Of a stretch of 64,000 bases of DNA, positions 1-64,000 are shown piece after piece. This stretch comes from Flavobacteriaceae bacterium (GTDB taxonomy: Bacteria > Bacteroidota > Bacteroidia > Flavobacteriales > Flavobacteriaceae). Both the position numbers and the translations under genes were made by a program. How positions within the stretch are numbered: position 1 is the first letter of the stretch; the number at the start of each line of letters is the position of its first letter. The stretch lies in assembly GCA_021648265.1 (NCBI GenBank), contig JAKITD010000002.1, positions 1 to 64,000 on the forward strand, given 5' to 3'. The notes under the pieces were generated by a model that was not told the origin of the DNA, ran no database searches, and saw only the letters and a list, made by a program, of their open reading frames with translations.

Positions 1-44
1 CTTGTAAGCAAATAACTTCCATTGGCTAAATATAAAATATATTT

Positions 45-1265
45 TTAGAAATCAACTACTTTATCTAAAGCATCATCAGCATCTTTATGGGTAAAACTTG
101 CTTGGTAATTAATAGTTGTAACAATAGAGGAGTGGCGATACAATCTTTGTAGCATTTGGATTGGTATTTTGTCACCAGATATGTTTCCAAAACTATGTCG
201 TGCAATATGCATAGTGAGTTTTTTATCGATTTCTACCATTTCTGCGATAATTTTTAAGGCACTATTAAGCCTTTTGTTGGTAGATTTTGTTTTGGTAAGC
301 AATGCTTTAATATCAGTTACTTTAATGTTTTTTAAATCGGGAAAAATATAATCACTCTTATTTCTCTTTTCATTTTTATAACATTCAATAATTGGTAATG
401 CTTTATCGGGTATTTTAAGAGAAATAGGTTTACTATTTTTATTCATTCGATAATACAATCGCCCATCCTGTATATCATTCCATTTAATTTGTAAGACATC
501 GCCAACACGCATACCTGCAAAATAGAAACTAAAAAGCCAAACGTTCCGTGCGTGGACTAATCGTTCTTCTTCTAAATGTAAGTTTTCTATGCTTTGAATT
601 TCTTCAATAGTTAATCCAATTTTAATAGACTCTGGGAAGTAAATTTTTATTTTATCGCTTCCCTTTCCAAAAGGATACGATTCTTGTTTTATAATATCTT
701 GTGCTATAGCTTTATTGAACAAAGTCCTTATAAATACTAAATTATTTGCAATACTTCGCCCTCCAATATTCCCTTTTCGTTTATTGTAAGCGATAAACTT
801 CTGTAAAAATACCGTGGTGATTTCTTTAAATTCGAGGTCTGTTTTTTTGTGAAATTTCTTAATTCGGTTTAAAAGTGGTTTTTCAGAATTAATACGATTA
901 AATTTTTTATTGTTTTCTAAGTCAATAAAATAAGCGTCAGCAAACTTATAAAAGGAATTGTTATTGTTTTTATGTTGAATAATTTTCTTAATCTTGCTTA
1001 GATTAAGTTCATTTACTCCGTTGTTTTGGTGTTCAAAAATTAAATTGTTTATCAATAATATTTTAGAGGCGATAAAATTATTTAGCCGAACTGAATTGGA
1101 ATACGATTTTTTAACAATTTTTTTAGATTTATCCCAATACTTTTCATCAACATACTGACCAGAATAAATATAAATGGACTTGCGATTATGAGTTACTCGA
1201 ATTACAATTGGATACAATCCTTGCTTACTTTTTTTAAGATGTAGAATAGGTTGAACACTTGCCAT
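45..1265 (-). CDS. Site-specific tyrosine recombinase/integrase (phage integrase SAM-like + catalytic domain)
   Basis: 406 aa; catalytic motifs GMRVGD, HIARHSF, LYRHSSIVTTINYQ; N-terminal Arm-type DNA-binding domain. Confidence 0.93.
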   Translation of the reverse strand: MASVQPILHLKKSKQGLYPIVIRVTHNRKSIYIYSGQYVDEKYWDKSKKIVKKSYSNSVRLNNFIASKILLINNLIFEHQNNGVNELNLSKIKKIIQHKNNNNSFYKFADAYFIDLENNKKFNRINSEKPLLNRIKKFHKKTDLEFKEITTVFLQKFIAYNKRKGNIGGRSIANNLVFIRTLFNKAIAQDIIKQESYPFGKGSDKIKIYFPESIKIGLTIEEIQSIENLHLEEERLVHARNVWLFSFYFAGMRVGDVLQIKWNDIQDGRLYYRMNKNSKPISLKIPDKALPIIECYKNEKRNKSDYIFPDLKNIKVTDIKALLTKTKSTNKRLNSALKIIAEMVEIDKKLTMHIARHSFGNISGDKIPIQMLQRLYRHSSIVTTINYQASFTHKDADDALDKVVDF

Positions 1266-1286
1266 TTTGTAGGATTATACAGCTAA

Positions 1287-1317
1287 TATAACACAAAGGT
1301 ATAACATAGGTATAACA
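1287..1317. promoter_or_regulatory. Three TATAACA direct repeats immediately upstream of the integrase start
   Basis: TATAACA at 1287, 1300 and 1311; integrase start codon ends at 1265. Confidence 0.4.
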
Positions 1318-1711
1318 ATTGGCGGTTTATCTTGGTTTTATTTGAATTTATAAAATCACAAAACACTTACATTCAGCTAATAATGAAACAGATGGGCACA
1401 TATTAAACCATTATCCATTAGACTTAGGATCTAGTGCTTCACGGCTTAGGAGTTCCTCCGGAGCGTAGGGATCCTAGCCCGCACAGATAAAATGAATTTT
1501 TTGGAGACATTTTTTTTATGAATGAAACCAATTATTAATCATTAGATTTCCCGATACTCTGCATCGGAAGTTTTGGAGGAAGTTTGAAAACAGATGATTT
1601 TCATTAAATGTTAAAACTTTCTTAGTTCATTTTTTAATTTATAAAATACTAAATGGCATAAAATCAAGTTTATAATACTGTAAACAAAAACCAATCTATA
1701 ACTTTTAAAAC

Positions 1712-2797
1712 ATGAAACGAATCCTATTTTTATTTTTCATTGGAATTGTAAATTTAACCATGATCACTTCTTGTCAAAGTGACGATAACGATGGTGACGA
1801 TAACTCTAATATTGATTGTAACTTACCTGAGATTTCAGCATCTTCAAATGTGGAAGGATTTGGGGTTTTAGAAAAACTTTCTGGAATATGGAACGGCCCT
1901 GTTTTTTCGCCTACACCTTTAGGAGATTACGAAGAGTGGATTGTAGATTTTAGACCAATATCTCCATCTCAGATTTCAGCAAAAAACGAATTAGACCGAT
2001 TGAATGAAATATTTATGAGCTTTTTTGTTGTTAAATACGATTGTGATTATAAAATTGCTTTTAGAAATGGGGGAGGATTTTCTGGTGAGGTTCGTAATTC
2101 GTATATGATTATTGATAGTGTAAACGAAAGTCAGTCACAATCTTTTTATAGATTTTCAGATCCTATTTCGGGAGGTCAAAGAGTTTATACCGATGTTTTA
2201 TTTAAGCAAGACAGTTTAATAATGACTACTTATACAAACTTTTTTAATACTCTAGAAGAACCAACCATACATATGACTTGGAAGGCAAGTTTACGTGATG
2301 AAACTGCTGCCCAAGAAGCGATTTCTTTATTCAATTTTCCTAAAAAGGAAATGACCAGAGATTTTTCAAGTACCTTTAACGGTTTGCAGGATGCGGTATT
2401 TTATTCAGTAGCATCAGATCCTTATCCCGAATCGGAACAACCTTATTTAGGAGATACAACAGTCTCGGTTACTATTTCTAATCCAGTAAATCCAGATTCT
2501 TCAAAAAATATGTTACTCATCATTACTACACAACCTTTGTTTAATGGAAATGTCTTTCAATTTGAAAACTTAAATTATAGATCTAGGTATGTGTTTTTAG
2601 AAGCGCAAAGTTCATCTACTTACAATTTTAATTATATGCACCCTGGCAATTATTATGTAAATGCTTTATACGACAGTAATGGTGATTTTAATTTTACAAG
2701 TGGAGATTTTATTAACTTTCCTTTTGATGTACCTTTTACTTTAACAAGTAACGGTACTAGCAATACAACTGTTGATATAAACTTGTTGATTCCTTAA
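1712..2797 (+). CDS. Putative lipoprotein of unknown function
   Basis: Signal peptide with lipobox-like ...TMITSCQSDD; 361 aa. Confidence 0.7.
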   Translation: MKRILFLFFIGIVNLTMITSCQSDDNDGDDNSNIDCNLPEISASSNVEGFGVLEKLSGIWNGPVFSPTPLGDYEEWIVDFRPISPSQISAKNELDRLNEIFMSFFVVKYDCDYKIAFRNGGGFSGEVRNSYMIIDSVNESQSQSFYRFSDPISGGQRVYTDVLFKQDSLIMTTYTNFFNTLEEPTIHMTWKASLRDETAAQEAISLFNFPKKEMTRDFSSTFNGLQDAVFYSVASDPYPESEQPYLGDTTVSVTISNPVNPDSSKNMLLIITTQPLFNGNVFQFENLNYRSRYVFLEAQSSSTYNFNYMHPGNYYVNALYDSNGDFNFTSGDFINFPFDVPFTLTSNGTSNTTVDINLLIP

Positions 2798-2897
2798 TCA
2801 GTCCACCTATTTTTTATTAATGAATATATTTTGGAAAGTTTACTAATGTGAATCCTTTTCAAACCCCTATTTTTGAACCTCAATTAATTATAAAAAA

Positions 2898-4376
2898 ATG
2901 AAACACATTTACTTATCAATCTGCTTATTTTTAATCACAATTTCAATAGCAGTCGCTCAAACTTACACTACGCCAAATACAGGAGTTAATTGGACATTAG
3001 ATGATATTGCAAATGCGAGTCCCTCAACAATTACTGTTTCGGGAAGTGATTATACTCTTTTAGAAAATTTAGTGATTTCTGAAAATGATATGCTTGTTTT
3101 AGGTTCTGATCTTACTCTTTCTATAGATTCAGATTTGTTGGTAACCGTCTTCGGAACATTTTTAATAGACGGAAATTCAGTAACCATTACAGCTATAGAT
3201 CAAACAGCACCTTATAATGGATTTCGTTTTGAAGAATTTTCACAAATCAATATTCAAAATACAACGATTGAATATGGTGGCGGACTTAGAGTTTTAACCG
3301 AAGATTTCACCCTAAATAATTGCACCATCACTAATAATGTAGAAGGCGGAGCTACCACAGGAGCGGTGATTTCATTAACAAGAGGAATACCACAAATTAC
3401 TAATAATACGATAAGTTTTAATGAGTTACCAGCAATTGCTTCGGCAGCTAACAATACGGTTTCAGCTTATATTTATAATAATCATATTGAAGGAAATAAC
3501 CAACTAAACACCAATCGACCTCAAATTAATATGGGGACAACGATGGTTAACGACACTTTGAAAATTATTCAAAACACCATTATCGGTAATCCATCACTTG
3601 ACCAGGTTGGTGGTATTGCAGTGGCGAATTTGGTAGGAGGAAGTATTAGAGCGAATATTAATTACAACACTATTCAAAATAACCGTTATGGACTTACTAT
3701 AGTTGGACCCGATTCGTTTGCAAATTTATATAATAATATTATTGAAGATAATAATACGCAGAATATTCCTTTACAAGGCGGAAGTGGAGTTTCATTAAAT
3801 ACCAATTCTGGGACTATGGAAGTGATTGCTGAAGGAAATCAAATTAGAAGAAATCTTTGGGGAATTACAGTAATAGGTACTGCTTCTATTAATTTAGGGG
3901 ATGGTGTTGATAGTCAAGGGTATAATATCTTTTCAGAAAATGGAAATGAGGGAGAATTATACGCACTTTATAACAACACTTCCAACACAATTATGGCAAA
4001 AAATAATTGTTGGATTGAAGGGCAAGTGAACACCTTGGCAGATGCTGAGTCGGTAATTTTTCATCAAGTTGACGATGCGAGTTTAGGCGAAGTAGCTTTT
4101 GATCCAGTAGGTACTAACTGCGAAAATCTTTCAACTGAAGATGTGGAAATTGAAAGCTTCAGTTTTTATCCAAATCCTTCAAACGGAAAGATAAACTTTA
4201 ATAATATCCATTCTTTTACTGAAATAACTATCTACGGAATTCAAGGTAATTTACTTTTAAATAAAGCTATTTCAGAAGGAGAAAATAAGCTAACTTTCAA
4301 CTTACCAAAAGGATTGTATTTTATTTCCTTTACAAATGAAGCGCAAAGAGTAGTTCGGAAATTATTGGTTCCATAG
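2898..4376 (+). CDS. Secreted right-handed beta-helix protein with T9SS C-terminal sorting domain
   Basis: Signal peptide, repeated N-rich beta-helix coils, C-terminal SFYPNPSNGKINF...GLYFISFTNEAQRVVRKLLVP. Confidence 0.88.
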   Translation: MKHIYLSICLFLITISIAVAQTYTTPNTGVNWTLDDIANASPSTITVSGSDYTLLENLVISENDMLVLGSDLTLSIDSDLLVTVFGTFLIDGNSVTITAIDQTAPYNGFRFEEFSQINIQNTTIEYGGGLRVLTEDFTLNNCTITNNVEGGATTGAVISLTRGIPQITNNTISFNELPAIASAANNTVSAYIYNNHIEGNNQLNTNRPQINMGTTMVNDTLKIIQNTIIGNPSLDQVGGIAVANLVGGSIRANINYNTIQNNRYGLTIVGPDSFANLYNNIIEDNNTQNIPLQGGSGVSLNTNSGTMEVIAEGNQIRRNLWGITVIGTASINLGDGVDSQGYNIFSENGNEGELYALYNNTSNTIMAKNNCWIEGQVNTLADAESVIFHQVDDASLGEVAFDPVGTNCENLSTEDVEIESFSFYPNPSNGKINFNNIHSFTEITIYGIQGNLLLNKAISEGENKLTFNLPKGLYFISFTNEAQRVVRKLLVP

Positions 4377-4414
4377 GAAATATATTATATTTAAAGCTTG
4401 AAATTACAAAAAAA

Positions 4415-5053
4415 ATGAATTTAAGTAAGTACATAGATCATACTATTTTAAAAGCAACAGCAACACCTTCAGATATAAAACAACTTTGCAAAGAAGCCAA
4501 AGAGTATAACTTTTATGCGGTTTGCGTAAATGGTTGTTATGTGGAATTAGCAAAAGAGGAAGTGGAAGGTTCCGAAGTAAAAGTAGCTGCTGTAATCGGT
4601 TTTCCGTTAGGAGCTATGTCGATTGGAAGTAAAATTACTGAAGCCCTTAGTTGCGTCGATGAAGGTGCCGATGAAATAGATATGGTGATTAATATTGGGA
4701 TGCTTAAGTCTGGGAATCTAGAATATGTTGGAGATGAAATTTTTGCTTTAAGAAATATCTGTAAAAACAAAATCTTAAAAGTAATTATTGAAACTTGTTA
4801 TCTTTCCGAAGAAGAAAAACGAACAGCCTGCCAATTAGCAATGAATGCAGGAGCCGATTTTGTAAAAACTTCCACCGGTTTTGGTGCTGGAGGAGCTACC
4901 CTAGAAGATGTAAAACTAATGAAAGAAGTGGTTGGAGATAAACTAAAAATAAAAGCTTCGGGAGGAATTAAAGATAAAGAAACTGCCAAAGAATATATTG
5001 CATTAGGAATAAGCAGAATTGGAACTTCTTCCGGAATAAAAATTGTTTCCTAA
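4415..5053 (+). CDS. deoC: Deoxyribose-phosphate aldolase
   Basis: KYIDHTILKATAT, VIGFPLGAMS, EIDMVINIGMLKSG, DFVKTSTGFGAGGAT, KIKASGGI. Confidence 0.96.
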   Translation: MNLSKYIDHTILKATATPSDIKQLCKEAKEYNFYAVCVNGCYVELAKEEVEGSEVKVAAVIGFPLGAMSIGSKITEALSCVDEGADEIDMVINIGMLKSGNLEYVGDEIFALRNICKNKILKVIIETCYLSEEEKRTACQLAMNAGADFVKTSTGFGAGGATLEDVKLMKEVVGDKLKIKASGGIKDKETAKEYIALGISRIGTSSGIKIVS

Positions 5054-5074
5054 TAATTAAAAAAACGAAAATCA

Positions 5075-5102
5075 TTAGTGAAAATCTGTGAAATTCGTGT
5101 CT
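5075..5102 (+). repeat. Dispersed repeat copy TTAGTGAAAATCTGTGAAATTCGTGTCT
   Basis: Identical 28-mer at 40654-40681. Confidence 0.8.
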
Positions 5103-5115
5103 AAAAAGCATAAAC

Positions 5116-5814
5116 ATGAGCCTACATATAGAAGCCAAAAAAGGAGAAATAGCAGAAACTGTTTTATTACCTGGAGATCCATTAAGAGCAAAATGGATAG
5201 CGGAAACATTTTTTGAAAACCCTGTTTGTTATAATAAAGTTCGAGGAATGCTAGGTTTTACAGGAACCTATAAAGGCAAACGAGTATCGGTGCAAGGAAC
5301 AGGAATGGGAATTCCATCTACTTTAATTTATTGTAATGAATTGATAAAGGATTATGGTGTTAAAAACTTAATTCGGGTGGGCTCTGCGGGTTCTTATCAA
5401 AAAGAGATTAAGATTCGGGATATTGTAATAGCAATGGCTGCTTCTTCAAATTCGGGAATTAATAATTCTAGGTTCATTAATTCGAATTTTTCACCAACAG
5501 CAGATTTTGGTTTGTTTATAAAAGCAGCAGATTTTGCAAGAGATAATAATATTACTATCAAAGCTGGAAACGTATTGTCGTCTGATGAGTTTTATGAAGA
5601 TGATTATAATTCGTATAAAAAATGGGCAGATTTTGGAGTGCTTTGTGTCGAAATGGAAACTGCTGGAATATATACTGTTGCTGCAAAATACAATGTTAAT
5701 GCCTTGACGATATTAACTATTTCAGATTCGCTTATAACAAAAGAAGAAACTACAAAAGAAGAACGAGAAAGTACCTTTAGCGATATGATTAGAATTGCTT
5801 TGGGGACTTTGTAA
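5116..5814 (+). CDS. deoD: DeoD-type purine-nucleoside phosphorylase
   Basis: [40 protein letters not shown]; adjacent to deoC. Confidence 0.95.
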
Positions 5815-5820
5815 CATAGT

Positions 5821-5883
5821 GAAGCAATCTCATGATTTTAATTTAAAACCATGAGATTGCTTCGTCGTTCCTCCTCGCAATGA
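5821..5883. repeat. Dispersed palindromic repeat (GAAGCAATCTCATG...CATGAGATTGCTTC + GTCGTTCCTCCTCGCAATGA)
   Basis: Perfect 14-bp inverted repeat 5821-5834 / 5850-5863; tail resembles the widespread TCATTGCGAGGA...GCAATCTC repeat. Confidence 0.75.
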
Positions 5884-5886
5884 TAA

Positions 5887-6717
5887 TTATATCTTAAAAG
5901 TAATCACAGGTATTGTAGAGTGATTTACCAAGTCTTCACTAATACTTCCAGAGAAGAAATGAGACAATCCTCTACGCCCATGAGTTGGTAATGCGATTGC
6001 ATCAATTTTATTGGTATTGCTAAAATTAAAAATTCCGTCTTCAACCGTATAGTCATTATAATATACCACATCGTCTAATCTATCTAATGCATCGGCATTA
6101 AATAAAAAGTCTTTTACGCGACTTTCCATTTCTTTTGAACTTCTGTAATTTTGTCCAGGAAGGTTAATGTAAAGTAACTTCACATTAGCATTCATAGACT
6201 TATAGAGTTTCATTGCTTTTTTGAAAGCTGTTAAGTTTTCTAAAGTAAAGTCACAAGCAAAAACAGCATGTTTCACTGTAAAGCTTTCTACACCTTTTTT
6301 AACCACTAAGACAGGAATGTCTGAATGGCGTACTACTTTCTCAGTGTTAGAACCTACAAAAACTTCAGATAAACCACTACTACCATGAGATCCCATAATA
6401 ATAAGATCGGCATTGTTTTTAAGAGCAACTTGATTCACCTCACTAAAATCTTTATAGTTGTAAACAGTATCAGAAACCGAAATTCCTTTTAAATAGTCTT
6501 TGTTTAAAAATTCTTTAAAACGTTTTTGAGCTAGTTTAATATAATAAATTCCTTCTAGCATTTCTTTTGTCTGAGTGCTTGTTAATACGGCATCAGACAT
6601 GCCCAACATATGCAAAGCGATAATTTCAGCATCGTATTCTTTTGCCAGTTTTGCGGCAATCTTTAAAGCGTTTTCAGAACATTCTGAAAAATCTACTGGG
6701 ACTAATATTTTTTTCAT
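5887..6717 (-). CDS. Universal stress protein, two UspA domains
   Basis: MKKILVPVDFSECSENAL, IIMGSHGSSGLSEVFVGSNTEKVVRHSDIPVLVVK, second domain ALPTHGRRGLSHFFSGSISEDLVNHSTIPVITFK. Confidence 0.95.
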   Translation of the reverse strand: MKKILVPVDFSECSENALKIAAKLAKEYDAEIIALHMLGMSDAVLTSTQTKEMLEGIYYIKLAQKRFKEFLNKDYLKGISVSDTVYNYKDFSEVNQVALKNNADLIIMGSHGSSGLSEVFVGSNTEKVVRHSDIPVLVVKKGVESFTVKHAVFACDFTLENLTAFKKAMKLYKSMNANVKLLYINLPGQNYRSSKEMESRVKDFLFNADALDRLDDVVYYNDYTVEDGIFNFSNTNKIDAIALPTHGRRGLSHFFSGSISEDLVNHSTIPVITFKI

Positions 6718-6748
6718 AACTTTTGATTTAATTTTACAATATTTGTTT

Positions 6749-7048
6749 TTAACGATGATTGAAAGTCGATTTTCTTTTTTCTAACTGTTTTGTTAAATCT
6801 GAAATGGTATTTTTGACAGCCAATTCAAAGTTTTTTTCTTTAGATGATGCGAAAATTTTTGGTCCAGGAAGACTTAGGTCAATATCACAAATATGTCCAT
6901 CACCTTTAGGGTCGTTTTCAATTTTAAAGAAAACTTTAGCACCGATAACCCAGTCGAACTTTGTTCCTAGTTTATCAAGTCTTTTTGTAACGTATTCTGT
7001 CATTGTCTCGCTCGTTAGCATCTTTACATATTGCACGTTTATTGTCAT
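6749..7048 (-). CDS. HPF/RaiA-family ribosome hibernation factor (short form)
   Basis: 99 aa, MTINVQYVKMLTSETMTEYVTKRLDKL...CDIDLSLPGPKIFASSKEKNFELAVKNTISDLTKQLEKRK. Confidence 0.85.
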   Translation of the reverse strand: MTINVQYVKMLTSETMTEYVTKRLDKLGTKFDWVIGAKVFFKIENDPKGDGHICDIDLSLPGPKIFASSKEKNFELAVKNTISDLTKQLEKRKSTFNHR

Positions 7049-7233
7049 AATGTTTTAGTTTTAAATTGATATCCAAATTTAACGATTTTCAATGTAATAT
7101 TATATGATATTAATCAGAAATAACAAATGATTAACGAATTCATTTTTTTGCCTTTTAATACGATCTGAAATAGTTTTAATTATGAATAAAGACTTATTTT
7201 TGCCGAAATTATAAAAGGAAAGAAATTAACGGT

Positions 7234-8670
7234 ATGAAAAAGAACAATGCGACACTCCAGCTTTCAAAAGAAGAAATGCGAGCTTATGGTTATCAGGTAG
7301 TTGATGCGGTTGTGGAACATTTTGAAACGCAAAACGATAAACTTCCAGTAGCAAAAGCTTCTAGAGCAGAAATGGATCAATTGTTTTTGGAAGAAGCACC
7401 AGAAAATGCTACTGATGCAAAACAGGTGTTGGATTTTGTTTTAAAAGAAGTAGTTACGCAGAGTACCATCGTTTCGCATCCAAAAGCTTTTTCGTTTGTT
7501 CCTGGCCCGAGTAATTATATTTCTGCAATGGCAGACACTTTAGCGACGGGTTTTAATATATTTTCTGGTGGTTGGGCAGCTTCGCCAGCTGCGGCAGAAT
7601 TAGAAGTAGTGACCTTAAATTGGCTGTTAAAAATATTTGGTTTTCCAGTAAAAAAAGGAGGTGGAATTTTTACCAGTGGAGGTTCTTTGGCCAATCTTAC
7701 TGCAATTGTAACGGCAAGACGAATTAAATGTGGCGACGATTTTTCAAATGCAGTTATTTATCTTTCAGATCAGGCACATTCTTCCAATATTAAAGCTATA
7801 AGGATTCTTGGTTTTAAAAAGGAACAAATTCGTATTATTCCAACAAATACAGAGTTTAAATTCTCTATTAATAAATTAAAAAACGCAATTGCAAAAGACC
7901 GATTAGAAGGCTTAAAACCTTTCTGTTTAATTGCAACAGCAGGAACCACAAATACAGGAACTGTTGATCCGCTTACCGAAATTGCAGCTATCTGTAAAAA
8001 GGAAAATATCTGGTTTCATATTGACGGAGCTTATGGCGGTGCCGCGATTCTTTCAAAAGATGGAAAGAAGATGTTAAAGGGCATTGAAAAAGCGGATTCA
8101 CTTACCGTAGATCCTCACAAATGGTTTTATCAACCCTATGAAATGGGTTGTTTGTTGGTTCGAAATACGGCACATTTAAAAGGAACTTTTACCGAAACGC
8201 CGGAATATTTAAAAGACGTTGAAGGAAACAAATCTGAAATCAATTTTTACGACCACGGAATCCAATTAACTCGACGATTTAGAGCCTTAAAATTCTATAT
8301 GTCCATTAAAACTTTTGGACTAAAAGAATTCAGACAAGCCATCACCTACAATATAAAATTAGCTGAAGAAGTCGAAGATTGCTTGCGTGAAAGTCCGTTT
8401 TGGGAAGTGATTTCACCAGCAACTTTGGCTGTTATCAACTTTAGATACAATCCGATAAATAACAAGTTAAAGGAAAAGCAATTGGATGAATTGAATCAGT
8501 ATATTTCAGAAAAAGTAGTAGCTACACAAGAAGCACTTTTAGTAACAACAATCCTTCACGGGCAAACAGTTTTGCGAATGTGTTTAATCAATCCAAGAAC
8601 TACTATGGACGATATTAAAGAGACTTTTGAACTTTGTAACGAAATCGCCAAAACACATCCGTTAATATAG
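7234..8670 (+). CDS. Pyridoxal-phosphate-dependent amino acid decarboxylase (group II)
   Basis: FTSGGSLANLTAI, ATAGTTNTGTVDPL, WFHIDGAYGG, DPHKWFYQPYEMGCLLVR. Confidence 0.94.
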   Translation: MKKNNATLQLSKEEMRAYGYQVVDAVVEHFETQNDKLPVAKASRAEMDQLFLEEAPENATDAKQVLDFVLKEVVTQSTIVSHPKAFSFVPGPSNYISAMADTLATGFNIFSGGWAASPAAAELEVVTLNWLLKIFGFPVKKGGGIFTSGGSLANLTAIVTARRIKCGDDFSNAVIYLSDQAHSSNIKAIRILGFKKEQIRIIPTNTEFKFSINKLKNAIAKDRLEGLKPFCLIATAGTTNTGTVDPLTEIAAICKKENIWFHIDGAYGGAAILSKDGKKMLKGIEKADSLTVDPHKWFYQPYEMGCLLVRNTAHLKGTFTETPEYLKDVEGNKSEINFYDHGIQLTRRFRALKFYMSIKTFGLKEFRQAITYNIKLAEEVEDCLRESPFWEVISPATLAVINFRYNPINNKLKEKQLDELNQYISEKVVATQEALLVTTILHGQTVLRMCLINPRTTMDDIKETFELCNEIAKTHPLI

Positions 8671-8683
8671 TTTTTTGAAATAC

Positions 8684-8716
8684 TGTCATTCAGAAGGAGG
8701 AACGACTGATGAATCT
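8684..8716. repeat. Dispersed repeat TGTCATTCAGAAGGAGGAACGACTGATGAATCT
   Basis: Similar unit at 9958; both directly 3' of a CDS stop. Confidence 0.6.
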
Positions 8717-8736
8717 TTTAAAATTTACTAAATAGT

Positions 8737-9954
8737 TTGAGACAAAAAACAGATGTAATCATAATAGGCGGAGGAGCCGCAGGTTTTTTTACAGCTATCA
8801 GTTTAGCTGAAAACAAACCTGATTTAAAAATTGTTATTCTCGAAAGAAGCAGCGAAGTACTTACGAAAGTTAGAGTTTCTGGAGGAGGAAGATGCAATGT
8901 AACGCACGCCGAATTTATCCCAAAAGAACTCACTCAAAATTACCCAAGAGGCAAAAAAGAATTACTAGGGCCTTTCCATACTTTTATGACTGGCGATACG
9001 ATGGAATGGTTTGAAAAAAGAGGCGTTGCTTTAAAGATTGAAGAAGATGGCAGGATCTTTCCCGAAAGTAATTCGTCACAAACCATTATCGATTGTTTTT
9101 TAAATGAAACGGAACGACTAAATGTTGATGTTTTAAAAAATCATTCGGTTAAAAAGATTGAAAAAGTTAAGGAGCATTGGAATATTGTAACTGAAAAAGG
9201 AGATTTTTCTTCCCATAAATTGGTAATTACAACAGGAAGTAATGCAAAAGTTTGGAAATTAATAGAAGTACTTGGACATACCATTGTTCCGCCAGTTCCT
9301 TCCTTATTTACGTTTAATATTCAAGATTCACGAATTAAAGACTTACCCGGAATTGCTACACAAGCTTCTGTGAAAGTGATTTCAGAAAATAAAAACACAT
9401 TAGAGACTGAAGGTGCTTTACTCATTACACATTGGGGATTAAGCGGGCCAGCAATTTTAAAACTATCTGCTTGGGGAGCACGAGATTTAAATGAATTGGA
9501 CTATCAATTTAAAATAAAAGTCAATTGGTTATTAGATATTTCAAAAGAAGAAGCTTTTGAGAAATTAAAAGAGCTAAAAGAAACTCATAGCAAACAGACG
9601 CTCTTTAAATACGCTCAACTAGAAGTGCCAAAAAGGCTTTGGCAAAGCTTATTAACTGCTTCAGGAATAGATGAAACCCAAAAATGGGCAGAAACGACGA
9701 ATAAACAACTTCAAAAAATCGCAGAACAATTCACGCAATCTATATTTCAAGTAAATGGAAAATCGACTTTTAAAGAAGAATTTGTAACTGCTGGAGGAAT
9801 TGATTTAAAAGAAATTAACTTTAAAAATTATCAAAGTAAACTTCATAACAATTTGTATTTCGCTGGAGAAGTATTAAATATTGATGCCATAACGGGAGGT
9901 TTTAATTTTCAGAATGCTTGGACAGGAGGTTTTATTATTGCTAAAAGTATATAA
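8737..9954 (+). CDS. NAD(P)/FAD-dependent oxidoreductase, HI0933/BaiN-like
   Basis: GGGAAGFFTAISLAE, KVRVSGGGRCNVTHAE, GAITGGFNFQNAWTGG-like C-terminus; TTG start. Confidence 0.92.
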   Translation: MRQKTDVIIIGGGAAGFFTAISLAENKPDLKIVILERSSEVLTKVRVSGGGRCNVTHAEFIPKELTQNYPRGKKELLGPFHTFMTGDTMEWFEKRGVALKIEEDGRIFPESNSSQTIIDCFLNETERLNVDVLKNHSVKKIEKVKEHWNIVTEKGDFSSHKLVITTGSNAKVWKLIEVLGHTIVPPVPSLFTFNIQDSRIKDLPGIATQASVKVISENKNTLETEGALLITHWGLSGPAILKLSAWGARDLNELDYQFKIKVNWLLDISKEEAFEKLKELKETHSKQTLFKYAQLEVPKRLWQSLLTASGIDETQKWAETTNKQLQKIAEQFTQSIFQVNGKSTFKEEFVTAGGIDLKEINFKNYQSKLHNNLYFAGEVLNIDAITGGFNFQNAWTGGFIIAKSI

Positions 9955-9957
9955 AAT

Positions 9958-9995
9958 TGTCATTCAGACGACTGTAAGAAGGAAGAATCTCACTC
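9958..9995. repeat. Dispersed repeat TGTCATTCAGACGACTGTAAGAAGGAAGAATCTCACTCA
   Basis: Related to 8684-8716. Confidence 0.55.
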
Positions 9996-10085
9996 ATTAG
10001 AATACAATTCGAAAAACCAAAACCTCCTATATTTTTTCTTATTTAATATAAAAAGTATATATTTGTTATATATAAACTATATATT

Positions 10086-10331
10086 ATGGGAGCTACAAAA
10101 AAATTAATCGAAATAGACAATAAGGCTTTAGAAATTCTTAAAAAGCAAGCCAAACTTCAAAAACGTTCTCTTAAAAATTACATTGAGTTTATGTTGGAAG
10201 ATACTGCTGCACGTTTTAGTGAGCCTTCCGAAGAATATAAAGCGATGATGGATGATATGATTGAACGTGATAAAGATGGTAAACTTCAACTTCGTTCTTG
10301 GGAAAATATAAAATCTCAATATGGACAGTAA
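10086..10331 (+). CDS. Antitoxin of a type II toxin-antitoxin module
   Basis: Small ORF overlapping the toxin ORF by 11 nt; TATATA-rich operator-like promoter upstream (about 10045-10085). Confidence 0.8.
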   Translation: MGATKKLIEIDNKALEILKKQAKLQKRSLKNYIEFMLEDTAARFSEPSEEYKAMMDDMIERDKDGKLQLRSWENIKSQYGQ

Positions 10332-10575
10332 AATAAAGTTTACAGATGAAGCTAAAATTGAATTTCTGAAAGCAAAATGTTTTTTTGCTATGTCTAATCA
10401 AGAAGAAAGATTTTGGGAAGACGTAAATAGGCAAGTGGAATTGTTGCAATCAATCCCATTTGCATTTCAACTAAGGTATAAAAATGTGAGAATTATTCAA
10501 CTAGAGCATTTTAATTTTTCTATACATTATGTAATAAAGCCGCATGGAGTTTTAGTCTATAGGTTTTTTAAATAA
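10321..10575 (+). CDS. RelE/ParE-superfamily toxin
   Basis: 84 aa; FWEDVNRQVELLQSIPFAFQLRYKNVRIIQLEHFNFSIHYVI...LVYRFFK. Confidence 0.82.
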   Translation: MDSKIKFTDEAKIEFLKAKCFFAMSNQEERFWEDVNRQVELLQSIPFAFQLRYKNVRIIQLEHFNFSIHYVIKPHGVLVYRFFK

Positions 10576-10593
10576 TCGTCAAGATTACTAATT

Positions 10594-11122
10594 GTGAAAA
10601 CATACATTGCATTATTAAGAGGAATTAACGTATCTGGTCATAAGAAGGTTTTGATGGCAAATTTAAGAGATTTGTTAGAAAAATCTGGGCTTGAAAATGT
10701 AAAAACCTATATCCAAAGTGGGAATGTGATTTTCTCCTCTTTGGAAAAGAAAGAAGTAGTTTCTAAATTAATTTTTGAAGGGATTTTGAAACATTATGGC
10801 TGCGAAGTTCCTGTTTTAGTGTTGACTTCAACTGAAATAAAATCTATATTGAATAATTGTCCATTTTCAGAAGATAAGAAAGAAAAAAGTTATTTCATTT
10901 TACTAAAAAGTAATCCTACGACTGAAACAGTTTTGGAAACCAGTAAATTATCAAGCCCAAAAGAAGAGTTTGTAATCACAAATTCCTGTATCTATTATTT
11001 ATTACGATTTAGGAGCAGGAAAATCTAAACTAGGAATCAACTTTTTTGAGCGGAAATTAAAAGTAAAAGCTACCTCTATAAATTTTAGAACAATGAAAAA
11101 GCTTTTAGAGTTGTCGAATTAA
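10594..11122 (+). pseudogene. DUF1697 family protein, frameshifted near 10991-11006
   Basis: MKTYIALLRGINVSGHKKVLMANLR (GTG start); after NSCIYYL the family C-terminus continues in another frame as YYDLGAGKSKLGINFFERKLKVKATSINFRTMKKLLELSN* (stop 11120-11122). Confidence 0.85.
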
Positions 11123-11124
11123 AT

Positions 11125-11132
11125 TATCTTTG
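11125..11132 (+). promoter_or_regulatory. Bacteroidetes-type -7 element TATCTTTG upstream of mvaD
   Basis: Matches TAnnTTTG, 17 nt before ATG at 11149. Confidence 0.5.
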
Positions 11133-11148
11133 TACCTATTTATTTTTT

Positions 11149-12282
11149 ATGACTGAAGCAGATTTTATTCCAAAGAACTATACGAACAATTCCGAAAAAG
11201 GTAGTATTACGTGGCAATCACCAAGTAATATCGCTTTGGTGAAATATTGGGGAAAATACGGAGAGCAATTGCCTGCAAATACTTCGGTGAGTTTTACCTT
11301 GAGTAATTGTAAAACCATCACAGAATTAAAATATGAATTAAAAAAAACACCTTCAAACACCTTTGATTTTGAAGTGTATTTTGAAGGAAAAAAGTCAGAA
11401 AATTTCAAACCAAAAATTAAAACTTTTTTTAATCGAGTTGAAAAATATGTACCTTTTTTAAAGGATTATCAATTTGAAATCCACACCGAAAATACTTTTC
11501 CACATAGTAGTGGTATCGCCTCTTCAGCAAGTGGAATGAGTGCTTTGGCTCTTTGTTTGGTGGATTTGGAAAAGTCTCTTCGACTCCGCTCAGAGTCCCA
11601 GGAAAATTACAATAATGCACGATCATTGAGCGGAGTCGAAATGTCAGAAAGCTATTTTACAAATAAAGCATCCTTCCTAGCAAGATTAGGTTCAGGTTCG
11701 GCGAGTCGAAGCATTGAAGGCGATATGGTAGTTTGGGGAGAACATTCAGAAATTAAAGGAAGTTCTAATCTCTTCGGAATTAAATATCCACTTCCAGTTC
11801 ACGAGAATTTTAAAAAGTATCAAGACACCATTTTATTGGTCGATAAAGGAGAAAAACAAGTAAGTAGTTCGGTGGGGCATAATTTAATGCACAATCATCC
11901 TTTTTCCGAAGAACGTTTTCAACAAGCAAACGAAAATCTTTCAAAATTAATCACTATTTTTGAGTCTGGAAACCTTTCAGAATTTATTAAAATAGTTGAA
12001 AGTGAAGCATTATCGTTACACGCAATGATGATGACCTCGATGCCGTATTTTATTTTAATGAAACCCAATACACTTGAAATAATCAATAAAATTTGGAGTT
12101 ATAGAAACGAAACAAATTCTTATATCTGCTTTACTTTAGATGCTGGTGCGAATGTTCACGTGCTGTATCCTGAAAGTGAAAAGAAAGAAATTTTGGAATT
12201 TATTAAGAATGAGTTAGTTGCATTTTGTCAAAATGGACAGTATATTTGCGATCAAATTGGATTTGGTTCTAAAAAACACTAA
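11149..12282 (+). CDS. mvaD: Diphosphomevalonate decarboxylase
   Basis: SPSNIALVKYWGKYGEQLPANTSVSFTLS, PHSSGIASSASGMSALALCL, FLARLGSGSASRSIEGDMVVWGEH, CFTLDAGANVHVLYP. Confidence 0.95.
   Translation: MTEADFIPKNYTNNSEKGSITWQSPSNIALVKYWGKYGEQLPANTSVSFTLSNCKTITELKYELKKTPSNTFDFEVYFEGKKSENFKPKIKTFFNRVEKYVPFLKDYQFEIHTENTFPHSSGIASSASGMSALALCLVDLEKSLRLRSESQENYNNARSLSGVEMSESYFTNKASFLARLGSGSASRSIEGDMVVWGEHSEIKGSSNLFGIKYPLPVHENFKKYQDTILLVDKGEKQVSSSVGHNLMHNHPFSEERFQQANENLSKLITIFESGNLSEFIKIVESEALSLHAMMMTSMPYFILMKPNTLEIINKIWSYRNETNSYICFTLDAGANVHVLYPESEKKEILEFIKNELVAFCQNGQYICDQIGFGSKKH
11579..11640. repeat. Palindromic repeat inserted in frame within mvaD
   Basis: Perfect 14-bp inverted repeat TTCGACTCCGCTCA (11579-11592) / TGAGCGGAGTCGAA (11627-11640). 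Confidence 0.85.
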
Positions 12283-12307
12283 ATTTAACACCCAAACAAC
12301 ACCTACA

Positions 12308-13246
12308 ATGTACGGACCGTTATTTTATTCAAAAATATTACTCTTTGGTGAGTATGGTATTATCAAAGATTCTAAGGGGCTTTCTATTCCTTATAATTTT
12401 TATAATGGTGCTTTAAAAATTGATGAACATCATACGATGCATACCTTAAGATCCAATCAAACTTTAAAACGATTTGCTACATATCTTAAAAAAATGCAAG
12501 GAGAAAATCCAAGTTTGGTAACTTTCGATATTGAAAAGTTAAACAATGATATTGAAGCTGGATTATACTTTGATTCTAGTATACCACAGGGTTATGGCGT
12601 TGGAAGCAGTGGTGCTTTAGTAGCAGCTATCTATGATAAATATGCTTCAGACAAAATCACGATTCTTGAAAACTTAACCAGAGAAAAATTATTGATTTTA
12701 AAAGGAATTTTTGGGGAGATGGAATCTTTTTTCCACGGAAAATCTTCCGGTTTAGATCCCTTGAACAGTTATTTAAGTTTGCCAATCCTTATAAATTCTA
12801 AAGATAATATTGAACCTGCGGGAATTCCTTCACAACCTGAAAATGGTAAAGGTGCCGTGTTTTTATTAGACAGTGGTATTACCGGTGAAACTGCACCTAT
12901 GGTTCAGATTTTTATGGAGAATATGAAGCAAGAAGGTTTTCGTAAAATGCTAAAAGATCAATTTACAAAACATACCGATGCTTGTGTTTCAGACTTTTTA
13001 CAAGGAAATGTAAAGTCCCTTTTCGGAAATGTAAAAGAACTTTCAAAAGTAGTGTTGGATAATTTTAAACCTATGATTCCTGAAAAATTTCATACGCTTT
13101 GGAAAAATGGAATTGACACAAACGCATACTACCTAAAGCTTTGTGGTTCTGGTGGTGGCGGTTATATGTTAGGGTTTACCGAAGATCTTGACAAAGCAAA
13201 ACAAGCACTTAAAGATTATAAGCTAGAGGTGGTTTATAGTTTTTAG
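12308..13246 (+). CDS. GHMP-family mevalonate kinase
   Basis: YSKILLFGEYGII, PQGYGVGSSGALVAA, HGKSSGLDPLNSY, KLCGSGGGGYMLGF; ATG at 12308 preferred over the longer ORF start at 12218. Confidence 0.88.
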   Translation: MYGPLFYSKILLFGEYGIIKDSKGLSIPYNFYNGALKIDEHHTMHTLRSNQTLKRFATYLKKMQGENPSLVTFDIEKLNNDIEAGLYFDSSIPQGYGVGSSGALVAAIYDKYASDKITILENLTREKLLILKGIFGEMESFFHGKSSGLDPLNSYLSLPILINSKDNIEPAGIPSQPENGKGAVFLLDSGITGETAPMVQIFMENMKQEGFRKMLKDQFTKHTDACVSDFLQGNVKSLFGNVKELSKVVLDNFKPMIPEKFHTLWKNGIDTNAYYLKLCGSGGGGYMLGFTEDLDKAKQALKDYKLEVVYSF

Positions 13247-13288
13247 TTTACTTACCGAACTCTCTTAGTATAGAGGATTAAAGAAATT

Positions 13289-14194
13289 ATGTTAAACAGA
13301 AAACAAAAATACTTTCTTCTTAAGTTTTTCAGTTTGTTTTCCATCGTTCGTGGTTATAACATTTTAATTATTGTTATTGCTCAATACCTTGCTTCTATTT
13401 TTATTTTGGCACCACAACTTGCCATAAAAGAAATTATTTTTGATGCAAATATATTTATGTTGGTATTGGCATCTTCTTCTGCAATTGCGGCTGGCTATAT
13501 TATTAATAATTTTTACGATAGCGATAAAGATTTAATCAATCGTCCCCGAAAAACAATGTTGGATAGGTTGGTAAGTCAACGCACCAAACTAACCTCCTAT
13601 TTTGTGCTTAATTTCCTGTCGGTAATTTTTGCGAGTTATGTTTCGTTTAAAGCGGTGGTGTTTTTCTCTCTTTATATCTTCGGAATCTGGTTCTATTCAC
13701 ATAAGCTTAAAAAATACCCGTTTGTTGGTAATTTTGTCGCAGCTACTTTAGCAGTTATACCATTTTTTGCCGTTTTTATTTATTATAAAAATTTCGAAAT
13801 GGTCATTTTTGTTCACGCTACCTTCTTGTTTTTAATTATTGCAATGCGAGAATTAGTAAAGGATTTAGAAAATATAAAAGGTGATTTAGCACATGATTAT
13901 AGGACTATTCCTGTGGTTTATGGCGAAACTATATCTAAGAAAATGCTAACTATATTAAGTGTTTTAACATTGATTCCTTCCTATTTTCTTATCTCTAAAT
14001 TCAACGTTGGTTATATGAATTTCTTTTTTATTGGAAGTAGTATTGCCTTATTGATATTCGTTGTGATTCTATGGAAATCAAACAAAAAAATACATTACGT
14101 CGTCCTTCATAACATCTTAAAACTTATAATTGTGATTGGTGTTTTTAGTATCCCTTTAATAAATGTGAGCAGAATTTTAGACAAGGTATTATAG
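13289..14194 (+). CDS. UbiA-family prenyltransferase
   Basis: NNFYDSDKDLINRPRKT and RELVKDLENIKGDLAHDYRTIPVVYG; multiple TM helices. Confidence 0.9.
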   Translation: MLNRKQKYFLLKFFSLFSIVRGYNILIIVIAQYLASIFILAPQLAIKEIIFDANIFMLVLASSSAIAAGYIINNFYDSDKDLINRPRKTMLDRLVSQRTKLTSYFVLNFLSVIFASYVSFKAVVFFSLYIFGIWFYSHKLKKYPFVGNFVAATLAVIPFFAVFIYYKNFEMVIFVHATFLFLIIAMRELVKDLENIKGDLAHDYRTIPVVYGETISKKMLTILSVLTLIPSYFLISKFNVGYMNFFFIGSSIALLIFVVILWKSNKKIHYVVLHNILKLIIVIGVFSIPLINVSRILDKVL

Positions 14195-14214
14195 ATTATT
14201 CTTATCTTTAAAAG

Positions 14215-15171
14215 ATGAAAGAAAAGCACCTTTTAAAAGTAGCCTTAGCTCAAATAAGTCCAGTTTGGTTTAATAAACTAGCAACCCTTCAGAAAGTAAA
14301 AAACAGTATTTTAGAAGCTGTCGAAAATAAAGCGGAACTTATTGTTTTTGGCGAAGGCTTGGTTCCGGGTTACCCTTTTTGGTTATCGCTAACCAACGGA
14401 GCAGCTTGGAATACGAAGATGAATAAAGAAATTCATGCTCATTATATTCGTAATTCCGTTTGTGTTGAAAAGGGTGATTTAGATGAAATTTGCAATCTTT
14501 CAAAAAAACATAAAATCGCTATTTATTTAGGAATTATAGAACGTCCTATGGATAGAGGAGGACATAGTTTGTATGCCTCTTTGGTCTATATAAATTCAGA
14601 TGGAGAAATTAAATCAGTCCACCGAAAATTACAACCCACTTACGACGAACGCCTTACCTGGTCACTTGGAGATGGCAACGGGTTGCAAGTACATCCACTA
14701 AAAGAATTTACTGTCGGCGGACTTAATTGTTGGGAAAATTGGATGCCCTTGCCAAGAACTGCTTTGTACGCTCAAGGAGAAGATTTACACATTGCCGTTT
14801 GGCCAGGAAGTGACCATAACACCAAAGATATTACACGTTTTATTGCCAGAGAATCTCGAAGTTTTGTAATTTCGGTTTCCTCGTTAATGACCATAAATGA
14901 TTTTCCAAAAGACACGCCCTATCTTGACGAAATTCTTAAAAATGCGCCTGAAACTTTAGCAAATGGAGGCAGTTGTATAGCTGGTCCTGATGGAGAATGG
15001 ATTGTGGAGCCCATTATTAATAAAGAAGGAAATATTTATCAAACTTTAGACTTTAATAACGTATTAGAAGAACGTCAAAATTTTGATCCTGTTGGTCATT
15101 ATTCCAGACCAGATATCACCAAACTTACCGTAAATAGAGAGCGACAAACCACCACCGATTTTATAGATTAG
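14215..15171 (+). CDS. Carbon-nitrogen hydrolase (nitrilase superfamily)
   Basis: ELIVFGEGLVPGYPFW, HRKLQPTYDERLTWSLGDG, GGLNCWENWMPLPR. Confidence 0.92.
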   Translation: MKEKHLLKVALAQISPVWFNKLATLQKVKNSILEAVENKAELIVFGEGLVPGYPFWLSLTNGAAWNTKMNKEIHAHYIRNSVCVEKGDLDEICNLSKKHKIAIYLGIIERPMDRGGHSLYASLVYINSDGEIKSVHRKLQPTYDERLTWSLGDGNGLQVHPLKEFTVGGLNCWENWMPLPRTALYAQGEDLHIAVWPGSDHNTKDITRFIARESRSFVISVSSLMTINDFPKDTPYLDEILKNAPETLANGGSCIAGPDGEWIVEPIINKEGNIYQTLDFNNVLEERQNFDPVGHYSRPDITKLTVNRERQTTTDFID

Positions 15172-15261
15172 TAAACCAAAATGTTGCATTTATACTTTGA
15201 ATTCATCTGCAAATTTCATTATATTGCAAACATATTAATTATAATTTTAAACTATTTTATC

Positions 15262-15789
15262 ATGAAAAAACTATTATTTATTTTTTTATTTTCAATTTTT
15301 GGATTTTTCACCTCTAATGCCCAATTTAATGTAGGAGTTAATGCAGGATTACCATTGGGAGATATCGGTGATTATGCATCATTCAATGTTTCTTTAGATG
15401 TCGGGTATTTTTTTAAAATAAACGATGTTATAAGTTTAGGTCCAATCACGGGATATTCGCACTCTTTTGCAAAAGAATTTAATGGAATAAAAGGAGACGA
15501 TGTTCAGTATATTCCAGTTGCTGCTGCTGGAAGGTTTCAGATTTCTGAACTTTTTTCAGCTGGTATAGACATAGGATATGCGATTGGATTGAATGAAGGG
15601 AATGATGGAGATATTTATTACAGACCTAGAATAGCGTTTAGTGTTTCTGAAAACATTGAACTTGCACTTCACTATACGGGTATTGGTGCTAGTAGCGAAG
15701 AAACTACTACTACAGGAAATGCAACTATTACAACCACTAGCCCTGGTTTTTCTATAGTTGGACTGGGAGCTACTTATAAGTTCTTGTAA
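15262..15789 (+). CDS. Outer membrane beta-barrel protein
   Basis: MKKLLFIFLFSIFGFFTSNAQ signal peptide at in-frame ATG 15262; C-terminal GLGATYKFL. Confidence 0.75.
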   Translation: MKKLLFIFLFSIFGFFTSNAQFNVGVNAGLPLGDIGDYASFNVSLDVGYFFKINDVISLGPITGYSHSFAKEFNGIKGDDVQYIPVAAAGRFQISELFSAGIDIGYAIGLNEGNDGDIYYRPRIAFSVSENIELALHYTGIGASSEETTTTGNATITTTSPGFSIVGLGATYKFL

Positions 15790-15810
15790 AAACGCACATT
15801 ATTATATAAT

Positions 15811-15845
15811 AAAAAAAGTGAAAAATAAATTTTTCGCTTTTTTTT
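15811..15845. terminator. Rho-independent terminator
   Basis: AAAAAGTGAAAAAT-AA-ATTTTTCGCTTTTTTTT hairpin plus T-tract. Confidence 0.7.
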
Positions 15846-15937
15846 ATGAAAAATTTTAAACCAGTTCCTTTGTTTTATAGACTTTTATAAAAAAAATGGT
15901 GTTCGATATTTAAACTTTTGGTGCTTTAAATTATATA

Positions 15938-15945
15938 TCTTTGCA
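15938..15945 (+). promoter_or_regulatory. Bacteroidetes-type -7 element TATCTTTG
   Basis: TAnnTTTG with TTTTGG about 17-19 nt upstream; precedes ATG at 15954. Confidence 0.6.
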
Positions 15946-15953
15946 GAAATATA

Positions 15954-16778
15954 ATGAACATGAAGAAAGACAAAAGAGGTAAATTTTCTAAGCAAAGAGA
16001 AAACAAAAAACAATACGAGAAAGACTCCCATATACATACTCCAAAGCAAAAGCCAAAAAACAACCCATCAAATCCTGCTGATGGGATTCGGTTAAACAAA
16101 TACATTGCCAATTCAGGAATTTGTTCTCGAAGAGAAGCAGATATGTATATTGAAGTAGGAAGCGTTCAAGTAAACGAAAAAATAATCAACGAAATGGGCT
16201 TTAAAGTAAAACCTAATGATGTTGTAAAGTTCGATGGCAGAAAAATATCGCCCGAAGCAAAAGCGTATGTAATCCTAAATAAACCTAAAGGATTTGCAAC
16301 TACCACCAGTGATTCTAAAGGAAACACTGTAATGGATCTAGTTGCCAGAGCATCCAATGTAAATTTACATCCAATAGGGAGATTGGGAAGAAATGCAACT
16401 GGATTATTATTATTTACCAACGATGATGAATTTATGCAAAAATTTACCCGAAAAGGAGTGTCGCGTTTATTTCATATAGAATTAGATAAAAATTTAAAAC
16501 CAGAAGATATTCAACGTATCAAAGACGGTTTAAAGATTGACGGAAAAACCATTGAAGTAGAAGATGTGAGTTGGGTAAAAAATGCACCAAAAAAGGAAAT
16601 TGGTTTAAAAATAAAACATATTGGAAACAGTGTGATTCGTACTATTTTCGACCATTTAAATTACAATGTAGTGAAGGTCGATTGCGTAACTATTGGACCG
16701 CTAACTAAAAAAGATTTGCCTCGTGGACGATGGAGATATCTATCTGAGCAAGAAATGAATACCTTTAGTATGTTATAA
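15954..16778 (+). CDS. rRNA pseudouridine synthase (RsuA/RluB family)
   Basis: S4 domain IRLNKYIANSGICSRREADMYIEVGSVQVN; HPIGRLGRNATGLLLFTNDDE. Confidence 0.93.
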   Translation: MNMKKDKRGKFSKQRENKKQYEKDSHIHTPKQKPKNNPSNPADGIRLNKYIANSGICSRREADMYIEVGSVQVNEKIINEMGFKVKPNDVVKFDGRKISPEAKAYVILNKPKGFATTTSDSKGNTVMDLVARASNVNLHPIGRLGRNATGLLLFTNDDEFMQKFTRKGVSRLFHIELDKNLKPEDIQRIKDGLKIDGKTIEVEDVSWVKNAPKKEIGLKIKHIGNSVIRTIFDHLNYNVVKVDCVTIGPLTKKDLPRGRWRYLSEQEMNTFSML

Positions 16779-16785
16779 ATTTTAT

Positions 16786-16812
16786 CCTACAAGGTTTCTA
16801 AAACCTTGTAGG
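16786..16812. repeat. Perfect hairpin CCTACAAGGTTT-CTA-AAACCTTGTAGG
   Basis: 12-bp arms, 3-nt loop, between rluB-like and mutS-like genes; relatives at 38768-38868 and near 45089. Confidence 0.85.
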
Positions 16813-16824
16813 TGTCTATATTAC

Positions 16825-18594
16825 ATGAATTTACCTCAAGAATTTTACCAAGAACAAAAACAGTTTTTTAAAAAAGAGCTATCATTAATTAATCGAAAGC
16901 TTTTCAGGTTAAGTATGATTCGTTTGGCTGTTTTTTTAGTCATCGTTTTTTTTCTTTGGTTTTTCTTCGGAAATATAAAAACTCTCGCACCTGCCTTAAT
17001 CGTTGGTGTTGCATTATTTTTCTATTTGGTTTCAATGTATTCAGATTTAAAACTTCTGAAACAAAAAACACAGCAGCTAATTCAGATTAATAATACAGAG
17101 ATTAATGTTTTAAATGGAGATCTTTCTGAATTAGATTTTGGAGATGAATTTAAAGATCCAACACATTTTTATAGTTATGATATTGATTTGTTTGGAAAAG
17201 GCTCTTTCTTTCAATATTTGAATAGAACAACCATTAAAACGGGTAAAGAAAAGTTAGCTTCTATTTTTACTTCAAATACTATTGAAGGGATTAAAACAAA
17301 ACAAGAAGCGATTAAAGAACTAGCCGACAAACCAAAGTGGCGGCAACAATTTTCTGCTACAGGAAGCCTAATAAAAGTGGATGCAAGCATTAAGATTATT
17401 GTAAATTGGTTGCATCAACATTCCTTTTTTACTCCAAAGTCAATGAAGGTTTTACCTAATATTTTTGGAGGAATTTCTTTAGGATTACTTTCACTAAGTT
17501 ACTTAGATTTAATTCCAAACTTAGTGATTGTTACTTGGTTTTTTATAGGTTTGGGTATCACAGGTATCTATATTAAAAAAATAAACAACCTGTATCTGCA
17601 CGCTAATAAAGCTAAAGAAACCTTTAAACAATACCATCAATTATTAGCTTTTATAGAAACGGAAACATTTACTTCGGAAATTCTGAAACAAAAGCAGGAA
17701 GAAATAAAAACAGAAACCAAAAAGGCTTCCGAAATATTTTTAGAGTTTTCAAAAATTTTAGATGCTTTCGATCAACGGAATAATATGATTATTGGAATTT
17801 TTGCAAACGGATTTGCATTGCGAGATATTCATCATTCTTATAAAATTGAACAGTGGATTAACACCTATTCAGAAAAGGTAGAAAGTTGGTTTAAAGTCAT
17901 TGCTTTTTTCGATGCCAAAAACTCTTTAGCTAATTTTAAATTCAATCATCCAGAATTTTCATTTCCTGAAACTACTACTAAAAAAACTACAATTAAAGCA
18001 GAAGATTTAGGTCATCCGTTACTTTCAAAAGAAAAACGAGTAACAAGTTCTGTCACCATTAATACCGAAGAGTTTTTTATTATTACAGGTGCAAATATGG
18101 CAGGAAAAAGCACTTTTTTACGAACTGTTTCATTATCCATCGTAATGGGAAATATAGGGCTTCCAGTTTGTGCTTCCAGTTTTAAATATGCTCCTATAAA
18201 ATTAATTACGAGTATGCGGACGAGTGATAATTTAAGTGAAGATGAGTCCTATTTTTTTTCCGAATTAAAACGACTTAAATTTATTGTTGATGAAATTTCA
18301 AAAGACAACTACTTTATCATTTTAGATGAAATTTTAAAAGGAACCAACAGTACCGACAAGGCAATTGGCTCTCGCAAATTTGTTCAGAAATTAGTAGCTT
18401 CACATTCTACTGGTATTATCGCAACACACGATTTAAGTCTTTGCGAAATCACCAACGAATTACCTGAAGTTAAAAACTACTATTTTGATGCAGAAATCAT
18501 AAATGATGAATTGTATTTTGATTATAAATTAAAAGAGGGAATCTGCAAAAACATGAATGCTTCTTTTTTATTGAAGAAAATGGAAATTGTTTAA
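16825..18594 (+). CDS. MutS-related membrane-anchored ATPase (MutS family protein)
   Basis: ITGANMAGKSTFLRTVSLSIVMGNIGLPVCA, SYFFSELKRLKFI, FIILDEILKGTNSTDK; N-terminal TM segments. Confidence 0.92.
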   Translation: MNLPQEFYQEQKQFFKKELSLINRKLFRLSMIRLAVFLVIVFFLWFFFGNIKTLAPALIVGVALFFYLVSMYSDLKLLKQKTQQLIQINNTEINVLNGDLSELDFGDEFKDPTHFYSYDIDLFGKGSFFQYLNRTTIKTGKEKLASIFTSNTIEGIKTKQEAIKELADKPKWRQQFSATGSLIKVDASIKIIVNWLHQHSFFTPKSMKVLPNIFGGISLGLLSLSYLDLIPNLVIVTWFFIGLGITGIYIKKINNLYLHANKAKETFKQYHQLLAFIETETFTSEILKQKQEEIKTETKKASEIFLEFSKILDAFDQRNNMIIGIFANGFALRDIHHSYKIEQWINTYSEKVESWFKVIAFFDAKNSLANFKFNHPEFSFPETTTKKTTIKAEDLGHPLLSKEKRVTSSVTINTEEFFIITGANMAGKSTFLRTVSLSIVMGNIGLPVCASSFKYAPIKLITSMRTSDNLSEDESYFFSELKRLKFIVDEISKDNYFIILDEILKGTNSTDKAIGSRKFVQKLVASHSTGIIATHDLSLCEITNELPEVKNYYFDAEIINDELYFDYKLKEGICKNMNASFLLKKMEIV

Positions 18595-21500
18595 TTAGTT
18601 TTTCTCTTTTGTTTTTTATCTCTTAAGTGGACTTTTTGCTCTAATCCTCCATCTTTACCCGCAGTAATTTCAAGGTATATTTTCCTGCCAGCTTTATCAA
18701 ATGTTTTTTTATTTGGAGCTTGAGTTAAATCTCTTCTTTTTAAATTGGATAAAGGTATCGATATCCATAAATCTGTATGATTAGTATTATCTAATTTTCC
18801 TTCAATAAAGAAATCGAACGCCGTAGATTGTACATTTGTTGATGGGATTAAAATAATGTTATTCTTTAAGTTTAATGTACTATTAATATTTGCAAACTTA
18901 ATTTCTTCAAACCTTTTTTTTCTAAAAACTTTATTTCCAGAATCAATGATCGGCTGAAAATTATTTAAATTTAGTTTTTCAATATCATATGTTAAATCTG
19001 CTTCTAAAGAATCGTAAATCACTCCTTCAGCATCGTTAATAATTCCGCTAAAATCTGCATTTAAATTAATAACTCCTGTTATTTCTGTGGGTTTACCTAA
19101 TTGTTTATATCCAAAATTATTAAAGGAACTCAGTAGGTTTTCAATAGCAAAATTGTCTAAATTAAAATTGGTTGAAAATTGTGTTTGTGTATCATTACTT
19201 ATATCAAATTCCGCATCTAATGTCAGTTTTTTATTATAGAAAAAACAATAAGCATTTTTCACATTCAATGTATTGATGTCTATAAATAATAAACTTGCAT
19301 TCACTTTTTCTAGTGTTACACTATTATAACTTAGCCTTTCAAAATCTAATTGTAAGCTAGGCTTGAACTTTATATACAAATCATTTAATATCGCTTTCAC
19401 ATTGTTTTTCTTTTTTAATTTTTGAGTGTTTGGATTAAAAGTGTCCATGAAATTACTAAAATTAATGTCATTTGAAAAAACTATAATTGATGAAGTAATA
19501 TTAGCATCTGTAATTGATTCATCAAATATTTCTATAAAATTAGTAATTCCTCCTTTTAGATGAAGTGATTGATTGTTGGGTAAATTCAATTCAAAATCAT
19601 TTAAGAATGCATTTTTGTCTTTAATGCTAACAGATATTTTATTAAATGGAATAGTTAGGTTTGAAGGCTTGTAAAACATGCTTCCTTCATCAACATTTAA
19701 TACAATATTTGAATGATTCATTAATTCAGCAATATTACTTGCTTCATTATTAAAATTCATTTCCATAGTATAATTAGCATCTTGAAAAAAGAATTTCTCA
19801 CTATGAAGCATTTCTGCCCAATGTTCAATTTTACCATTCATTTTAAGGGACATATCTATCTTTAAAACTTCTTCGTTTATACGATTCTTTTTAGGCATCA
19901 AATCAATTAATAATTTTGCTTCTGCTCCACCATCTTTATAATTTCCTCTAATACTTGAAATATCTATTTTGTTATTTTTAAAATCACCTTCAATATTAAT
20001 ATTATTAAATACAGCATCAAAAAAGTTTAATTTTTTAAAAGAAAAAGTGATTTTAGGGTTAAATTTACTTGACATGGTTTTAAAAGACTTTTTAACCTGT
20101 GTTAAATTTTTACTTTCAGAACTTTTTTTATGTGACCCAAACGATTTTAAAATAGAATTAAAATTTATATAATCAGAAGAAATATTAACTGTAGCCACCG
20201 TAGGAAATTCAATTTTATTATTTGTTAATAAATTACTGAAATTAGTAATATTTCCATTTATTTGTAAACGATTTTTTTCATCAAAATCAACAATTAGTTT
20301 GTTAATTCCTGCAGTATTGTGAGTTATTTTTAAGTCAACAATCGGAATATTAAATCGACTTAATCTATCGTTACTTTTAATAATCAGCCTATTAATTTTC
20401 AAGTTAATTTCTGATGATTTTAAAATTTCAGATAACGAATTTATTTTTCCGTTATAGTTTCCATCTAGTTGAAATGTACCATTAACAAGGTTATATTCTT
20501 TGCTATTTATTATATCATTTAGTAAGGCCATTTCACCAGACGCTTCAAATTTTGTTACTAATTGAAGCGGCTTAGAATAATTGTGTTTTAATGATAAATC
20601 TGAAAGTTTAAATGGAATATCAAGGTAATTACCTGAAAGACTATCAAACGAAAATGTATAGTTTTTACGGTTTTCAACTTTAGTACTATCGTTATAAAAC
20701 CTATTAATAAATTTGCCCTTAAAATCAATGTTTGTAAGATGTAAACTATCCTTTTTATAGACTATTTCATTATCTGTTGTTTCATAGTGTAACTCAACAT
20801 AGGTAAGGTTTTTGTATTCAAATTTTCCAGATATTTTTGCATTTACTTTAAAAGGTTTAATAATAACAAAAGCTTCTAATCTAGATTTAATATTTTCGGC
20901 TAATAATTGGTTAGTTTTAGTAAAATTTACTTTATCAACTTCTAATAAAAAGATGAAATTTTTAGTTTTTGTGTTAATATTTGCAGAAACTTCAAACAAT
21001 TGTTTATCGATTTTTAAATTGAAATTTGGCACTTCAATTGTATGTAAATCTTTAATAAATAAAGGTTGAAAACTACCAACGCAACGTGCATTATTAAAAA
21101 AAGTCCCCATTTCTAAATTCAAACCCATTTCCTTCATAAACACATCTAAATTTACATTTGGGATCTTGAGATTAGCTACATCAATAGTAAAGTCTAACTT
21201 ATTTAAATGAGCGGTAATCCGTTTGTTTTTAATTTTCTCAGTAAATACAAACGCTATATTTTCTATTAAAACATCAATATCGTTATCTGTTATTTTTAAA
21301 GAAAACACTTCTGGATGAAGCTTTTTATTAGCTTCAAAAACATAAGCATTGGTATAATGATCATCATCCACAAAAATATTGATATGACCTTTTTTAGCAG
21401 AAATAGCTGTAATTTTTATCTCTTCATTAAAAGCATCTATAATTGAAATTGATGTACTTACTTCTTCTAAAAACACTGTTTTTCTTTGATGATTTATATA

Positions 21501-21701
21501 AAGAGAATCTATCATTTTTAAATTGAATATTTTTACCTCAATGTTTGGGAATTTTGTAATAGAGCTTACAGAAATTGAGTCGAATATAATTTTACCCTTT
21601 CGATTTTCATTAAGTATTTTTTCAATTTTAACAATCAATTCATCTTTATGATTATTAAAGTAATACCTAATTCCGAAAAGAGAAATGAGTAGCAAAAGCA
21701 A
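18591..21701 (-). CDS. AsmA-like family protein (frame extends upstream to about 21746)
   Basis: 1036 aa single TM + AsmA-type repeats and C-terminal DLWISIPLSNLKRRDLTQAP; upstream in-frame IKKILKKFLVVIS begins at ATT 21746-21744. Confidence 0.8.
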   Translation of the reverse strand: MLLLLISLFGIRYYFNNHKDELIVKIEKILNENRKGKIIFDSISVSSITKFPNIEVKIFNLKMIDSLYINHQRKTVFLEEVSTSISIIDAFNEEIKITAISAKKGHINIFVDDDHYTNAYVFEANKKLHPEVFSLKITDNDIDVLIENIAFVFTEKIKNKRITAHLNKLDFTIDVANLKIPNVNLDVFMKEMGLNLEMGTFFNNARCVGSFQPLFIKDLHTIEVPNFNLKIDKQLFEVSANINTKTKNFIFLLEVDKVNFTKTNQLLAENIKSRLEAFVIIKPFKVNAKISGKFEYKNLTYVELHYETTDNEIVYKKDSLHLTNIDFKGKFINRFYNDSTKVENRKNYTFSFDSLSGNYLDIPFKLSDLSLKHNYSKPLQLVTKFEASGEMALLNDIINSKEYNLVNGTFQLDGNYNGKINSLSEILKSSEINLKINRLIIKSNDRLSRFNIPIVDLKITHNTAGINKLIVDFDEKNRLQINGNITNFSNLLTNNKIEFPTVATVNISSDYINFNSILKSFGSHKKSSESKNLTQVKKSFKTMSSKFNPKITFSFKKLNFFDAVFNNINIEGDFKNNKIDISSIRGNYKDGGAEAKLLIDLMPKKNRINEEVLKIDMSLKMNGKIEHWAEMLHSEKFFFQDANYTMEMNFNNEASNIAELMNHSNIVLNVDEGSMFYKPSNLTIPFNKISVSIKDKNAFLNDFELNLPNNQSLHLKGGITNFIEIFDESITDANITSSIIVFSNDINFSNFMDTFNPNTQKLKKKNNVKAILNDLYIKFKPSLQLDFERLSYNSVTLEKVNASLLFIDINTLNVKNAYCFFYNKKLTLDAEFDISNDTQTQFSTNFNLDNFAIENLLSSFNNFGYKQLGKPTEITGVINLNADFSGIINDAEGVIYDSLEADLTYDIEKLNLNNFQPIIDSGNKVFRKKRFEEIKFANINSTLNLKNNIILIPSTNVQSTAFDFFIEGKLDNTNHTDLWISIPLSNLKRRDLTQAPNKKTFDKAGRKIYLEITAGKDGGLEQKVHLRDKKQKRKTN

Positions 21702-21825
21702 CAGAATGCTAATAACAACTAGGAATTTTTTTAGTATTTTTTTAATAACTTAAGCATTTAGGGGATTATAAAAATAACTAAAATTATATAGGAATATTGA
21801 ATTGTTCCTTTTAAAAATAATAATT

Positions 21826-23193
21826 CTAATTTAAGGCTTCTTTTCTCTCTTTGAAAAACTCCCAAATAAAACAACCCATTACTAAAATATATTCAGTTGC
21901 TACCCACCATAAATTTTCTGAAAAACCATCTTTTCCGTAAGCAGAATAGCTTAGCATAACTAATAAACTCCAAACAATTGGGAATTTATATTTGGTAAAA
22001 ACCGAAAGCAATAAAGGAGTCGCAATATACCAAGGATGAATGGTTGTTGAAAGTAAATAATAAAATGAAATACCAAATAGCATCACTGTTATTAACTGTT
22101 GAAAGTTTTTGTTTTTTCTGAAAAATGTTAAGATTAATAAAAACCCAATGACTATTAATGGAAGTATTTTTCCGACAGTTTCAATAATATTCCATCCAAC
22201 TATTTTAAACCCTATCCATCGAATAATGTAATATACACTAGCATTAAACTCAAAGTTTTGAAACCAAAGTGCAATGGTTTCAGAAAAATTAGAAACAAAT
22301 TGTGGTGAATAAAATGGCAAGAAAGTAAGAGCTGCTGTTCCAACAATAATAAGATAAAACAAAAACAACTTTAAAAATCCTTTTTTAAATGAATCTTGAC
22401 TTACAAACCACTGATAATATAATGGTAAAAACAACAAAGGAATGAGTTTTACTGAAACCGAAACTCCTAAAACTACTGCCGACCGCAGCCATTTTTTTTG
22501 ATACAATAGATACAAAGACCAAATAACAAAAAAGAGCATTACGCCTTCAAAATGAAGGTTTCCGGTAAGCTCGATAATGATAAATGGATTTAAAAAATAC
22601 CAGAATATTTTATCGGGGTCTTGACGAAGCTTTACTAGTAATTTCCTTCCGAAGTATAGAATTCCAACATCTGCCAAAATGATAACTATTCGCATCACTA
22701 TCACGGAGCCTAAAATACTTTTTCCTGCAAATAAAGCTGCAATAGCAAATAACAATTGATTAATGGGAGGATAATTACTAAAATGGCTTCCGTTTAAAGT
22801 TCCCATTCCCTTGTGTAATTCTTGTGCTTGAAAAAATGTCATTCCTAAAGAGGAAGAATCCCCATTTAAAAAACTCTCAGGAGTAAATAAATAAGGATTC
22901 ACTCCTTGAAAAACCAACCTTCCATCCCAAATAAAACGATAAAAATCCTGTGATAAATTTGGGATAACACCAATAAAAACCAACCGAAAAACAACTCCAA
23001 CTCCTGCTAAAAACCAAAACCGATCCAAATTAATTTGTTGGAGTTTATAGGAAATAAAAAACAAAACTCCAATCAACGAAATGAGTTTTATAAAATCATT
23101 TCGGTTAAGGTCGGATGCAAAAACAGCATAAAATACAACACTTAGAAATACTAAGAATAAAGGAGTTTTATTGTTTTTTAAAAAGTTCATCAC
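21826..23193 (-). CDS. Polytopic GT-C-type mannosyltransferase-like protein
   Basis: SQDFYRFIWDGRLVFQGVNPYLFTPE, HFSNYPPINQLLFA, SVKLIPLLFLPL, TIHPWYIATPLLLS. Confidence 0.82.
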   Translation of the reverse strand: MMNFLKNNKTPLFLVFLSVVFYAVFASDLNRNDFIKLISLIGVLFFISYKLQQINLDRFWFLAGVGVVFRLVFIGVIPNLSQDFYRFIWDGRLVFQGVNPYLFTPESFLNGDSSSLGMTFFQAQELHKGMGTLNGSHFSNYPPINQLLFAIAALFAGKSILGSVIVMRIVIILADVGILYFGRKLLVKLRQDPDKIFWYFLNPFIIIELTGNLHFEGVMLFFVIWSLYLLYQKKWLRSAVVLGVSVSVKLIPLLFLPLYYQWFVSQDSFKKGFLKLFLFYLIIVGTAALTFLPFYSPQFVSNFSETIALWFQNFEFNASVYYIIRWIGFKIVGWNIIETVGKILPLIVIGFLLILTFFRKNKNFQQLITVMLFGISFYYLLSTTIHPWYIATPLLLSVFTKYKFPIVWSLLVMLSYSAYGKDGFSENLWWVATEYILVMGCFIWEFFKERKEALN

Positions 23194-23212
23194 AGGTATG
23201 ATTGTAAATAGT

Positions 23213-23247
23213 AAAGTCGGATATTTTCCTTGAAAATATCCGACTTT
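23213..23247. terminator. Strong hairpin/terminator
   Basis: Perfect 16-bp arms AAAGTCGGATATTTTC / GAAAATATCCGACTTT, loop CTT. Confidence 0.8.
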
Positions 23248-23291
23248 AAATGTAATGATAGAGTTTTAATTTCTTGCTTTCGTAAGACTTA

Positions 23292-24404
23292 TTAATTTTG
23301 CCACTCTGCAATAAATAAATTAGTATCGTGACCACCACCGTTATTTCGGTTAGAGGAAAAGATTAAATATTTCCCGTTGTTTGAAAATACTGGAAAAGCA
23401 TCAAATGTTTCGCCGTGAGTTACTTTCTCTAGGTTTTTACCATCAATATCAATTAAGTATAAGTTAAAAGGAAATCCTCTTTCAGCTTCAAAATTAGAAG
23501 AGAACAAAATTCTTTTTCCATCAGGAGTAAAAAATGGTGCCCAATTTGCATTTCCTAGGTTTGTTAGTTGTCTTAGTTCACTTCCGTCTGCATTACAAAT
23601 ATAAAGTTCCATATCGGTTGGCTCTACTAATCCATCAGCTAATAAGCCTTTGTATTTTTTTATTTCTTCCTCTGTTTTTGGTCGAGATGATCTGAAGATT
23701 AACTTGTTTCCATCTGGAGAGAAAAATGCACCTCCGTCATAACCCAACTCATCAGTAATTTGCTTTACATTACCGCCGTCAATATCCATAGTGTATAATT
23801 CTAAATCGCCACTTCTGTCCGAAGTAAATACAATTTTATCACCCTTTGGCGAAACAGTTGCCTCTGCATCATAACCAGGTTCATGGGTTAATTGTGCAGT
23901 GATATTTCCTTCTAAATCGGCTACAAAAATATCGAAGCTATCATAGACTGGCCAAACATAGTTTCCGTTTTTCCGAAGAGGAACTTCAGGACAAGCATCA
24001 TTGTCTAAATGAGTAGAAGCATACACAAAACTTTTGTTATCTGAAAGGAAGTATGCACAAGTTGTACGACCTTTTCCAGTACTTACCATTGGCGGTTTGT
24101 TATCTTTAAAGGTGTCATCAAAGTTCATTAAAAACATCTGGTCACATTCCAATCCCCATTTTTTATTATTGGACTGAAAAATTATTTGTTTATCATCAAA
24201 ACTCCAGTAAGCTTCTGCGTTATCACCTCCAAAAGTAATTTGACGCATTGATTTAAAATGAGTTTCTTCTGGGTAAATTAATGTAGTATTTATAGTTTCA
24301 CCAGCAATTACTTTAGTTGTAGATTCTGAACTAGAAGAGCCGGATTTATTCTCTTTACAAGAAAATATAAATAAAACTAGTAATAAAATTGGGATGCGTT
24401 TCAT
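23292..24404 (-). CDS. TolB-like PD40 beta-propeller lipoprotein
   Basis: MKRIPILLLVLFIFSCKEN; repeated SPKGDKIVFTSDRSGDLELYTMDIDGGN, SPDGNKLIFRSSRP, TPDGKRILFSSN. Confidence 0.9.
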   Translation of the reverse strand: MKRIPILLLVLFIFSCKENKSGSSSSESTTKVIAGETINTTLIYPEETHFKSMRQITFGGDNAEAYWSFDDKQIIFQSNNKKWGLECDQMFLMNFDDTFKDNKPPMVSTGKGRTTCAYFLSDNKSFVYASTHLDNDACPEVPLRKNGNYVWPVYDSFDIFVADLEGNITAQLTHEPGYDAEATVSPKGDKIVFTSDRSGDLELYTMDIDGGNVKQITDELGYDGGAFFSPDGNKLIFRSSRPKTEEEIKKYKGLLADGLVEPTDMELYICNADGSELRQLTNLGNANWAPFFTPDGKRILFSSNFEAERGFPFNLYLIDIDGKNLEKVTHGETFDAFPVFSNNGKYLIFSSNRNNGGGHDTNLFIAEWQN

Positions 24405-24427
24405 ATTTAGATTATTTTTGTACAAAA

Positions 24428-24497
24428 ATAACGCTTTAGAATCGTTGCAAATAACGATTCCTATTTAAAAATAACGATAATTAAAAAAAAAATAACG
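24428..24497. promoter_or_regulatory. Four AATAACG direct repeats spaced about 20-23 nt between divergent genes
   Basis: ATAACG starts at 24428, 24451, 24471, 24492. Confidence 0.45.
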
Positions 24498-25727
24498 ATG
24501 AAAGTATTTTATGTTTTAGCATTAACACTAGTAATTTTTTCTTGTAAAACAGAAACTCCCGTAAAAGAGGTTTCTATGAAGGATGATGTTTACTTTTTAG
24601 CCGATGATAAATTGGAAGGAAGAGAAACTGGAACTCCAGCAGAAAAAGAATCTGCAAAATATTTAGCAGAACGTTTTAAGAATATGGGATTGGAAGCAAA
24701 AGGAACAGATGGTTTTCTTCAATATTTTACTTTTAAGCCAAAAACGCATCCACACGGTGAAGCTACGTTTGTAGATGGAAAAAAAGATAGTACAATTACA
24801 GGTGTAAATGTGGTGGCGTACATAGATAATAAAGCTGAAAATACTATAATTATCGGTGCACATTACGATCATTTAGGCCACGGAATTGAAGGAACATTAC
24901 ATAGGGGCGAAAAAAATGTCATACATAATGGAGCTGATGATAATGCAAGTGGTGTTGCAGTGATGTTGAATTTAGCTGGAAAATTAAAAGAAAAAAATAC
25001 GAATAATAACTATTTGTTTATTTCATTTTCGGGTGAAGAAATGGGGCTTTTAGGGTCTAATTATTGGGTAAAGAATCCAACTATCGACACCAAAAAAGTA
25101 AACTATATGATTAATATGGACATGGTGGGTCGTTTAAATGAAGAGCGCGCTATTGCAGTTTATGGAGTGGGTACTTCACCAAAATTTAGTCAGGTTTTAT
25201 TTGCTAATAACACCGATTTTAAATTAGCAGAAAAGGAATCGGGAGTTGGTCCAAGCGATCATACTTCTTTTTACTTAGCAGATATGCCAGTGCTTCACTT
25301 TTTTACAGGTCAGCATGAAGATTATCACAAGCCAACGGATGACGCCAACAAGTTGAATTATGAAGGGATGGAAGACATTTCGGAATACTTAATGGCAATT
25401 ATTGCTGATTTAGATGATGATGGGAAATTAGCCTTCAGAAAGACAAAAAATGAAAGCGATAATACTCCAGAATTTAAAGTTACTTTAGGCGTAGTTCCTG
25501 ATTATTTGTACGATGGAAAAGGAATGCGTTTGGATGGAGTTACTGAAGAAAAACCAGCACACGGAGCCGGAATGAAAAAAGGAGACATCGTAATAAAAGT
25601 TGGTGAGTTTGAAATTACAGATATGATGAGTTATATGAAATGTCTTTCAAAATTTGAAAAGGGACAAAAAACAATGGTAGAAGTTGAAAGAGACGGTGAA
25701 ATTGTTGAGTTAGAGGTTACTTGGTAA
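24498..25727 (+). CDS. M28-family metallopeptidase with C-terminal PDZ domain
   Basis: IIIGAHYDHLGHG, NGADDNASGVAVMLNLA, SGEEMGLLGSNYW, SDHTSFYLADMPVLHFFTG; PDZ PAHGAGMKKGDIVIKVGE. Confidence 0.95.
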   Translation: MKVFYVLALTLVIFSCKTETPVKEVSMKDDVYFLADDKLEGRETGTPAEKESAKYLAERFKNMGLEAKGTDGFLQYFTFKPKTHPHGEATFVDGKKDSTITGVNVVAYIDNKAENTIIIGAHYDHLGHGIEGTLHRGEKNVIHNGADDNASGVAVMLNLAGKLKEKNTNNNYLFISFSGEEMGLLGSNYWVKNPTIDTKKVNYMINMDMVGRLNEERAIAVYGVGTSPKFSQVLFANNTDFKLAEKESGVGPSDHTSFYLADMPVLHFFTGQHEDYHKPTDDANKLNYEGMEDISEYLMAIIADLDDDGKLAFRKTKNESDNTPEFKVTLGVVPDYLYDGKGMRLDGVTEEKPAHGAGMKKGDIVIKVGEFEITDMMSYMKCLSKFEKGQKTMVEVERDGEIVELEVTW

Positions 25728-25750
25728 ACTACATTAATTGAATATAATAG

Positions 25751-25777
25751 AAGGCTTTCTGAAAAGAGAGCCTTTTT
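25751..25777. terminator. Bidirectional terminator between convergent genes
   Basis: AAGGCTTTCT-gaaa-AGAGAGCCTTTTTT. Confidence 0.7.
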
Positions 25778-26808
25778 TATTTTACTCGAAGCGTAAAAAT
25801 AGGCAATAAAATTCCTATTCCTAAAACAGTTAGACTAATTATTTTTCCAAATACAAAAGTGAGAATCAAGGTAAGAAGAAGTAAATATATTGGAGTGACA
25901 GTGAGAATAATTGCATACCTAAAAGTGGCAATAAATTCATCCTCTTTAATTTTTGGAATCCCTTTTTTTCTCCAAACATAATAAGGAATGAAATAAAAAG
26001 CTTTAACTAAAAAACTAAAAAACGGATAAAATTTTGAGACACTTTTTACTTTCTTTCCAGTATAGGTAAAATCATATTGTAAACATTTATTTACTTCAGT
26101 TGGATTTGTGAAATCTACGTGTAAATTTGTAAGCTTTTCAATTGAAGTGTCATATTCATAAATAGATTCGATATGAGTAGTAAGTTGTTTCATATTTGAA
26201 GTAACATCTTTAGAAAGCTTATTAAAATCAAGCTGATTATCAGTCCAATAATTATTCGCAGAAATATGATTTCCAAAATAAACACTCATTGAATCTCCCC
26301 ATTCTATAGGGTTTTGATAGTTTACTCCAATGGGAACGATAATGATTTCGGTATTGGGATATGTTTGAAGTGTTTCTTCAATAATTCGTAAAAACCCTTT
26401 TTTTAAAGGGCGTACTTTTCTCTTTAAATTATGACTTCCTTCTGGAAAAAGTATGATTGATTTCTTCTTAGAAAGTAATTTAGAACAGAATGTAAATATT
26501 TCTTTGTTTTTCTGAACGGTGTCAACACCATCAATTATTCTATATATTGGAAGCATTTGAAAGCTGTTCAATATCTTGGCAACAATTGGGTTTTTAAAAA
26601 CTGCAGCTTTAGTAAGAAAAAATTTCCCCCTAGTGCTTTTTATAGTAATTAATAAAGGGTCTAATAACGCGTTTTGATGGTTAGATAAGTAAATAACCGC
26701 CTTGTCTTTCGGAATTTTTTCTAAATAAACCACGTCAAACTTTTTGTAATAAAATTTAATTCCAACAGTTAAATAAAACTGTACAATACGTATCCAAAGT
26801 TGCTGCAA
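25777..26808 (-). CDS. 1-acyl-sn-glycerol-3-phosphate acyltransferase (PlsC-like)
   Basis: YLSNHQNALLDPLL (HX4D), ILFPEGSHNLKRKVRPLKKG. Confidence 0.92.
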   Translation of the reverse strand: MQQLWIRIVQFYLTVGIKFYYKKFDVVYLEKIPKDKAVIYLSNHQNALLDPLLITIKSTRGKFFLTKAAVFKNPIVAKILNSFQMLPIYRIIDGVDTVQKNKEIFTFCSKLLSKKKSIILFPEGSHNLKRKVRPLKKGFLRIIEETLQTYPNTEIIIVPIGVNYQNPIEWGDSMSVYFGNHISANNYWTDNQLDFNKLSKDVTSNMKQLTTHIESIYEYDTSIEKLTNLHVDFTNPTEVNKCLQYDFTYTGKKVKSVSKFYPFFSFLVKAFYFIPYYVWRKKGIPKIKEDEFIATFRYAIILTVTPIYLLLLTLILTFVFGKIISLTVLGIGILLPIFTLRVK

Positions 26809-26820
26809 AATAAATGTGTT

Positions 26821-27720
26821 TTAAATCCCTTTTTTAGACCAATAAGTAGCCAATATCAAGCCTGACACGATATGCCAAATTCCCCAGAAAGCAGCTAAAA
26901 GTGCCATTCCTCCCAGACCATCAAAAAAAGTAAAAATTAATAACAATCCCAAACCTGAATTCTGAATTCCTGTTTCGATGGCTAAAGTACGTTTATTTCT
27001 TTTTGAAAGTTTAAAAATACTTGCAATACTATAACCTAGAGTTAGGGCAAGAATGTTATGAACTAGCACTAAAATAAAAACATAATGTATGTGTTTTTTG
27101 AAAATATCTATGTTTTTTGAAAGCGCCAATACAATAAGTAAAAGAAAAAATAAAATAGATCCAATCTTAAAATAAGGAGCAATTTTTAAGGCAATTATAG
27201 GGAAGTGATTTTTCACAAGCATCCCTAAAATTAATGGAACTCCAAGTAACATTGAAATCACTTTAACCAATTCAAAAGGAGATAATGATATCGTGTTAAT
27301 TAACAAGGATGTAGGTTGATAAAGCCCAGACCAAAGCTGAAAATTTAATGGAGTCATTACAATAGCGAGTAGGGTTGCAATTGCTGTTAAACTTACAGAA
27401 AGCGCAGAGTTTCCATTGGCATAATTGGTCATGAAATTTGAAACATTTCCGCCAGGACAAGCAGCAACCATAAACATTCCTAGAGCAATACTCGGACTAG
27501 GCTTTATAAGCAACACTAATAAAAAAGTAAAGGCAGGAAGCACTATAAATTGAGATAAAGCTCCTACTAATACACTTTTCGGACTCCTTATTATTCGTGA
27601 AAAATCAGGCAACGTTATATTTAACGCAACACCAAACATAATTACTGCAAGCGCTAAGTTTAGAAAGAATAAACTTTCCGAATCAAAATTAATATTTATA
27701 GTATCTAATTCTGTTTGCAT
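26821..27720 (-). CDS. Bile acid:sodium symporter (BASS) family transporter
   Basis: ACPGGNVSNFMTNYANGNSALSVSLTA, ETGIQNSGLGLLLIFTFF. Confidence 0.93.
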   Translation of the reverse strand: MQTELDTININFDSESLFFLNLALAVIMFGVALNITLPDFSRIIRSPKSVLVGALSQFIVLPAFTFLLVLLIKPSPSIALGMFMVAACPGGNVSNFMTNYANGNSALSVSLTAIATLLAIVMTPLNFQLWSGLYQPTSLLINTISLSPFELVKVISMLLGVPLILGMLVKNHFPIIALKIAPYFKIGSILFFLLLIVLALSKNIDIFKKHIHYVFILVLVHNILALTLGYSIASIFKLSKRNKRTLAIETGIQNSGLGLLLIFTFFDGLGGMALLAAFWGIWHIVSGLILATYWSKKGI

Positions 27721-27747
27721 TTTGGTTTTAAAAGTAATGATTAATAA

Positions 27748-28698
27748 TTAAAAATTTCTTGCAAGGGATAATGTAACATACATATGGTTTTCAGTTGTTC
27801 TTGTTTCTGCACCTAAAAAATTATAGAAAAACTTAAAATCATTTCTTCCAACGCGATAATAAATTTCAACATTGTAAATAAAAACATTGCGATAGGGTTT
27901 TACCAAAAATTCGGAAGTATCTCCTAATAAATTCCCTTCTAACATTGTATCGTGAAACACATAACGATAGCCTGCTCTAACTGCAAAGAATAGTTCGTTT
28001 TTTAATTTCCCTAATTGGTTGTAAGCGATTGTGTTTTTCAATTCGTTTCTTTTTCCAAAGTAAAAAACGATATCATTTTGCACATAAATATCTTTTGTTC
28101 CAACGGCAGTAGTAGGACTCAATGCAAAATAAACACTGAAAGGTTTAGGCAATAATTTCCATTCTTTAATATAGTTAACATATAAATTTGCTGTAAAACC
28201 GTTTTTTATTTGCCCTTGCCAAGTTGCTTGTCTTGAGTCTTGTGCAGTGGTAGAATGGAATAAATTTTGAAGCCATTCTGCACCAGACATTGGTCCGGTT
28301 ACACCCAAAGCATAAATAAAATATACCAACCAATCTTCTGAAGAAATAGTATGTTGAAAATTAAGCCCTAAATAACCAGCATAAGGTCGGTCAAATTTAT
28401 TGATATCTGTTTCTACAAGATCTGAAGGAGTATAAATTTCTTGAATAAGCGAGAAGGTATTTTGCCTTTTAAGTTTAGTGCTATCATTATTGTTTATTAG
28501 TCTTCGATAAGTAATAAAATTTCCAGTAGAATAATACCTGTCTGTAAAATGAAGGAAATCATTTTCATGACGAAGTTCAAACTGTTGATTAAAAGTTTTT
28601 TCGGGATTATTATTATCTAAACTATTTTGACCTAGAGAAATAAAAGGAAAAGAAAGTGTAATTACACAAAATATAAAGTATGTAATTATTTTCTTGAT
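27748..28698 (-). CDS. LpxR-like lipid A deacylase / outer-membrane protein; apparent AUC start
   Basis: ORF track shows only 27748-28329; in-frame upstream translation gives IKKIITYFIFCVITLSFPFISLGQNS...FELRHENDFLHFTDRYYSTGNF...FDRPYAGYLGLNFQHTISSEDWLVYFIYALGVTGPMSGAEWLQ with no stop; LpxR hallmarks NDxxxxTDRYYS and RPYAG. Confidence 0.8.
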   Translation of the reverse strand: MKKIITYFIFCVITLSFPFISLGQNSLDNNNPEKTFNQQFELRHENDFLHFTDRYYSTGNFITYRRLINNNDSTKLKRQNTFSLIQEIYTPSDLVETDINKFDRPYAGYLGLNFQHTISSEDWLVYFIYALGVTGPMSGAEWLQNLFHSTTAQDSRQATWQGQIKNGFTANLYVNYIKEWKLLPKPFSVYFALSPTTAVGTKDIYVQNDIVFYFGKRNELKNTIAYNQLGKLKNELFFAVRAGYRYVFHDTMLEGNLLGDTSEFLVKPYRNVFIYNVEIYYRVGRNDFKFFYNFLGAETRTTENHMYVTLSLARNF

Positions 28699-28707
28699 TG
28701 GTTAGGT

Positions 28708-30198
28708 TTAAATTTTACTTGTTAGACTTTTGAAAAATACAAAACCAAATCCTAAAAACAACATTAAATGAAAAGGAAATAATCCAAAGTCACCACCTTG
28801 ATTTCCTACAACAAATGCACTGTACATTCCAAAAGCAAAATAGAGTGTTAGGATTCCTTCAATAATTACGTTTGGCGATATGTTTTTAGTCAAGTATTTG
28901 TTGTCTTTCCAACTTCCTTTTATGGAATCGATATTGAATTTTGGAGTACGAATAAAGTCGCTTTTTTTACCAATATGACCTTCAATTACGGCTATAGAAT
29001 TATGTAAGGAAAAGCCCATTGCCACCGAAAAAAACAAGAAAAACATTCCAATATATTTTAGGAATTGTTTAAAACCTCCACCGTAAATATTTTTATAAGT
29101 AAACCAATAACAAACAAAGAAAATTAATGTGCTTGTCACGAAAAAACTCAAAGCAATAAAATAGAATTTTAAATGCGCATATTCGTTTTTAATGTATAAC
29201 ATCGGGATGCTTAAAACTCCAACAATTAATATATTCAAAAACATCGTACTATTTAGTAAATGCAACAATCCGTGGGTTTTTGTTTTAGCAGAAATATTTT
29301 TGCTTTTCAGAACTTTCCACATCATTTTCTGAAAATTTTCTGCGCCTCCTTTATTCCATCTAAATTGTTGTGATCTGGCAGCACTAATAGCAATTGGAAG
29401 CTCCGCTGGAGTTTCTACATCGACTAAATACTTAAATTTCCAGTTTTTTAATTGGGCACGATAACTTAAATCTAAATCTTCGGTAAGTGTATCGCCTTGC
29501 CAGTTTCCAGCATCCAGAATACATTCTTTACGCCAAACACCCGCGGTTCCGTTGAAGTTTATAAAATGACCTTGACTATTTCTACCTACTTGTTCCAACG
29601 TAAAATGTGCGTCTAATGCAAATGCTTGCACTCTTGTGAGTAATGAAAATTGTCTGTTTAAATGTCCCCAACGAGTTTGAACTACGCCAATTTTAGGGTT
29701 TTTAAAATATGGAATGGTACGTTGTAACCAGTCTTTCTGCGGAAGAAAATCGGCATCAAAAATGACAATAAATTCTCCTTTCGCAATTTTTAAACCTTCT
29801 TTTAAGGCACCAGCTTTAAAGTTTTTACGGTCCTTTCTAGTAACATGCTGAATATCTAAACCCGTTTTTTGAAGCTCCTTAATTTGAAGAGCAGTAGTTT
29901 TAAAAGATTCATCGGTAGAATCGTCTAACACCTGAATCTCTAATTTATCTTTTGGGTATTCAATTTTAGCAATATTATTGAGCAAACGCTCCATTACATA
30001 TTTCTCGTTGTAAACAGGTAGTTGGATGGTAACAAAAGGGATTTCTTCGGTATTGGAAAAGTCTAATAATTCACTTTTATCTGCTTTTTTACTTGCTCTT
30101 AAATAATTAAAAAGCAGGTTCAATTGTGCCAAAGCATACATAAAAATAAGTAGCAGGGAAATTGAATAAACGACAATAATAATGGTTTCTAAAATCAT
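28708..30198 (-). CDS. GT2 family glycosyltransferase (cellulose synthase-like)
   Basis: VTIQLPVYNEKYVMERLL, VIFDADFLPQKDWL, DTLTEDLDLSYRAQ, QQFRWNKGGAEN. Confidence 0.95.
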   Translation of the reverse strand: MILETIIIVVYSISLLLIFMYALAQLNLLFNYLRASKKADKSELLDFSNTEEIPFVTIQLPVYNEKYVMERLLNNIAKIEYPKDKLEIQVLDDSTDESFKTTALQIKELQKTGLDIQHVTRKDRKNFKAGALKEGLKIAKGEFIVIFDADFLPQKDWLQRTIPYFKNPKIGVVQTRWGHLNRQFSLLTRVQAFALDAHFTLEQVGRNSQGHFINFNGTAGVWRKECILDAGNWQGDTLTEDLDLSYRAQLKNWKFKYLVDVETPAELPIAISAARSQQFRWNKGGAENFQKMMWKVLKSKNISAKTKTHGLLHLLNSTMFLNILIVGVLSIPMLYIKNEYAHLKFYFIALSFFVTSTLIFFVCYWFTYKNIYGGGFKQFLKYIGMFFLFFSVAMGFSLHNSIAVIEGHIGKKSDFIRTPKFNIDSIKGSWKDNKYLTKNISPNVIIEGILTLYFAFGMYSAFVVGNQGGDFGLFPFHLMLFLGFGFVFFKSLTSKI

Positions 30199-30899
30199 TT
30201 TTTAAATGAATATTTGAATATCCAAAGTAAAATTTTAACGCCTGCAAATATAGCACCTTTTACAGTGCCAGAAACTTTTGAAACACCAATTCTATTTCGA
30301 TAATTCAAAGGGATTTCAATATACGAATACTTCTTTTTTAATGCTTTTAACTGCATCTCTACTGTCCATCCGTATGTTTTGTCTTCCATATTTAGAGCCA
30401 ATAATTTGTCATATTTTATTGCTCTAAAAGGGCCTAAATCTGTAAAAGTAGATTTAAAAAACAGTTTCATTAAGCTAGTTGCTAACCAATTTCCGAAAAT
30501 TTGTGGTTTTGTCATCGACCCTAATTCTCGTAATTCTGAAACTCTTGCTCCAATTACAAAATCGATATCATTTTCAATAATAGGTTGTACAATTTTAGTA
30601 AGTTCTTCGGGGTAATCGCTATAATCGCCATCTAAAAAGACAACGATTTCTGGTTTTGTCCCGAGGCTTCGGGATTGTTCAGAAATGTATTTCATTCCTT
30701 TTAAACAAGCATATCCATAACCTTTTTGTGTTTCGGTAAGAACGGTAGCTCCTGCTTTTTTGGCAACTTTAACAGTATTATCTGAAGAGTTGTTATTCAC
30801 TACAATTATTTCCGAAACTATTTCAGGAATTGCAGCAATTACTAAACCAATGGAAGCTTCTTCATTAAATGCGGGGATGATGACTTTTATTAGTGTCAT
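30195..30899 (-). CDS. GT2 family glycosyltransferase (dolichol-phosphate mannosyltransferase/glucosyltransferase-like)
   Basis: KVIIPAFNEEASIGLVIAAIP, VVNNNSSDNT, IVVFLDGDYSDYPEEL, PLNYRNRIGVSKVSGT. Confidence 0.93.
   Translation of the reverse strand: MTLIKVIIPAFNEEASIGLVIAAIPEIVSEIIVVNNNSSDNTVKVAKKAGATVLTETQKGYGYACLKGMKYISEQSRSLGTKPEIVVFLDGDYSDYPEELTKIVQPIIENDIDFVIGARVSELRELGSMTKPQIFGNWLATSLMKLFFKSTFTDLGPFRAIKYDKLLALNMEDKTYGWTVEMQLKALKKKYSYIEIPLNYRNRIGVSKVSGTVKGAIFAGVKILLWIFKYSFKK
30659..30674. repeat. TCCCGAGGCTTCGGGA palindrome inside the GT2 CDS
   Basis: Near-perfect palindrome encoding the extra SRSLGT segment before KPEIVVFLDGDYSD. Confidence 0.6.
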
Positions 30900-31366
30900 A
30901 AAAGATCGGTTAATTTGTTCTCTTTTTTAAACGAATCTATGTCGGCCCATTCTTTTATTTTTATTCCTAATTTATATTTTTCTGCTTTAAAAATTGTATC
31001 ATTTTTATAGTGAAAATGGTATCCGTTTTTTTTACCATTTTCTAATTGGTATTTGTGACAAATATTCCCTTGTTTATCGTAATACAGCCACCAATTTTGT
31101 TTGCGATTATTTTTAAAATACCCTTTGCTTTCTATTTCGCCATTATTATGAAAATAATACCAAAAATTAGATTGTGAAGCCTCTATAAAATGTCCTTTCT
31201 TTTTAACATTTCCATTTGGATAATAAAAAATCCAATAATCAATTTTTTGACTATTCTGGATCCATCCTTCCTCCATTAACACACCATCTTCGAAATGTTT
31301 TTTTTGATATGTTTTTTGGGCAATAATACACGTGGAAAATAATAATATAACAATAAGTGCTTTCAT
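30896..31366 (-). CDS. MORN-repeat/YwqK-like exported protein
   Basis: Repeats YPNGNVKKKGHFIE, HNNGEIESKGYFKNNRKQNWWLYYDKQGN. Confidence 0.8.
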   Translation of the reverse strand: MKALIVILLFSTCIIAQKTYQKKHFEDGVLMEEGWIQNSQKIDYWIFYYPNGNVKKKGHFIEASQSNFWYYFHNNGEIESKGYFKNNRKQNWWLYYDKQGNICHKYQLENGKKNGYHFHYKNDTIFKAEKYKLGIKIKEWADIDSFKKENKLTDLL

Positions 31367-32950
31367 CTATTTTTGATTAATTAAAGCTATCAAATCTACG
31401 TCATTTCCTAATAAAATATCATTCGGATTTATACGTCCATTTTCTGGTCCATTTTCTAATTTTAAAACACCTCTCGGGCAAACTGCCGAGCAAATTCCGC
31501 AACCTACACAACTAGCACGAACAATGTTTTCGCCTTTTTGAGCATAGGCACGAACGTCGATTCCCTGTTCGCAATAAGTGGAGCAGTTTCCACAAGAAAT
31601 ACATTGCCCTCCGTTGGTGGTGATTCTAAAACGTGATTTGAAACGTTGTACAATTCCCATATAAGCAGCCAACGGACAGCCAAAACGACACCAAACTCGG
31701 TTTCCGAAAATAGGGTAAAAACCAGTTCCGATTACTCCTGCGAAAATAGCACCTATTAAAAACCCGTAAATATCTTGTATGGTTTGGGTTTTTATTCTCA
31801 ACACTTCTTGACTTCCAGAGAGATACGAATACAAGGTAAATCCTGTCATTATTAATGCGAAAACCAATACGCTATGGATTATATATCTTTCAAAATTCCA
31901 AGCTTTTAAAGATTTATTAGAAAGTTGACGATATGGATCTCCTAAAGTTTCTGCCAATCCGCCACAGCCACAAACCCAAGAACAGTACCATCTTTTTCCG
32001 AAGAAATATACCATAATTGGAACGATGACTAAAGTTAAAACAATTCCCCAAACCAAAACAAATAAACCAAAACCACCACTTGCTAATAGCTGATCTAAAT
32101 TCCATTTGAAAAAGAAATCGTAATCTAAGGGGAAGGCATTTTTAAAGTCATACCAAGGTTTTTCAAACCGAACTAAAATTTCAGGAATTAAAAAAGCAAA
32201 GACAATTTGAAAGAATAATACTGAAGTGGTTCGTGAAATTTGATAGTTATTATGACGGTATTTTATATACATCCGAATTGCCATAACGGTCATTACAGAA
32301 CAATACAGAAAACCATACAAAAACCACTGACTTGCTAAATTTCCACTTAAACTTTCACTAATTGGATCTACAACATAAGTCCAATTTACAATATAATCGG
32401 GTGCAAAATAAAGGAGCAAATAAAAACTTACTAAAAAAACAAAAACCATCCAGCCCAGCCAACTCTTGCCATTGGTGGCAACACTGTGGTAAACACCGTT
32501 GTTTTTAATTCCTTTTGAACCTAATAAAATGACATTGGGAATAATAAAAAGTAAGGCTCCAATAATTCCCAAACCGAAAGTTAGCCACCAAAAAAGTCCT
32601 TTATTTTCTTTAACAATTCCGGCGCCAAATTCTTTGGCTAATTGATAGGAAAAACTATGTGGTTTATCCCAAATTACTTTGCCCCATTCATTATTTTTTT
32701 TATGAATTTCGTTAGCGAAATTTAATGCTGAGGTTACTTTTGAAGAAAATTCAAATGGGTTGGTAAATTCTTCCCCAACCACTGTTTCCTTCATTTGGTC
32801 GATAAATAATTCGCTTTTTATCCCTTTGTTAGCTACAAATTGTTCAAGCCCTGAAGTAGTTACTTGATAGCTGCCTAAAAAAATAAGCGATATAAAAACC
32901 CCCAATCCTACTAAAAATATCCCTAATCCTAATTTCTGAATTGCCTTCAT
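31367..32950 (-). CDS. Membrane 4Fe-4S binding protein (NosR/CcoG-like)
   Basis: WYCSWVCGCGGLAET, WCRFGCPLAAYMG, CISCGNCSTYCEQGI, CVGCGICSAVCPRGV. Confidence 0.93.
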   Translation of the reverse strand: MKAIQKLGLGIFLVGLGVFISLIFLGSYQVTTSGLEQFVANKGIKSELFIDQMKETVVGEEFTNPFEFSSKVTSALNFANEIHKKNNEWGKVIWDKPHSFSYQLAKEFGAGIVKENKGLFWWLTFGLGIIGALLFIIPNVILLGSKGIKNNGVYHSVATNGKSWLGWMVFVFLVSFYLLLYFAPDYIVNWTYVVDPISESLSGNLASQWFLYGFLYCSVMTVMAIRMYIKYRHNNYQISRTTSVLFFQIVFAFLIPEILVRFEKPWYDFKNAFPLDYDFFFKWNLDQLLASGGFGLFVLVWGIVLTLVIVPIMVYFFGKRWYCSWVCGCGGLAETLGDPYRQLSNKSLKAWNFERYIIHSVLVFALIMTGFTLYSYLSGSQEVLRIKTQTIQDIYGFLIGAIFAGVIGTGFYPIFGNRVWCRFGCPLAAYMGIVQRFKSRFRITTNGGQCISCGNCSTYCEQGIDVRAYAQKGENIVRASCVGCGICSAVCPRGVLKLENGPENGRINPNDILLGNDVDLIALINQK

Positions 32951-32951
32951 A

Positions 32952-34298
32952 TTATGCTTGGAGATTAAAAATTCTTTTCCAACTTTTCTTCTTCAATTGG
33001 ATATTGGTATTGTTTTCTTTGTTGAATTTTGAAACAATTTCCTTTTCATGAAGTTTATAAAATTCAGGATCGAAATTGGCATCGGAAAGGTGTTCTAAAA
33101 CATATTCTATAGGCTGTTTTTTGGTTAAAATTTTATCAAAAAATTCATGTCGCATTCTAATTCCGAAGGTATTAATGCCAATAAATTCGCGAGTATTTTT
33201 ATCGTAGTTAATATGAATACATTTTTTGCCACCTTTATGTTCCCAATAAAAACGAGCTTCATTTTCTTTAGGTTGCGCCCAAACCCAACCGTAAGTTTGG
33301 TATTCCAAATCTAAAAATTTAGCCGAATTAAACCAATGTCCAGGTTTGTATTGGGTACGATTTCCACAAATGGTTTGAGCCAAGGTTTCAGCCATCATTC
33401 TTCCAGTGTACCAAACGGCTTCAATAGGTCTTCGCTGATCAATAGCTTCGTGTTGCTCGGCACAGTCACCAATAGCGTAGATATTTTTAATATTGGTTTC
33501 GAGAAAATGATTCACTTTTATTCCTCTCCCTAATTCGATTCCTGAATCTTTCAGAAAAGAAATATTTGGAGAAACTCCAGCGGTTAAACCTACTACATCA
33601 CACGGGATTTCTTCACCTGTTTCAGCAACAATCACAGCTCGTGCTTTTCCATTTTCATCGGCAAGGATTTCTTTTAAATTGCAGTTTAGTCGTAAGTCAA
33701 TATGGTGTTCTTTAATGTGGCGGTTGATTATTTCAGATTCTTCTGTAGGTAGAACGCCGTTCCAAAAACTAGATTCACGTACTAAAAATGTAACGGGAAT
33801 ATCTCGGCTTCGGAGCATTTCGACCATTTCAATTCCTATTAATCCACCACCAACAATCACTGCACGTTTACAGATTTTATTATTGGGTGCGTATTTTTCG
33901 AGACTCTCTAAATCCTGTTTGTGGTACATTCCCATTACGGCTTCTAAATCTTGTCCAGGCCAGCCAAATTTGTTGGGTTTACTTCCGGTAGCGATGACTA
34001 ATTTGTCATAGTTCATTGTTTTACCGCTGGAAAAAACGAGTTGTTTTTCTTCAGAATTCACCTTTTCAACAAAAGCCTGTTTGAGTTCGATGTTGTTTTT
34101 TTTCCAAAACCAATTTTCATAGGGTTGGGTATGTTCAAACTTCATATGTCCCATATATACATACATTAAAGCTGTACGGGAGAAGAAAAATTCGGATTCT
34201 GTAGAGATAATAGTGATTTTATTAGTCGATAATTTTCTGATATGCCGAGCTGTGGTGACTCCAGAAATTCCATTCCCAATTATGACTATGTGCTTCAT
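32952..34298 (-). CDS. FAD/NAD(P)-dependent oxidoreductase
   Basis: IIGNGISGVTTARHIRK, YDKLVIATGSKPN, AVIVGGGLIGIEMVEML, NIYAIGDCAE. Confidence 0.93.
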   Translation of the reverse strand: MKHIVIIGNGISGVTTARHIRKLSTNKITIISTESEFFFSRTALMYVYMGHMKFEHTQPYENWFWKKNNIELKQAFVEKVNSEEKQLVFSSGKTMNYDKLVIATGSKPNKFGWPGQDLEAVMGMYHKQDLESLEKYAPNNKICKRAVIVGGGLIGIEMVEMLRSRDIPVTFLVRESSFWNGVLPTEESEIINRHIKEHHIDLRLNCNLKEILADENGKARAVIVAETGEEIPCDVVGLTAGVSPNISFLKDSGIELGRGIKVNHFLETNIKNIYAIGDCAEQHEAIDQRRPIEAVWYTGRMMAETLAQTICGNRTQYKPGHWFNSAKFLDLEYQTYGWVWAQPKENEARFYWEHKGGKKCIHINYDKNTREFIGINTFGIRMRHEFFDKILTKKQPIEYVLEHLSDANFDPEFYKLHEKEIVSKFNKENNTNIQLKKKSWKRIFNLQA

Positions 34299-34445
34299 AT
34301 ACTCAATAATTATTTGGTTTTAAGTCGTGAATAAAGATAACAACTTAATATATTACAAAGAAATAATAATAAAAAAGTAATTTATGTTAGTTAACTAACA
34401 TAAATATTAAATTTAGATTTGTTTTTTTGTGTAAAATATATAATT

Positions 34446-35156
34446 ATGAAATATTTATTGTTAATATTCTTAGTTTTTTCGTTTTCAATTTCTCATTCCC
34501 AAGATGTTAAAGAATTTTTTAATAAAGCAGATAGTTTTTTTAATGCTAACGTAGTTAATGGACGGGTGGCGTATTCAAAAATTAATTATAAACAAGGTAG
34601 TCTTAATGAATTATTGGATTTAGCAAATTCTATCATAGTTGATAAAAATGATGCTAATACCTTTCAAGCATTCTGGATTAATGCATATAATTTATCTGTG
34701 ATTAAAGGGATTATTGATAACTATCCTACAAATTCACCACTAGACAATGCTGGCTTTTTTGATAAAACAAAATATAGTTTAGGAGGAAAGAAGATTACAT
34801 TAAATGATATTGAGCATAAGCTATTAAGAGCACAGTTTAATGATGCAAGATTTCATTTTGTGTTAGTCTGTGGTGCATTGGGTTGCCCTCCTTTGATTAA
34901 CAAGGCTTATTTGCCAAATACATTAAATGAGCAGCTAGATAAACAAACTAAAATAGCACTAGACGGGAGCTTTTTAAAAGTTAATACTAAAAAGAAACGA
35001 GTTGAAGCATCAGAAATAATGAAATGGTATAAAGAAGATTTTACAAGAAATGGAGCTAGTGAAATTGATTTTATTAATATTTATAGAACGGAGAAGATTC
35101 CTAGTACATTCAAAATATCTTATTTCCCTTATAATTGGAGTATTAACAAACAATAA
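34446..35156 (+). CDS. DUF547 domain protein
   Basis: FQAFWINAYNLSVIKGIIDNYP, LNDIEHKLLRAQFNDARFHFVLVCGALGCPPL. Confidence 0.9.
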   Translation: MKYLLLIFLVFSFSISHSQDVKEFFNKADSFFNANVVNGRVAYSKINYKQGSLNELLDLANSIIVDKNDANTFQAFWINAYNLSVIKGIIDNYPTNSPLDNAGFFDKTKYSLGGKKITLNDIEHKLLRAQFNDARFHFVLVCGALGCPPLINKAYLPNTLNEQLDKQTKIALDGSFLKVNTKKKRVEASEIMKWYKEDFTRNGASEIDFINIYRTEKIPSTFKISYFPYNWSINKQ

Positions 35157-35178
35157 TCATTGATAATTAAAAAAAAAC

Positions 35179-36105
35179 ATGAAAAAAATAATAGCATTAT
35201 TAATTTTTACAACCGTTACATTTTCTGGATTTTCTCAAGAAGAATCAGAACAAGAAAAAAGTAACATTCAAGAATATACTCCTTCAAAATTATTGAAAAA
35301 AGGGCAATGGGATATTAAGTTTTTTAATGGGTTATATACCCAAACAGAAAGGACAGATTCTGGTAGTGAATCTGTAACAATTCCAAGAGAGAATTTTTAT
35401 ACAAATACCACAGAACTTTATACAGGAATAAGTGAAAACTCAAGAATAAATATTGGATTAATTTTTCAAATACGATCCAATACTGTTGGTGGTGCGGGAG
35501 CTTTAGATGTTTTTAAATTTGAAAACAACGGAATTAATGCAAAAAGTGGTCTTACAACAATTGCTCCTTCAATAAGGATTCAGCCTTTTGAGAATGCGGG
35601 TAATTTTTCAATAACAAGCTCATTGTTTATTCCAATTTTTAAAGACAGACCTAATACTATTTATTTAGACGAAAGGAGTATTACTTGGGAGACGAAATTT
35701 TTCTATGATAAAACTTTTGGAAATGATAAGTGGCAAGTATTTACAGAAGTAGATTTTGGTTTTAATTTTGGAGAAAAAGCTATTGATGAAAACGAAATTG
35801 ATATTACAACTATATATTTTAATAATATTGAACTTTATGCCAACAATAGTTTGTTTATGCCATTAAGCGCGTTTTTAAGTTATTTTCCAAGCCCCAAAAC
35901 AACCGTATTCGTAAACACAAAACAAGCTTTTTTAATAGATCTTGGGAATAATTTCTCTCAAAATTCAACTTCATTAGGATTGGGAGGAAAATACCAATTA
36001 ACAAACGTTTTAAATATTGAAGCTTCATTTGATAAGTTTGTAAGAGGTGCTAGTTTTCAGGGTTTGGGTCAAACATTTAGTTTAGGTCTTAGAGCAATAT
36101 TTTAA
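35179..36105 (+). CDS. Putative outer-membrane/secreted protein of unknown function
   Basis: Signal peptide MKKIIALLIFTTVTFSGFSQ; beta-rich sequence. Confidence 0.6.
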   Translation: MKKIIALLIFTTVTFSGFSQEESEQEKSNIQEYTPSKLLKKGQWDIKFFNGLYTQTERTDSGSESVTIPRENFYTNTTELYTGISENSRINIGLIFQIRSNTVGGAGALDVFKFENNGINAKSGLTTIAPSIRIQPFENAGNFSITSSLFIPIFKDRPNTIYLDERSITWETKFFYDKTFGNDKWQVFTEVDFGFNFGEKAIDENEIDITTIYFNNIELYANNSLFMPLSAFLSYFPSPKTTVFVNTKQAFLIDLGNNFSQNSTSLGLGGKYQLTNVLNIEASFDKFVRGASFQGLGQTFSLGLRAIF

Positions 36106-36143
36106 TATTTATTTAATTTTATTGTGTTTTATTTATAGAGAAA

Positions 36144-37403
36144 ATGAAAAACTTTTTTATAGTAATTATTTTTTTATTTGGAGTTAATAGTATTTCTCAA
36201 GAGATTAGAATTGATACTATTAATATTTTAGGAAATAAGAAAACAAAAACTTCATTTATCACTAAATTAATTTTTGTGAAATCAGGAATGGTATTGGATT
36301 CTGTTGTGTTAAAAGAAGATATTCAAAGATTGAAAAGATTACCATCAATATCTCATGCTTTTTTTGAAATTATTTACTCAAAAAACAAATCTTGTATTGT
36401 ACAATATAATATAGTTGAAAATTTAACTATTATCCCATCAGTAAATATTTACACAACAAACGATGATGAGTTTGCGTACAGGATTGGTATAAACGAGTTC
36501 AATTTATTTGGTCAAAATATTGCAATTGGTGGGTTTTATCAAAACGATATTTACAGTTCGTATGCAATTAATTTTAGAGTTCCCTATTTATTTGGAAAGC
36601 AATTTGGGTTAGCATTGAATCATCAAAATTTAACTACTCAAGAACCTATTTATTTTGATGATACTACAGCAAGTTATAAGTACAATAACACATCGTACGA
36701 AATAATAGGTCTTTATGAATTTAATTCTAAAAATAAAGTTGAATTAGGGGTTAATTTTTTCAGTGAAAACTATTCTTTTAAATCTGGAGCAACAAGCCCA
36801 GATATTCCCCAGAATTTTGAAGTAGATAAGATACTTTATAAAACCGGCTATGAATATTCCAACCTAGATTACGACCATCAATATGTTTCAGGCTTTAGAA
36901 GTACTTTAATTTTACAATATGTAACTTCAGGAGATGTTCGTGTTTCAGATTTCTTAATAGGATATAACGATTTTTATTTTTATAAAAGAATTGGGAAAAA
37001 AGGAAATTGGGCTAATAAGTTACGCCTTGGACTTTCTAGTAATGATAAAAGCCCCTTTGCACCATTCACTGTAGATAATAATGTAAATATTCGTGGTGTT
37101 GGAAATGAAATTGATAGAGGAACAGGAGCCATAATTATTAATACGGAATTCAGATATACTTTATATGAAAAAAAATGGTTCATTTTACAAAGTAATACCT
37201 TTATAGATGCAGGTACTTGGCGAAACCCTGGCGGTAAGTTTACTGATTTTACAAGCTCCGAGAATATTAGAATATATCCAGGAATAGGTTTGCGATTTAT
37301 TCATAAAAAAATATATAACGCTATTTTTAGAATAGATTATGGGGTAGGAATTACAAAAAATGCTACCAATGGTTTTGTTATTGGAGTTGGTCAATATTTT
37401 TAA
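36144..37403 (+). CDS. Omp85/BamA-superfamily outer membrane protein with a POTRA domain
   Basis: IRIDTINILGNKKTKTSFITKLIFVKSGMVLD POTRA; barrel C-terminus GFVIGVGQYF. Confidence 0.82.
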   Translation: MKNFFIVIIFLFGVNSISQEIRIDTINILGNKKTKTSFITKLIFVKSGMVLDSVVLKEDIQRLKRLPSISHAFFEIIYSKNKSCIVQYNIVENLTIIPSVNIYTTNDDEFAYRIGINEFNLFGQNIAIGGFYQNDIYSSYAINFRVPYLFGKQFGLALNHQNLTTQEPIYFDDTTASYKYNNTSYEIIGLYEFNSKNKVELGVNFFSENYSFKSGATSPDIPQNFEVDKILYKTGYEYSNLDYDHQYVSGFRSTLILQYVTSGDVRVSDFLIGYNDFYFYKRIGKKGNWANKLRLGLSSNDKSPFAPFTVDNNVNIRGVGNEIDRGTGAIIINTEFRYTLYEKKWFILQSNTFIDAGTWRNPGGKFTDFTSSENIRIYPGIGLRFIHKKIYNAIFRIDYGVGITKNATNGFVIGVGQYF

Positions 37404-37617
37404 TATGACTATCGGATTCGTTACATATAATTCACTTGGACTATATAATTGATAACGTGATGATTATGTTTTGCCAAAAACGAAATTAAATTATAATCCG
37501 TTAAAAATGTGACAAAACCAACCCTTAAAATTGTCTTGCAAAAGGCACTACATCGCAAATCACTTTTATACAGCTAGTTACAAAATATTATTTTGTGCAA
37601 TCAATCCGATAGTCATA
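37404..37617. mobile_element. MITE-like non-autonomous element with 15-bp perfect TIRs and 8-bp TSD
   Basis: TIRs TATGACTATCGGATT (37404-37418) / AATCCGATAGTCATA (37603-37617); TSD ATTTTTAA at 37396-37403 and 37618-37625; no ORF. Confidence 0.88.
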
Positions 37618-37750
37618 ATTTTTAATCTTGACACTATTTCAACTAGTGAGTAAGTTTAAAATAGATTCGTTTGCTCTAAATCGAAGCTTTGAAATAATTC
37701 CTCTTTATAAAAGATTGTTGTATTTTGAAAACCATTTATTTTTTTAATAT

Positions 37751-38761
37751 ATGAGTTTAAAAAGAGTTGTTTTAATTTTAATTCTCAGTATTTCATTTCT
37801 GAATAGCTGTGCCCAAAAAGAAATCCATATCAACGGAGTTAGCTTTGTAGCATCTCCCGACTCTTTAAACCAAAGCCATATTGACCCAATTATTAAGTTA
37901 AATGCAAATTATGCAGCGATTATGCCTTTTGGATTTGTTGAAAGTTTACAGCATCCTGAAATTGCATATAATTCGGATAGACAGTGGTTTGGTGAAACAA
38001 AAGAAGGAGTGAAGCAATATGTCGAGAAGCTTCATCTAAATAATATTCGGGTGATGTTAAAACCTCAAATTTGGATTTGGCACGGCGAATATACCGGAAA
38101 TTTGCAAATGACTTCGGAAGAAGATTGGCAAGTGTTAGAGAATTCGTACCGTGATTTTATACTTGATTTTGCAATGGTTGCTGAAGAAAATAAAGTTGAT
38201 ATATTCTGTCTTGCAACCGAATTAGAACAGTTTATAACCCATCGTCCCGATTATTGGAATGAATTGATTTCTGAAATTAAAACCATTTATAAAGGAAAAC
38301 TTACCTACGCAGCCAATTGGGACGAATACAAACGGGTGCCTTTTTGGAAGCAATTGGATTTTATAGGAATTGATGCATATTTTCCGATTTCTGAAAGTAA
38401 AACACCTACTATTGAAGAAGCAAAATTAGGATGGAAGCCTTGGAAAGAAGAAATGATTTCAGTCTCAACTAAAGCAAATAAGAAAATACTTTTTACTGAA
38501 TATGGTTATCGAAGTGTCAACTATTCAGGAAAAGAGCCTTGGAAAAGTGATCGAAATATGGGTGAAGTAAATCTAAAGGCACAAGAAAATTTAACCAAAG
38601 CTTTGTTTGAAGAAATTTGGAAAGAAGAATGGTTTGTAGGAGGATTTTTATGGAAATGGCATATCAAACATAACGGAATTGGCGGAAAAGAAAATACAAT
38701 GTTTACACCTCAGAATAAGCCAGTGGAAGCCGTTATAAAAGGAAACTATCAAAATAAATAA
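37751..38761 (+). CDS. Glycoside hydrolase (GH113-like TIM-barrel) lipoprotein
   Basis: FLNSCAQ lipobox; GVSFVASPD, VMLKPQIWIWHGEYTG, WKQLDFIGIDAYFPI, FTEYGYRSVNYSGKEPW, GGFLWKWH. Confidence 0.82.
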   Translation: MSLKRVVLILILSISFLNSCAQKEIHINGVSFVASPDSLNQSHIDPIIKLNANYAAIMPFGFVESLQHPEIAYNSDRQWFGETKEGVKQYVEKLHLNNIRVMLKPQIWIWHGEYTGNLQMTSEEDWQVLENSYRDFILDFAMVAEENKVDIFCLATELEQFITHRPDYWNELISEIKTIYKGKLTYAANWDEYKRVPFWKQLDFIGIDAYFPISESKTPTIEEAKLGWKPWKEEMISVSTKANKKILFTEYGYRSVNYSGKEPWKSDRNMGEVNLKAQENLTKALFEEIWKEEWFVGGFLWKWHIKHNGIGGKENTMFTPQNKPVEAVIKGNYQNK

Positions 38762-38767
38762 AACGCT

Positions 38768-38868
38768 CTCCTGCAAGGTTTCAATTGGCTTAAGCGAGGG
38801 TAGCCTTGTAGATTTTTATATATTTACGAAAGCTTTTATACCTACAAGTTTGCAAAACCTTGCAGGAG
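38768..38868. repeat. Composite inverted repeat CTCCTGCAAGGTTT ... AAACCTTGCAGGAG
   Basis: Perfect 14-bp arms 38768-38781 / 38855-38868; related to 16786-16812. Confidence 0.85.
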
Positions 38869-38932
38869 TTTGTAAAGCACAATCTTTCAGTCTTTTAACT
38901 TTGTGAGATTTTGAGAAACTTTGTGAAATAAC

Positions 38933-39622
38933 TCAAGCAATATACTTCTTATAATACGCATAAATTTCATCCGCAGAAGCTCCAAACCAACGTTTTACAT
39001 AAATAGTCCAAAAATGGTATTGTAGCTTCCATATTCCTTTTCGTTCGTATAATCTTGCAGAGGTGGTAATCCATTCTTGAATCACTACAAATTGTTTTCT
39101 TTTAAAAAGCTCGTTGATTAATATATTGTCTTCATATATAGTGTAACTTTCGTCATAACCTCCAATTTTATTAAACAAGCCTTTAGTAATAAACTGACTT
39201 TGGTCGCCACCACGACAAGCACGCCAAGAAAAATGAGTGAGCCAAGAAGCTAATCTGAGCCACCAATGATTATTGTTAAATTTCATTTTAAAACAACCAG
39301 CAAGATTTCCTTTTTCAACTTCATTGATGATTAATTGGTCAAAGTTCTTGGGAGGAAAACTATCTGCGTGCAAAAAATATAAAATGTTTCCGGCGGCTTG
39401 TTTTGCACCGAGGTTCATTTGTTTTGCTCTTCCTTTTGGTGAGTTAAGTAGTTGGATGTGTTTAACCTGACATTTAACAATGTTAATGGTGTCATCAGAA
39501 CTCTCACCATCCACCACAATAATTTCTGAAATATTTTCTGAAGTAGAATTAGCAATTAGATGACTGAGTAGTTTACCAATATTTTCGGCTTCATTTAAAA
39601 CAGGAATTACAATGCTAATCAT
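38933..39622 (-). CDS. TIGR04283-type arsenosugar-biosynthesis glycosyltransferase
   Basis: SIVIPVLNEAENIGKLL, IIVVDGESSDDT, GRAKQMNLGAKQAAGNILYFLHADSFPP, ACRGGDQSQFI; sits in arsM/arsS cluster. Confidence 0.88.
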   Translation of the reverse strand: MISIVIPVLNEAENIGKLLSHLIANSTSENISEIIVVDGESSDDTINIVKCQVKHIQLLNSPKGRAKQMNLGAKQAAGNILYFLHADSFPPKNFDQLIINEVEKGNLAGCFKMKFNNNHWWLRLASWLTHFSWRACRGGDQSQFITKGLFNKIGGYDESYTIYEDNILINELFKRKQFVVIQEWITTSARLYERKGIWKLQYHFWTIYVKRWFGASADEIYAYYKKYIA

Positions 39623-39726
39623 AGGTTGAACTTACGAAAAATTGTTTACTATTATTAAGAAAGCTAAATTGTAAATAAAAGTAGTCATAAGTCGTATGTC
39701 TTAGAACCTTATATCGTAAATAAAAA

Positions 39727-40500
39727 CTATATTTCATTTAAATTCCAGTTGTAATCTAAATAATCGATTCTTGCATTTTCATCAATTTTCACATTGCTAT
39801 ATTGATTGATAAACGCAACTACATCCGGTTTTCCATTCACTTTAAAATCCTTTTTATACCATTTAAAGATTTTGGAAAGCTTTGGATTTGTTGGCTTGGT
39901 TTCGTTTTTGTTTCCGTTGATAAAACTATCGGTTACTTTATTTAATTGAGCTTCCAATTTTGAAGCAGTAAAGGCTTCGTTTAGCAAATTCGGACAAGAA
40001 TAAGAAGCGCAATTGATAGCAAAATGAATTCTAGGTTCGTTCATTTTATGTAAAATTTTGTGTTCGATATCTCCTAAAGAAAGATCGTCGTTATTTAATG
40101 TAATCACCGTTTTACTCCAAGGTTTTGAAATGTCCTTAATGCTACTTGTTGGATAGTTGTTTAATATTAATTGTACCGTTAAAGCATTGTAAAGATTGAT
40201 GTAATAAGCCAATTGCTCTTGAGTATCCCAATTTTCATCTGGAGTGTTTTTAGAAAGATAATTGATGTAAGCAGTTAATTCGATTTTGCTAGTTAAAAAA
40301 CCTTTATAATCTACAAAACCGTTTTCGTCCACGTATTTTTTTAGTAAAACACCCCAAGCTTTATGATTTACTTTTTCTGAAACAGCTATGGCGTACGACA
40401 GATTAACTTTAGCTTGTTTAACGGGTAAATTCTTTGGTATTTTACTTCGGCAGCTTTGAAATACAAAAAGAAGCGTTATAAGTAGAAAAATATTTTTCAT
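39727..40500 (-). CDS. DUF547 domain lipoprotein
   Basis: LLFVFQSCRS lipobox; AYYINLYNALTVQLILNNYP, LGDIEHKILHKMNEPRIHFAINCASYSCPNL. Confidence 0.9.
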   Translation of the reverse strand: MKNIFLLITLLFVFQSCRSKIPKNLPVKQAKVNLSYAIAVSEKVNHKAWGVLLKKYVDENGFVDYKGFLTSKIELTAYINYLSKNTPDENWDTQEQLAYYINLYNALTVQLILNNYPTSSIKDISKPWSKTVITLNNDDLSLGDIEHKILHKMNEPRIHFAINCASYSCPNLLNEAFTASKLEAQLNKVTDSFINGNKNETKPTNPKLSKIFKWYKKDFKVNGKPDVVAFINQYSNVKIDENARIDYLDYNWNLNEI

Positions 40501-40570
40501 CGAATAATTATTATTTGATTAAGTCTGAAAACTATGTTGAACATACCAATTATTGTTCCTTAAAAAATAT

Positions 40571-40681
40571 GACACGAATTTCACTAATTATCACGAATGT
40601 TTGCTGGAGCAAATTATATTATGAATTTCACTAATACATTTCAGTAGATATCTTTAGTGAAAATCTGTGAAATTCGTGTCT
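40571..40681. repeat. Inverted repeat element GACACGAATTTCAC ... GTGAAATTCGTGTC
   Basis: Perfect 14-bp arms 40571-40584 / 40667-40680; shares the 28-mer with 5075-5102. Confidence 0.85.
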
Positions 40682-40689
40682 GTTTTCTT

Positions 40690-41661
40690 TTAACAACATC
40701 CACCACCATCATAATGAAAAGTTGATTCCGAAATATAAATATCATCTCTTCCTAAATCTGCTAATTGTCCTGCGGTTTTGTCGCAAATTGCAATCGGCTG
40801 ATTTTTTAATAAAACGTGCCCTTTTTTATCATCAAAATAATCATCTTCTCCATAGTAGATGGCTGTTTTTCCTGTAAAAATACAAGGGCCATCTGGTAAA
40901 ACAGGATCTTTAATGGCGGCAATTTCGATGCTTTCAATATAAATAAGTTCGTCTGTTGGATAGTTTTTTGTATCTAAAATACGGTAAGGTTTTCTGGCTC
41001 TAATTTCGATAGTTCCAAAACCAACATCAGTCAGTGCTTTAATGTATTCGTTAATAGGAAGACTTCCACTTAAACACAAAGCACGTAAGCGTTCGTCGTT
41101 TCTTAGCGTTTCGTTCATAGGTTGCTCGCAAGTAGGATCGCTCATGACCAATCTTCCGTGTGGTTTTAAAACGCGGTACATTTCTTCGATGGCTTTCTTT
41201 AAATCTTCCGCTTTAAAGATATTAAATAAGCAGTTTTGTGCAGCCACATCAATGGAGTTGTCGGCAACAGGGAGATTCAAGGCATCTCCTTTTTTTAGCT
41301 CCACAAAATTCGATTGAAACCAAGGATTCATTTCTTCGGCTTCTTTAAAATTTTTCCGAGAAGCTTCTAGCATTTCATCTACCACATCAACGCCAATCAC
41401 GCCTCCTTTTTGACGAGAGAAATATGAGAATTGCAATAATTCCATTCCGCCACCAACACCTACATAGAGTGTTTTTGGGTTGTTGGTTAAATCGCGTGCG
41501 TTTACGGTACTTCCACAACCGTAATTCATTTCTTGCATGATTTTAGGAATTTTTAATCCAGGTAATTCCCAAATAGGATTGGTAGTACAGCAAAGTCCAA
41601 CGTCTGGCGTTAAAGCTGCATCTTTGTATAGGTCGTGGGTTGTTTTTAAATAATCGCTCAT
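40690..41661 (-). CDS. arsM: Arsenosugar-type arsenite methyltransferase ArsM
   Basis: GLCCTTNPIWELPGLKIPKIMQEMNYGCGSTV, GVGGGMELLQF, C-terminal DGGGCC; SAM-methyltransferase motifs. Confidence 0.92.
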   Translation of the reverse strand: MSDYLKTTHDLYKDAALTPDVGLCCTTNPIWELPGLKIPKIMQEMNYGCGSTVNARDLTNNPKTLYVGVGGGMELLQFSYFSRQKGGVIGVDVVDEMLEASRKNFKEAEEMNPWFQSNFVELKKGDALNLPVADNSIDVAAQNCLFNIFKAEDLKKAIEEMYRVLKPHGRLVMSDPTCEQPMNETLRNDERLRALCLSGSLPINEYIKALTDVGFGTIEIRARKPYRILDTKNYPTDELIYIESIEIAAIKDPVLPDGPCIFTGKTAIYYGEDDYFDDKKGHVLLKNQPIAICDKTAGQLADLGRDDIYISESTFHYDGGGCC

Positions 41662-41753
41662 ATTTGTTTTTTGTATTTCTCCCGAATAACCGGGACGCTC
41701 AGTATAAACTCCAGCGGTCCCAAATTTTCGGAATTTTTAATTAATAATTTATC

Positions 41754-41824
41754 ATTGCGAGGATTGAAATGACGTGGCAATCTTTTGATGAGATTACTTC
41801 ACTTCGGCTCCGCTCAGTGACCAT
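41754..41824. repeat. Composite dispersed repeats (TCATTGCGAGGATTGAAATGACGTGGCAATC..., CTTCGGCTCCGCTCAGTGACC)
   Basis: Shares TCATTGCGAGGA/GCAATCT and TCCGCTCAG modules with 5821-5883 and 11579-11640. Confidence 0.65.
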
Positions 41825-41837
41825 TTTCTGAAGGACA

Positions 41838-42650
41838 TTACAATTCCTCAATCAATTCCCGAAACAAGGTAATCATATCAGGTTCTGCTTTTTCGGCAAT
41901 TTCAATAATTTCTTGAATGTTTACAGGTTTCAGGTTATCTGGGTCGCATTCATCTGTTAAAACTGACACCGCTGCAACAGGTAAATTTAAATGATTGGCA
42001 ACAATCACTTCCGGAATCGTACTCATACCAACAGCATCGGCACCAATAATCCCTAAATAACGATATTCAGCACGGGTTTCTAATTGCGGACCAAGGACAC
42101 TTGCATAAATCCCTTTTTGAAGATTGATGTTATTTTTAATAGCAATCTCTTCAATTTTTTGATTCATTTCAGCATCATAAGGTGCACTCATATCTACAAA
42201 ACGCTCGCCCATTTCTTCCACTCCCTTAAATGCTAAAGGTGATCCTCCTTGTAAATTAATATGATCGTCAATCAACATAATCTCTCCTTTTTTATATTTT
42301 TTATTAATAGCTCCTGCAGCATTACTTACCAATAATTTTGAAATTCCCAATTGGTGCATTACTCGAATAGGAAAAGTAACATCGTAGGTAGAATATCCTT
42401 CATATAAATGAAATCTTCCTTGCATCACCATTACTTTTTTTCCAGCTAAATTTCCAAAAATTAATTTTCCTTGATGAAATTCTACAGTTGCTGTTGGAAA
42501 ATTCGGAATGTGATTATAACTTACCGATGTGATGATTTCAATTTCATCGACCAATTTTCCTAAACCAGTTCCTAGAACAATTCCTATTTCTGGAGAGTCG
42601 AAACCTTTGTCTTTAAGATAATCTACTGCTTCTTTAATATATTTTGTCAT
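41838..42650 (-). CDS. Purine-nucleoside phosphorylase (PNP/PunA type)
   Basis: IGIVLGTGLGKLVDEI, MQGRFHLYEGYS, LLVSNAAGAIN, GPQLETRAEYRYL, GMSTIPEVIVA. Confidence 0.95.
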   Translation of the reverse strand: MTKYIKEAVDYLKDKGFDSPEIGIVLGTGLGKLVDEIEIITSVSYNHIPNFPTATVEFHQGKLIFGNLAGKKVMVMQGRFHLYEGYSTYDVTFPIRVMHQLGISKLLVSNAAGAINKKYKKGEIMLIDDHINLQGGSPLAFKGVEEMGERFVDMSAPYDAEMNQKIEEIAIKNNINLQKGIYASVLGPQLETRAEYRYLGIIGADAVGMSTIPEVIVANHLNLPVAAVSVLTDECDPDNLKPVNIQEIIEIAEKAEPDMITLFRELIEEL

Positions 42651-42754
42651 AACAATTCTCTGTATTTCGACCCAGCTTAATATAAAATTCGGCAGGGATC
42701 TTTTTAGGGTTTATTATTTCTCTCTCCTCTGTGTTCTTTCTTCTCTGTTCTTTT

Positions 42755-43420
42755 TCAAACAAGATATTTTTTAAAAATTTCAACATTCTCAATATCTTCA
42801 TAAACATCTACATCGCTTTTCACGGCTAACAAAGATACTTTTTCATTTTTTAAATCTTCCATAGTATCTTTAAAAACAGTTGAAGTTCCCCAATTTTTAT
42901 TTCTGAAAACAGCAGAATTTAATTGTTTCATTCCCAATAAGTAATAACCTCCATCTTTGGCTGGGCCTATTGCAAAATCATCGGTTTCGAGAGCGAAAAA
43001 TGAATTTTTAATATCTTTACAAGTCAGTTCGTAAATATCACTTCCAGCAATCACCACTTTTTCATAACCTATTTTTAAAAGTTGTTTGAATGCATTATTC
43101 ATTCGCTCACCTAAATCACCTCCGTGTTGCAGTTTTTTTCTGAAAACAGTATCATTCCAAGCGTCATTTTCTTGAATATTTTCTGAATAAAAAACATATT
43201 TATCTACGTTTACTTTTTCTGAAACTTTTACGGTATGTGAAATTAAAAATTGATAAATTTCTAAAGCAGCTTTATTTCCAACGGTAGCTGCAAGTCGGGT
43301 TTTTACTTTTCCTAATTCGGGATTTCTAGTAAAAATGATCAAAGCATTTTTAGAAACAGGAAGATGAAAACCCTTGTTTAATTTATTGTTTGTATTGTTA
43401 TTTGAAGTGAGTAATGCCAT
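42755..43420 (-). CDS. TIGR04282-type arsenosugar-biosynthesis glycosyltransferase
   Basis: ALIIFTRNPELGKVKTRLAATVG, QHGGDLGERMNNAF, VIAGSDIYELT, GPAKDGGYYLLGM. Confidence 0.9.
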   Translation of the reverse strand: MALLTSNNNTNNKLNKGFHLPVSKNALIIFTRNPELGKVKTRLAATVGNKAALEIYQFLISHTVKVSEKVNVDKYVFYSENIQENDAWNDTVFRKKLQHGGDLGERMNNAFKQLLKIGYEKVVIAGSDIYELTCKDIKNSFFALETDDFAIGPAKDGGYYLLGMKQLNSAVFRNKNWGTSTVFKDTMEDLKNEKVSLLAVKSDVDVYEDIENVEIFKKYLV

Positions 43421-43921
43421 CTAAAAAACGGGGGTTCCTTTTTTAAGCCATTTGCTCCATTCCTTATTGAACGTATGAACGTTTTTAGTTTCGGTTTCAG
43501 TTGAATCCAACACTTTAAATTTTTTGTTTTTCCATTCGCAAATGCCTCCATATAAGTTTTTTACATTGGAATATCCAGATTTTATAAGTTGATCTGCAAT
43601 GGTTTCAGAACGAATTCCTAAGGTGCAATACACCACGATAACTTCCTTTTTATTGGGATGTTTTTCTAAAAAATCTTCTATTGAAAAATAATCATAACCA
43701 ATATTAGTAGCTGTTTCAATATGACTTACGGTAAACTCTTTTAGTTCCCGACTGTCTAAAATTAATACATTTTCTTGTGATTGAAGCATGCTTAATTCGG
43801 TTACCGAAATATAAGGGACGTTGTTTTTATTGTGCTTTTTTAGCGTTTGGTCTAGGTTTTTTTGGGCAGAAGCCGAAAATGTAATTAGCAATAACAATAT
43901 GTTGAATATGATTTTTTTCAT
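43421..43921 (-). CDS. Exported rhodanese-like domain protein
   Basis: MKKIIFNILLLLITFSASAQ; VLILDSRELKEFTVSHIETATNIGY; active-site loop CTLGIRSE; preferred ATG at 43921. Confidence 0.9.
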   Translation of the reverse strand: MKKIIFNILLLLITFSASAQKNLDQTLKKHNKNNVPYISVTELSMLQSQENVLILDSRELKEFTVSHIETATNIGYDYFSIEDFLEKHPNKKEVIVVYCTLGIRSETIADQLIKSGYSNVKNLYGGICEWKNKKFKVLDSTETETKNVHTFNKEWSKWLKKGTPVF

Positions 43922-43982
43922 AGTAATGAGATTTCTTCCTTGCTCCTCCGCTAAAGCTTCGGCGGCATGAGGACGCAGGAAT

Positions 43983-45038
43983 TTAAGCAACAACACCTTG
44001 ACAGCTACTGCCAGCACCTGCGGTACATCCGTAGCAATGTTGCGAAATAATAATGTTTCGGTTATTTAATAATTCTTCGTTATAATCTGAAATATGTTTC
44101 ACTTTACTGGCTACTTTTAATCCTAACATTTGGTTAAAATCACAATCGTACAGCCAACCGTTCCAACTTACCGAAATGGTATTGGTACACATAACGTTTT
44201 CAATTGCCAACGGATTGTAGGCTTTGACCAAACTGTACATATAATCTTCGTAATTATCGGATGCAATTAGGTAATCCAAAAACCTAGAAACAGGTAAATT
44301 GGTAATTGAAAATAAATTATGAAATTGAATTCCGAAGTCTTCCAATAAAGCTTTTTTAAACTCACGTTCCATACTTTCTTGATCTCCGGGTAAATAAGCA
44401 CCACTTGGATTATAGACCAAATCGAATTTTAAATCACTTTCTGGCATTCCGTAGCCAATTGCGTTGAGGTCTTGTAATGCTTTTATGGATTTATCAAAAA
44501 CACCGCTACCTCTTTGTTTATCTGTTTTTCCACGAGTCCAATGCGGCATAGAACTCACAACGTGAACATTATGATTTTTAAAAAACGCGGGTAAATCGTA
44601 ATATTTTTTGTTGGATCTAATGATGGTTAAATTACTCCGAACAATAAAATCTTTAATTCCTAATTTTGAAGCTTCATCGACAAACCATTTAAAATTTGGA
44701 TTCATTTCGGGAGCACCTCCTGTTAAATCGATTGTGGTTGCTTCTGTTTTTTTAATAACTTCCAAACATTGTAACATGGTTTCCTTGGTCATTATTTCTT
44801 TTCTGTCTGGCCCAGCATCCACATGGCAATGTTCACAAACTTGATTGCACATATAGCCCAAATTAATTTGAAATACTTCTAATTTTTTAGGACGAAGCGG
44901 AAACTGTCCAGTCTCCATTATTTTTCTTCCGAAGGTGGGAAGTTCGCCATCTGCAAAAATTCCGTTGGATAAAAATTCTAACTGAACTTTTCCATCAGCT
45001 AATTTGTTGTTTTGTTTTTTAAGAGAAGATAATGACAT
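43983..45038 (-). CDS. arsS: Arsenosugar-biosynthesis radical SAM protein ArsS
   Basis: NLGYMCNQVCEHCHVDAGP (CX3CX2C), DLTGGAPEMNPNF, C-terminal SQHCYGCTAGAGSSCQG. Confidence 0.94.
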   Translation of the reverse strand: MSLSSLKKQNNKLADGKVQLEFLSNGIFADGELPTFGRKIMETGQFPLRPKKLEVFQINLGYMCNQVCEHCHVDAGPDRKEIMTKETMLQCLEVIKKTEATTIDLTGGAPEMNPNFKWFVDEASKLGIKDFIVRSNLTIIRSNKKYYDLPAFFKNHNVHVVSSMPHWTRGKTDKQRGSGVFDKSIKALQDLNAIGYGMPESDLKFDLVYNPSGAYLPGDQESMEREFKKALLEDFGIQFHNLFSITNLPVSRFLDYLIASDNYEDYMYSLVKAYNPLAIENVMCTNTISVSWNGWLYDCDFNQMLGLKVASKVKHISDYNEELLNNRNIIISQHCYGCTAGAGSSCQGVVA

Positions 45039-45118
45039 AAATTTTTAATTTTTTAGATCCCGCAATTCGACAGGATAAACGATATACAAGGTTTTGTTTT
45101 ACAAAACCTGTATCCTGT

Positions 45119-45457
45119 TTACATACTTAATTTGTTATATTTATTCATCATTTGTACACCGTGAACAAGGGTTGCACCGCTTTCAATGGCAGCTCCAACG
45201 TGAACGGCTTCCATCATTTCTTCTTTGGTAATTCCTTTTTGAAGTCCGTCTTTGGTGTAAGCATCAATGCAATAAGGGCATTTTACAACGTGTGAAACTG
45301 CTAATGCAATTAGTGATTTTTCTCGTGCAGTTAAAGCTCCTTCCTCAAAAACCTTTCCGTAGTAATCAAAAAACTTAGTTCCTAATTCTTCGCTCCATTC
45401 GGTAATGTTTCCAAATTTCCGAAGATCTTTTGGATCGTAATAGTTGTCGTTTGCCAT
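45119..45457 (-). CDS. AhpD/carboxymuconolactone-decarboxylase-like, arsenosugar-associated peroxidase-like protein
   Basis: KSLIALAVSHVVKCPYCIDAYTKDGLQKGITKEEMMEAVHVGAAIESGA; ATG MANDNYYDPKDL at 45457. Confidence 0.9.
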   Translation of the reverse strand: MANDNYYDPKDLRKFGNITEWSEELGTKFFDYYGKVFEEGALTAREKSLIALAVSHVVKCPYCIDAYTKDGLQKGITKEEMMEAVHVGAAIESGATLVHGVQMMNKYNKLSM

Positions 45458-45544
45458 AATTATTTCATTGAAAATTTTTTTCAAGATGTAAATATAAAGA
45501 GAAGTCTTGATTATTATTCAAAGCTTACAAAAATTAACATTAGC

Positions 45545-46294
45545 TTAATTAAATGAATATACAATTCCGGTGGCAAAACGATATTGTGAATTCTGAATTC
45601 CTTCAGCAGGAGTTTCATCATAGGTAAAAAGATAGGTCATTTTTACCGCAAAATTCTTAAAAGCTTTTATAGCAACGGAAGATTCACTGGCAATTCGATA
45701 ATCGCCTACATCATTTAATAATGGTTGGTAATAGGTGGTACTCACAAAGCTGAAAATGGCGTTGGGATACATGGTAAATGAAAAATAGGCAGATCCTCTA
45801 AAATCCCTAGAAGTGCTGCTTCCGTCTGAAAGTTCCTCGTGTTCGTACATAATTAATGTACCGAGGTAGAATTTATAGTTTTCTAATTTTAAAAGTTTAA
45901 ATCTGGGACCAGTTCCGAAAAGAAATCGGTTATTTATTTTTGAAACCTTATTGTATTGTCCTTGAGCAAAAGCCTCCCAAGTAATTCTTGGTTTCCATTT
46001 GTAATTATATCGTAAATGAGTAATTCCATTATTTGAAAAATCTTCTCCTTCAATTTTTGTAAATCTGAATTGATTTTTTAATAAAAATAAATGTTTTTCC
46101 AATTTATATTGAAGATGAATGTCGTTGGAAACAATAAAAAAATCATTAACATCTCTGGCTAAGGTAAAATCTAAAGCTATGGCAGCAGACCATCCGATGG
46201 TGTCGGTTACTTTCCGAAGGCGTTCCACATTTAATATTTGAGAATAGGAAGAAATAGTAAATAATATAAAAAACACGAAGGTAAAATATCGCAT
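45545..46294 (-). CDS. DUF2490-like outer membrane protein
   Basis: Signal peptide; LHLQYKLEKHLFLLKNQFRFTK, HLRYNYKWKPRITWEAFAQGQYNK, RFLFGTGPRFKLL. Confidence 0.75.
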   Translation of the reverse strand: MRYFTFVFFILFTISSYSQILNVERLRKVTDTIGWSAAIALDFTLARDVNDFFIVSNDIHLQYKLEKHLFLLKNQFRFTKIEGEDFSNNGITHLRYNYKWKPRITWEAFAQGQYNKVSKINNRFLFGTGPRFKLLKLENYKFYLGTLIMYEHEELSDGSSTSRDFRGSAYFSFTMYPNAIFSFVSTTYYQPLLNDVGDYRIASESSVAIKAFKNFAVKMTYLFTYDETPAEGIQNSQYRFATGIVYSFN

Positions 46295-46394
46295 ATATTC
46301 GGATTTTGTTAAAGCCGTAAAATTAATGAAATTTAAGAAATAATTTATGAGAATTGTTGCTTTAAACTATATTAGCAGTTCAACAAAATTTATT

Positions 46395-46620
46395 ATGGAT
46401 TACTTTTTAATAATTACTGAATTGGTCGTTTTAGCAGCCGTTTTTGGCTATATTAATTTTCGGTTTATAAAACACCAATTACCATTGATTTAATTGTAAT
46501 TACCTATGTAGTGGTAGTTTTTTCTATTATTGTTCAAGGGCTTTCTATTGGAAAGTTAGTTCATAAATTAAAGAAGATGGGTTGGAAACAGAATGAATTT
46601 TTAACCACAAAGAACACTAA
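46395..46620 (+). pseudogene. Remnant of a CPA1/NhaP-type Na+/H+ antiporter with internal deletion
   Basis: N-terminal MDYFLIITELVVLAAVFGYINFRFIK directly joined to C-terminal TIDLIVITYVVVVFSIIVQGLSIGKLVHKLKKMGWK in another frame. Confidence 0.8.
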
Positions 46621-46673
46621 GGTTTTCGCAAAGGACATGGAGTTTTTTTTTAGAATTATTATAAGCTATAAAC

Positions 46674-47276
46674 TTGAAACCAGAAACTAGAAATATAAAA
46701 CATCATCACTTTATTCTTCATAAACCCCGCGGATATTTAAGTCAGTTTGTGGTAAATGGGAAAAAGAAAAAAAAGCACAAGCTGTTAGGTGAGTTATATC
46801 ATTTTCCGGAAGGCATGATGGCAATTGGTAGATTGGACAGAGATTCTGAAGGCTTATTATTTCTCACTACCGACGGAAAAGTTAGCTACGAAATTTTAAG
46901 TAATAAATACGAAAAAGAATACTACGTACAAGTGGATGGAATAATTACAGACAAAGCCATTGAACAATTACAAAAAGGAGTAGAAATAGGTTTTGAAGGA
47001 AAAAAATATACCACCAAACCTTGTAAAGCATCTAGAATTGAAACGCCTACAAATCTCCCAATAGAAAACCGAAAAGTAAGAGATGAGCGTCACGGTCCTA
47101 CAAGTTGGGCATCAATTACAATAAGCGAAGGAAAGTTTCGACAAGTACGCAAAATGACGGCTGCAGTTGGTTTTCCTACTTTACGTTTGGTGAGAGTTCG
47201 GATTGGGGATGTTCAATTGCAAACACAACCTGGAGAAGTTATAGAAGTTGATATATTAAATACTTTAGACGCTTAA
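46674..47276 (+). CDS. rRNA large subunit pseudouridine synthase (RluE-like)
   Basis: FILHKPRGYLSQF, AIGRLDRDSEGLLFLTTDG, SEGKFRQVRKMTAAVGFPTLRLVRVRIG; TTG start. Confidence 0.92.
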   Translation: MKPETRNIKHHHFILHKPRGYLSQFVVNGKKKKKHKLLGELYHFPEGMMAIGRLDRDSEGLLFLTTDGKVSYEILSNKYEKEYYVQVDGIITDKAIEQLQKGVEIGFEGKKYTTKPCKASRIETPTNLPIENRKVRDERHGPTSWASITISEGKFRQVRKMTAAVGFPTLRLVRVRIGDVQLQTQPGEVIEVDILNTLDA

Positions 47277-47303
47277 AACTTTAGATACTTTAAGTACTGT
47301 TTT

Positions 47304-48248
47304 TTACAAACTCATCATATACTGCTTAGGTGTGGTACCATATTTTTTCTTAAAAGCACTTATAAAATGACTCGCCGTACTATAACCAATTTGCATACTT
47401 ATTTCTGAAATATTATACTTTTTAGAAAGCAATAACCTTCGAGCGTATTCTAGTTTATAGTCCAATAAAAAATTAAAAACCGTATCGCCATAAATATGTT
47501 TAAATCCTTCTTTAAGCTTAGGAACTGATAATACAATCTCATCAGCTATTTGCTGTAAACTTGGCGGATCTGCCATATGATTAATAATAATCTGTTTGGC
47601 TTTTTTTATCTTTTCTACATTGTCTTCGTCTTCTAAAAACGGACAGCCAGTTGCATCACCTTCATTTTTGTTGAAATACAAACTTAGTAATTCGTAAATC
47701 TTTCCTTTTAAATAAAGTTCGTGAAGGGAGCTTTGCATATTCTCTTTAAAAATCTGATTTAAAATTAATACTTCAGAAGGAGTAAGTTCTTTATCTAAAT
47801 AATATTTTTTGTCTTTGTTTTCTTCATTTAAAAAAGGAATTAATCCTGCTACTTTAGAGAAAAAAGAATGAAATATTTTAATAGAAACAATCAATATTAA
47901 GTGCTCCCCTTTTGGCTGAATCGTTAAATTAATAGGAAGGTTTTGCTTAGGGTTATAAAGTAAAATAGATTTATTCTCCTTCATTTCCAATGAATAATGT
48001 TCATTAAAAAACAGGTTGGATTCACAATTTACACAAAAATGCAACTGGATAAACGTGTTTTCAACTCCTTTTAAGTAAGTCAGTTCTTCTTCAGATTTGT
48101 TGTTTAAAGTAATAACTCTAAACCCTTCTTGAATATCTATCTCTTCGATCATTATTTTTGACGTTATTTTTTTTATTTTTATCGTGCTATTTCTTAAAAA
48201 GAAAATTATAAGAAGCATCAAAAGTACTAATATTACTGTAATAAACAA
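47304..48248 (-). CDS. AraC-family transcriptional regulator
   Basis: C-terminal HTH: LQQIADEIVLSVPKLKEGFKHIYGDTVFNFLLDYKLEYARRLL...EISMQIGYSTASHFISAFKKKYGTTPKQY. Confidence 0.93.
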   Translation of the reverse strand: MFITVILVLLMLLIIFFLRNSTIKIKKITSKIMIEEIDIQEGFRVITLNNKSEEELTYLKGVENTFIQLHFCVNCESNLFFNEHYSLEMKENKSILLYNPKQNLPINLTIQPKGEHLILIVSIKIFHSFFSKVAGLIPFLNEENKDKKYYLDKELTPSEVLILNQIFKENMQSSLHELYLKGKIYELLSLYFNKNEGDATGCPFLEDEDNVEKIKKAKQIIINHMADPPSLQQIADEIVLSVPKLKEGFKHIYGDTVFNFLLDYKLEYARRLLLSKKYNISEISMQIGYSTASHFISAFKKKYGTTPKQYMMSL

Positions 48249-48353
48249 GGATGTTGTTGTTTATTTTATTCCGATACTAAAAAATCTTTCAGCGGTATAT
48301 TATTCTTTTTAATGCTTCTAATTTTGTAGGGTATTTCAAACTAGAAATTTAAA

Positions 48354-50420
48354 ATGTTAAAACGAGTACCTCATATTATATTATTGTTTTTTGTAACTTT
48401 TGGTTATGCCCAAAAAAAAGTGAAAGATTCTACAAAAGTTGAAAATTTAGAGGAAGTGTTAATCACAGCAACAAGAACTGAACGACAGTTGTCTTCCTTG
48501 CCTTTGCCAGCTCAAATTGTTTCAAAAAAAGAAATTGAAGCGGTAAATTCGGTTCGGTTAAGCGATATTTTAAATGAACAAACGGGATTAACAACGGTGT
48601 CGGATTTTGGTGGAGGTGAAGGAATCCAAATGCAAGGATTAGACTCTCAATATACCTTGATTTTAATCGATGGTGTGCCTTTGGTGGGACGTTCGGCAGG
48701 GACTTTAGATTTAAGCAGAATTAGTGTAGGGAACATCAAACAAATAGAGATTGTAAAAGGGGCATCGTCCAGTTTATATGGTAGCGAGGCTTTAGGAGGA
48801 GTGATAAATATTATCACCGATACTCCAAAACACGGTTTTAATGGAAACGTAAATTATCGTTATGGAACCTACAATACTCACGATGCAAGTGCTAGTATTG
48901 CATATAAAAAAGAAGCGTTTTCGATTGATGGGTTTTTTAATCGTTTTAGCACTTCGGGTTACGATTTATTGGAAGGAGATTTTTTAAATACAGTCGAACC
49001 TTTTAGTAATTATACATTCAACTTAAAGTCAACATATGATTTTTCAGATAATACTCATTTGTTAGTCTCTGGAAGGTATTTTACACAAAACCAGGAGTAT
49101 GTTGCTTCGGAAGAATTAAGTGGAGAAAGTAAAATAAAAGAGTGGAATGCCCATGTAAAACTAACTCATAAATACAGCGAAAAGTGGTCTAGCTATTTTG
49201 AATTTTACGCTACTCGTTACAAAGCAGATGAGTTTTTGAATGATAGTGAAGAATTGTTGTTTTCGGAAGGAGACTTTAATCAGTTGTTAATTCGACCAGA
49301 AATTAGAGCTACTTATAATCCTACTAAAAAAACTTCATTTATTGGCGGATTGGGCTGGAATCATGAAACCTTAGAACGCACCGATTTTTCAACAAAACCA
49401 GAATTTAATTCCCCTTATATTTATTTGCAATACGACGGGAATCCAACCGAAAAAATCAATATCATTTTGGGTGCTCGTTTCGATGCCCATAACGAGTACA
49501 AATCGCAATTTAGTCCGAAGGGAGCAATTCGCTACGAAATTAACGACAAAATTTCTGTAAAAGGATCCGTAGGGTATGGATTTAAAGCCCCCGATTTTAG
49601 ACAATTATATTTCGATTTTACCAATTCGACAGTTGGATATACCGTTTTGGGATATAATCAAGTAACAACTAGTATTCCTGAATTAATCGAAGAAGGTCAG
49701 ATTTTAAATGTGGTAGTTCCGATTACAGAATTTGAAGATGAATTACGACCAGAAAACTCTGTAAGTTTTAATGTAGGTAGTGTGTATCAGCCTATTTCAG
49801 AGTTAAAATTTGAATTGAATATCTTCAGAAATAACATTCAAGATTTAATCGATACGCGTGTAATTGCCAATAAAACGAATGGTCAAAATGTTTTTAGTTT
49901 TTATAATATTAATAAGGTTTACACGCAAGGATTGGAGTTCAATGGAACTTGGAAGATTAATAATTATTTAAAATTTTCAGGAGGTTACCAATTACTATTT
50001 GCAAGAGATAAAGATGCAGAAGATGCCTTTAAAAATGGAGATGTGTATGCTAGATTAACGCCGAGTTCACCTTCATTTCAGCTTAAAAAAGACGATTATT
50101 TTGGATTGTACAATCGATCAAGACATATGGCAAATACTAAAGTGTTTTATACGATTGAAAAATGGAATTTAAACACAAATCTTAGAGCCACTTACCGAAG
50201 TAAATACGGATTATTCGATACCAATGCCAACGGATATTTAGACGATTACGATGAATTTGTCAACGGCTATGCAATTTTAGATTGGGCGGTAAACAAGATC
50301 GTTTTTAAAAATTATAACTTGGGAATAGGAGTAGATAATTTCCTTGATTTTACAGACACTCAAAATATTACCAGCATTCCAGGGCGTTTATTTTACGTAA
50401 AACTTAACATTCAATTTTAA
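48354..50420 (+). CDS. TonB-dependent outer membrane receptor
   Basis: EEVLITATRTERQLSSLPLPAQIVS plug, GVPLVGRSAGTLDLSRI, GASSSLYGSEALGGVINIIT. Confidence 0.95.
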   Translation: MLKRVPHIILLFFVTFGYAQKKVKDSTKVENLEEVLITATRTERQLSSLPLPAQIVSKKEIEAVNSVRLSDILNEQTGLTTVSDFGGGEGIQMQGLDSQYTLILIDGVPLVGRSAGTLDLSRISVGNIKQIEIVKGASSSLYGSEALGGVINIITDTPKHGFNGNVNYRYGTYNTHDASASIAYKKEAFSIDGFFNRFSTSGYDLLEGDFLNTVEPFSNYTFNLKSTYDFSDNTHLLVSGRYFTQNQEYVASEELSGESKIKEWNAHVKLTHKYSEKWSSYFEFYATRYKADEFLNDSEELLFSEGDFNQLLIRPEIRATYNPTKKTSFIGGLGWNHETLERTDFSTKPEFNSPYIYLQYDGNPTEKINIILGARFDAHNEYKSQFSPKGAIRYEINDKISVKGSVGYGFKAPDFRQLYFDFTNSTVGYTVLGYNQVTTSIPELIEEGQILNVVVPITEFEDELRPENSVSFNVGSVYQPISELKFELNIFRNNIQDLIDTRVIANKTNGQNVFSFYNINKVYTQGLEFNGTWKINNYLKFSGGYQLLFARDKDAEDAFKNGDVYARLTPSSPSFQLKKDDYFGLYNRSRHMANTKVFYTIEKWNLNTNLRATYRSKYGLFDTNANGYLDDYDEFVNGYAILDWAVNKIVFKNYNLGIGVDNFLDFTDTQNITSIPGRLFYVKLNIQF

Positions 50421-50443
50421 TAATAAATAACAAACAAAAAATT

Positions 50444-51070
50444 ATGAAAACAATTAAATTTTTACCCTTATTAGCATTTTTTATTGGATTCACTTCCTGT
50501 AGTAGTGATGATGACACAATAATTGCTTTACCAGTTGAATCGGAATTAATTCAGAATTTACACGCACCACAAGAAGGAGGTCAAGGAGAGCCCGTTTATG
50601 GGGAATTTGCCAAATTTAATTTTGCAACAGGACAAACTACAACTAGCGAGACCGATTGGGATATTGCCTTACGAGGAACCATTATTTTAATAAATGGAGG
50701 AGAAAAAACAGGAATCGATGATGAACCTAACAGAACAGGAAATGGATCGGCATATATTGCAAACGGTACATTGTCTAGTGTAACTTCGGTAGATACTTCA
50801 AGGTTAAGAGAAGATGCTGTCAACGCACAAGCAATTCCGACAGGAAGCGGAACAGGATGGTATATTTATGCGGGTGCTCCAACACATTTAATTACTCCAA
50901 TTGCAGGGAAAATATTGGTTTTTAAAACTCATGACGGCAAATATGCTAAAATGGAAGTCTTAAGTTATTATAAAGATGCTCCTGCAAACCCAGATGCATA
51001 TGAGGATTTAGATAAATATTACACGTTTAATTATGTATATCAACCAAACGAAGGAGATACTACATTTTAA
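50444..51070 (+). CDS. HmuY-like lipoprotein
   Basis: FTSCSSDDD lipobox; FNFATGQTTTSETDWDIALRGTIILING; follows TonB receptor. Confidence 0.85.
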   Translation: MKTIKFLPLLAFFIGFTSCSSDDDTIIALPVESELIQNLHAPQEGGQGEPVYGEFAKFNFATGQTTTSETDWDIALRGTIILINGGEKTGIDDEPNRTGNGSAYIANGTLSSVTSVDTSRLREDAVNAQAIPTGSGTGWYIYAGAPTHLITPIAGKILVFKTHDGKYAKMEVLSYYKDAPANPDAYEDLDKYYTFNYVYQPNEGDTTF

Positions 51071-51206
51071 GTAAACTTAATACGTCATGCCATATCGTGT
51101 ACGGAATGAGTTATTGGCTGTAAATTTGCAGTATGATTTATTAAATTAAAAAATAAATCTATAAAAGTATTGTGCTAGTTGCCTATGAAAAAGAAACCTA
51201 ATTTTA

Positions 51207-51238
51207 AAAAAGAGGATAGCTTTCGTTATCCTCTTTTT
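51207..51238. terminator. Rho-independent terminator
   Basis: AAAAAGAGGATA-gctttcgt-TATCCTCTTTTT. Confidence 0.85.
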
Positions 51239-51329
51239 GCATTCAATTAAAATTAACTTTTTATTAAGGTATAAAAACTGCATACATTCGGATATTGTAA
51301 ACCTTAATATCGACACCAAAAAAAATAGA

Positions 51330-53228
51330 ATGAAAAAAATATTTTCCACCTTTTTAATTGCATTTTTAGTAGTAGGATTCAGTTTTGCACAGGCAGATTC
51401 CGATTCTCTAAAAACAACAAAAATAGAATCAAAAGCAGGTACTATTGAAGCATCCATATATTTAACGAAAATTGTAAATGATAAAGTTCCTGTAACCATA
51501 ATTCCAGAACGTTTTAAACAAGATACTGTAATCTACAGATTGCCAAAAGTAATTCCAGGAACTTATGCTATTAGTGACTTCGGAAACTTTATCGACGACT
51601 TTAAAGCTTATGATAAAAAAGGAAGAGAACTGGATTTTACCAGAAAAGATGAAAATTCATGGATGATTCCAAATGCAACAAAACTTAGAAAAATCACTTA
51701 TTTGGTAAATGACACCTTCGATGTGGAAAATACGGAAGGAATTGCAACACCCTTTTCTCCTTCAGGAACCAATATAGAAGAAGATAATTTTCTGTTGAAT
51801 CTACACGGATTTATTGGTTATTTTGAAGGATTTCAGAACAGCCAATACCAATTAGATATTACTTCCAATCCAAAATTTAACAGTGCTTCTGCATTGCAAA
51901 TGGTAGGTGAGGAGTTTTCTAAAGACAGTCTAACGGCAACACAGCATTATTATGCACCACGTTATTTTGATATTACGGACAACCCGATGATGTATGGCGA
52001 TTTTGAAATAGAAGAGTTTCAAGTAGGAAATATTAAAGTATATTTAAGTGTGTATTCACCTAATAAAATTTATAAAGCGATAGATTTTAAAGAGACTATG
52101 TTTGAAATGATGAAAGCACAAAAAGCGTATTTGGGTGACATTAATTCGACTGCTCGGTATGATATTTTCTTGTATTTATCTGAAATGAACGAAACTTCAC
52201 CAAGCGGTTTTGGAGCTTTGGAACACCATACTTCAACCGTGGTCGTAATGCCAGAATCGATGCCAATAGAAGCCTTGAAAAAAAGCATGGTCGATATTGT
52301 TTCCCACGAGTTTTTTCATATTGTAACTCCTTTGAGTATTCACTCAGAAGACGTTCATTATTTCGATTATTACGAACCTACTTTCTCAAAACATTTGTGG
52401 ATGTATGAAGGCGTAACCGAATATTTTGCCACTTTATTTCAGGTAGATCAAGGCTTGGTTTCCGAAGATGATTTTTATAATAAAATAATGAGTAAAATCC
52501 AAAATGCTTCGATGTATGATGATACGATGAGCTTTACTGAAATGAGTGAGAATGTTTTAATAAGTCCCTACCAAGAAAATTACGCCAATGTATATGAAAA
52601 AGGAGCATTAATAGGAATGTGTCTCGACATATTAATGCGAGAAGAAAGCGATGGGCAACGAGGAATTTTATCTTTAATGAAAGAATTATCTTTAAAATAT
52701 GGAGAAAATCAACCCTTTGATGATGAAGCGTTATTTACAATCATTGAAGAAATGACCTACCCTTCAATTGGAGAATTTTTTAAGACTTACGTAGTAGGAA
52801 GTACACCAATAAATTACAGTTATTATTTTGAAATAGTTGGTTTGGAGTTTTCAGAAGGACAAGTAGAAACCAACTACATCATGAATAATGGAGAGTTGAT
52901 TTTAGAACCTACTGCAAATGGGACCATTCGGTTTTTAGACTTAGTTTTAGAAAATAGTTTTTGGAAAGAGAACGGAGCATTGCCAAACGATGTGATTTTC
53001 GAAATCAACGGAACCAAAGTTACGATGGCAACTGCCGAACAAATCTTCACCGAAGTTTATATGTGGGAACCAGGACCAGAAGTTGAGGTAAAATTACTTC
53101 GTGGAGATGAAGAAATTATCATCAAAACCGAATTGACACAATCCTACACCAAAGGAAATGGATTGCAATCTGAAAAATATGCTTCGCCTGTAAAATTAGA
53201 AATTCGTGACTCTTGGTTAAAGGGGTAA
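51330..53228 (+). CDS. M61-family (glycyl aminopeptidase-type) metallopeptidase
   Basis: VSHEFFHIVTPLSIH (HEXXH-like), LWMYEGVTEYFATLF; ATG at 51330. Confidence 0.93.
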   Translation: MKKIFSTFLIAFLVVGFSFAQADSDSLKTTKIESKAGTIEASIYLTKIVNDKVPVTIIPERFKQDTVIYRLPKVIPGTYAISDFGNFIDDFKAYDKKGRELDFTRKDENSWMIPNATKLRKITYLVNDTFDVENTEGIATPFSPSGTNIEEDNFLLNLHGFIGYFEGFQNSQYQLDITSNPKFNSASALQMVGEEFSKDSLTATQHYYAPRYFDITDNPMMYGDFEIEEFQVGNIKVYLSVYSPNKIYKAIDFKETMFEMMKAQKAYLGDINSTARYDIFLYLSEMNETSPSGFGALEHHTSTVVVMPESMPIEALKKSMVDIVSHEFFHIVTPLSIHSEDVHYFDYYEPTFSKHLWMYEGVTEYFATLFQVDQGLVSEDDFYNKIMSKIQNASMYDDTMSFTEMSENVLISPYQENYANVYEKGALIGMCLDILMREESDGQRGILSLMKELSLKYGENQPFDDEALFTIIEEMTYPSIGEFFKTYVVGSTPINYSYYFEIVGLEFSEGQVETNYIMNNGELILEPTANGTIRFLDLVLENSFWKENGALPNDVIFEINGTKVTMATAEQIFTEVYMWEPGPEVEVKLLRGDEEIIIKTELTQSYTKGNGLQSEKYASPVKLEIRDSWLKG

Positions 53229-53279
53229 CTAAATTAGTAAAACAAAAAATTCCAAAACATAAAATTAAAAGAGGTTTTT

Positions 53280-53322
53280 ATGTGGTGCCTCCAACCCCGA
53301 CACTTCGGGGGAACTAGGGACA
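53280..53322 (-). repeat. Partial tRNA-Phe 3'-end duplicate interrupted by a CCCCGA-CACT-TCGGGG hairpin
   Basis: ATGTGGTGCCTCCAA (53280-53294) and GAACTAGGGACA (53311-53322) identical to 53655-53669 and 53675-53686 of the tRNA-Phe locus. Confidence 0.9.
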
Positions 53323-53601
53323 TTTTTTTGTTAAAATATCAGAAAGAATAGTAGGGTATTGAATTACTTTTTCAATAAACACTTTACTTTTCATACGTTT
53401 AATAAATTTTTCTAGAAAAACAGCTTTTTGTTTATTACTACATTGATAAGAAAGTTTTAAGTTCCAATCGTTTGCATTTTTAGTGAAATTAGTTTTAAAA
53501 TAATGATTGTTATGTTGTTGTAGTCTAATTTCAACATTTGGAGTTTCACCCACATAATATTTGTTTAGACTTGAAGAGTGTAGAATATAGATAAAGTGCA
53601 T
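53314..53601 (-). CDS. GIY-YIG nuclease-domain protein
   Basis: MHFIYILHSSSLNKYYVGETPNVEIRLQQHN...LEKFIKRMKS; ATG at 53601; the longer ORF to 53715 is translated tRNA sequence; stop codon lies inside the tRNA-like repeat. Confidence 0.9.
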   Translation of the reverse strand: MHFIYILHSSSLNKYYVGETPNVEIRLQQHNNHYFKTNFTKNANDWNLKLSYQCSNKQKAVFLEKFIKRMKSKVFIEKVIQYPTILSDILTKKCP

Positions 53602-53657
53602 AGTTATAAACTTATAGAAACCAAAAAATCCCCAAACAAAGTAAGGGGATATTAATG

Positions 53658-53730
53658 TGGTGCCTCCAAGAATCGAACTAGGGACACATGGATTTTCAGT
53701 CCATTGCTCTACCAACTGAGCTAAGGCACC
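53658..53730 (-). tRNA. tRNA-Phe (anticodon GAA)
   Basis: Minus strand GGTGCCTTAGCTCAGTTGGTAGAGCAATGGACTGAAAATCCATGTGTCCCTAGTTCGATTCTTGGAGGCACCA; 73 nt; CCA not encoded. Confidence 0.97.
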
Positions 53731-53873
53731 TGCTTTTAAGCGAGGGCAAATATAAACCTATTTTGGATTGTACAAAACAATTAATTAAAAAATATTTAAT
53801 TAAGATGGATTTAATATTCACTTAACAAGATGATATGATTTCAATTTGTATTTTTGGATTCTTAAGTTAATCT

Positions 53874-54605
53874 ATGAATTTAATAATAGACGTTGGAAAT
53901 ACCAATATTAAACTAGCTGTTTTTGATGAAAATGAGATAGTTGTAAAAAAAATCACATTTAAAAATGAATTTATTAAGGTTTTGGAAGAAATTTCAAAGG
54001 ATTATATTTCAATAAAAGATGTGATAGTTTCTTCGGTTGGAAATTTTTCAGAAGATGAACTTTTAATAATTAATAAGAGGTACAATTTGTTTGTGTTGAC
54101 AGATAAAGCTAAGATTCCTTTTAAAAATAAATATGCAACCCCCAAAACTTTAGGAGTAGACAGGATTGCCTTAGTTGCTTCAGCATCGTTTCAGTATCCT
54201 AATAAAAATGTATTGATTATTGATGTTGGAAGTTGTATTACTTATGATTTTTTATCATCAGAAAACAATTATTTAGGTGGAGCCATATCCCCAGGAATAG
54301 ATTTTCGTTATAAATCGTTACATGATTTTACCGATAAATTACCTTTATTAACACCAGAAATTCCTTCAAAATTAATTGGAAATTCAACAGAATTCTCGAT
54401 ACATATTGGTGTAATACAGAGTGTTGTGTTAGAAATTGACGGATATATATCATTGTATAAGGAAAGATATAAAGAATTAACAATAATTTTAACAGGAGGA
54501 GGTGTTCATTACTTGGTAGATAGCTTAAAAAATGACATCTTTGCGAACTCTAATTTTTTATTAGAAGGATTAAACTACTTATTAGAAAAAAATAATAAAT
54601 GTTAA
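53874..54605 (+). CDS. coaX: Type III pantothenate kinase
   Basis: LIIDVGNTNIKLAVF, TLGVDRIALVASA, LIIDVGSCITYDF, GGAISPGIDFRYKSLH, LTGGG. Confidence 0.95.
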   Translation: MNLIIDVGNTNIKLAVFDENEIVVKKITFKNEFIKVLEEISKDYISIKDVIVSSVGNFSEDELLIINKRYNLFVLTDKAKIPFKNKYATPKTLGVDRIALVASASFQYPNKNVLIIDVGSCITYDFLSSENNYLGGAISPGIDFRYKSLHDFTDKLPLLTPEIPSKLIGNSTEFSIHIGVIQSVVLEIDGYISLYKERYKELTIILTGGGVHYLVDSLKNDIFANSNFLLEGLNYLLEKNNKC

Positions 54606-55837
54606 AACAAATTATTTTTGCTGTAATGCTGCTTTTGTCGGGTATTATATTAGCCCAAAACGGTACTACTTCACCTTATTCGTATTTTGGTGTAGGTGAG
54701 TTAAAATTTAAAGGAACTGCAGAAAATAGAGCAATGGGAGGCATGAGTGTCTATTCAGATAGTATTCATCTTAACCTGCAAAATCCAGCAGGAGTTGCAA
54801 AATTAAAACTTGTAAATTTTACTTTAGGTGCAAGTTATAAATATGTAAACCAGGAAACAGAAATCACTTCAACAAGTGCAACATCAACAACATTGGATTA
54901 TGTTGCCATAGGAATACCAATGGGTAAGTTTGGTGCAAGTTTTGGAATTTTACCCTTTACTACAGTAGGTTATAAATTAGAATCTGATATAGATGGTGAA
55001 AGATCAAGATATACAGGGACTGGAGGAATGAATAAAGTTTTCCTTGCATTAGCATACAGTTTTACTCCTGATTTTAGTTTCGGAATTGATGCAAACTACA
55101 ACTTCGGAAATGTAGAAAGAGAAATAATAACCTCTGAAGAAGATATACAATTAGGAACAAGAGAATTTACTAAATCTAATTTATTAGGATTTAGTTTTAC
55201 TTTTGGTGCTGAATACAAGAAAAGCATTAACGATTATTTAGAATTTACCGCTTCAACAACCTATTCTCCTGCTACTAGCTTTACAGTAAAGCATGAAAGA
55301 GAGTTGTCAAGTGTTATAATTGCTCCTACAGGATTTAGTGTCGTAGATACAAGAGAAATTACTCTAGAAAATTTAGATGTTAAATTCCCCTCACAACTTA
55401 CCTTAGGAGCTGGTATTGGTAGTCCAAAAGAATGGTTTGTTGGGATTCAATACACAAATTTAAAAACTAGCAATTTTAATGATCCAGCTTTAAATGTAAG
55501 TACTGTAGAATTTATTGATGCAAATAAATTTAGAGTAGGAGGTTTTTTCGTTCCTAACTACAATTCCTTAACAAGTTACTGGCATAGAGTAGTTTATAGG
55601 GCTGGGGCGCGATATGAAAATAATGGAATTAATGTTAGAGGAGAAGATATAAACGAGTTTGGCATATCTTTTGGGGTTGGATTACCAGTAGGAAGATTAT
55701 TTTCTAATATTAATATTGGTTTTGAACTTGGTTCTAGAGGAACAACTAATAATGGTTTAGTAAAAGAAAACTTCTTTAATACATTCTTAAGCTTATCACT
55801 TAATGATAGGTGGTTTGAGAAAAGATATATAGATTAA
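54599..55837 (+). CDS. Outer membrane protein, FadL/PorV-like barrel
   Basis: TTSPYSYFGVGELKFKGTAENRAMGGMSVYSDS; overlaps coaX by 7 nt. Confidence 0.75.
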   Translation: MLKQIIFAVMLLLSGIILAQNGTTSPYSYFGVGELKFKGTAENRAMGGMSVYSDSIHLNLQNPAGVAKLKLVNFTLGASYKYVNQETEITSTSATSTTLDYVAIGIPMGKFGASFGILPFTTVGYKLESDIDGERSRYTGTGGMNKVFLALAYSFTPDFSFGIDANYNFGNVEREIITSEEDIQLGTREFTKSNLLGFSFTFGAEYKKSINDYLEFTASTTYSPATSFTVKHERELSSVIIAPTGFSVVDTREITLENLDVKFPSQLTLGAGIGSPKEWFVGIQYTNLKTSNFNDPALNVSTVEFIDANKFRVGGFFVPNYNSLTSYWHRVVYRAGARYENNGINVRGEDINEFGISFGVGLPVGRLFSNINIGFELGSRGTTNNGLVKENFFNTFLSLSLNDRWFEKRYID

Positions 55838-55845
55838 TTAATAAA

Positions 55846-57219
55846 TTGAATACCATGAAAATGAAAATGACTTTATTAATAGCATTAATTGTTATTGGTT
55901 TTGGTAGTAAACTAACAGCACAAGTACCTAACAATTGTTACGAGACTTTGTCGTTGTTTGTAGAACCCGCTAAAGCAAAAAATTACGAAGGTGCTTTGCC
56001 TAATTATGACAAAGTAATTACAGAATGCCCGAAATTTAGTTTAGCCACCTACCAATATGGAACTAAAATGTTTAAGTATTTTGTAAAAAAGGGAGATAAA
56101 TCTAAAGTTGATGATCTAATAAAATCTTACGAAGATAGAATGGCATATTTTCCAACTAAAACAAAAAAAGGAAAAACATTAGCTTCTATTGCCCAAGTTA
56201 AGTACAGTAATAAAATTGGAACTAAAATGCAGCAGTTTTTAGCATTTGATAATGCTTTTAAAGTGGATGCTGAAACATTTACAAGTCCAAAAAGTTTATA
56301 TACCTATTTTTCGTTAGCAGTAGATCTATATGGAACTGGGGAAAAATCAATTGAAGATGTTTTCGATTTGTATGAAATAGTATATTTAAAAATTGAAAAC
56401 GAAAAAATTTATTTAGCAACAAAAGCAACTGCTCTAAATGAGAAAAAAGATGCGGGAGAAAAATTATCAACCAAAGATGCTAAACATTTAAAAAGTTTTG
56501 AAACTAATCTTACGGCTTACGGGAAAGTAACAGGAAGTCTGGAAGGTAAATTAGGGAATCTTGCAAATTGTGAAAACTTAATACCTTTATATAATAAAGA
56601 TTTTGAAGCTAGAAAACATGATATTAAATGGGTAAAAAAAGCTGCTAGTAGAATTTCAGCTAAAGAATGTACAGAAGACCCTCTTTTTATTAAATTAGTA
56701 AAACAATTAGATGCACTTGATCCAACTTCTGAATCTAAATTATATCTAAGTCAGTTAGAAAAAAACAAAGGAAATATTTCTAAGTCTATTGCTTATTTAG
56801 AAGAATCTTGTAATATGCAAGATGATGCTTTCAAGAAAGCAAGACTGTATTACAGAATTGCTGAAATGAAAAGAAAACAAGGAAGTTTAAGTTCTGCAAG
56901 ATCGTATTACAATAAAGCACTTAAAAATAATCCATCTTTTGGAACATGTTATTTAAGAATTGCTACTATGTATTCTAATAGTTCTAATAAATGTGGAGCA
57001 ACTGTATTTGAAAAAAGAGCAATCAATTGGCTCGCTGCAAATATGGCAGATAAAGCAGCAAGAGTAGATGCGTCAATTGCTTCAAAAGCTAGAGCAGCAG
57101 CAAAAAATTACAGATTAAGAGCACCTTCAAAAAGCGATATCTTTTCAGAAGGTATGGCTGGAAAAACAGTAAGCTTTAATTGCTGGGTTGGCGGGAGTGT
57201 AAAAGTTCCGAATCTATAA
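55846..57219 (+). CDS. Tetratricopeptide repeat protein
   Basis: ARLYYRIAEMKRKQGSLSSARSYYNKALKNNPSFGTCYLRIATMY. Confidence 0.85.
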   Translation: MNTMKMKMTLLIALIVIGFGSKLTAQVPNNCYETLSLFVEPAKAKNYEGALPNYDKVITECPKFSLATYQYGTKMFKYFVKKGDKSKVDDLIKSYEDRMAYFPTKTKKGKTLASIAQVKYSNKIGTKMQQFLAFDNAFKVDAETFTSPKSLYTYFSLAVDLYGTGEKSIEDVFDLYEIVYLKIENEKIYLATKATALNEKKDAGEKLSTKDAKHLKSFETNLTAYGKVTGSLEGKLGNLANCENLIPLYNKDFEARKHDIKWVKKAASRISAKECTEDPLFIKLVKQLDALDPTSESKLYLSQLEKNKGNISKSIAYLEESCNMQDDAFKKARLYYRIAEMKRKQGSLSSARSYYNKALKNNPSFGTCYLRIATMYSNSSNKCGATVFEKRAINWLAANMADKAARVDASIASKARAAAKNYRLRAPSKSDIFSEGMAGKTVSFNCWVGGSVKVPNL

Positions 57220-57235
57220 GAAATTAATAAGAAAT

Positions 57236-57808
57236 ATGACCTTATTTAAACATAAGCTAAAAAGCGTAATGGTAATACTATTTGCCATTACGCTTTTTGC
57301 TTGTGAAGGTACTTACAAGAAGGTTCAAAAAATGAACATGAAAGATGAACAACCTGCTGCCGTTGGAAAAAATATTAATTTAAAATATATAGATTCTGGA
57401 AAAGTAAGCGTTAATTTATTAGCACCAGTTTTAAAAGATTACTCCAATTTTAAATTTCCCTATCAAGAATTTCCAGAAGGAATAATTTTGTATTTTTGGG
57501 AGGATGGTAAAAAAAGCACAGTAGTTTCAGATTATGCTGTGAAATACGAAATTACAGGATTGGTAGATTTACGAAAAAACGTAAAAATAACCACCAGTGA
57601 TAGCACCGTAGTTAATGCAAATCAATTGTATTGGGATCAAAAAAACAAATGGATTTTCACCAATCAACCATACCAAATTAAGTTTGCAGACGGATCGTAT
57701 AACGATGGAGAGCAATTTGATTCCAGTCAAGATTTCACAACATTCATTTCAAGAAAAAATCAAGGAGTACAATTAATTGATAAAACCGAAACCACCAATG
57801 GGAACTAA
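57236..57808 (+). CDS. lptC: LPS export ABC transporter periplasmic protein LptC
   Basis: LFACEG lipobox; DYAVKYEITGLVDLRKNVKITTSDSTVVNANQLYWDQKNKWIFTNQPYQI. Confidence 0.88.
   Translation: MTLFKHKLKSVMVILFAITLFACEGTYKKVQKMNMKDEQPAAVGKNINLKYIDSGKVSVNLLAPVLKDYSNFKFPYQEFPEGIILYFWEDGKKSTVVSDYAVKYEITGLVDLRKNVKITTSDSTVVNANQLYWDQKNKWIFTNQPYQIKFADGSYNDGEQFDSSQDFTTFISRKNQGVQLIDKTETTNGN
57259..57298 (+). other. Terminator-like perfect hairpin inside 5' end of lptC
   Basis: AAAAAGCGTAATGG (57259-57272) / CCATTACGCTTTTT (57285-57298). Confidence 0.7.
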
Positions 57809-57998
57809 ATTATACCTAATTTTTGAATACCTCTATTTAGTAATGGCAGCCTTATCTGTTTATGTTGTGGCCACTTCTTGGTCAAACGATAGAAACAGAG
57901 CTTATTTATTTGCATTCTTTGCGGTTGTTGCTGTTTTTATGTTTTTCTTTAAACGAAATTTCAGAAAAAAAATGAATGCTCAAAATCAAAAAGACTAG
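57798..57998 (+). CDS. Small membrane protein
   Basis: MGTKLYLIFEYLYLVMAALSVYVVATSW; overlaps the lptC 3' end; ATG at 57798 preferred. Confidence 0.7.
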   Translation: MGTKLYLIFEYLYLVMAALSVYVVATSWSNDRNRAYLFAFFAVVAVFMFFFKRNFRKKMNAQNQKD

Positions 57999-58078
57999 TT
58001 TGTTGAATAAGTAAATCTGCAAAATTGCCATTCAAAAATTAAATACACTATTTTTGTTATAATAACTTATTAATTTCA

Positions 58079-59350
58079 ATGGATTATAGCACTATTATGA
58101 TTTTGAGTATGTTGATACTTTCTGCCTTTTTTTCAGGGATGGAAATTGCCTACGTATCCTCCAACAAAGTACATATTGCAATTGAAAAAAAACAAGAAGG
58201 ATTCCTGTCTAAAATACTCCAGAAAATAACCAAACGACCTTCAAAGTTTATCGCTACCATGTTAATTGGTAACAATATCGCCTTAGTGATTTATGGATTT
58301 TTTATGGGCGATTTACTAATGGGTTATATTGATAATATTGAGTTTATTGGACGGGATGGATTTTTAGCTATTTTACTTCAAACCATCATTTCTACGTTGG
58401 TTATCTTACTTACAGCCGAATTTTTGCCCAAAGTATTTTTTCAAATTTATGCAAATAGTTTGGTGAAGATTTTCGCTTTACCTTCCTATATATTTTATAT
58501 TCTTTTCTCAATAATTTCAGAATTTGTTATTTGGATTTCAGATAAAGTCTTAAAGTTATTATTTAAAACCGAAGGAGATACGGTGCAATTAAGTTTCAGT
58601 AAAATTGAATTAGGAAATTACATTTCGGAGCAAATGGAAACCGTAAAAACTAAAGATGAGGTAGATAGTGAAATCCAAATTTTTCAAAATGCTTTAGATT
58701 TTTCAGATGTAAAATCAAGAGAAGTATTAATACCTAGAACTGAAGTTGTTGCTGTTTCAATTGACACTTCCCCAAAAGAATTGGGAGAATTATTTATAAA
58801 AACAGGACTTTCAAAAATATTGGTTTTCAAAGAAAATATAGATGATATTTTGGGTTATGTACATTCGTTTGAGCTGTTTAAAAAACCAACTACTATAAAA
58901 AGTATTTTAATACCTGTAATTTTTGTTCCAGAAACAGTATTAATTAAAGATGTGCTTAAAATTCTTACAAAAAAACGAAAAAGTATAGCAGTAGTAATTG
59001 ATGAGTACGGTGGGACTTCTGGAATTTTAACTGTTGAAGATATAATTGAAGAGCTTTTTGGCGAAATAGAAGACGAACACGACACCCTATTGTTAACTGA
59101 AAAAGTCGTTGCCAAAGGACACTATATTTTTTCAACCCGATTAGAAGTAGATTACTTGAATGAAACCTATAAACTTAACTTTCCGGAAAATGAAAATTAC
59201 GAAACTTTAGGTGGAATGATAGTGAGTTTTACAGAAGAAATCCCAACAAAAGACGAAGTCATAAAAATGCAGGATTTTACATTTCATATTTTAGAAGTCT
59301 CAGAAACCAAAATCGAACTTGTAGAAGTAAAATATACTCCTAAAGATTAG
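58079..59350 (+). CDS. Hemolysin-family/CorC-like CNNM + CBS domain protein
   Basis: FFSGMEIAYVSSNKV, REVLIPRTEVVAVS, AVVIDEYGGTSGILTVEDIIEELFGEIEDEHD. Confidence 0.94.
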   Translation: MDYSTIMILSMLILSAFFSGMEIAYVSSNKVHIAIEKKQEGFLSKILQKITKRPSKFIATMLIGNNIALVIYGFFMGDLLMGYIDNIEFIGRDGFLAILLQTIISTLVILLTAEFLPKVFFQIYANSLVKIFALPSYIFYILFSIISEFVIWISDKVLKLLFKTEGDTVQLSFSKIELGNYISEQMETVKTKDEVDSEIQIFQNALDFSDVKSREVLIPRTEVVAVSIDTSPKELGELFIKTGLSKILVFKENIDDILGYVHSFELFKKPTTIKSILIPVIFVPETVLIKDVLKILTKKRKSIAVVIDEYGGTSGILTVEDIIEELFGEIEDEHDTLLLTEKVVAKGHYIFSTRLEVDYLNETYKLNFPENENYETLGGMIVSFTEEIPTKDEVIKMQDFTFHILEVSETKIELVEVKYTPKD

Positions 59351-59546
59351 ATTTTTAAGATTTCACTCAATTTTTCAAATTAACCTTTTTATTAAGCTAA
59401 GAAAATAGTATTTTCGCCCACTGAAATAATTAAAACCAAGCCTTTAAAAAAGCTAAGTATTAATTTATTTTTAACCAAAAACAAAGACTAACAAAACCTT
59501 TTTTAAAAATAGTAATTTTTCAAAAAAGCATAAATAAGTATAACAA

Positions 59547-61628
59547 ATGGCAATTTTAAATAATATTAGAAAAAACGGTATTTTCTTAATCATCATCATC
59601 GCATTAGCACTTTTTGCGTTTATATTAAGTGGTGTTTTAGGCAGCGGTAATTCTCCGAAAGGCGAAAGCATTGTAGCAACTATTAATGGTGTTGAGCTTC
59701 CTCGTGAGGAGTTTATGAAAAAAGTTGAAGTAATGCAACGTAACCTTGGAGGTAGAAGTTCTTCTACACAAGCAATGAATAATGTTTGGAATAACGAATT
59801 GCGGCGAGTATTGTTAAGTGAACAATATGAAGCATTAGGTTTAAGTGCAGAAAGAGCACAAATAAACAACTCTTTAAGTACAACATTGGCAGCTAACCCA
59901 ACATTTCAGAACGAGATTGGTGAATTTAGTGAACTTAAAATGCAAGAATATATTGCTAGTGTTAAAGCACAAGCAGATGCAGGAAACTCACAGGCCTATC
60001 AAGCTTGGTTAGATTTTGAAGTTAGTATGTCTAATTCAGCTTTAGAAAATAATTATTTCAATTTAATTAAAGGCGGATTAATTACTACATTGGCTGAAGG
60101 TGAACAAGAATACCATTTTCAAAACGATAATATTAATATTGAGTTTGTTCATGTTCCTTATACTAAAATTGCAGACGAGGATGTAACTATTTCAGATGCT
60201 GATATTGAAGCGTATGTTAGAGCACATTCTAAAGAATACGAAGTAGCTCCTCAAGTAGATATTCAATATGTAACTTTTTTAGAAGATCCTTCAACTGAAG
60301 ATATTGAAAATGCAAAAATAGAAATCGCTAAACTTTCTAACGATTTTGCTGCTACAACTGATATTTCAGAATTTGTAAATGCGAATTCAGAAATTTCATT
60401 TCAAGACAACTGGCTAATGAAAGCCAATTTACCTGCTGAAATTGCAGATACTTTAATGAATATTGAAGTTAATAAAATTTACGGTCCATATAAAGATGCT
60501 AGTACATTTAACCTTGCGAGAGTTTATGAAACTAGACAAATGGCAGATTCTGCAAAAGCAAGACATATACTTGTAAGATTTGCAGGTTTACAAACAGCGC
60601 CACAAGATGTAGTTAGAACTAAAGAAGATGCTAAGAAATTAGCTGATAGTCTTTTAAATGTTGTTAATAGAGATGCTAGTAAATTTGAGGCTTTGGCAGC
60701 AGATTTTTCTGAGGATCTTTCTAATAAAGATAAAGGAGGAGATTTAGGGTATTTTACGCCAGGAAGAATGGTGCAAACATTTGACGACTTTGTTTTTGAT
60801 AACAAGACAGGAGATATGGGAGTTGTTGAAACAAACTTCGGTTTCCACGTAATTTCTATCGATGATCAAAAAAACATTCAAAAAGCAGTTAAAATTGCTT
60901 TAATATTAAAAAAGATTCAACCTTCAGAAGAAACAATCAACGAAGTGTTTTCAAAAGCAACCAAATTTGAGATTACATCTAAAGACGGTGATTTTTCAGA
61001 GTTAGCAAAAGAAGCTGATTTGGCATTAAAACCAGTAAACAAAATTGGTGAGTTAGATGCAAATATTCCTGGAATAGGTGAAAACAGAAGTATTGTTACT
61101 TGGGCTTTTAATGAAGATACTAATATAGGTGATGTTAATAGAATTAATATTAACAACGGTTATGTTATAGTACAACTTACACGTAGAAATCCTAAAGGGT
61201 TAATGAGTATTGCTGAAGCTTCGGCAAAAGTATCACCAATTTTACGTAATGAAAAGAAAGCAGCGAAGATACGTGAGTCTATTTCTAGTGCAGATATCAA
61301 TGAAGTTGCATCAAGTCAAAACGTAACAGTAAAAACTGCAAATGCTATTAATATGGCAAACCCAACAATTGCTGGAGTAGGCACAGAGCCTAAAATAGTA
61401 GGTGCTGCATTCGGGTTAAAAGCTGGTGAAACATCAGGTTTAATATACGGTGAAAAAGGAGTGTTTATGGTAAGAGTGTTGGCTGTGAATGTTGCACCAG
61501 ATATTCAGGAATATGCTTCTTATGTAAATCAATTAAATGCCAAAACAGCTCCGTCAGTTAATGTAAATGCTTTCAATGCAATTAAAAATGCAGCAACTAT
61601 TGAAGATAATAGAGCTTCATTTTATTAA
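59547..61628 (+). CDS. PpiD/SurA-type peptidylprolyl isomerase
   Basis: MAILNNIRKNGIFLIIIIALALFAFI; parvulin KARHILVRF...DLSNKDKGGDLGYFTPGRMVQTFDDFVF. Confidence 0.93.
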   Translation: MAILNNIRKNGIFLIIIIALALFAFILSGVLGSGNSPKGESIVATINGVELPREEFMKKVEVMQRNLGGRSSSTQAMNNVWNNELRRVLLSEQYEALGLSAERAQINNSLSTTLAANPTFQNEIGEFSELKMQEYIASVKAQADAGNSQAYQAWLDFEVSMSNSALENNYFNLIKGGLITTLAEGEQEYHFQNDNINIEFVHVPYTKIADEDVTISDADIEAYVRAHSKEYEVAPQVDIQYVTFLEDPSTEDIENAKIEIAKLSNDFAATTDISEFVNANSEISFQDNWLMKANLPAEIADTLMNIEVNKIYGPYKDASTFNLARVYETRQMADSAKARHILVRFAGLQTAPQDVVRTKEDAKKLADSLLNVVNRDASKFEALAADFSEDLSNKDKGGDLGYFTPGRMVQTFDDFVFDNKTGDMGVVETNFGFHVISIDDQKNIQKAVKIALILKKIQPSEETINEVFSKATKFEITSKDGDFSELAKEADLALKPVNKIGELDANIPGIGENRSIVTWAFNEDTNIGDVNRININNGYVIVQLTRRNPKGLMSIAEASAKVSPILRNEKKAAKIRESISSADINEVASSQNVTVKTANAINMANPTIAGVGTEPKIVGAAFGLKAGETSGLIYGEKGVFMVRVLAVNVAPDIQEYASYVNQLNAKTAPSVNVNAFNAIKNAATIEDNRASFY

Positions 61629-61649
61629 TATAAACAAGGAGTAAAATTT

Positions 61650-61690
61650 AAAGTCCGATTTCAAAATCTTGAAATCGGACTTTTTTTTAT
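61650..61690. terminator. Bidirectional terminator
   Basis: AAAGTCCGATTTCAA-AATC-TTGAAATCGGACTTTTTTTT. Confidence 0.88.
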
Positions 61691-62628
61691 AATATCATTT
61701 CCTGAAAAGAAAGAATGGTTTTAAATCCTTTTTTCTTGAAATACTCCCAATTTGATTTGTCGCCAGTGGCTAAAATAAAATCTCCACCCCAAGCTCCTAA
61801 GCTTTTTATACTTCCTTGGTAGTCGTTAAATAAAAGCTCTTTAATGGTTTTTTTATTTATAATTTCTGAAATGACTTGTTCGTGTTCGCTAATTAGTTTT
61901 TCAAACTGAGAAAGGTTTTTGCAAATTGTAAACTTTATAGTTAATAGACTAATTTTACTTTTTAAACCTGAGTTCTTCTTCTTTTGTAAATTATAATAAT
62001 TAATAGCATCGCTACTGCTTTGTTTTTTATTTAAGTGAACAAAAAATAGTTGTTCTGTAAAATTCCAATTTAAATTTATTTCACCAATTAATGGTTTGTT
62101 GTTTATGTGTGAATACAATATAGGCTTGTTGTTTTGTGCAGCTGCAATGTCATAACCACTACCTCCAAATGTATTTTCTAAAAGAGTAAAAGCATTAATA
62201 TTTGCCCAAGAAGCAATATTGTTAATTAATGTAGAAGAGCTTCCTAAGCCCCAGTTTCTAGGAAAATCTAATTTTGTTGTTATAAGAAATCCCGATTCTT
62301 TTTTAAATAAAGTAGCATTTAGTTTTTGTGCATTTTTTAATATTGAAATCAACCGAGTTTCTTCTTCATTATAAACAGGATCAGCAGTTTTTAAAAGTGA
62401 AGTAATTTGAGGTTTTTCAATTAAAACCTCATGAATAGGAAACGTAAAATCCAGCCAAGTTTTTCCGTTAACATCAATGCCTTTCCAAATAATTTTAGGC
62501 TCATCAATGGGTTCAACTTCTAGTGATTGTCCAAATTTAGTAGGTAATGCCAATGCTTTCGCACCGTCAAGCACCACATATTCTCCTGTGATTAATAATT
62601 TGCCGTTGCTATAAAATTTAGGGTTCAA
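61687..62628 (-). CDS. GYDIA-family GHMP kinase
   Basis: NGKLLITGEYVVLDGAKALALP, NWGLGSSSTLINN, NTFGGSGYDIAAA, LGAWGGDFILATG. Confidence 0.93.
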   Translation of the reverse strand: MNPKFYSNGKLLITGEYVVLDGAKALALPTKFGQSLEVEPIDEPKIIWKGIDVNGKTWLDFTFPIHEVLIEKPQITSLLKTADPVYNEEETRLISILKNAQKLNATLFKKESGFLITTKLDFPRNWGLGSSSTLINNIASWANINAFTLLENTFGGSGYDIAAAQNNKPILYSHINNKPLIGEINLNWNFTEQLFFVHLNKKQSSSDAINYYNLQKKKNSGLKSKISLLTIKFTICKNLSQFEKLISEHEQVISEIINKKTIKELLFNDYQGSIKSLGAWGGDFILATGDKSNWEYFKKKGFKTILSFQEMIL

Positions 62629-62630
62629 AA

Positions 62631-63944
62631 TTAGTTACGAAGTTTAGTTACAAAGTTTACTACGTCGCTGTGTGAAATTGTATGTTCTTCAAAATGCGTT
62701 ATCGTTTTCTTAATTTCAGAAGGAGTAGCATTTAGGTGAATTAATATATTTTTTAAATGCATTTTCATATGTCCTTTCTGGATTCCGGTGGTTGTTAAGG
62801 CACGCAATGCTGCAAAATTTTGAGCCAATCCTGCAACAGCAATTATTTGCATTAGTTCTTTAGCTGAAGGGTTTTGTAAAATTGAAAGCCCTAGTTTTGC
62901 TAAGGGATGTAAGCCTGTCATTCCGCCAACGGTACCTAAAGCTATTGGAATTTCAATAGAATAAGTGAATATTCCATCTTCAAGAGAAGCATTGGTTATG
63001 CTTTTATAATGTCCACTTTTTGAAGCATAAGCGTGTACTCCAGCTTCAACAGATCTAAAATCGTTTCCAGTTGCTATAACTACAGCATCAATCCCATTCA
63101 TAATTCCTTTATTATGAGTAACGGCTCTGCGAATTTCGGTATTGGCAATAGCGATGGCTCTTATAAATTTTTCAGCAAACACTTTTCCGTCCACGCCTTC
63201 TGCAGTTAATTGTTCAACAGAACATTGGACTTGTGCTTTAACCAAACATTCGGGGACATAGTTAGAGAGTATGCTAATTACTACTTCAGGAATCGAATTG
63301 TTACCTGTAAAAGAAGCATGTTTTTTGGCCTCAAATTCAAATGTTTTGGCAATGGATTCTAAACAGGTGTTTATAAAGTTCGCACCCATTGCATCGTTGG
63401 TTTCAAAGGTGCAGTGTAGTTGATAATAGCCTTCCAAAGCTTTGGTCGAATTTTTTAAAATGATGTCTAATAGTCCGCCACCACGTTTTTTCATATTTGC
63501 TTCTATTCCAGAAATACTTGCAAATAATTTCGGTTTTATTTCTTTAAAAAACGATTGAATAGCTGTGTCATTTCCGTAGTAATTAATATGAACTTGTCCG
63601 TTTTTTGTAGTTGAAATCACTTCCGAAGTAAAACCACCTTTCTTTAACCAAAATTTCGCAGAGTAACTAGCAGCAGCTACTATAGAGCTTTCTTCAATTA
63701 CCATTGGAATGGTGTAAGACTTATTGTTTATTAAAAAATTTGGTGCAATTGCAAAAGGCAAATAATAATTACTAATAGTGTTTTCAATAAAACCATCGTG
63801 CAATTTTTGAAGCTCTTTGTCATCGTTCCAATATTGATGAAGTGTTTTAATTATATCGGGATGGTTGTCCAAATGTGTAGCTACCAGCCATTTTATTTTT
63901 TCTTCCTTGGACTTTTTAGAAAACCCAGTAATTAACTCCGTCAT
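62631..63944 (-). CDS. Hydroxymethylglutaryl-CoA reductase
   Basis: IPMVIEESSIVAAASYSAKFW, DAMGANFINTCLES, GIMNGIDAVVIATGNDFRSVEAGVHAYA, ALGTVGGMTGLHPLAKL. Confidence 0.95.
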   Translation of the reverse strand: MTELITGFSKKSKEEKIKWLVATHLDNHPDIIKTLHQYWNDDKELQKLHDGFIENTISNYYLPFAIAPNFLINNKSYTIPMVIEESSIVAAASYSAKFWLKKGGFTSEVISTTKNGQVHINYYGNDTAIQSFFKEIKPKLFASISGIEANMKKRGGGLLDIILKNSTKALEGYYQLHCTFETNDAMGANFINTCLESIAKTFEFEAKKHASFTGNNSIPEVVISILSNYVPECLVKAQVQCSVEQLTAEGVDGKVFAEKFIRAIAIANTEIRRAVTHNKGIMNGIDAVVIATGNDFRSVEAGVHAYASKSGHYKSITNASLEDGIFTYSIEIPIALGTVGGMTGLHPLAKLGLSILQNPSAKELMQIIAVAGLAQNFAALRALTTTGIQKGHMKMHLKNILIHLNATPSEIKKTITHFEEHTISHSDVVNFVTKLRN

Positions 63945-64000
63945 AGTAGAATAGATTAAAAAACAAATATAGTATTTAAAATCATCCCGATTATTGATTT

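Follow-up and report, generated by a model that had tools for sequence, protein, structure and literature searches.

We identified a 214-bp element that sits directly behind an omp85 gene and is, with a probability that we put at about 0.93, a MITE with IS1595-family TIRs, moved in trans by an IS1595-type DDE transposase and inserted in an 8-bp staggered manner. We assigned it to IS1595 because its ends, the length of its target-site duplication (TSD), its AT-rich target and the transposase family all agree. The element was found in a window of 64,000 nucleotides, which is the whole stretch of DNA analysed, and the features of the insertion are as follows.

36144 to 37403, plus strand: host gene omp85, encoding a POTRA/Omp85-type outer-membrane protein of 419 aa that ends ...GQYF-TAA.
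37396 to 37403, no strand: left TSD ATTTTTAA, read directly; it includes the omp85 stop codon TAA and is single in the empty site of G010.
37404 to 37617, plus strand: the MITE, 214 bp, probably a non-autonomous IS1595-type element, judged from its copies, its empty sites and a TIR in common with IS1595-family transposase remnants.
37404 to 37418, plus strand: left TIR TATGACTATCGGATT, 15 bp, identical across all three copies.
37581 to 37597, no strand: inner palindrome ACAAAATA-T-TATTTTGT, in three of three copies, with no T-run after it.
37603 to 37617, minus strand: right TIR, read directly.
37618 to 37625, no strand: right TSD ATTTTTAA, read directly.

The initial annotation had described 37396-37625 as a complete element without coding capacity and with an inner hairpin, ACAAAATA-T-TATTTTGT, near its right end, and our analysis bore out all three points. 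The hairpin was present on direct reading. The insertion junctions read ...CAATATTTTTAA then TATGACTATCGGATT...AATCCGATAGTCATA then ATTTTTAATC..., and both the 15-bp TIRs and the 8-bp TSD ATTTTTAA of this copy were perfect. We scanned the window for perfect inverted repeats of 10 or 15 bp, 100-450 bp apart, flanked by 8-bp direct repeats. The results showed that this was the only site in the window to combine a perfect inverted repeat of at least 10 bp at that spacing with flanking 8-bp direct repeats, and 20 Markov-1 simulated windows contained no such structure. The 214 bp held no ORF longer than 45 aa; Pfam gave no match for its two longest small ORFs, Rfam and the plasmid search gave none for the element, and the phage search returned weak chance matches only. 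The element is thus, as a MITE should be, short (<500 bp), bounded by TIRs and free of a transposase.

We then considered further copies. The host assembly (2.83 Mb, 112 contigs, 92% complete) contained two additional complete copies, C9:10116-10329 (minus) and C85:1691-1904 (plus), so the check proposed at the outset did uncover other copies of the element within the same genome. All three copies measured 214 bp, differed pairwise at 2-3 positions and lay at unrelated loci; the family is therefore multi-copy, as expected of a MITE, with three members being few compared with many MITE families. The C85 copy carried a perfect TSD (8/8), TAGTTTTA, and the C9 copy a mutated one, TAAAATTA/TTATATTA (6/8), so that the 8-bp duplication expected for the IS1595 family was perfect at two of the three copies and 6/8 at the third. 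A search of the other 95 genomes of relatives revealed no MITE copy, and the 24-bp end pattern, with at most 3 mismatches allowed, occurred across 400 genomes of the family only in the host and at one site in G350. Interior DNA matches of 25-29 bp in G024, G032 and G007, none of them with element ends, were taken as chance, as were single near-TIR sites (1-2 mismatches) on C81, C80 and C68, for which no convincing partner end was seen.

A 45-aa minus-strand ORF (MRCSAFCKTI...) was open in all three copies, as would be expected if the repeat were a small gene unit for a conserved peptide. We find this reading hardly credible, because the ORF starts with TTG and has neither a Pfam match nor a plasmid tblastn match, a stretch of 214 bp can readily contain an open frame this long, and the copies differ too little for a test of purifying selection.

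To assess the MITE insertions further, we compared the three loci with those of relatives. In G010, a genome of the same genus, the sequence at the orthologous omp85 site is CAATATTTTTAATTTAAG; it has ATTTTTAA only once and lacks the element, and a GH113-type gene lies downstream in synteny. What is missing from this empty site is precisely the element and one TSD, and an empty site of this kind was the check on insertion that the initial annotation had named. At the C85 locus, G012, also of the same genus, reads AATATAGTTTTACACACC and is uninserted, with TAGTTTTA present once; G012 and three other genomes were without the element at the C9 locus. Target duplication on insertion and an empty-site orthologue, both expected of a MITE, were thus found. 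Because the relatives show empty or element-free sites, the insertions are confined to the host lineage among the genomes available. The earlier claim of recent transposition is supported, although without a date, by the absence at three sites in available relatives together with the 2-3 differences between copies.

The insertion lies exactly at the stop of the omp85 gene, as first described, since ORF 36144-37403 ends with the TAA contained in the left TSD. The Omp85 protein kept its length and its C-terminal GQYF, because the duplicated target retains this TAA, and the G010 orthologue (75% identical) is of equal length and likewise ends in GQYF.

Each of the three copies is located 3' of a gene, at 0 bp past omp85, about 29 bp past a DEAD-box helicase gene and about 95 bp past a trkH-like gene, and the latter two both stand between convergent genes. 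For the transcript, the predicted fold is a closed stem, with z of about -4 to -5. These observations would suit an element that omp85 and the other genes had taken over as a 3'-end/terminator or RNA-stability hairpin and that was retained for this function. We nevertheless judge this unlikely: the TIRs by themselves would produce a strong predicted fold, no terminator-like site was recognised in the element, the copies are not all in the same orientation with respect to the gene upstream of them, and relatives do without the element. It is equally doubtful that the MITE family pursues a safe-site strategy by targeting gene 3' ends (convergent-gene gaps and a stop codon) and also gives the upstream transcript a hairpin 3' end, and three copies are too few to establish any site preference other than for AT-rich intergenic DNA. 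The location 3' of genes is therefore a lead only, and a cis-regulatory or terminator role of the element is possible but unsupported.

We next return to the interpretation as an IS1595-type MITE and to the source of its transposase. The sole other exact TATGACTATCGGATT in the host genome is at C66:799-813, where it directly follows the stop codon that closes an ORF of 119 aa. This ORF matched PF12762 DDE_Tnp_IS1595 (8.8e-15) and NCBIfam NF033547 IS1595 (5.6e-22), both above cut-off, and the right end of the MITE had 22/25 bp in common with the end of this IS. Among the three IS families with 8-bp TSDs that had been named as candidates (ISL3, IS256 and IS1595), the link is therefore to IS1595; no link of the TIR to an IS256 or ISL3 transposase was found, since the only other exact TIR in the genome sits on an IS1595-type gene. 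As expected for a MITE, its TIRs match those of autonomous elements, exactly over 15 bp in the C66 remnant and approximately at the ends of intact and decayed IS1595 elements. The 214-bp element has no DDE_Tnp_IS1595 transposase of its own, which is also expected for a MITE, and is not classed as an IS1595 insertion sequence itself.

The C66 transposase gene is truncated on its 5' side and at about C66:445 adjoins a 98-bp dispersed repeat, with a portion of a different IS on the far side of it. The 92% complete host assembly gave no further IS1595-type transposase with a matching end, and no intact IS with the exact TIR TATGACTATCGGATT was found there or elsewhere searched. Because the assembly yielded no intact matching transposase, the MITE family may now be immobile in its host. 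The MITE interior past about 25 bp matched none of the IS pieces seen, so that an origin by simple internal deletion of an IS is at most putative.

The neighbouring repeat on C66 (L011, 348-445) also occurs on C92, C106 and C112, with matches of 97-102 bp and 99-100% identity at these three other places; it contains two hairpins, TACCTCG...CGAGGTA and CGACGCAAGCGTCG, and is REP-like by resemblance only. The second element there (L011, 1-347) encodes an IS1-like/IS1595-like zinc-ribbon transposase; the contig end cuts the C66 version, and a longer one is present on C50 (L030). The minus-strand zinc-ribbon ORF at the start of C66 was rejected as the missing half of the C66 IS1595, as it belongs to this different element related to the one on C50.

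IS1595 elements with similar ends were observed in other genomes. IS1595 remnants from two other genera end in close variants of the TIR, and in two further genomes intact IS1595-type elements are bounded by more distant variants. In G350, of another genus, a decayed transposase C-terminus VVIDSVSCKWTKNV is followed by TATGACTATCGGATA, with the end TATGACTATCGGAT. G283 carries a decayed full-length IS of 1045 bp with ends TATAACTATCTGATT and TATGACTATCATAAA, and its left end has 19/25 bp in common with that of the MITE. The intact transposase relatives in G587 and G619 are 46-56% identical and belong to elements of about 1.0-1.1 kb, whose ends are WATGAATGTCCGCA and AATGACTATCAG, respectively. 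Two of the copies in G587 are flanked by perfect, AT-rich TSDs of 8 bp, and the G619 element showed no clear TSD.

The flanks of the IS and MITE ends are alike, being TATTTTTA in two other genera (L032, 1794-1801; L064, just past the IS end) and TAGTTTTA and ATTTTTAA at the MITE (L004 and L005). Their likeness suggests a target preference for T-runs with TA borders.

The mechanism we propose builds on ends, copies, TSDs, empty sites and a partner-remnant family that were all observed directly. The MITE ends would be recognised over about 15-25 bp by an IS1595-type DDE transposase acting in trans, which would put the MITE into an AT-rich 8-bp target, where the staggered cut would give rise to the 8-bp duplication. 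At omp85, the target was ATTTTTAA at the stop codon, and the duplicated TAA keeps the reading frame. We infer the action in trans from the ends, the TSDs and the empty sites. The parent of the C66 remnant presumably supplied the transposase, and this likely source IS survives in the assembly only as the truncated 3' remnant. Three observations run against this explanation: the lack of an intact IS with the exact TIR, the mismatch between the MITE interior and the IS pieces seen, and the imperfect TSD of the C9 copy.

These findings add an IS1595-derived MITE family for a bacterium with flavobacteria-like relatives, with both the empty sites and the decaying partner visible. The element is genuine but of an ordinary class of small mobile DNA, and it is a new family within the already described class of IS1595-derived MITEs; it can help annotation and serve to mark recent IS1595 activity, and current understanding is unchanged. 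It has been documented that 8-bp TSDs are typical of the IS1595 family (PMC8101967) and that ISApl4, a member of this family, has 14-bp TIRs and AT-rich 8-bp repeats (PMC12561309). The present element resembles them in its 8-bp AT-rich TSDs and short, near-perfect TIRs, and its TIR ends an IS1595-type transposase gene remnant; unlike the ISs of the family, it is 214 bp long and has no transposase, and its partner is seen as a 3' remnant only. In Bacteroidetes, a MITE with an internal minisatellite has been described from Porphyromonas gingivalis (PMC4596501); the minisatellite sets it apart from our element, and the two are likened by description only. An IS1595-derived MITE of 165 bp, from ISHwa6, has been described in Haloquadratum walsbyi (7 copies, IR 25, DR 8; PMC3852290). 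Likened by description and not by sequence, our element is similarly short and non-coding, with IS1595-type ends, an 8-bp TSD and several copies per genome, whereas it differs from this MITE of an archaeal host in its length of 214 bp, its three copies and its perfect 15-bp TIR.

Follow-up and report, generated by a model that had tools for sequence, protein, structure and literature searches.

GIY-YIG nuclease genes lodged within tRNA genes of Bacteroidota: a probable family of minimal, homing-like mobile elements

Introduction

Why should a gene for a small GIY-YIG nuclease lie between an intact tRNA-Phe gene and a second, hairpin-interrupted copy of the 3' end of the same tRNA? The question is raised by a locus in a 64,000-nucleotide stretch of DNA from a Flavobacteriaceae bacterium (contig JAKITD010000002.1), the whole of which is called the window below. 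The original prediction, made from the sequence alone, saw here a nuclease-encoding unit which inserts at a tRNA 3' end and regenerates it.

tRNA-integrating elements commonly regenerate the tRNA 3' end by means of a direct repeat. In classic homing, insertion destroys the nuclease target, so that the occupied allele is immune. The Neisseria Ssn protein is a GIY-YIG site-specific single-strand nuclease targeting dispersed palindromes (NTS, dRS3-like). Comparison of the window locus with its relatives leads us to regard it as, quite probably, a member of a family of minimal mobile elements (about 0.3-0.4 kb) that extends across the phylum and is homing-like in its behaviour; in this family the GIY-YIG nuclease would direct insertion into one tRNA arm.

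Results

Structure of the window locus

The unit was predicted to span roughly 375 bp and measures 375 bp. Its parts follow one another on the minus strand in the order tRNA-Phe, terminator-like hairpin, ORF, TGTCCCTAGTTC, CCCCGAAGTGTCGGGG, TTGGAGGCACCACAT:

53657..53730, minus strand: intact tRNA-Phe(GAA) (ARAGORN; Rfam RF00005)
53620..53650, minus strand: terminator-like hairpin (CCCC..GGGG and a T run) carried by the element between tRNA-Phe and the ORF (sequence; comparison with relatives in the genus)
53314..53601, minus strand: GIY-YIG nuclease ORF, 95 aa (PF01541, E=4e-12; alignment; fold model)
53311..53322, minus strand: short 5' tRNA piece TGTCCCTAGTTC, comprising the end of the variable loop and the 5' side of the T arm (sequence)
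53295..53310, minus strand: 16-nt palindrome CCCCGAAGTGTCGGGG, CCCCGA-AGTG-TCGGGG, in place of the T-loop GATTC (sequence)
53280..53294, minus strand: old tRNA-Phe 3' half TTGGAGGCACCACAT, left behind, tRNA positions 62-74 (sequence)
53242..53279, minus strand: what is probably the native terminator of the original tRNA-Phe, now decayed (by-eye reading against the empty loci L188 and L189)

ARAGORN recovers the predicted tRNA-Phe on the minus strand, with its boundary at 53657 and not at 53658, a difference of one base. The GIY-YIG ORF, the sole one of the unit, lies where it was expected, and its stop codon TAG (53316-53314) is indeed supplied by the tRNA repeat. The second, same-orientation copy of the tRNA 3' end also holds up on the sequence: both TGTCCCTAGTTC, which corresponds to tRNA positions 45-56 (derived from locus L082), and TTGGAGGCACCACAT are the same as in the intact tRNA-Phe, and only the five T-arm bases GATTC are swapped for the hairpin. 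The part of the intact gene from the T-loop to the 3' end (approximately 53657-53674) is presumably a replacement half borne by the element. The window element bears the T-stem letters of its host genus (CCTAG/CTTGG), and therefore vertical inheritance and gene conversion could make up a large share of its history.

The window genome (G000) also has a second, distant GIY-YIG gene of 82 aa (L003; G000:C12, 1501-2050) located directly 5' of tRNA-Arg(UCG). A 5'-truncated tRNA-Arg copy lies downstream and has another palindrome (CCTGCC..GGCAGG) in its anticodon arm. Behind tRNA-Cys of the same genome, a T-loop hairpin remnant without an ORF was found (L064; G000:C45:11398), which is perhaps a non-autonomous unit mobilised by the window nuclease.

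The nuclease

The PF01541 match of the window protein is over the cut-off, and the residues Y5, Y16, G18, R26 and E64 are conserved in the alignment. The structure model (pLDDT 90) has its best fold matches in UPF0213, Slx1 and I-TevI; their E-values are weak and the fold is GIY-YIG. The protein thus has the fold and the catalytic Tyr, Arg and Glu characteristic of the GIY-YIG superfamily, and shares them with UPF0213, Slx1 and the catalytic domain of I-TevI. Unlike these proteins, nucleases of the window type are stand-alone, 75-95 aa long, contain the FIKRMKS motif and have neither a RING nor a DNA-binding extension. With dN/dS of about 0.1 over nine pairs of relatives, the ORF is under purifying selection.

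Empty and occupied sites

Close relatives were expected to include empty sites, and presence/absence polymorphism was found both in the window genus and in a second genus. Within the window genus, G000 and G501 (L190) are occupied, and G493 (L188) and G498 (L189) are empty at the same syntenic position. G493 is 94% identical to the window over 344 bp and shares its downstream flank. In L188 and L189, tRNA-Phe is followed by a native terminator and then directly by the flank which lies behind the remnant in the window. The terminator behind tRNA-Phe in L190 resembles that of the window, whereas the empty L188 and L189 carry a different, native one. Window positions 53242..53279 lead into the flank common to L188 and L189; the flank matches, but the terminator itself has diverged, and it is too decayed to prove a terminator swap from the window locus alone. 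The element is absent from further relatives of the window (L191 and L193-L196).

The second genus is that of G154 (uncultured Maribacter records), where eight tRNA-Phe loci are comparable. L136 and L137 are empty, L132, L134, L135 and L138 are occupied, and L133 holds a decayed copy of the element. In L136 and L137 a native terminator (taaatccttactcc...gagt[a]aggattttttt) is located directly behind tRNA-Phe. In L132, L134 and L135 another terminator (aattaaaccctgcat..gcagggttttttg) stands behind the intact tRNA, and after it come the ORF, the short 5' piece, the hairpin and the old 3' half; a terminator of the native type appears only after the old 3' half (in L134 it is a mosaic). In the arrays of this genus, interior remnants lead into the element terminator and the last remnant into the native one.

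As the element terminator adjoins the intact tRNA and the host terminator lies past the remnant, insertion took place within the tRNA gene, with the element supplying a new 3' half, a terminator and the nuclease. Comparison of these sequences thus shows the element to sit inside the tRNA gene at one arm: the outer half of the gene is now element-supplied, and the original half, together with the host terminator, has become the hairpin-capped remnant. The tRNA-Phe sequence is identical across empty and occupied genomes, bar one N in L188 and normal between-species variation. The target is therefore regenerated, not destroyed, and arrays can grow. Immunity of occupied genomes through a mutated tRNA is ruled out by the same identity. 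Regeneration had been foreseen; the site, expected at the 3' end of the tRNA gene, is in fact within it. The model proposed at the outset also did not include a terminator brought by the element or a targeted arm that varies with the nuclease clade. For layouts of the upstream type (see below) two attempts yielded no clean empty site.

Distribution in Bacteroidota

Searching genome contigs with the window protein yielded 35 loci. Nearly all of them have the window layout at tRNA-Phe (in Maribacter, Flavobacterium, Psychroflexus, Aureibaculum, Mesonia, Moheibacter and others); the other targets are tRNA-Leu(UAA) at three loci and tRNA-Cys at one. Recurrence of the hairpin remnant in nearly all relatives is far beyond chance. 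Several of the 35 loci contain at least two units in tandem, and L019 additionally has remnants without an ORF. Several contigs stop within the element owing to its behaviour as a repeat.

A search profile built from 26 clade members matched 114 of 201 family genomes (E<=1e-6) and 130 of 297 phylum genomes (E<=1e-8). Among the best 30 loci of the family search, 27 have a tRNA gene within 1.5 kb flanks (binomial 1.5e-33, against an expectation of about 4%, a rough estimate assuming 40 tRNA genes per genome), and these tRNA-linked nucleases adjoin a partial copy of the neighbouring tRNA in which one arm holds a palindrome. Of 20 phylum hits with middling scores that were sampled later, 17 have a tRNA gene, always on the same strand and 0-330 bp away. 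Our detector of interrupted tRNA copies was positive at 81 of 112 nuclease loci and at 15 of 20 in the later sample, whereas tRNA loci lacking a nuclease gave 1 positive in 20, and loci whose flanks had been shuffled 10 in 240. The survey of small GIY-YIG genes suggested by the original prediction has revealed a superclade that is overwhelmingly tRNA-linked, with the hairpin remnant present. This outcome and the presence/absence polymorphism are both the opposite of what would have refuted that prediction. The profile also picks up more distant GIY-YIG proteins that have no neighbouring tRNA (L129, L130); linkage to tRNA genes is thus not uniform across the superfamily. IMG/VR, phage and plasmid collections gave no matches, and on this ground carriage by phages or plasmids is rejected.

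Counted over distinct nucleases, there are 87 loci covering 17 anticodon types and all tRNA arms, often as tandem arrays. The nuclease and the tRNA are on the same strand in all 87, and the ORF lies between the intact tRNA and the remnant in 73. Two layouts are seen. In the downstream layout (62 loci) the intact tRNA comes first, with the element terminator next to it, and the ORF, the short 5' piece, the palindrome and the old 3' half come after. The upstream layout (Arg, some Asn, Cys) opens with a promoter and the 5' half; a palindrome and a short 3' piece come next, and the ORF, a second promoter and the intact tRNA complete it. The two are mirror images of one plan, namely insertion at an arm with the element supplying the completing tRNA half, which for the upstream type is how the sequences appear to read.

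Tandem arrays comprise 2-8 units. Two of them, L114 (G176:C34) and L112 (G159:C1), comprise seven to eight units with a nuclease; the profile matches 18 times in G176, which may reflect a recent burst in that genome. At L099, L163, L169, L171 and L182 the tRNA remnants contain two or three palindromes in different arms. Such remnants are not explained by one insertion and count against the explanation that we favour. In the Val remnants (L103, L104, L105, L110) the anticodon stem is recoded to TCCCGA/TCGGGA and an anticodon-like loop is retained. ARAGORN names some of the Val remnants tRNA-Stop or tRNA-SeC, a likely annotation trap.

Nuclease clade and tRNA target

The nuclease tree is built on 95 rows with few columns, and many of its forks are open. 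On it, tRNA isotype changes 17 times, compared with 50.9 times for shuffled labels (shuffle minimum 45); with the Phe rows left out, the values are 16 and 38.3. The tRNA arm also clusters on the tree, with 15 changes versus 22.9 for shuffled labels (minimum 19). These comparisons of sequences show that nuclease clades track tRNA identity.

T-loop remnants matching GGTTC-YCCCGA-N4-TCGGGR are present in 7 of 8 genomes with a Phe-clade nuclease and in 4 of 193 without one (p=1e-9). The Phe-clade-positive genomes have ORF-less T-loop remnants at other tRNAs too (Cys, Val, Thr, Leu), which looks like the work of a single nuclease acting in trans on several T-loops.

The hairpin and dispersed palindromes

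At the 87 loci the palindrome has the core YCCCG..CGGGR in 66 cases, a near variant in 8 and another sequence in 13. Across 27 distinct 16-nt T-loop hairpins, 100% of stem cells are paired, and pairing is kept while the 4-nt loop varies. The stem covaries: double-sided changes number 12 compared with 3.6 after shuffling (0/500), all of them in the outer two pairs; invariance of the inner CGA/TCG is uninformative because the search pattern fixed GA/TC.

The window genome contains 63 dispersed 16-nt YCCCGA-N4-TCGGGR sequences with a variable loop (e.g., at window positions 30659-30674), and none of the reversed control. Dispersed palindromes are commoner in genomes with a Phe-clade nuclease (median 11 versus 1, p=3e-6), and the excess persists when T-loop remnants are subtracted (p=2e-5). 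Some occupied genomes are nearly devoid of them, with 2-3 copies in G150 and G154, which rules out that the palindrome is necessarily high-copy in its own genome. Near elements at L013, L016, L017 (about 2330-2360) and L044 (1501), the palindrome forms the loop of rho-independent terminators. Single terminator cases of this kind exist, but a general location of dispersed palindromes in the loops of other hairpins is rejected, as the 15 sites tested did not exceed shuffled flanks (376 of 1000 shuffles reached as high a value).

Discussion

Proposed mechanism

Each element would consist of a 75-95 aa GIY-YIG gene, a replacement tRNA segment that brings a terminator (or promoter) of its own, and a short tRNA piece of the opposite side capped by the YCCCGA...TCGGGR hairpin. 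We suppose that the nuclease makes the break or nick that begins insertion, where it may recognise the tRNA arm, the palindrome or both, and that the tRNA segments act as short homology arms for host recombination. The hairpin may stop the remnant from serving as a tRNA or a target, may be bound by the nuclease, or both. Arrays would arise by repeated use of the regenerated target. Since an intact, unmutated target beside an active gene would be self-attacked by a duplex cutter, the nuclease would probably act mainly on single-stranded or hairpin DNA, either during replication or on incoming DNA. Hairpins could be formed by the tRNA arms as well as by the remnant.

Alternative explanations

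The most serious alternative, which we consider possible though clearly less probable than a homing-like element, is that the GIY-YIG protein is a site-specific single-strand nuclease of the Ssn type whose cognate site is the palindrome. It would then be a modulator of host transformation or recombination, and its location at tRNA genes a by-product of recombination and not selfish homing. The presence of the YCCCG..CGGGR core in 66 of 87 loci irrespective of the tRNA fits this reading, as do the abundance of dispersed palindromes in the window genome and their excess in genomes with a Phe-clade nuclease; in Neisseria, a similar dispersed palindrome is the dRS3 repeat, ATTCCC(N8)GGGAAT (PMC3898611). 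Against it, the nuclease clades track tRNA identity, non-core palindromes occupy 13 loci, G150 and G154 are occupied with so few dispersed copies, and exact rebuilding of the tRNA would still require an account of insertion. That the nuclease is toxin-like, cleaving one tRNA as RNA, with the hairpin-bearing pseudo-tRNA as a resistant decoy or antitoxin RNA, is unlikely. Clade-to-tRNA specificity and the anticodon-like loop retained in the recoded Val remnants would suit it, but most remnants are truncated and lack one tRNA half, they gather mutations and extra palindromes, many arrays hold remnants without a nuclease, and the terminator swap between empty and occupied sites is a signature of insertion at the level of DNA.

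Tandem duplication or slippage confined to the tRNA locus, combined with chance insertion of a palindrome and with no mobile element involved, could produce arrays of near-identical units. We give it very little weight, as it leaves unexplained the phylum-wide recurrence with one specific nuclease family. Furthermore, a duplicated native tRNA end cannot yield a different terminator at the intact tRNA together with a native one in the distal position, so plain tandem duplication is ruled out by the polarity of the terminators at empty and occupied sites. Least credible of all is that the units are remains of an integrase-type tRNA-integrating element (att duplication) with the GIY-YIG gene as leftover cargo. 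Such elements typically regenerate the tRNA 3' end through a direct repeat, yet the units have no integrase and the GIY-YIG gene is the only one they have in common. In addition, insertion points are seen in the D, anticodon, variable and T arms, replacement affects 5' halves as well, and the units were not found in phage, plasmid and viral collections. A prophage or integrase remnant is ruled out, there being no integrase, all arms hit and insertion from both sides. A group I or II intron is likewise ruled out, since an Rfam scan of positions 53000-54000 (E<=1) found only the tRNA, which is contiguous.

Relation to known systems

Seen as a homing-like element, the window unit has the presence/absence polymorphism at one precise site that is expected of a homing endonuclease gene. 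If the target is the tRNA gene, insertion does not destroy it, as tRNA-Phe is intact and arrays build up at the same site. In the mitochondrial introns of Tremella a duplicated segment of the host gene is carried (PMC7315562). In free-standing GIY-YIG homing endonuclease genes and in such organellar introns, a small nuclease gene likewise enters a host gene with a replacement piece, and the old piece becomes a truncated copy. In contrast to those introns, which splice, there is no intron here, the tRNA target is regenerated unchanged, the hairpin cap is conserved and the units stack in tandem.

As in tRNA-integrating islands and prophages (integrase/att), insertion is at a tRNA gene, which element DNA restores; unlike them, the unit is sub-kilobase, lacks an integrase, uses any arm and leaves a hairpin-capped remnant. 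REP/RAYT systems similarly combine a nuclease-type gene with short hairpins that are also dispersed in the genome. There the enzyme is an HUH tyrosine transposase; here it is GIY-YIG, and insertion is fixed at tRNA arms.

The nearest functional lead is Neisseria Ssn with its dispersed palindromes. Ssn/NTS together with dRS3 likewise pair a small GIY-YIG protein with short dispersed palindromes having CCC..GGG arms. To our knowledge, Ssn is neither physically linked to tRNA genes nor divided into clades by tRNA, and it is not accompanied by grafted tRNA halves. Within the full-text literature (as distinct from preprints and subscription papers), our search returned no report of such elements, nor of a system with all of these features. 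In the 2006 phylogenomic paper on GIY-YIG proteins, the passages mentioning tRNA draw no link to tRNA genes.

Significance

On balance, we incline to the view that these units represent a new class of prokaryotic mobile elements found in a large part of Bacteroidota. Members of the class would insert within essential tRNA genes at clade-specific arms, graft on a tRNA half that has a promoter or terminator of its own, close off the discarded half with a conserved hairpin and re-use the regenerated site to form arrays, so that many tRNA genes would be partly element-replaced.

If this is true, it would account for the small, profile-matched GIY-YIG genes located beside tRNA genes in Bacteroidota, and a large uncharacterised nuclease family would gain both a function and a target. 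It would also mean that essential tRNA genes can be invaded by grafting, without an intron or an integrase. Roughly twelve nuclease clades occur naturally, and for each the predicted target, a single tRNA arm, can be read off, so that specificity is directly testable. Overall, the findings suggest a route for recombination of tRNA genes between species and provide a candidate enzyme for the short palindromes found in these genomes.
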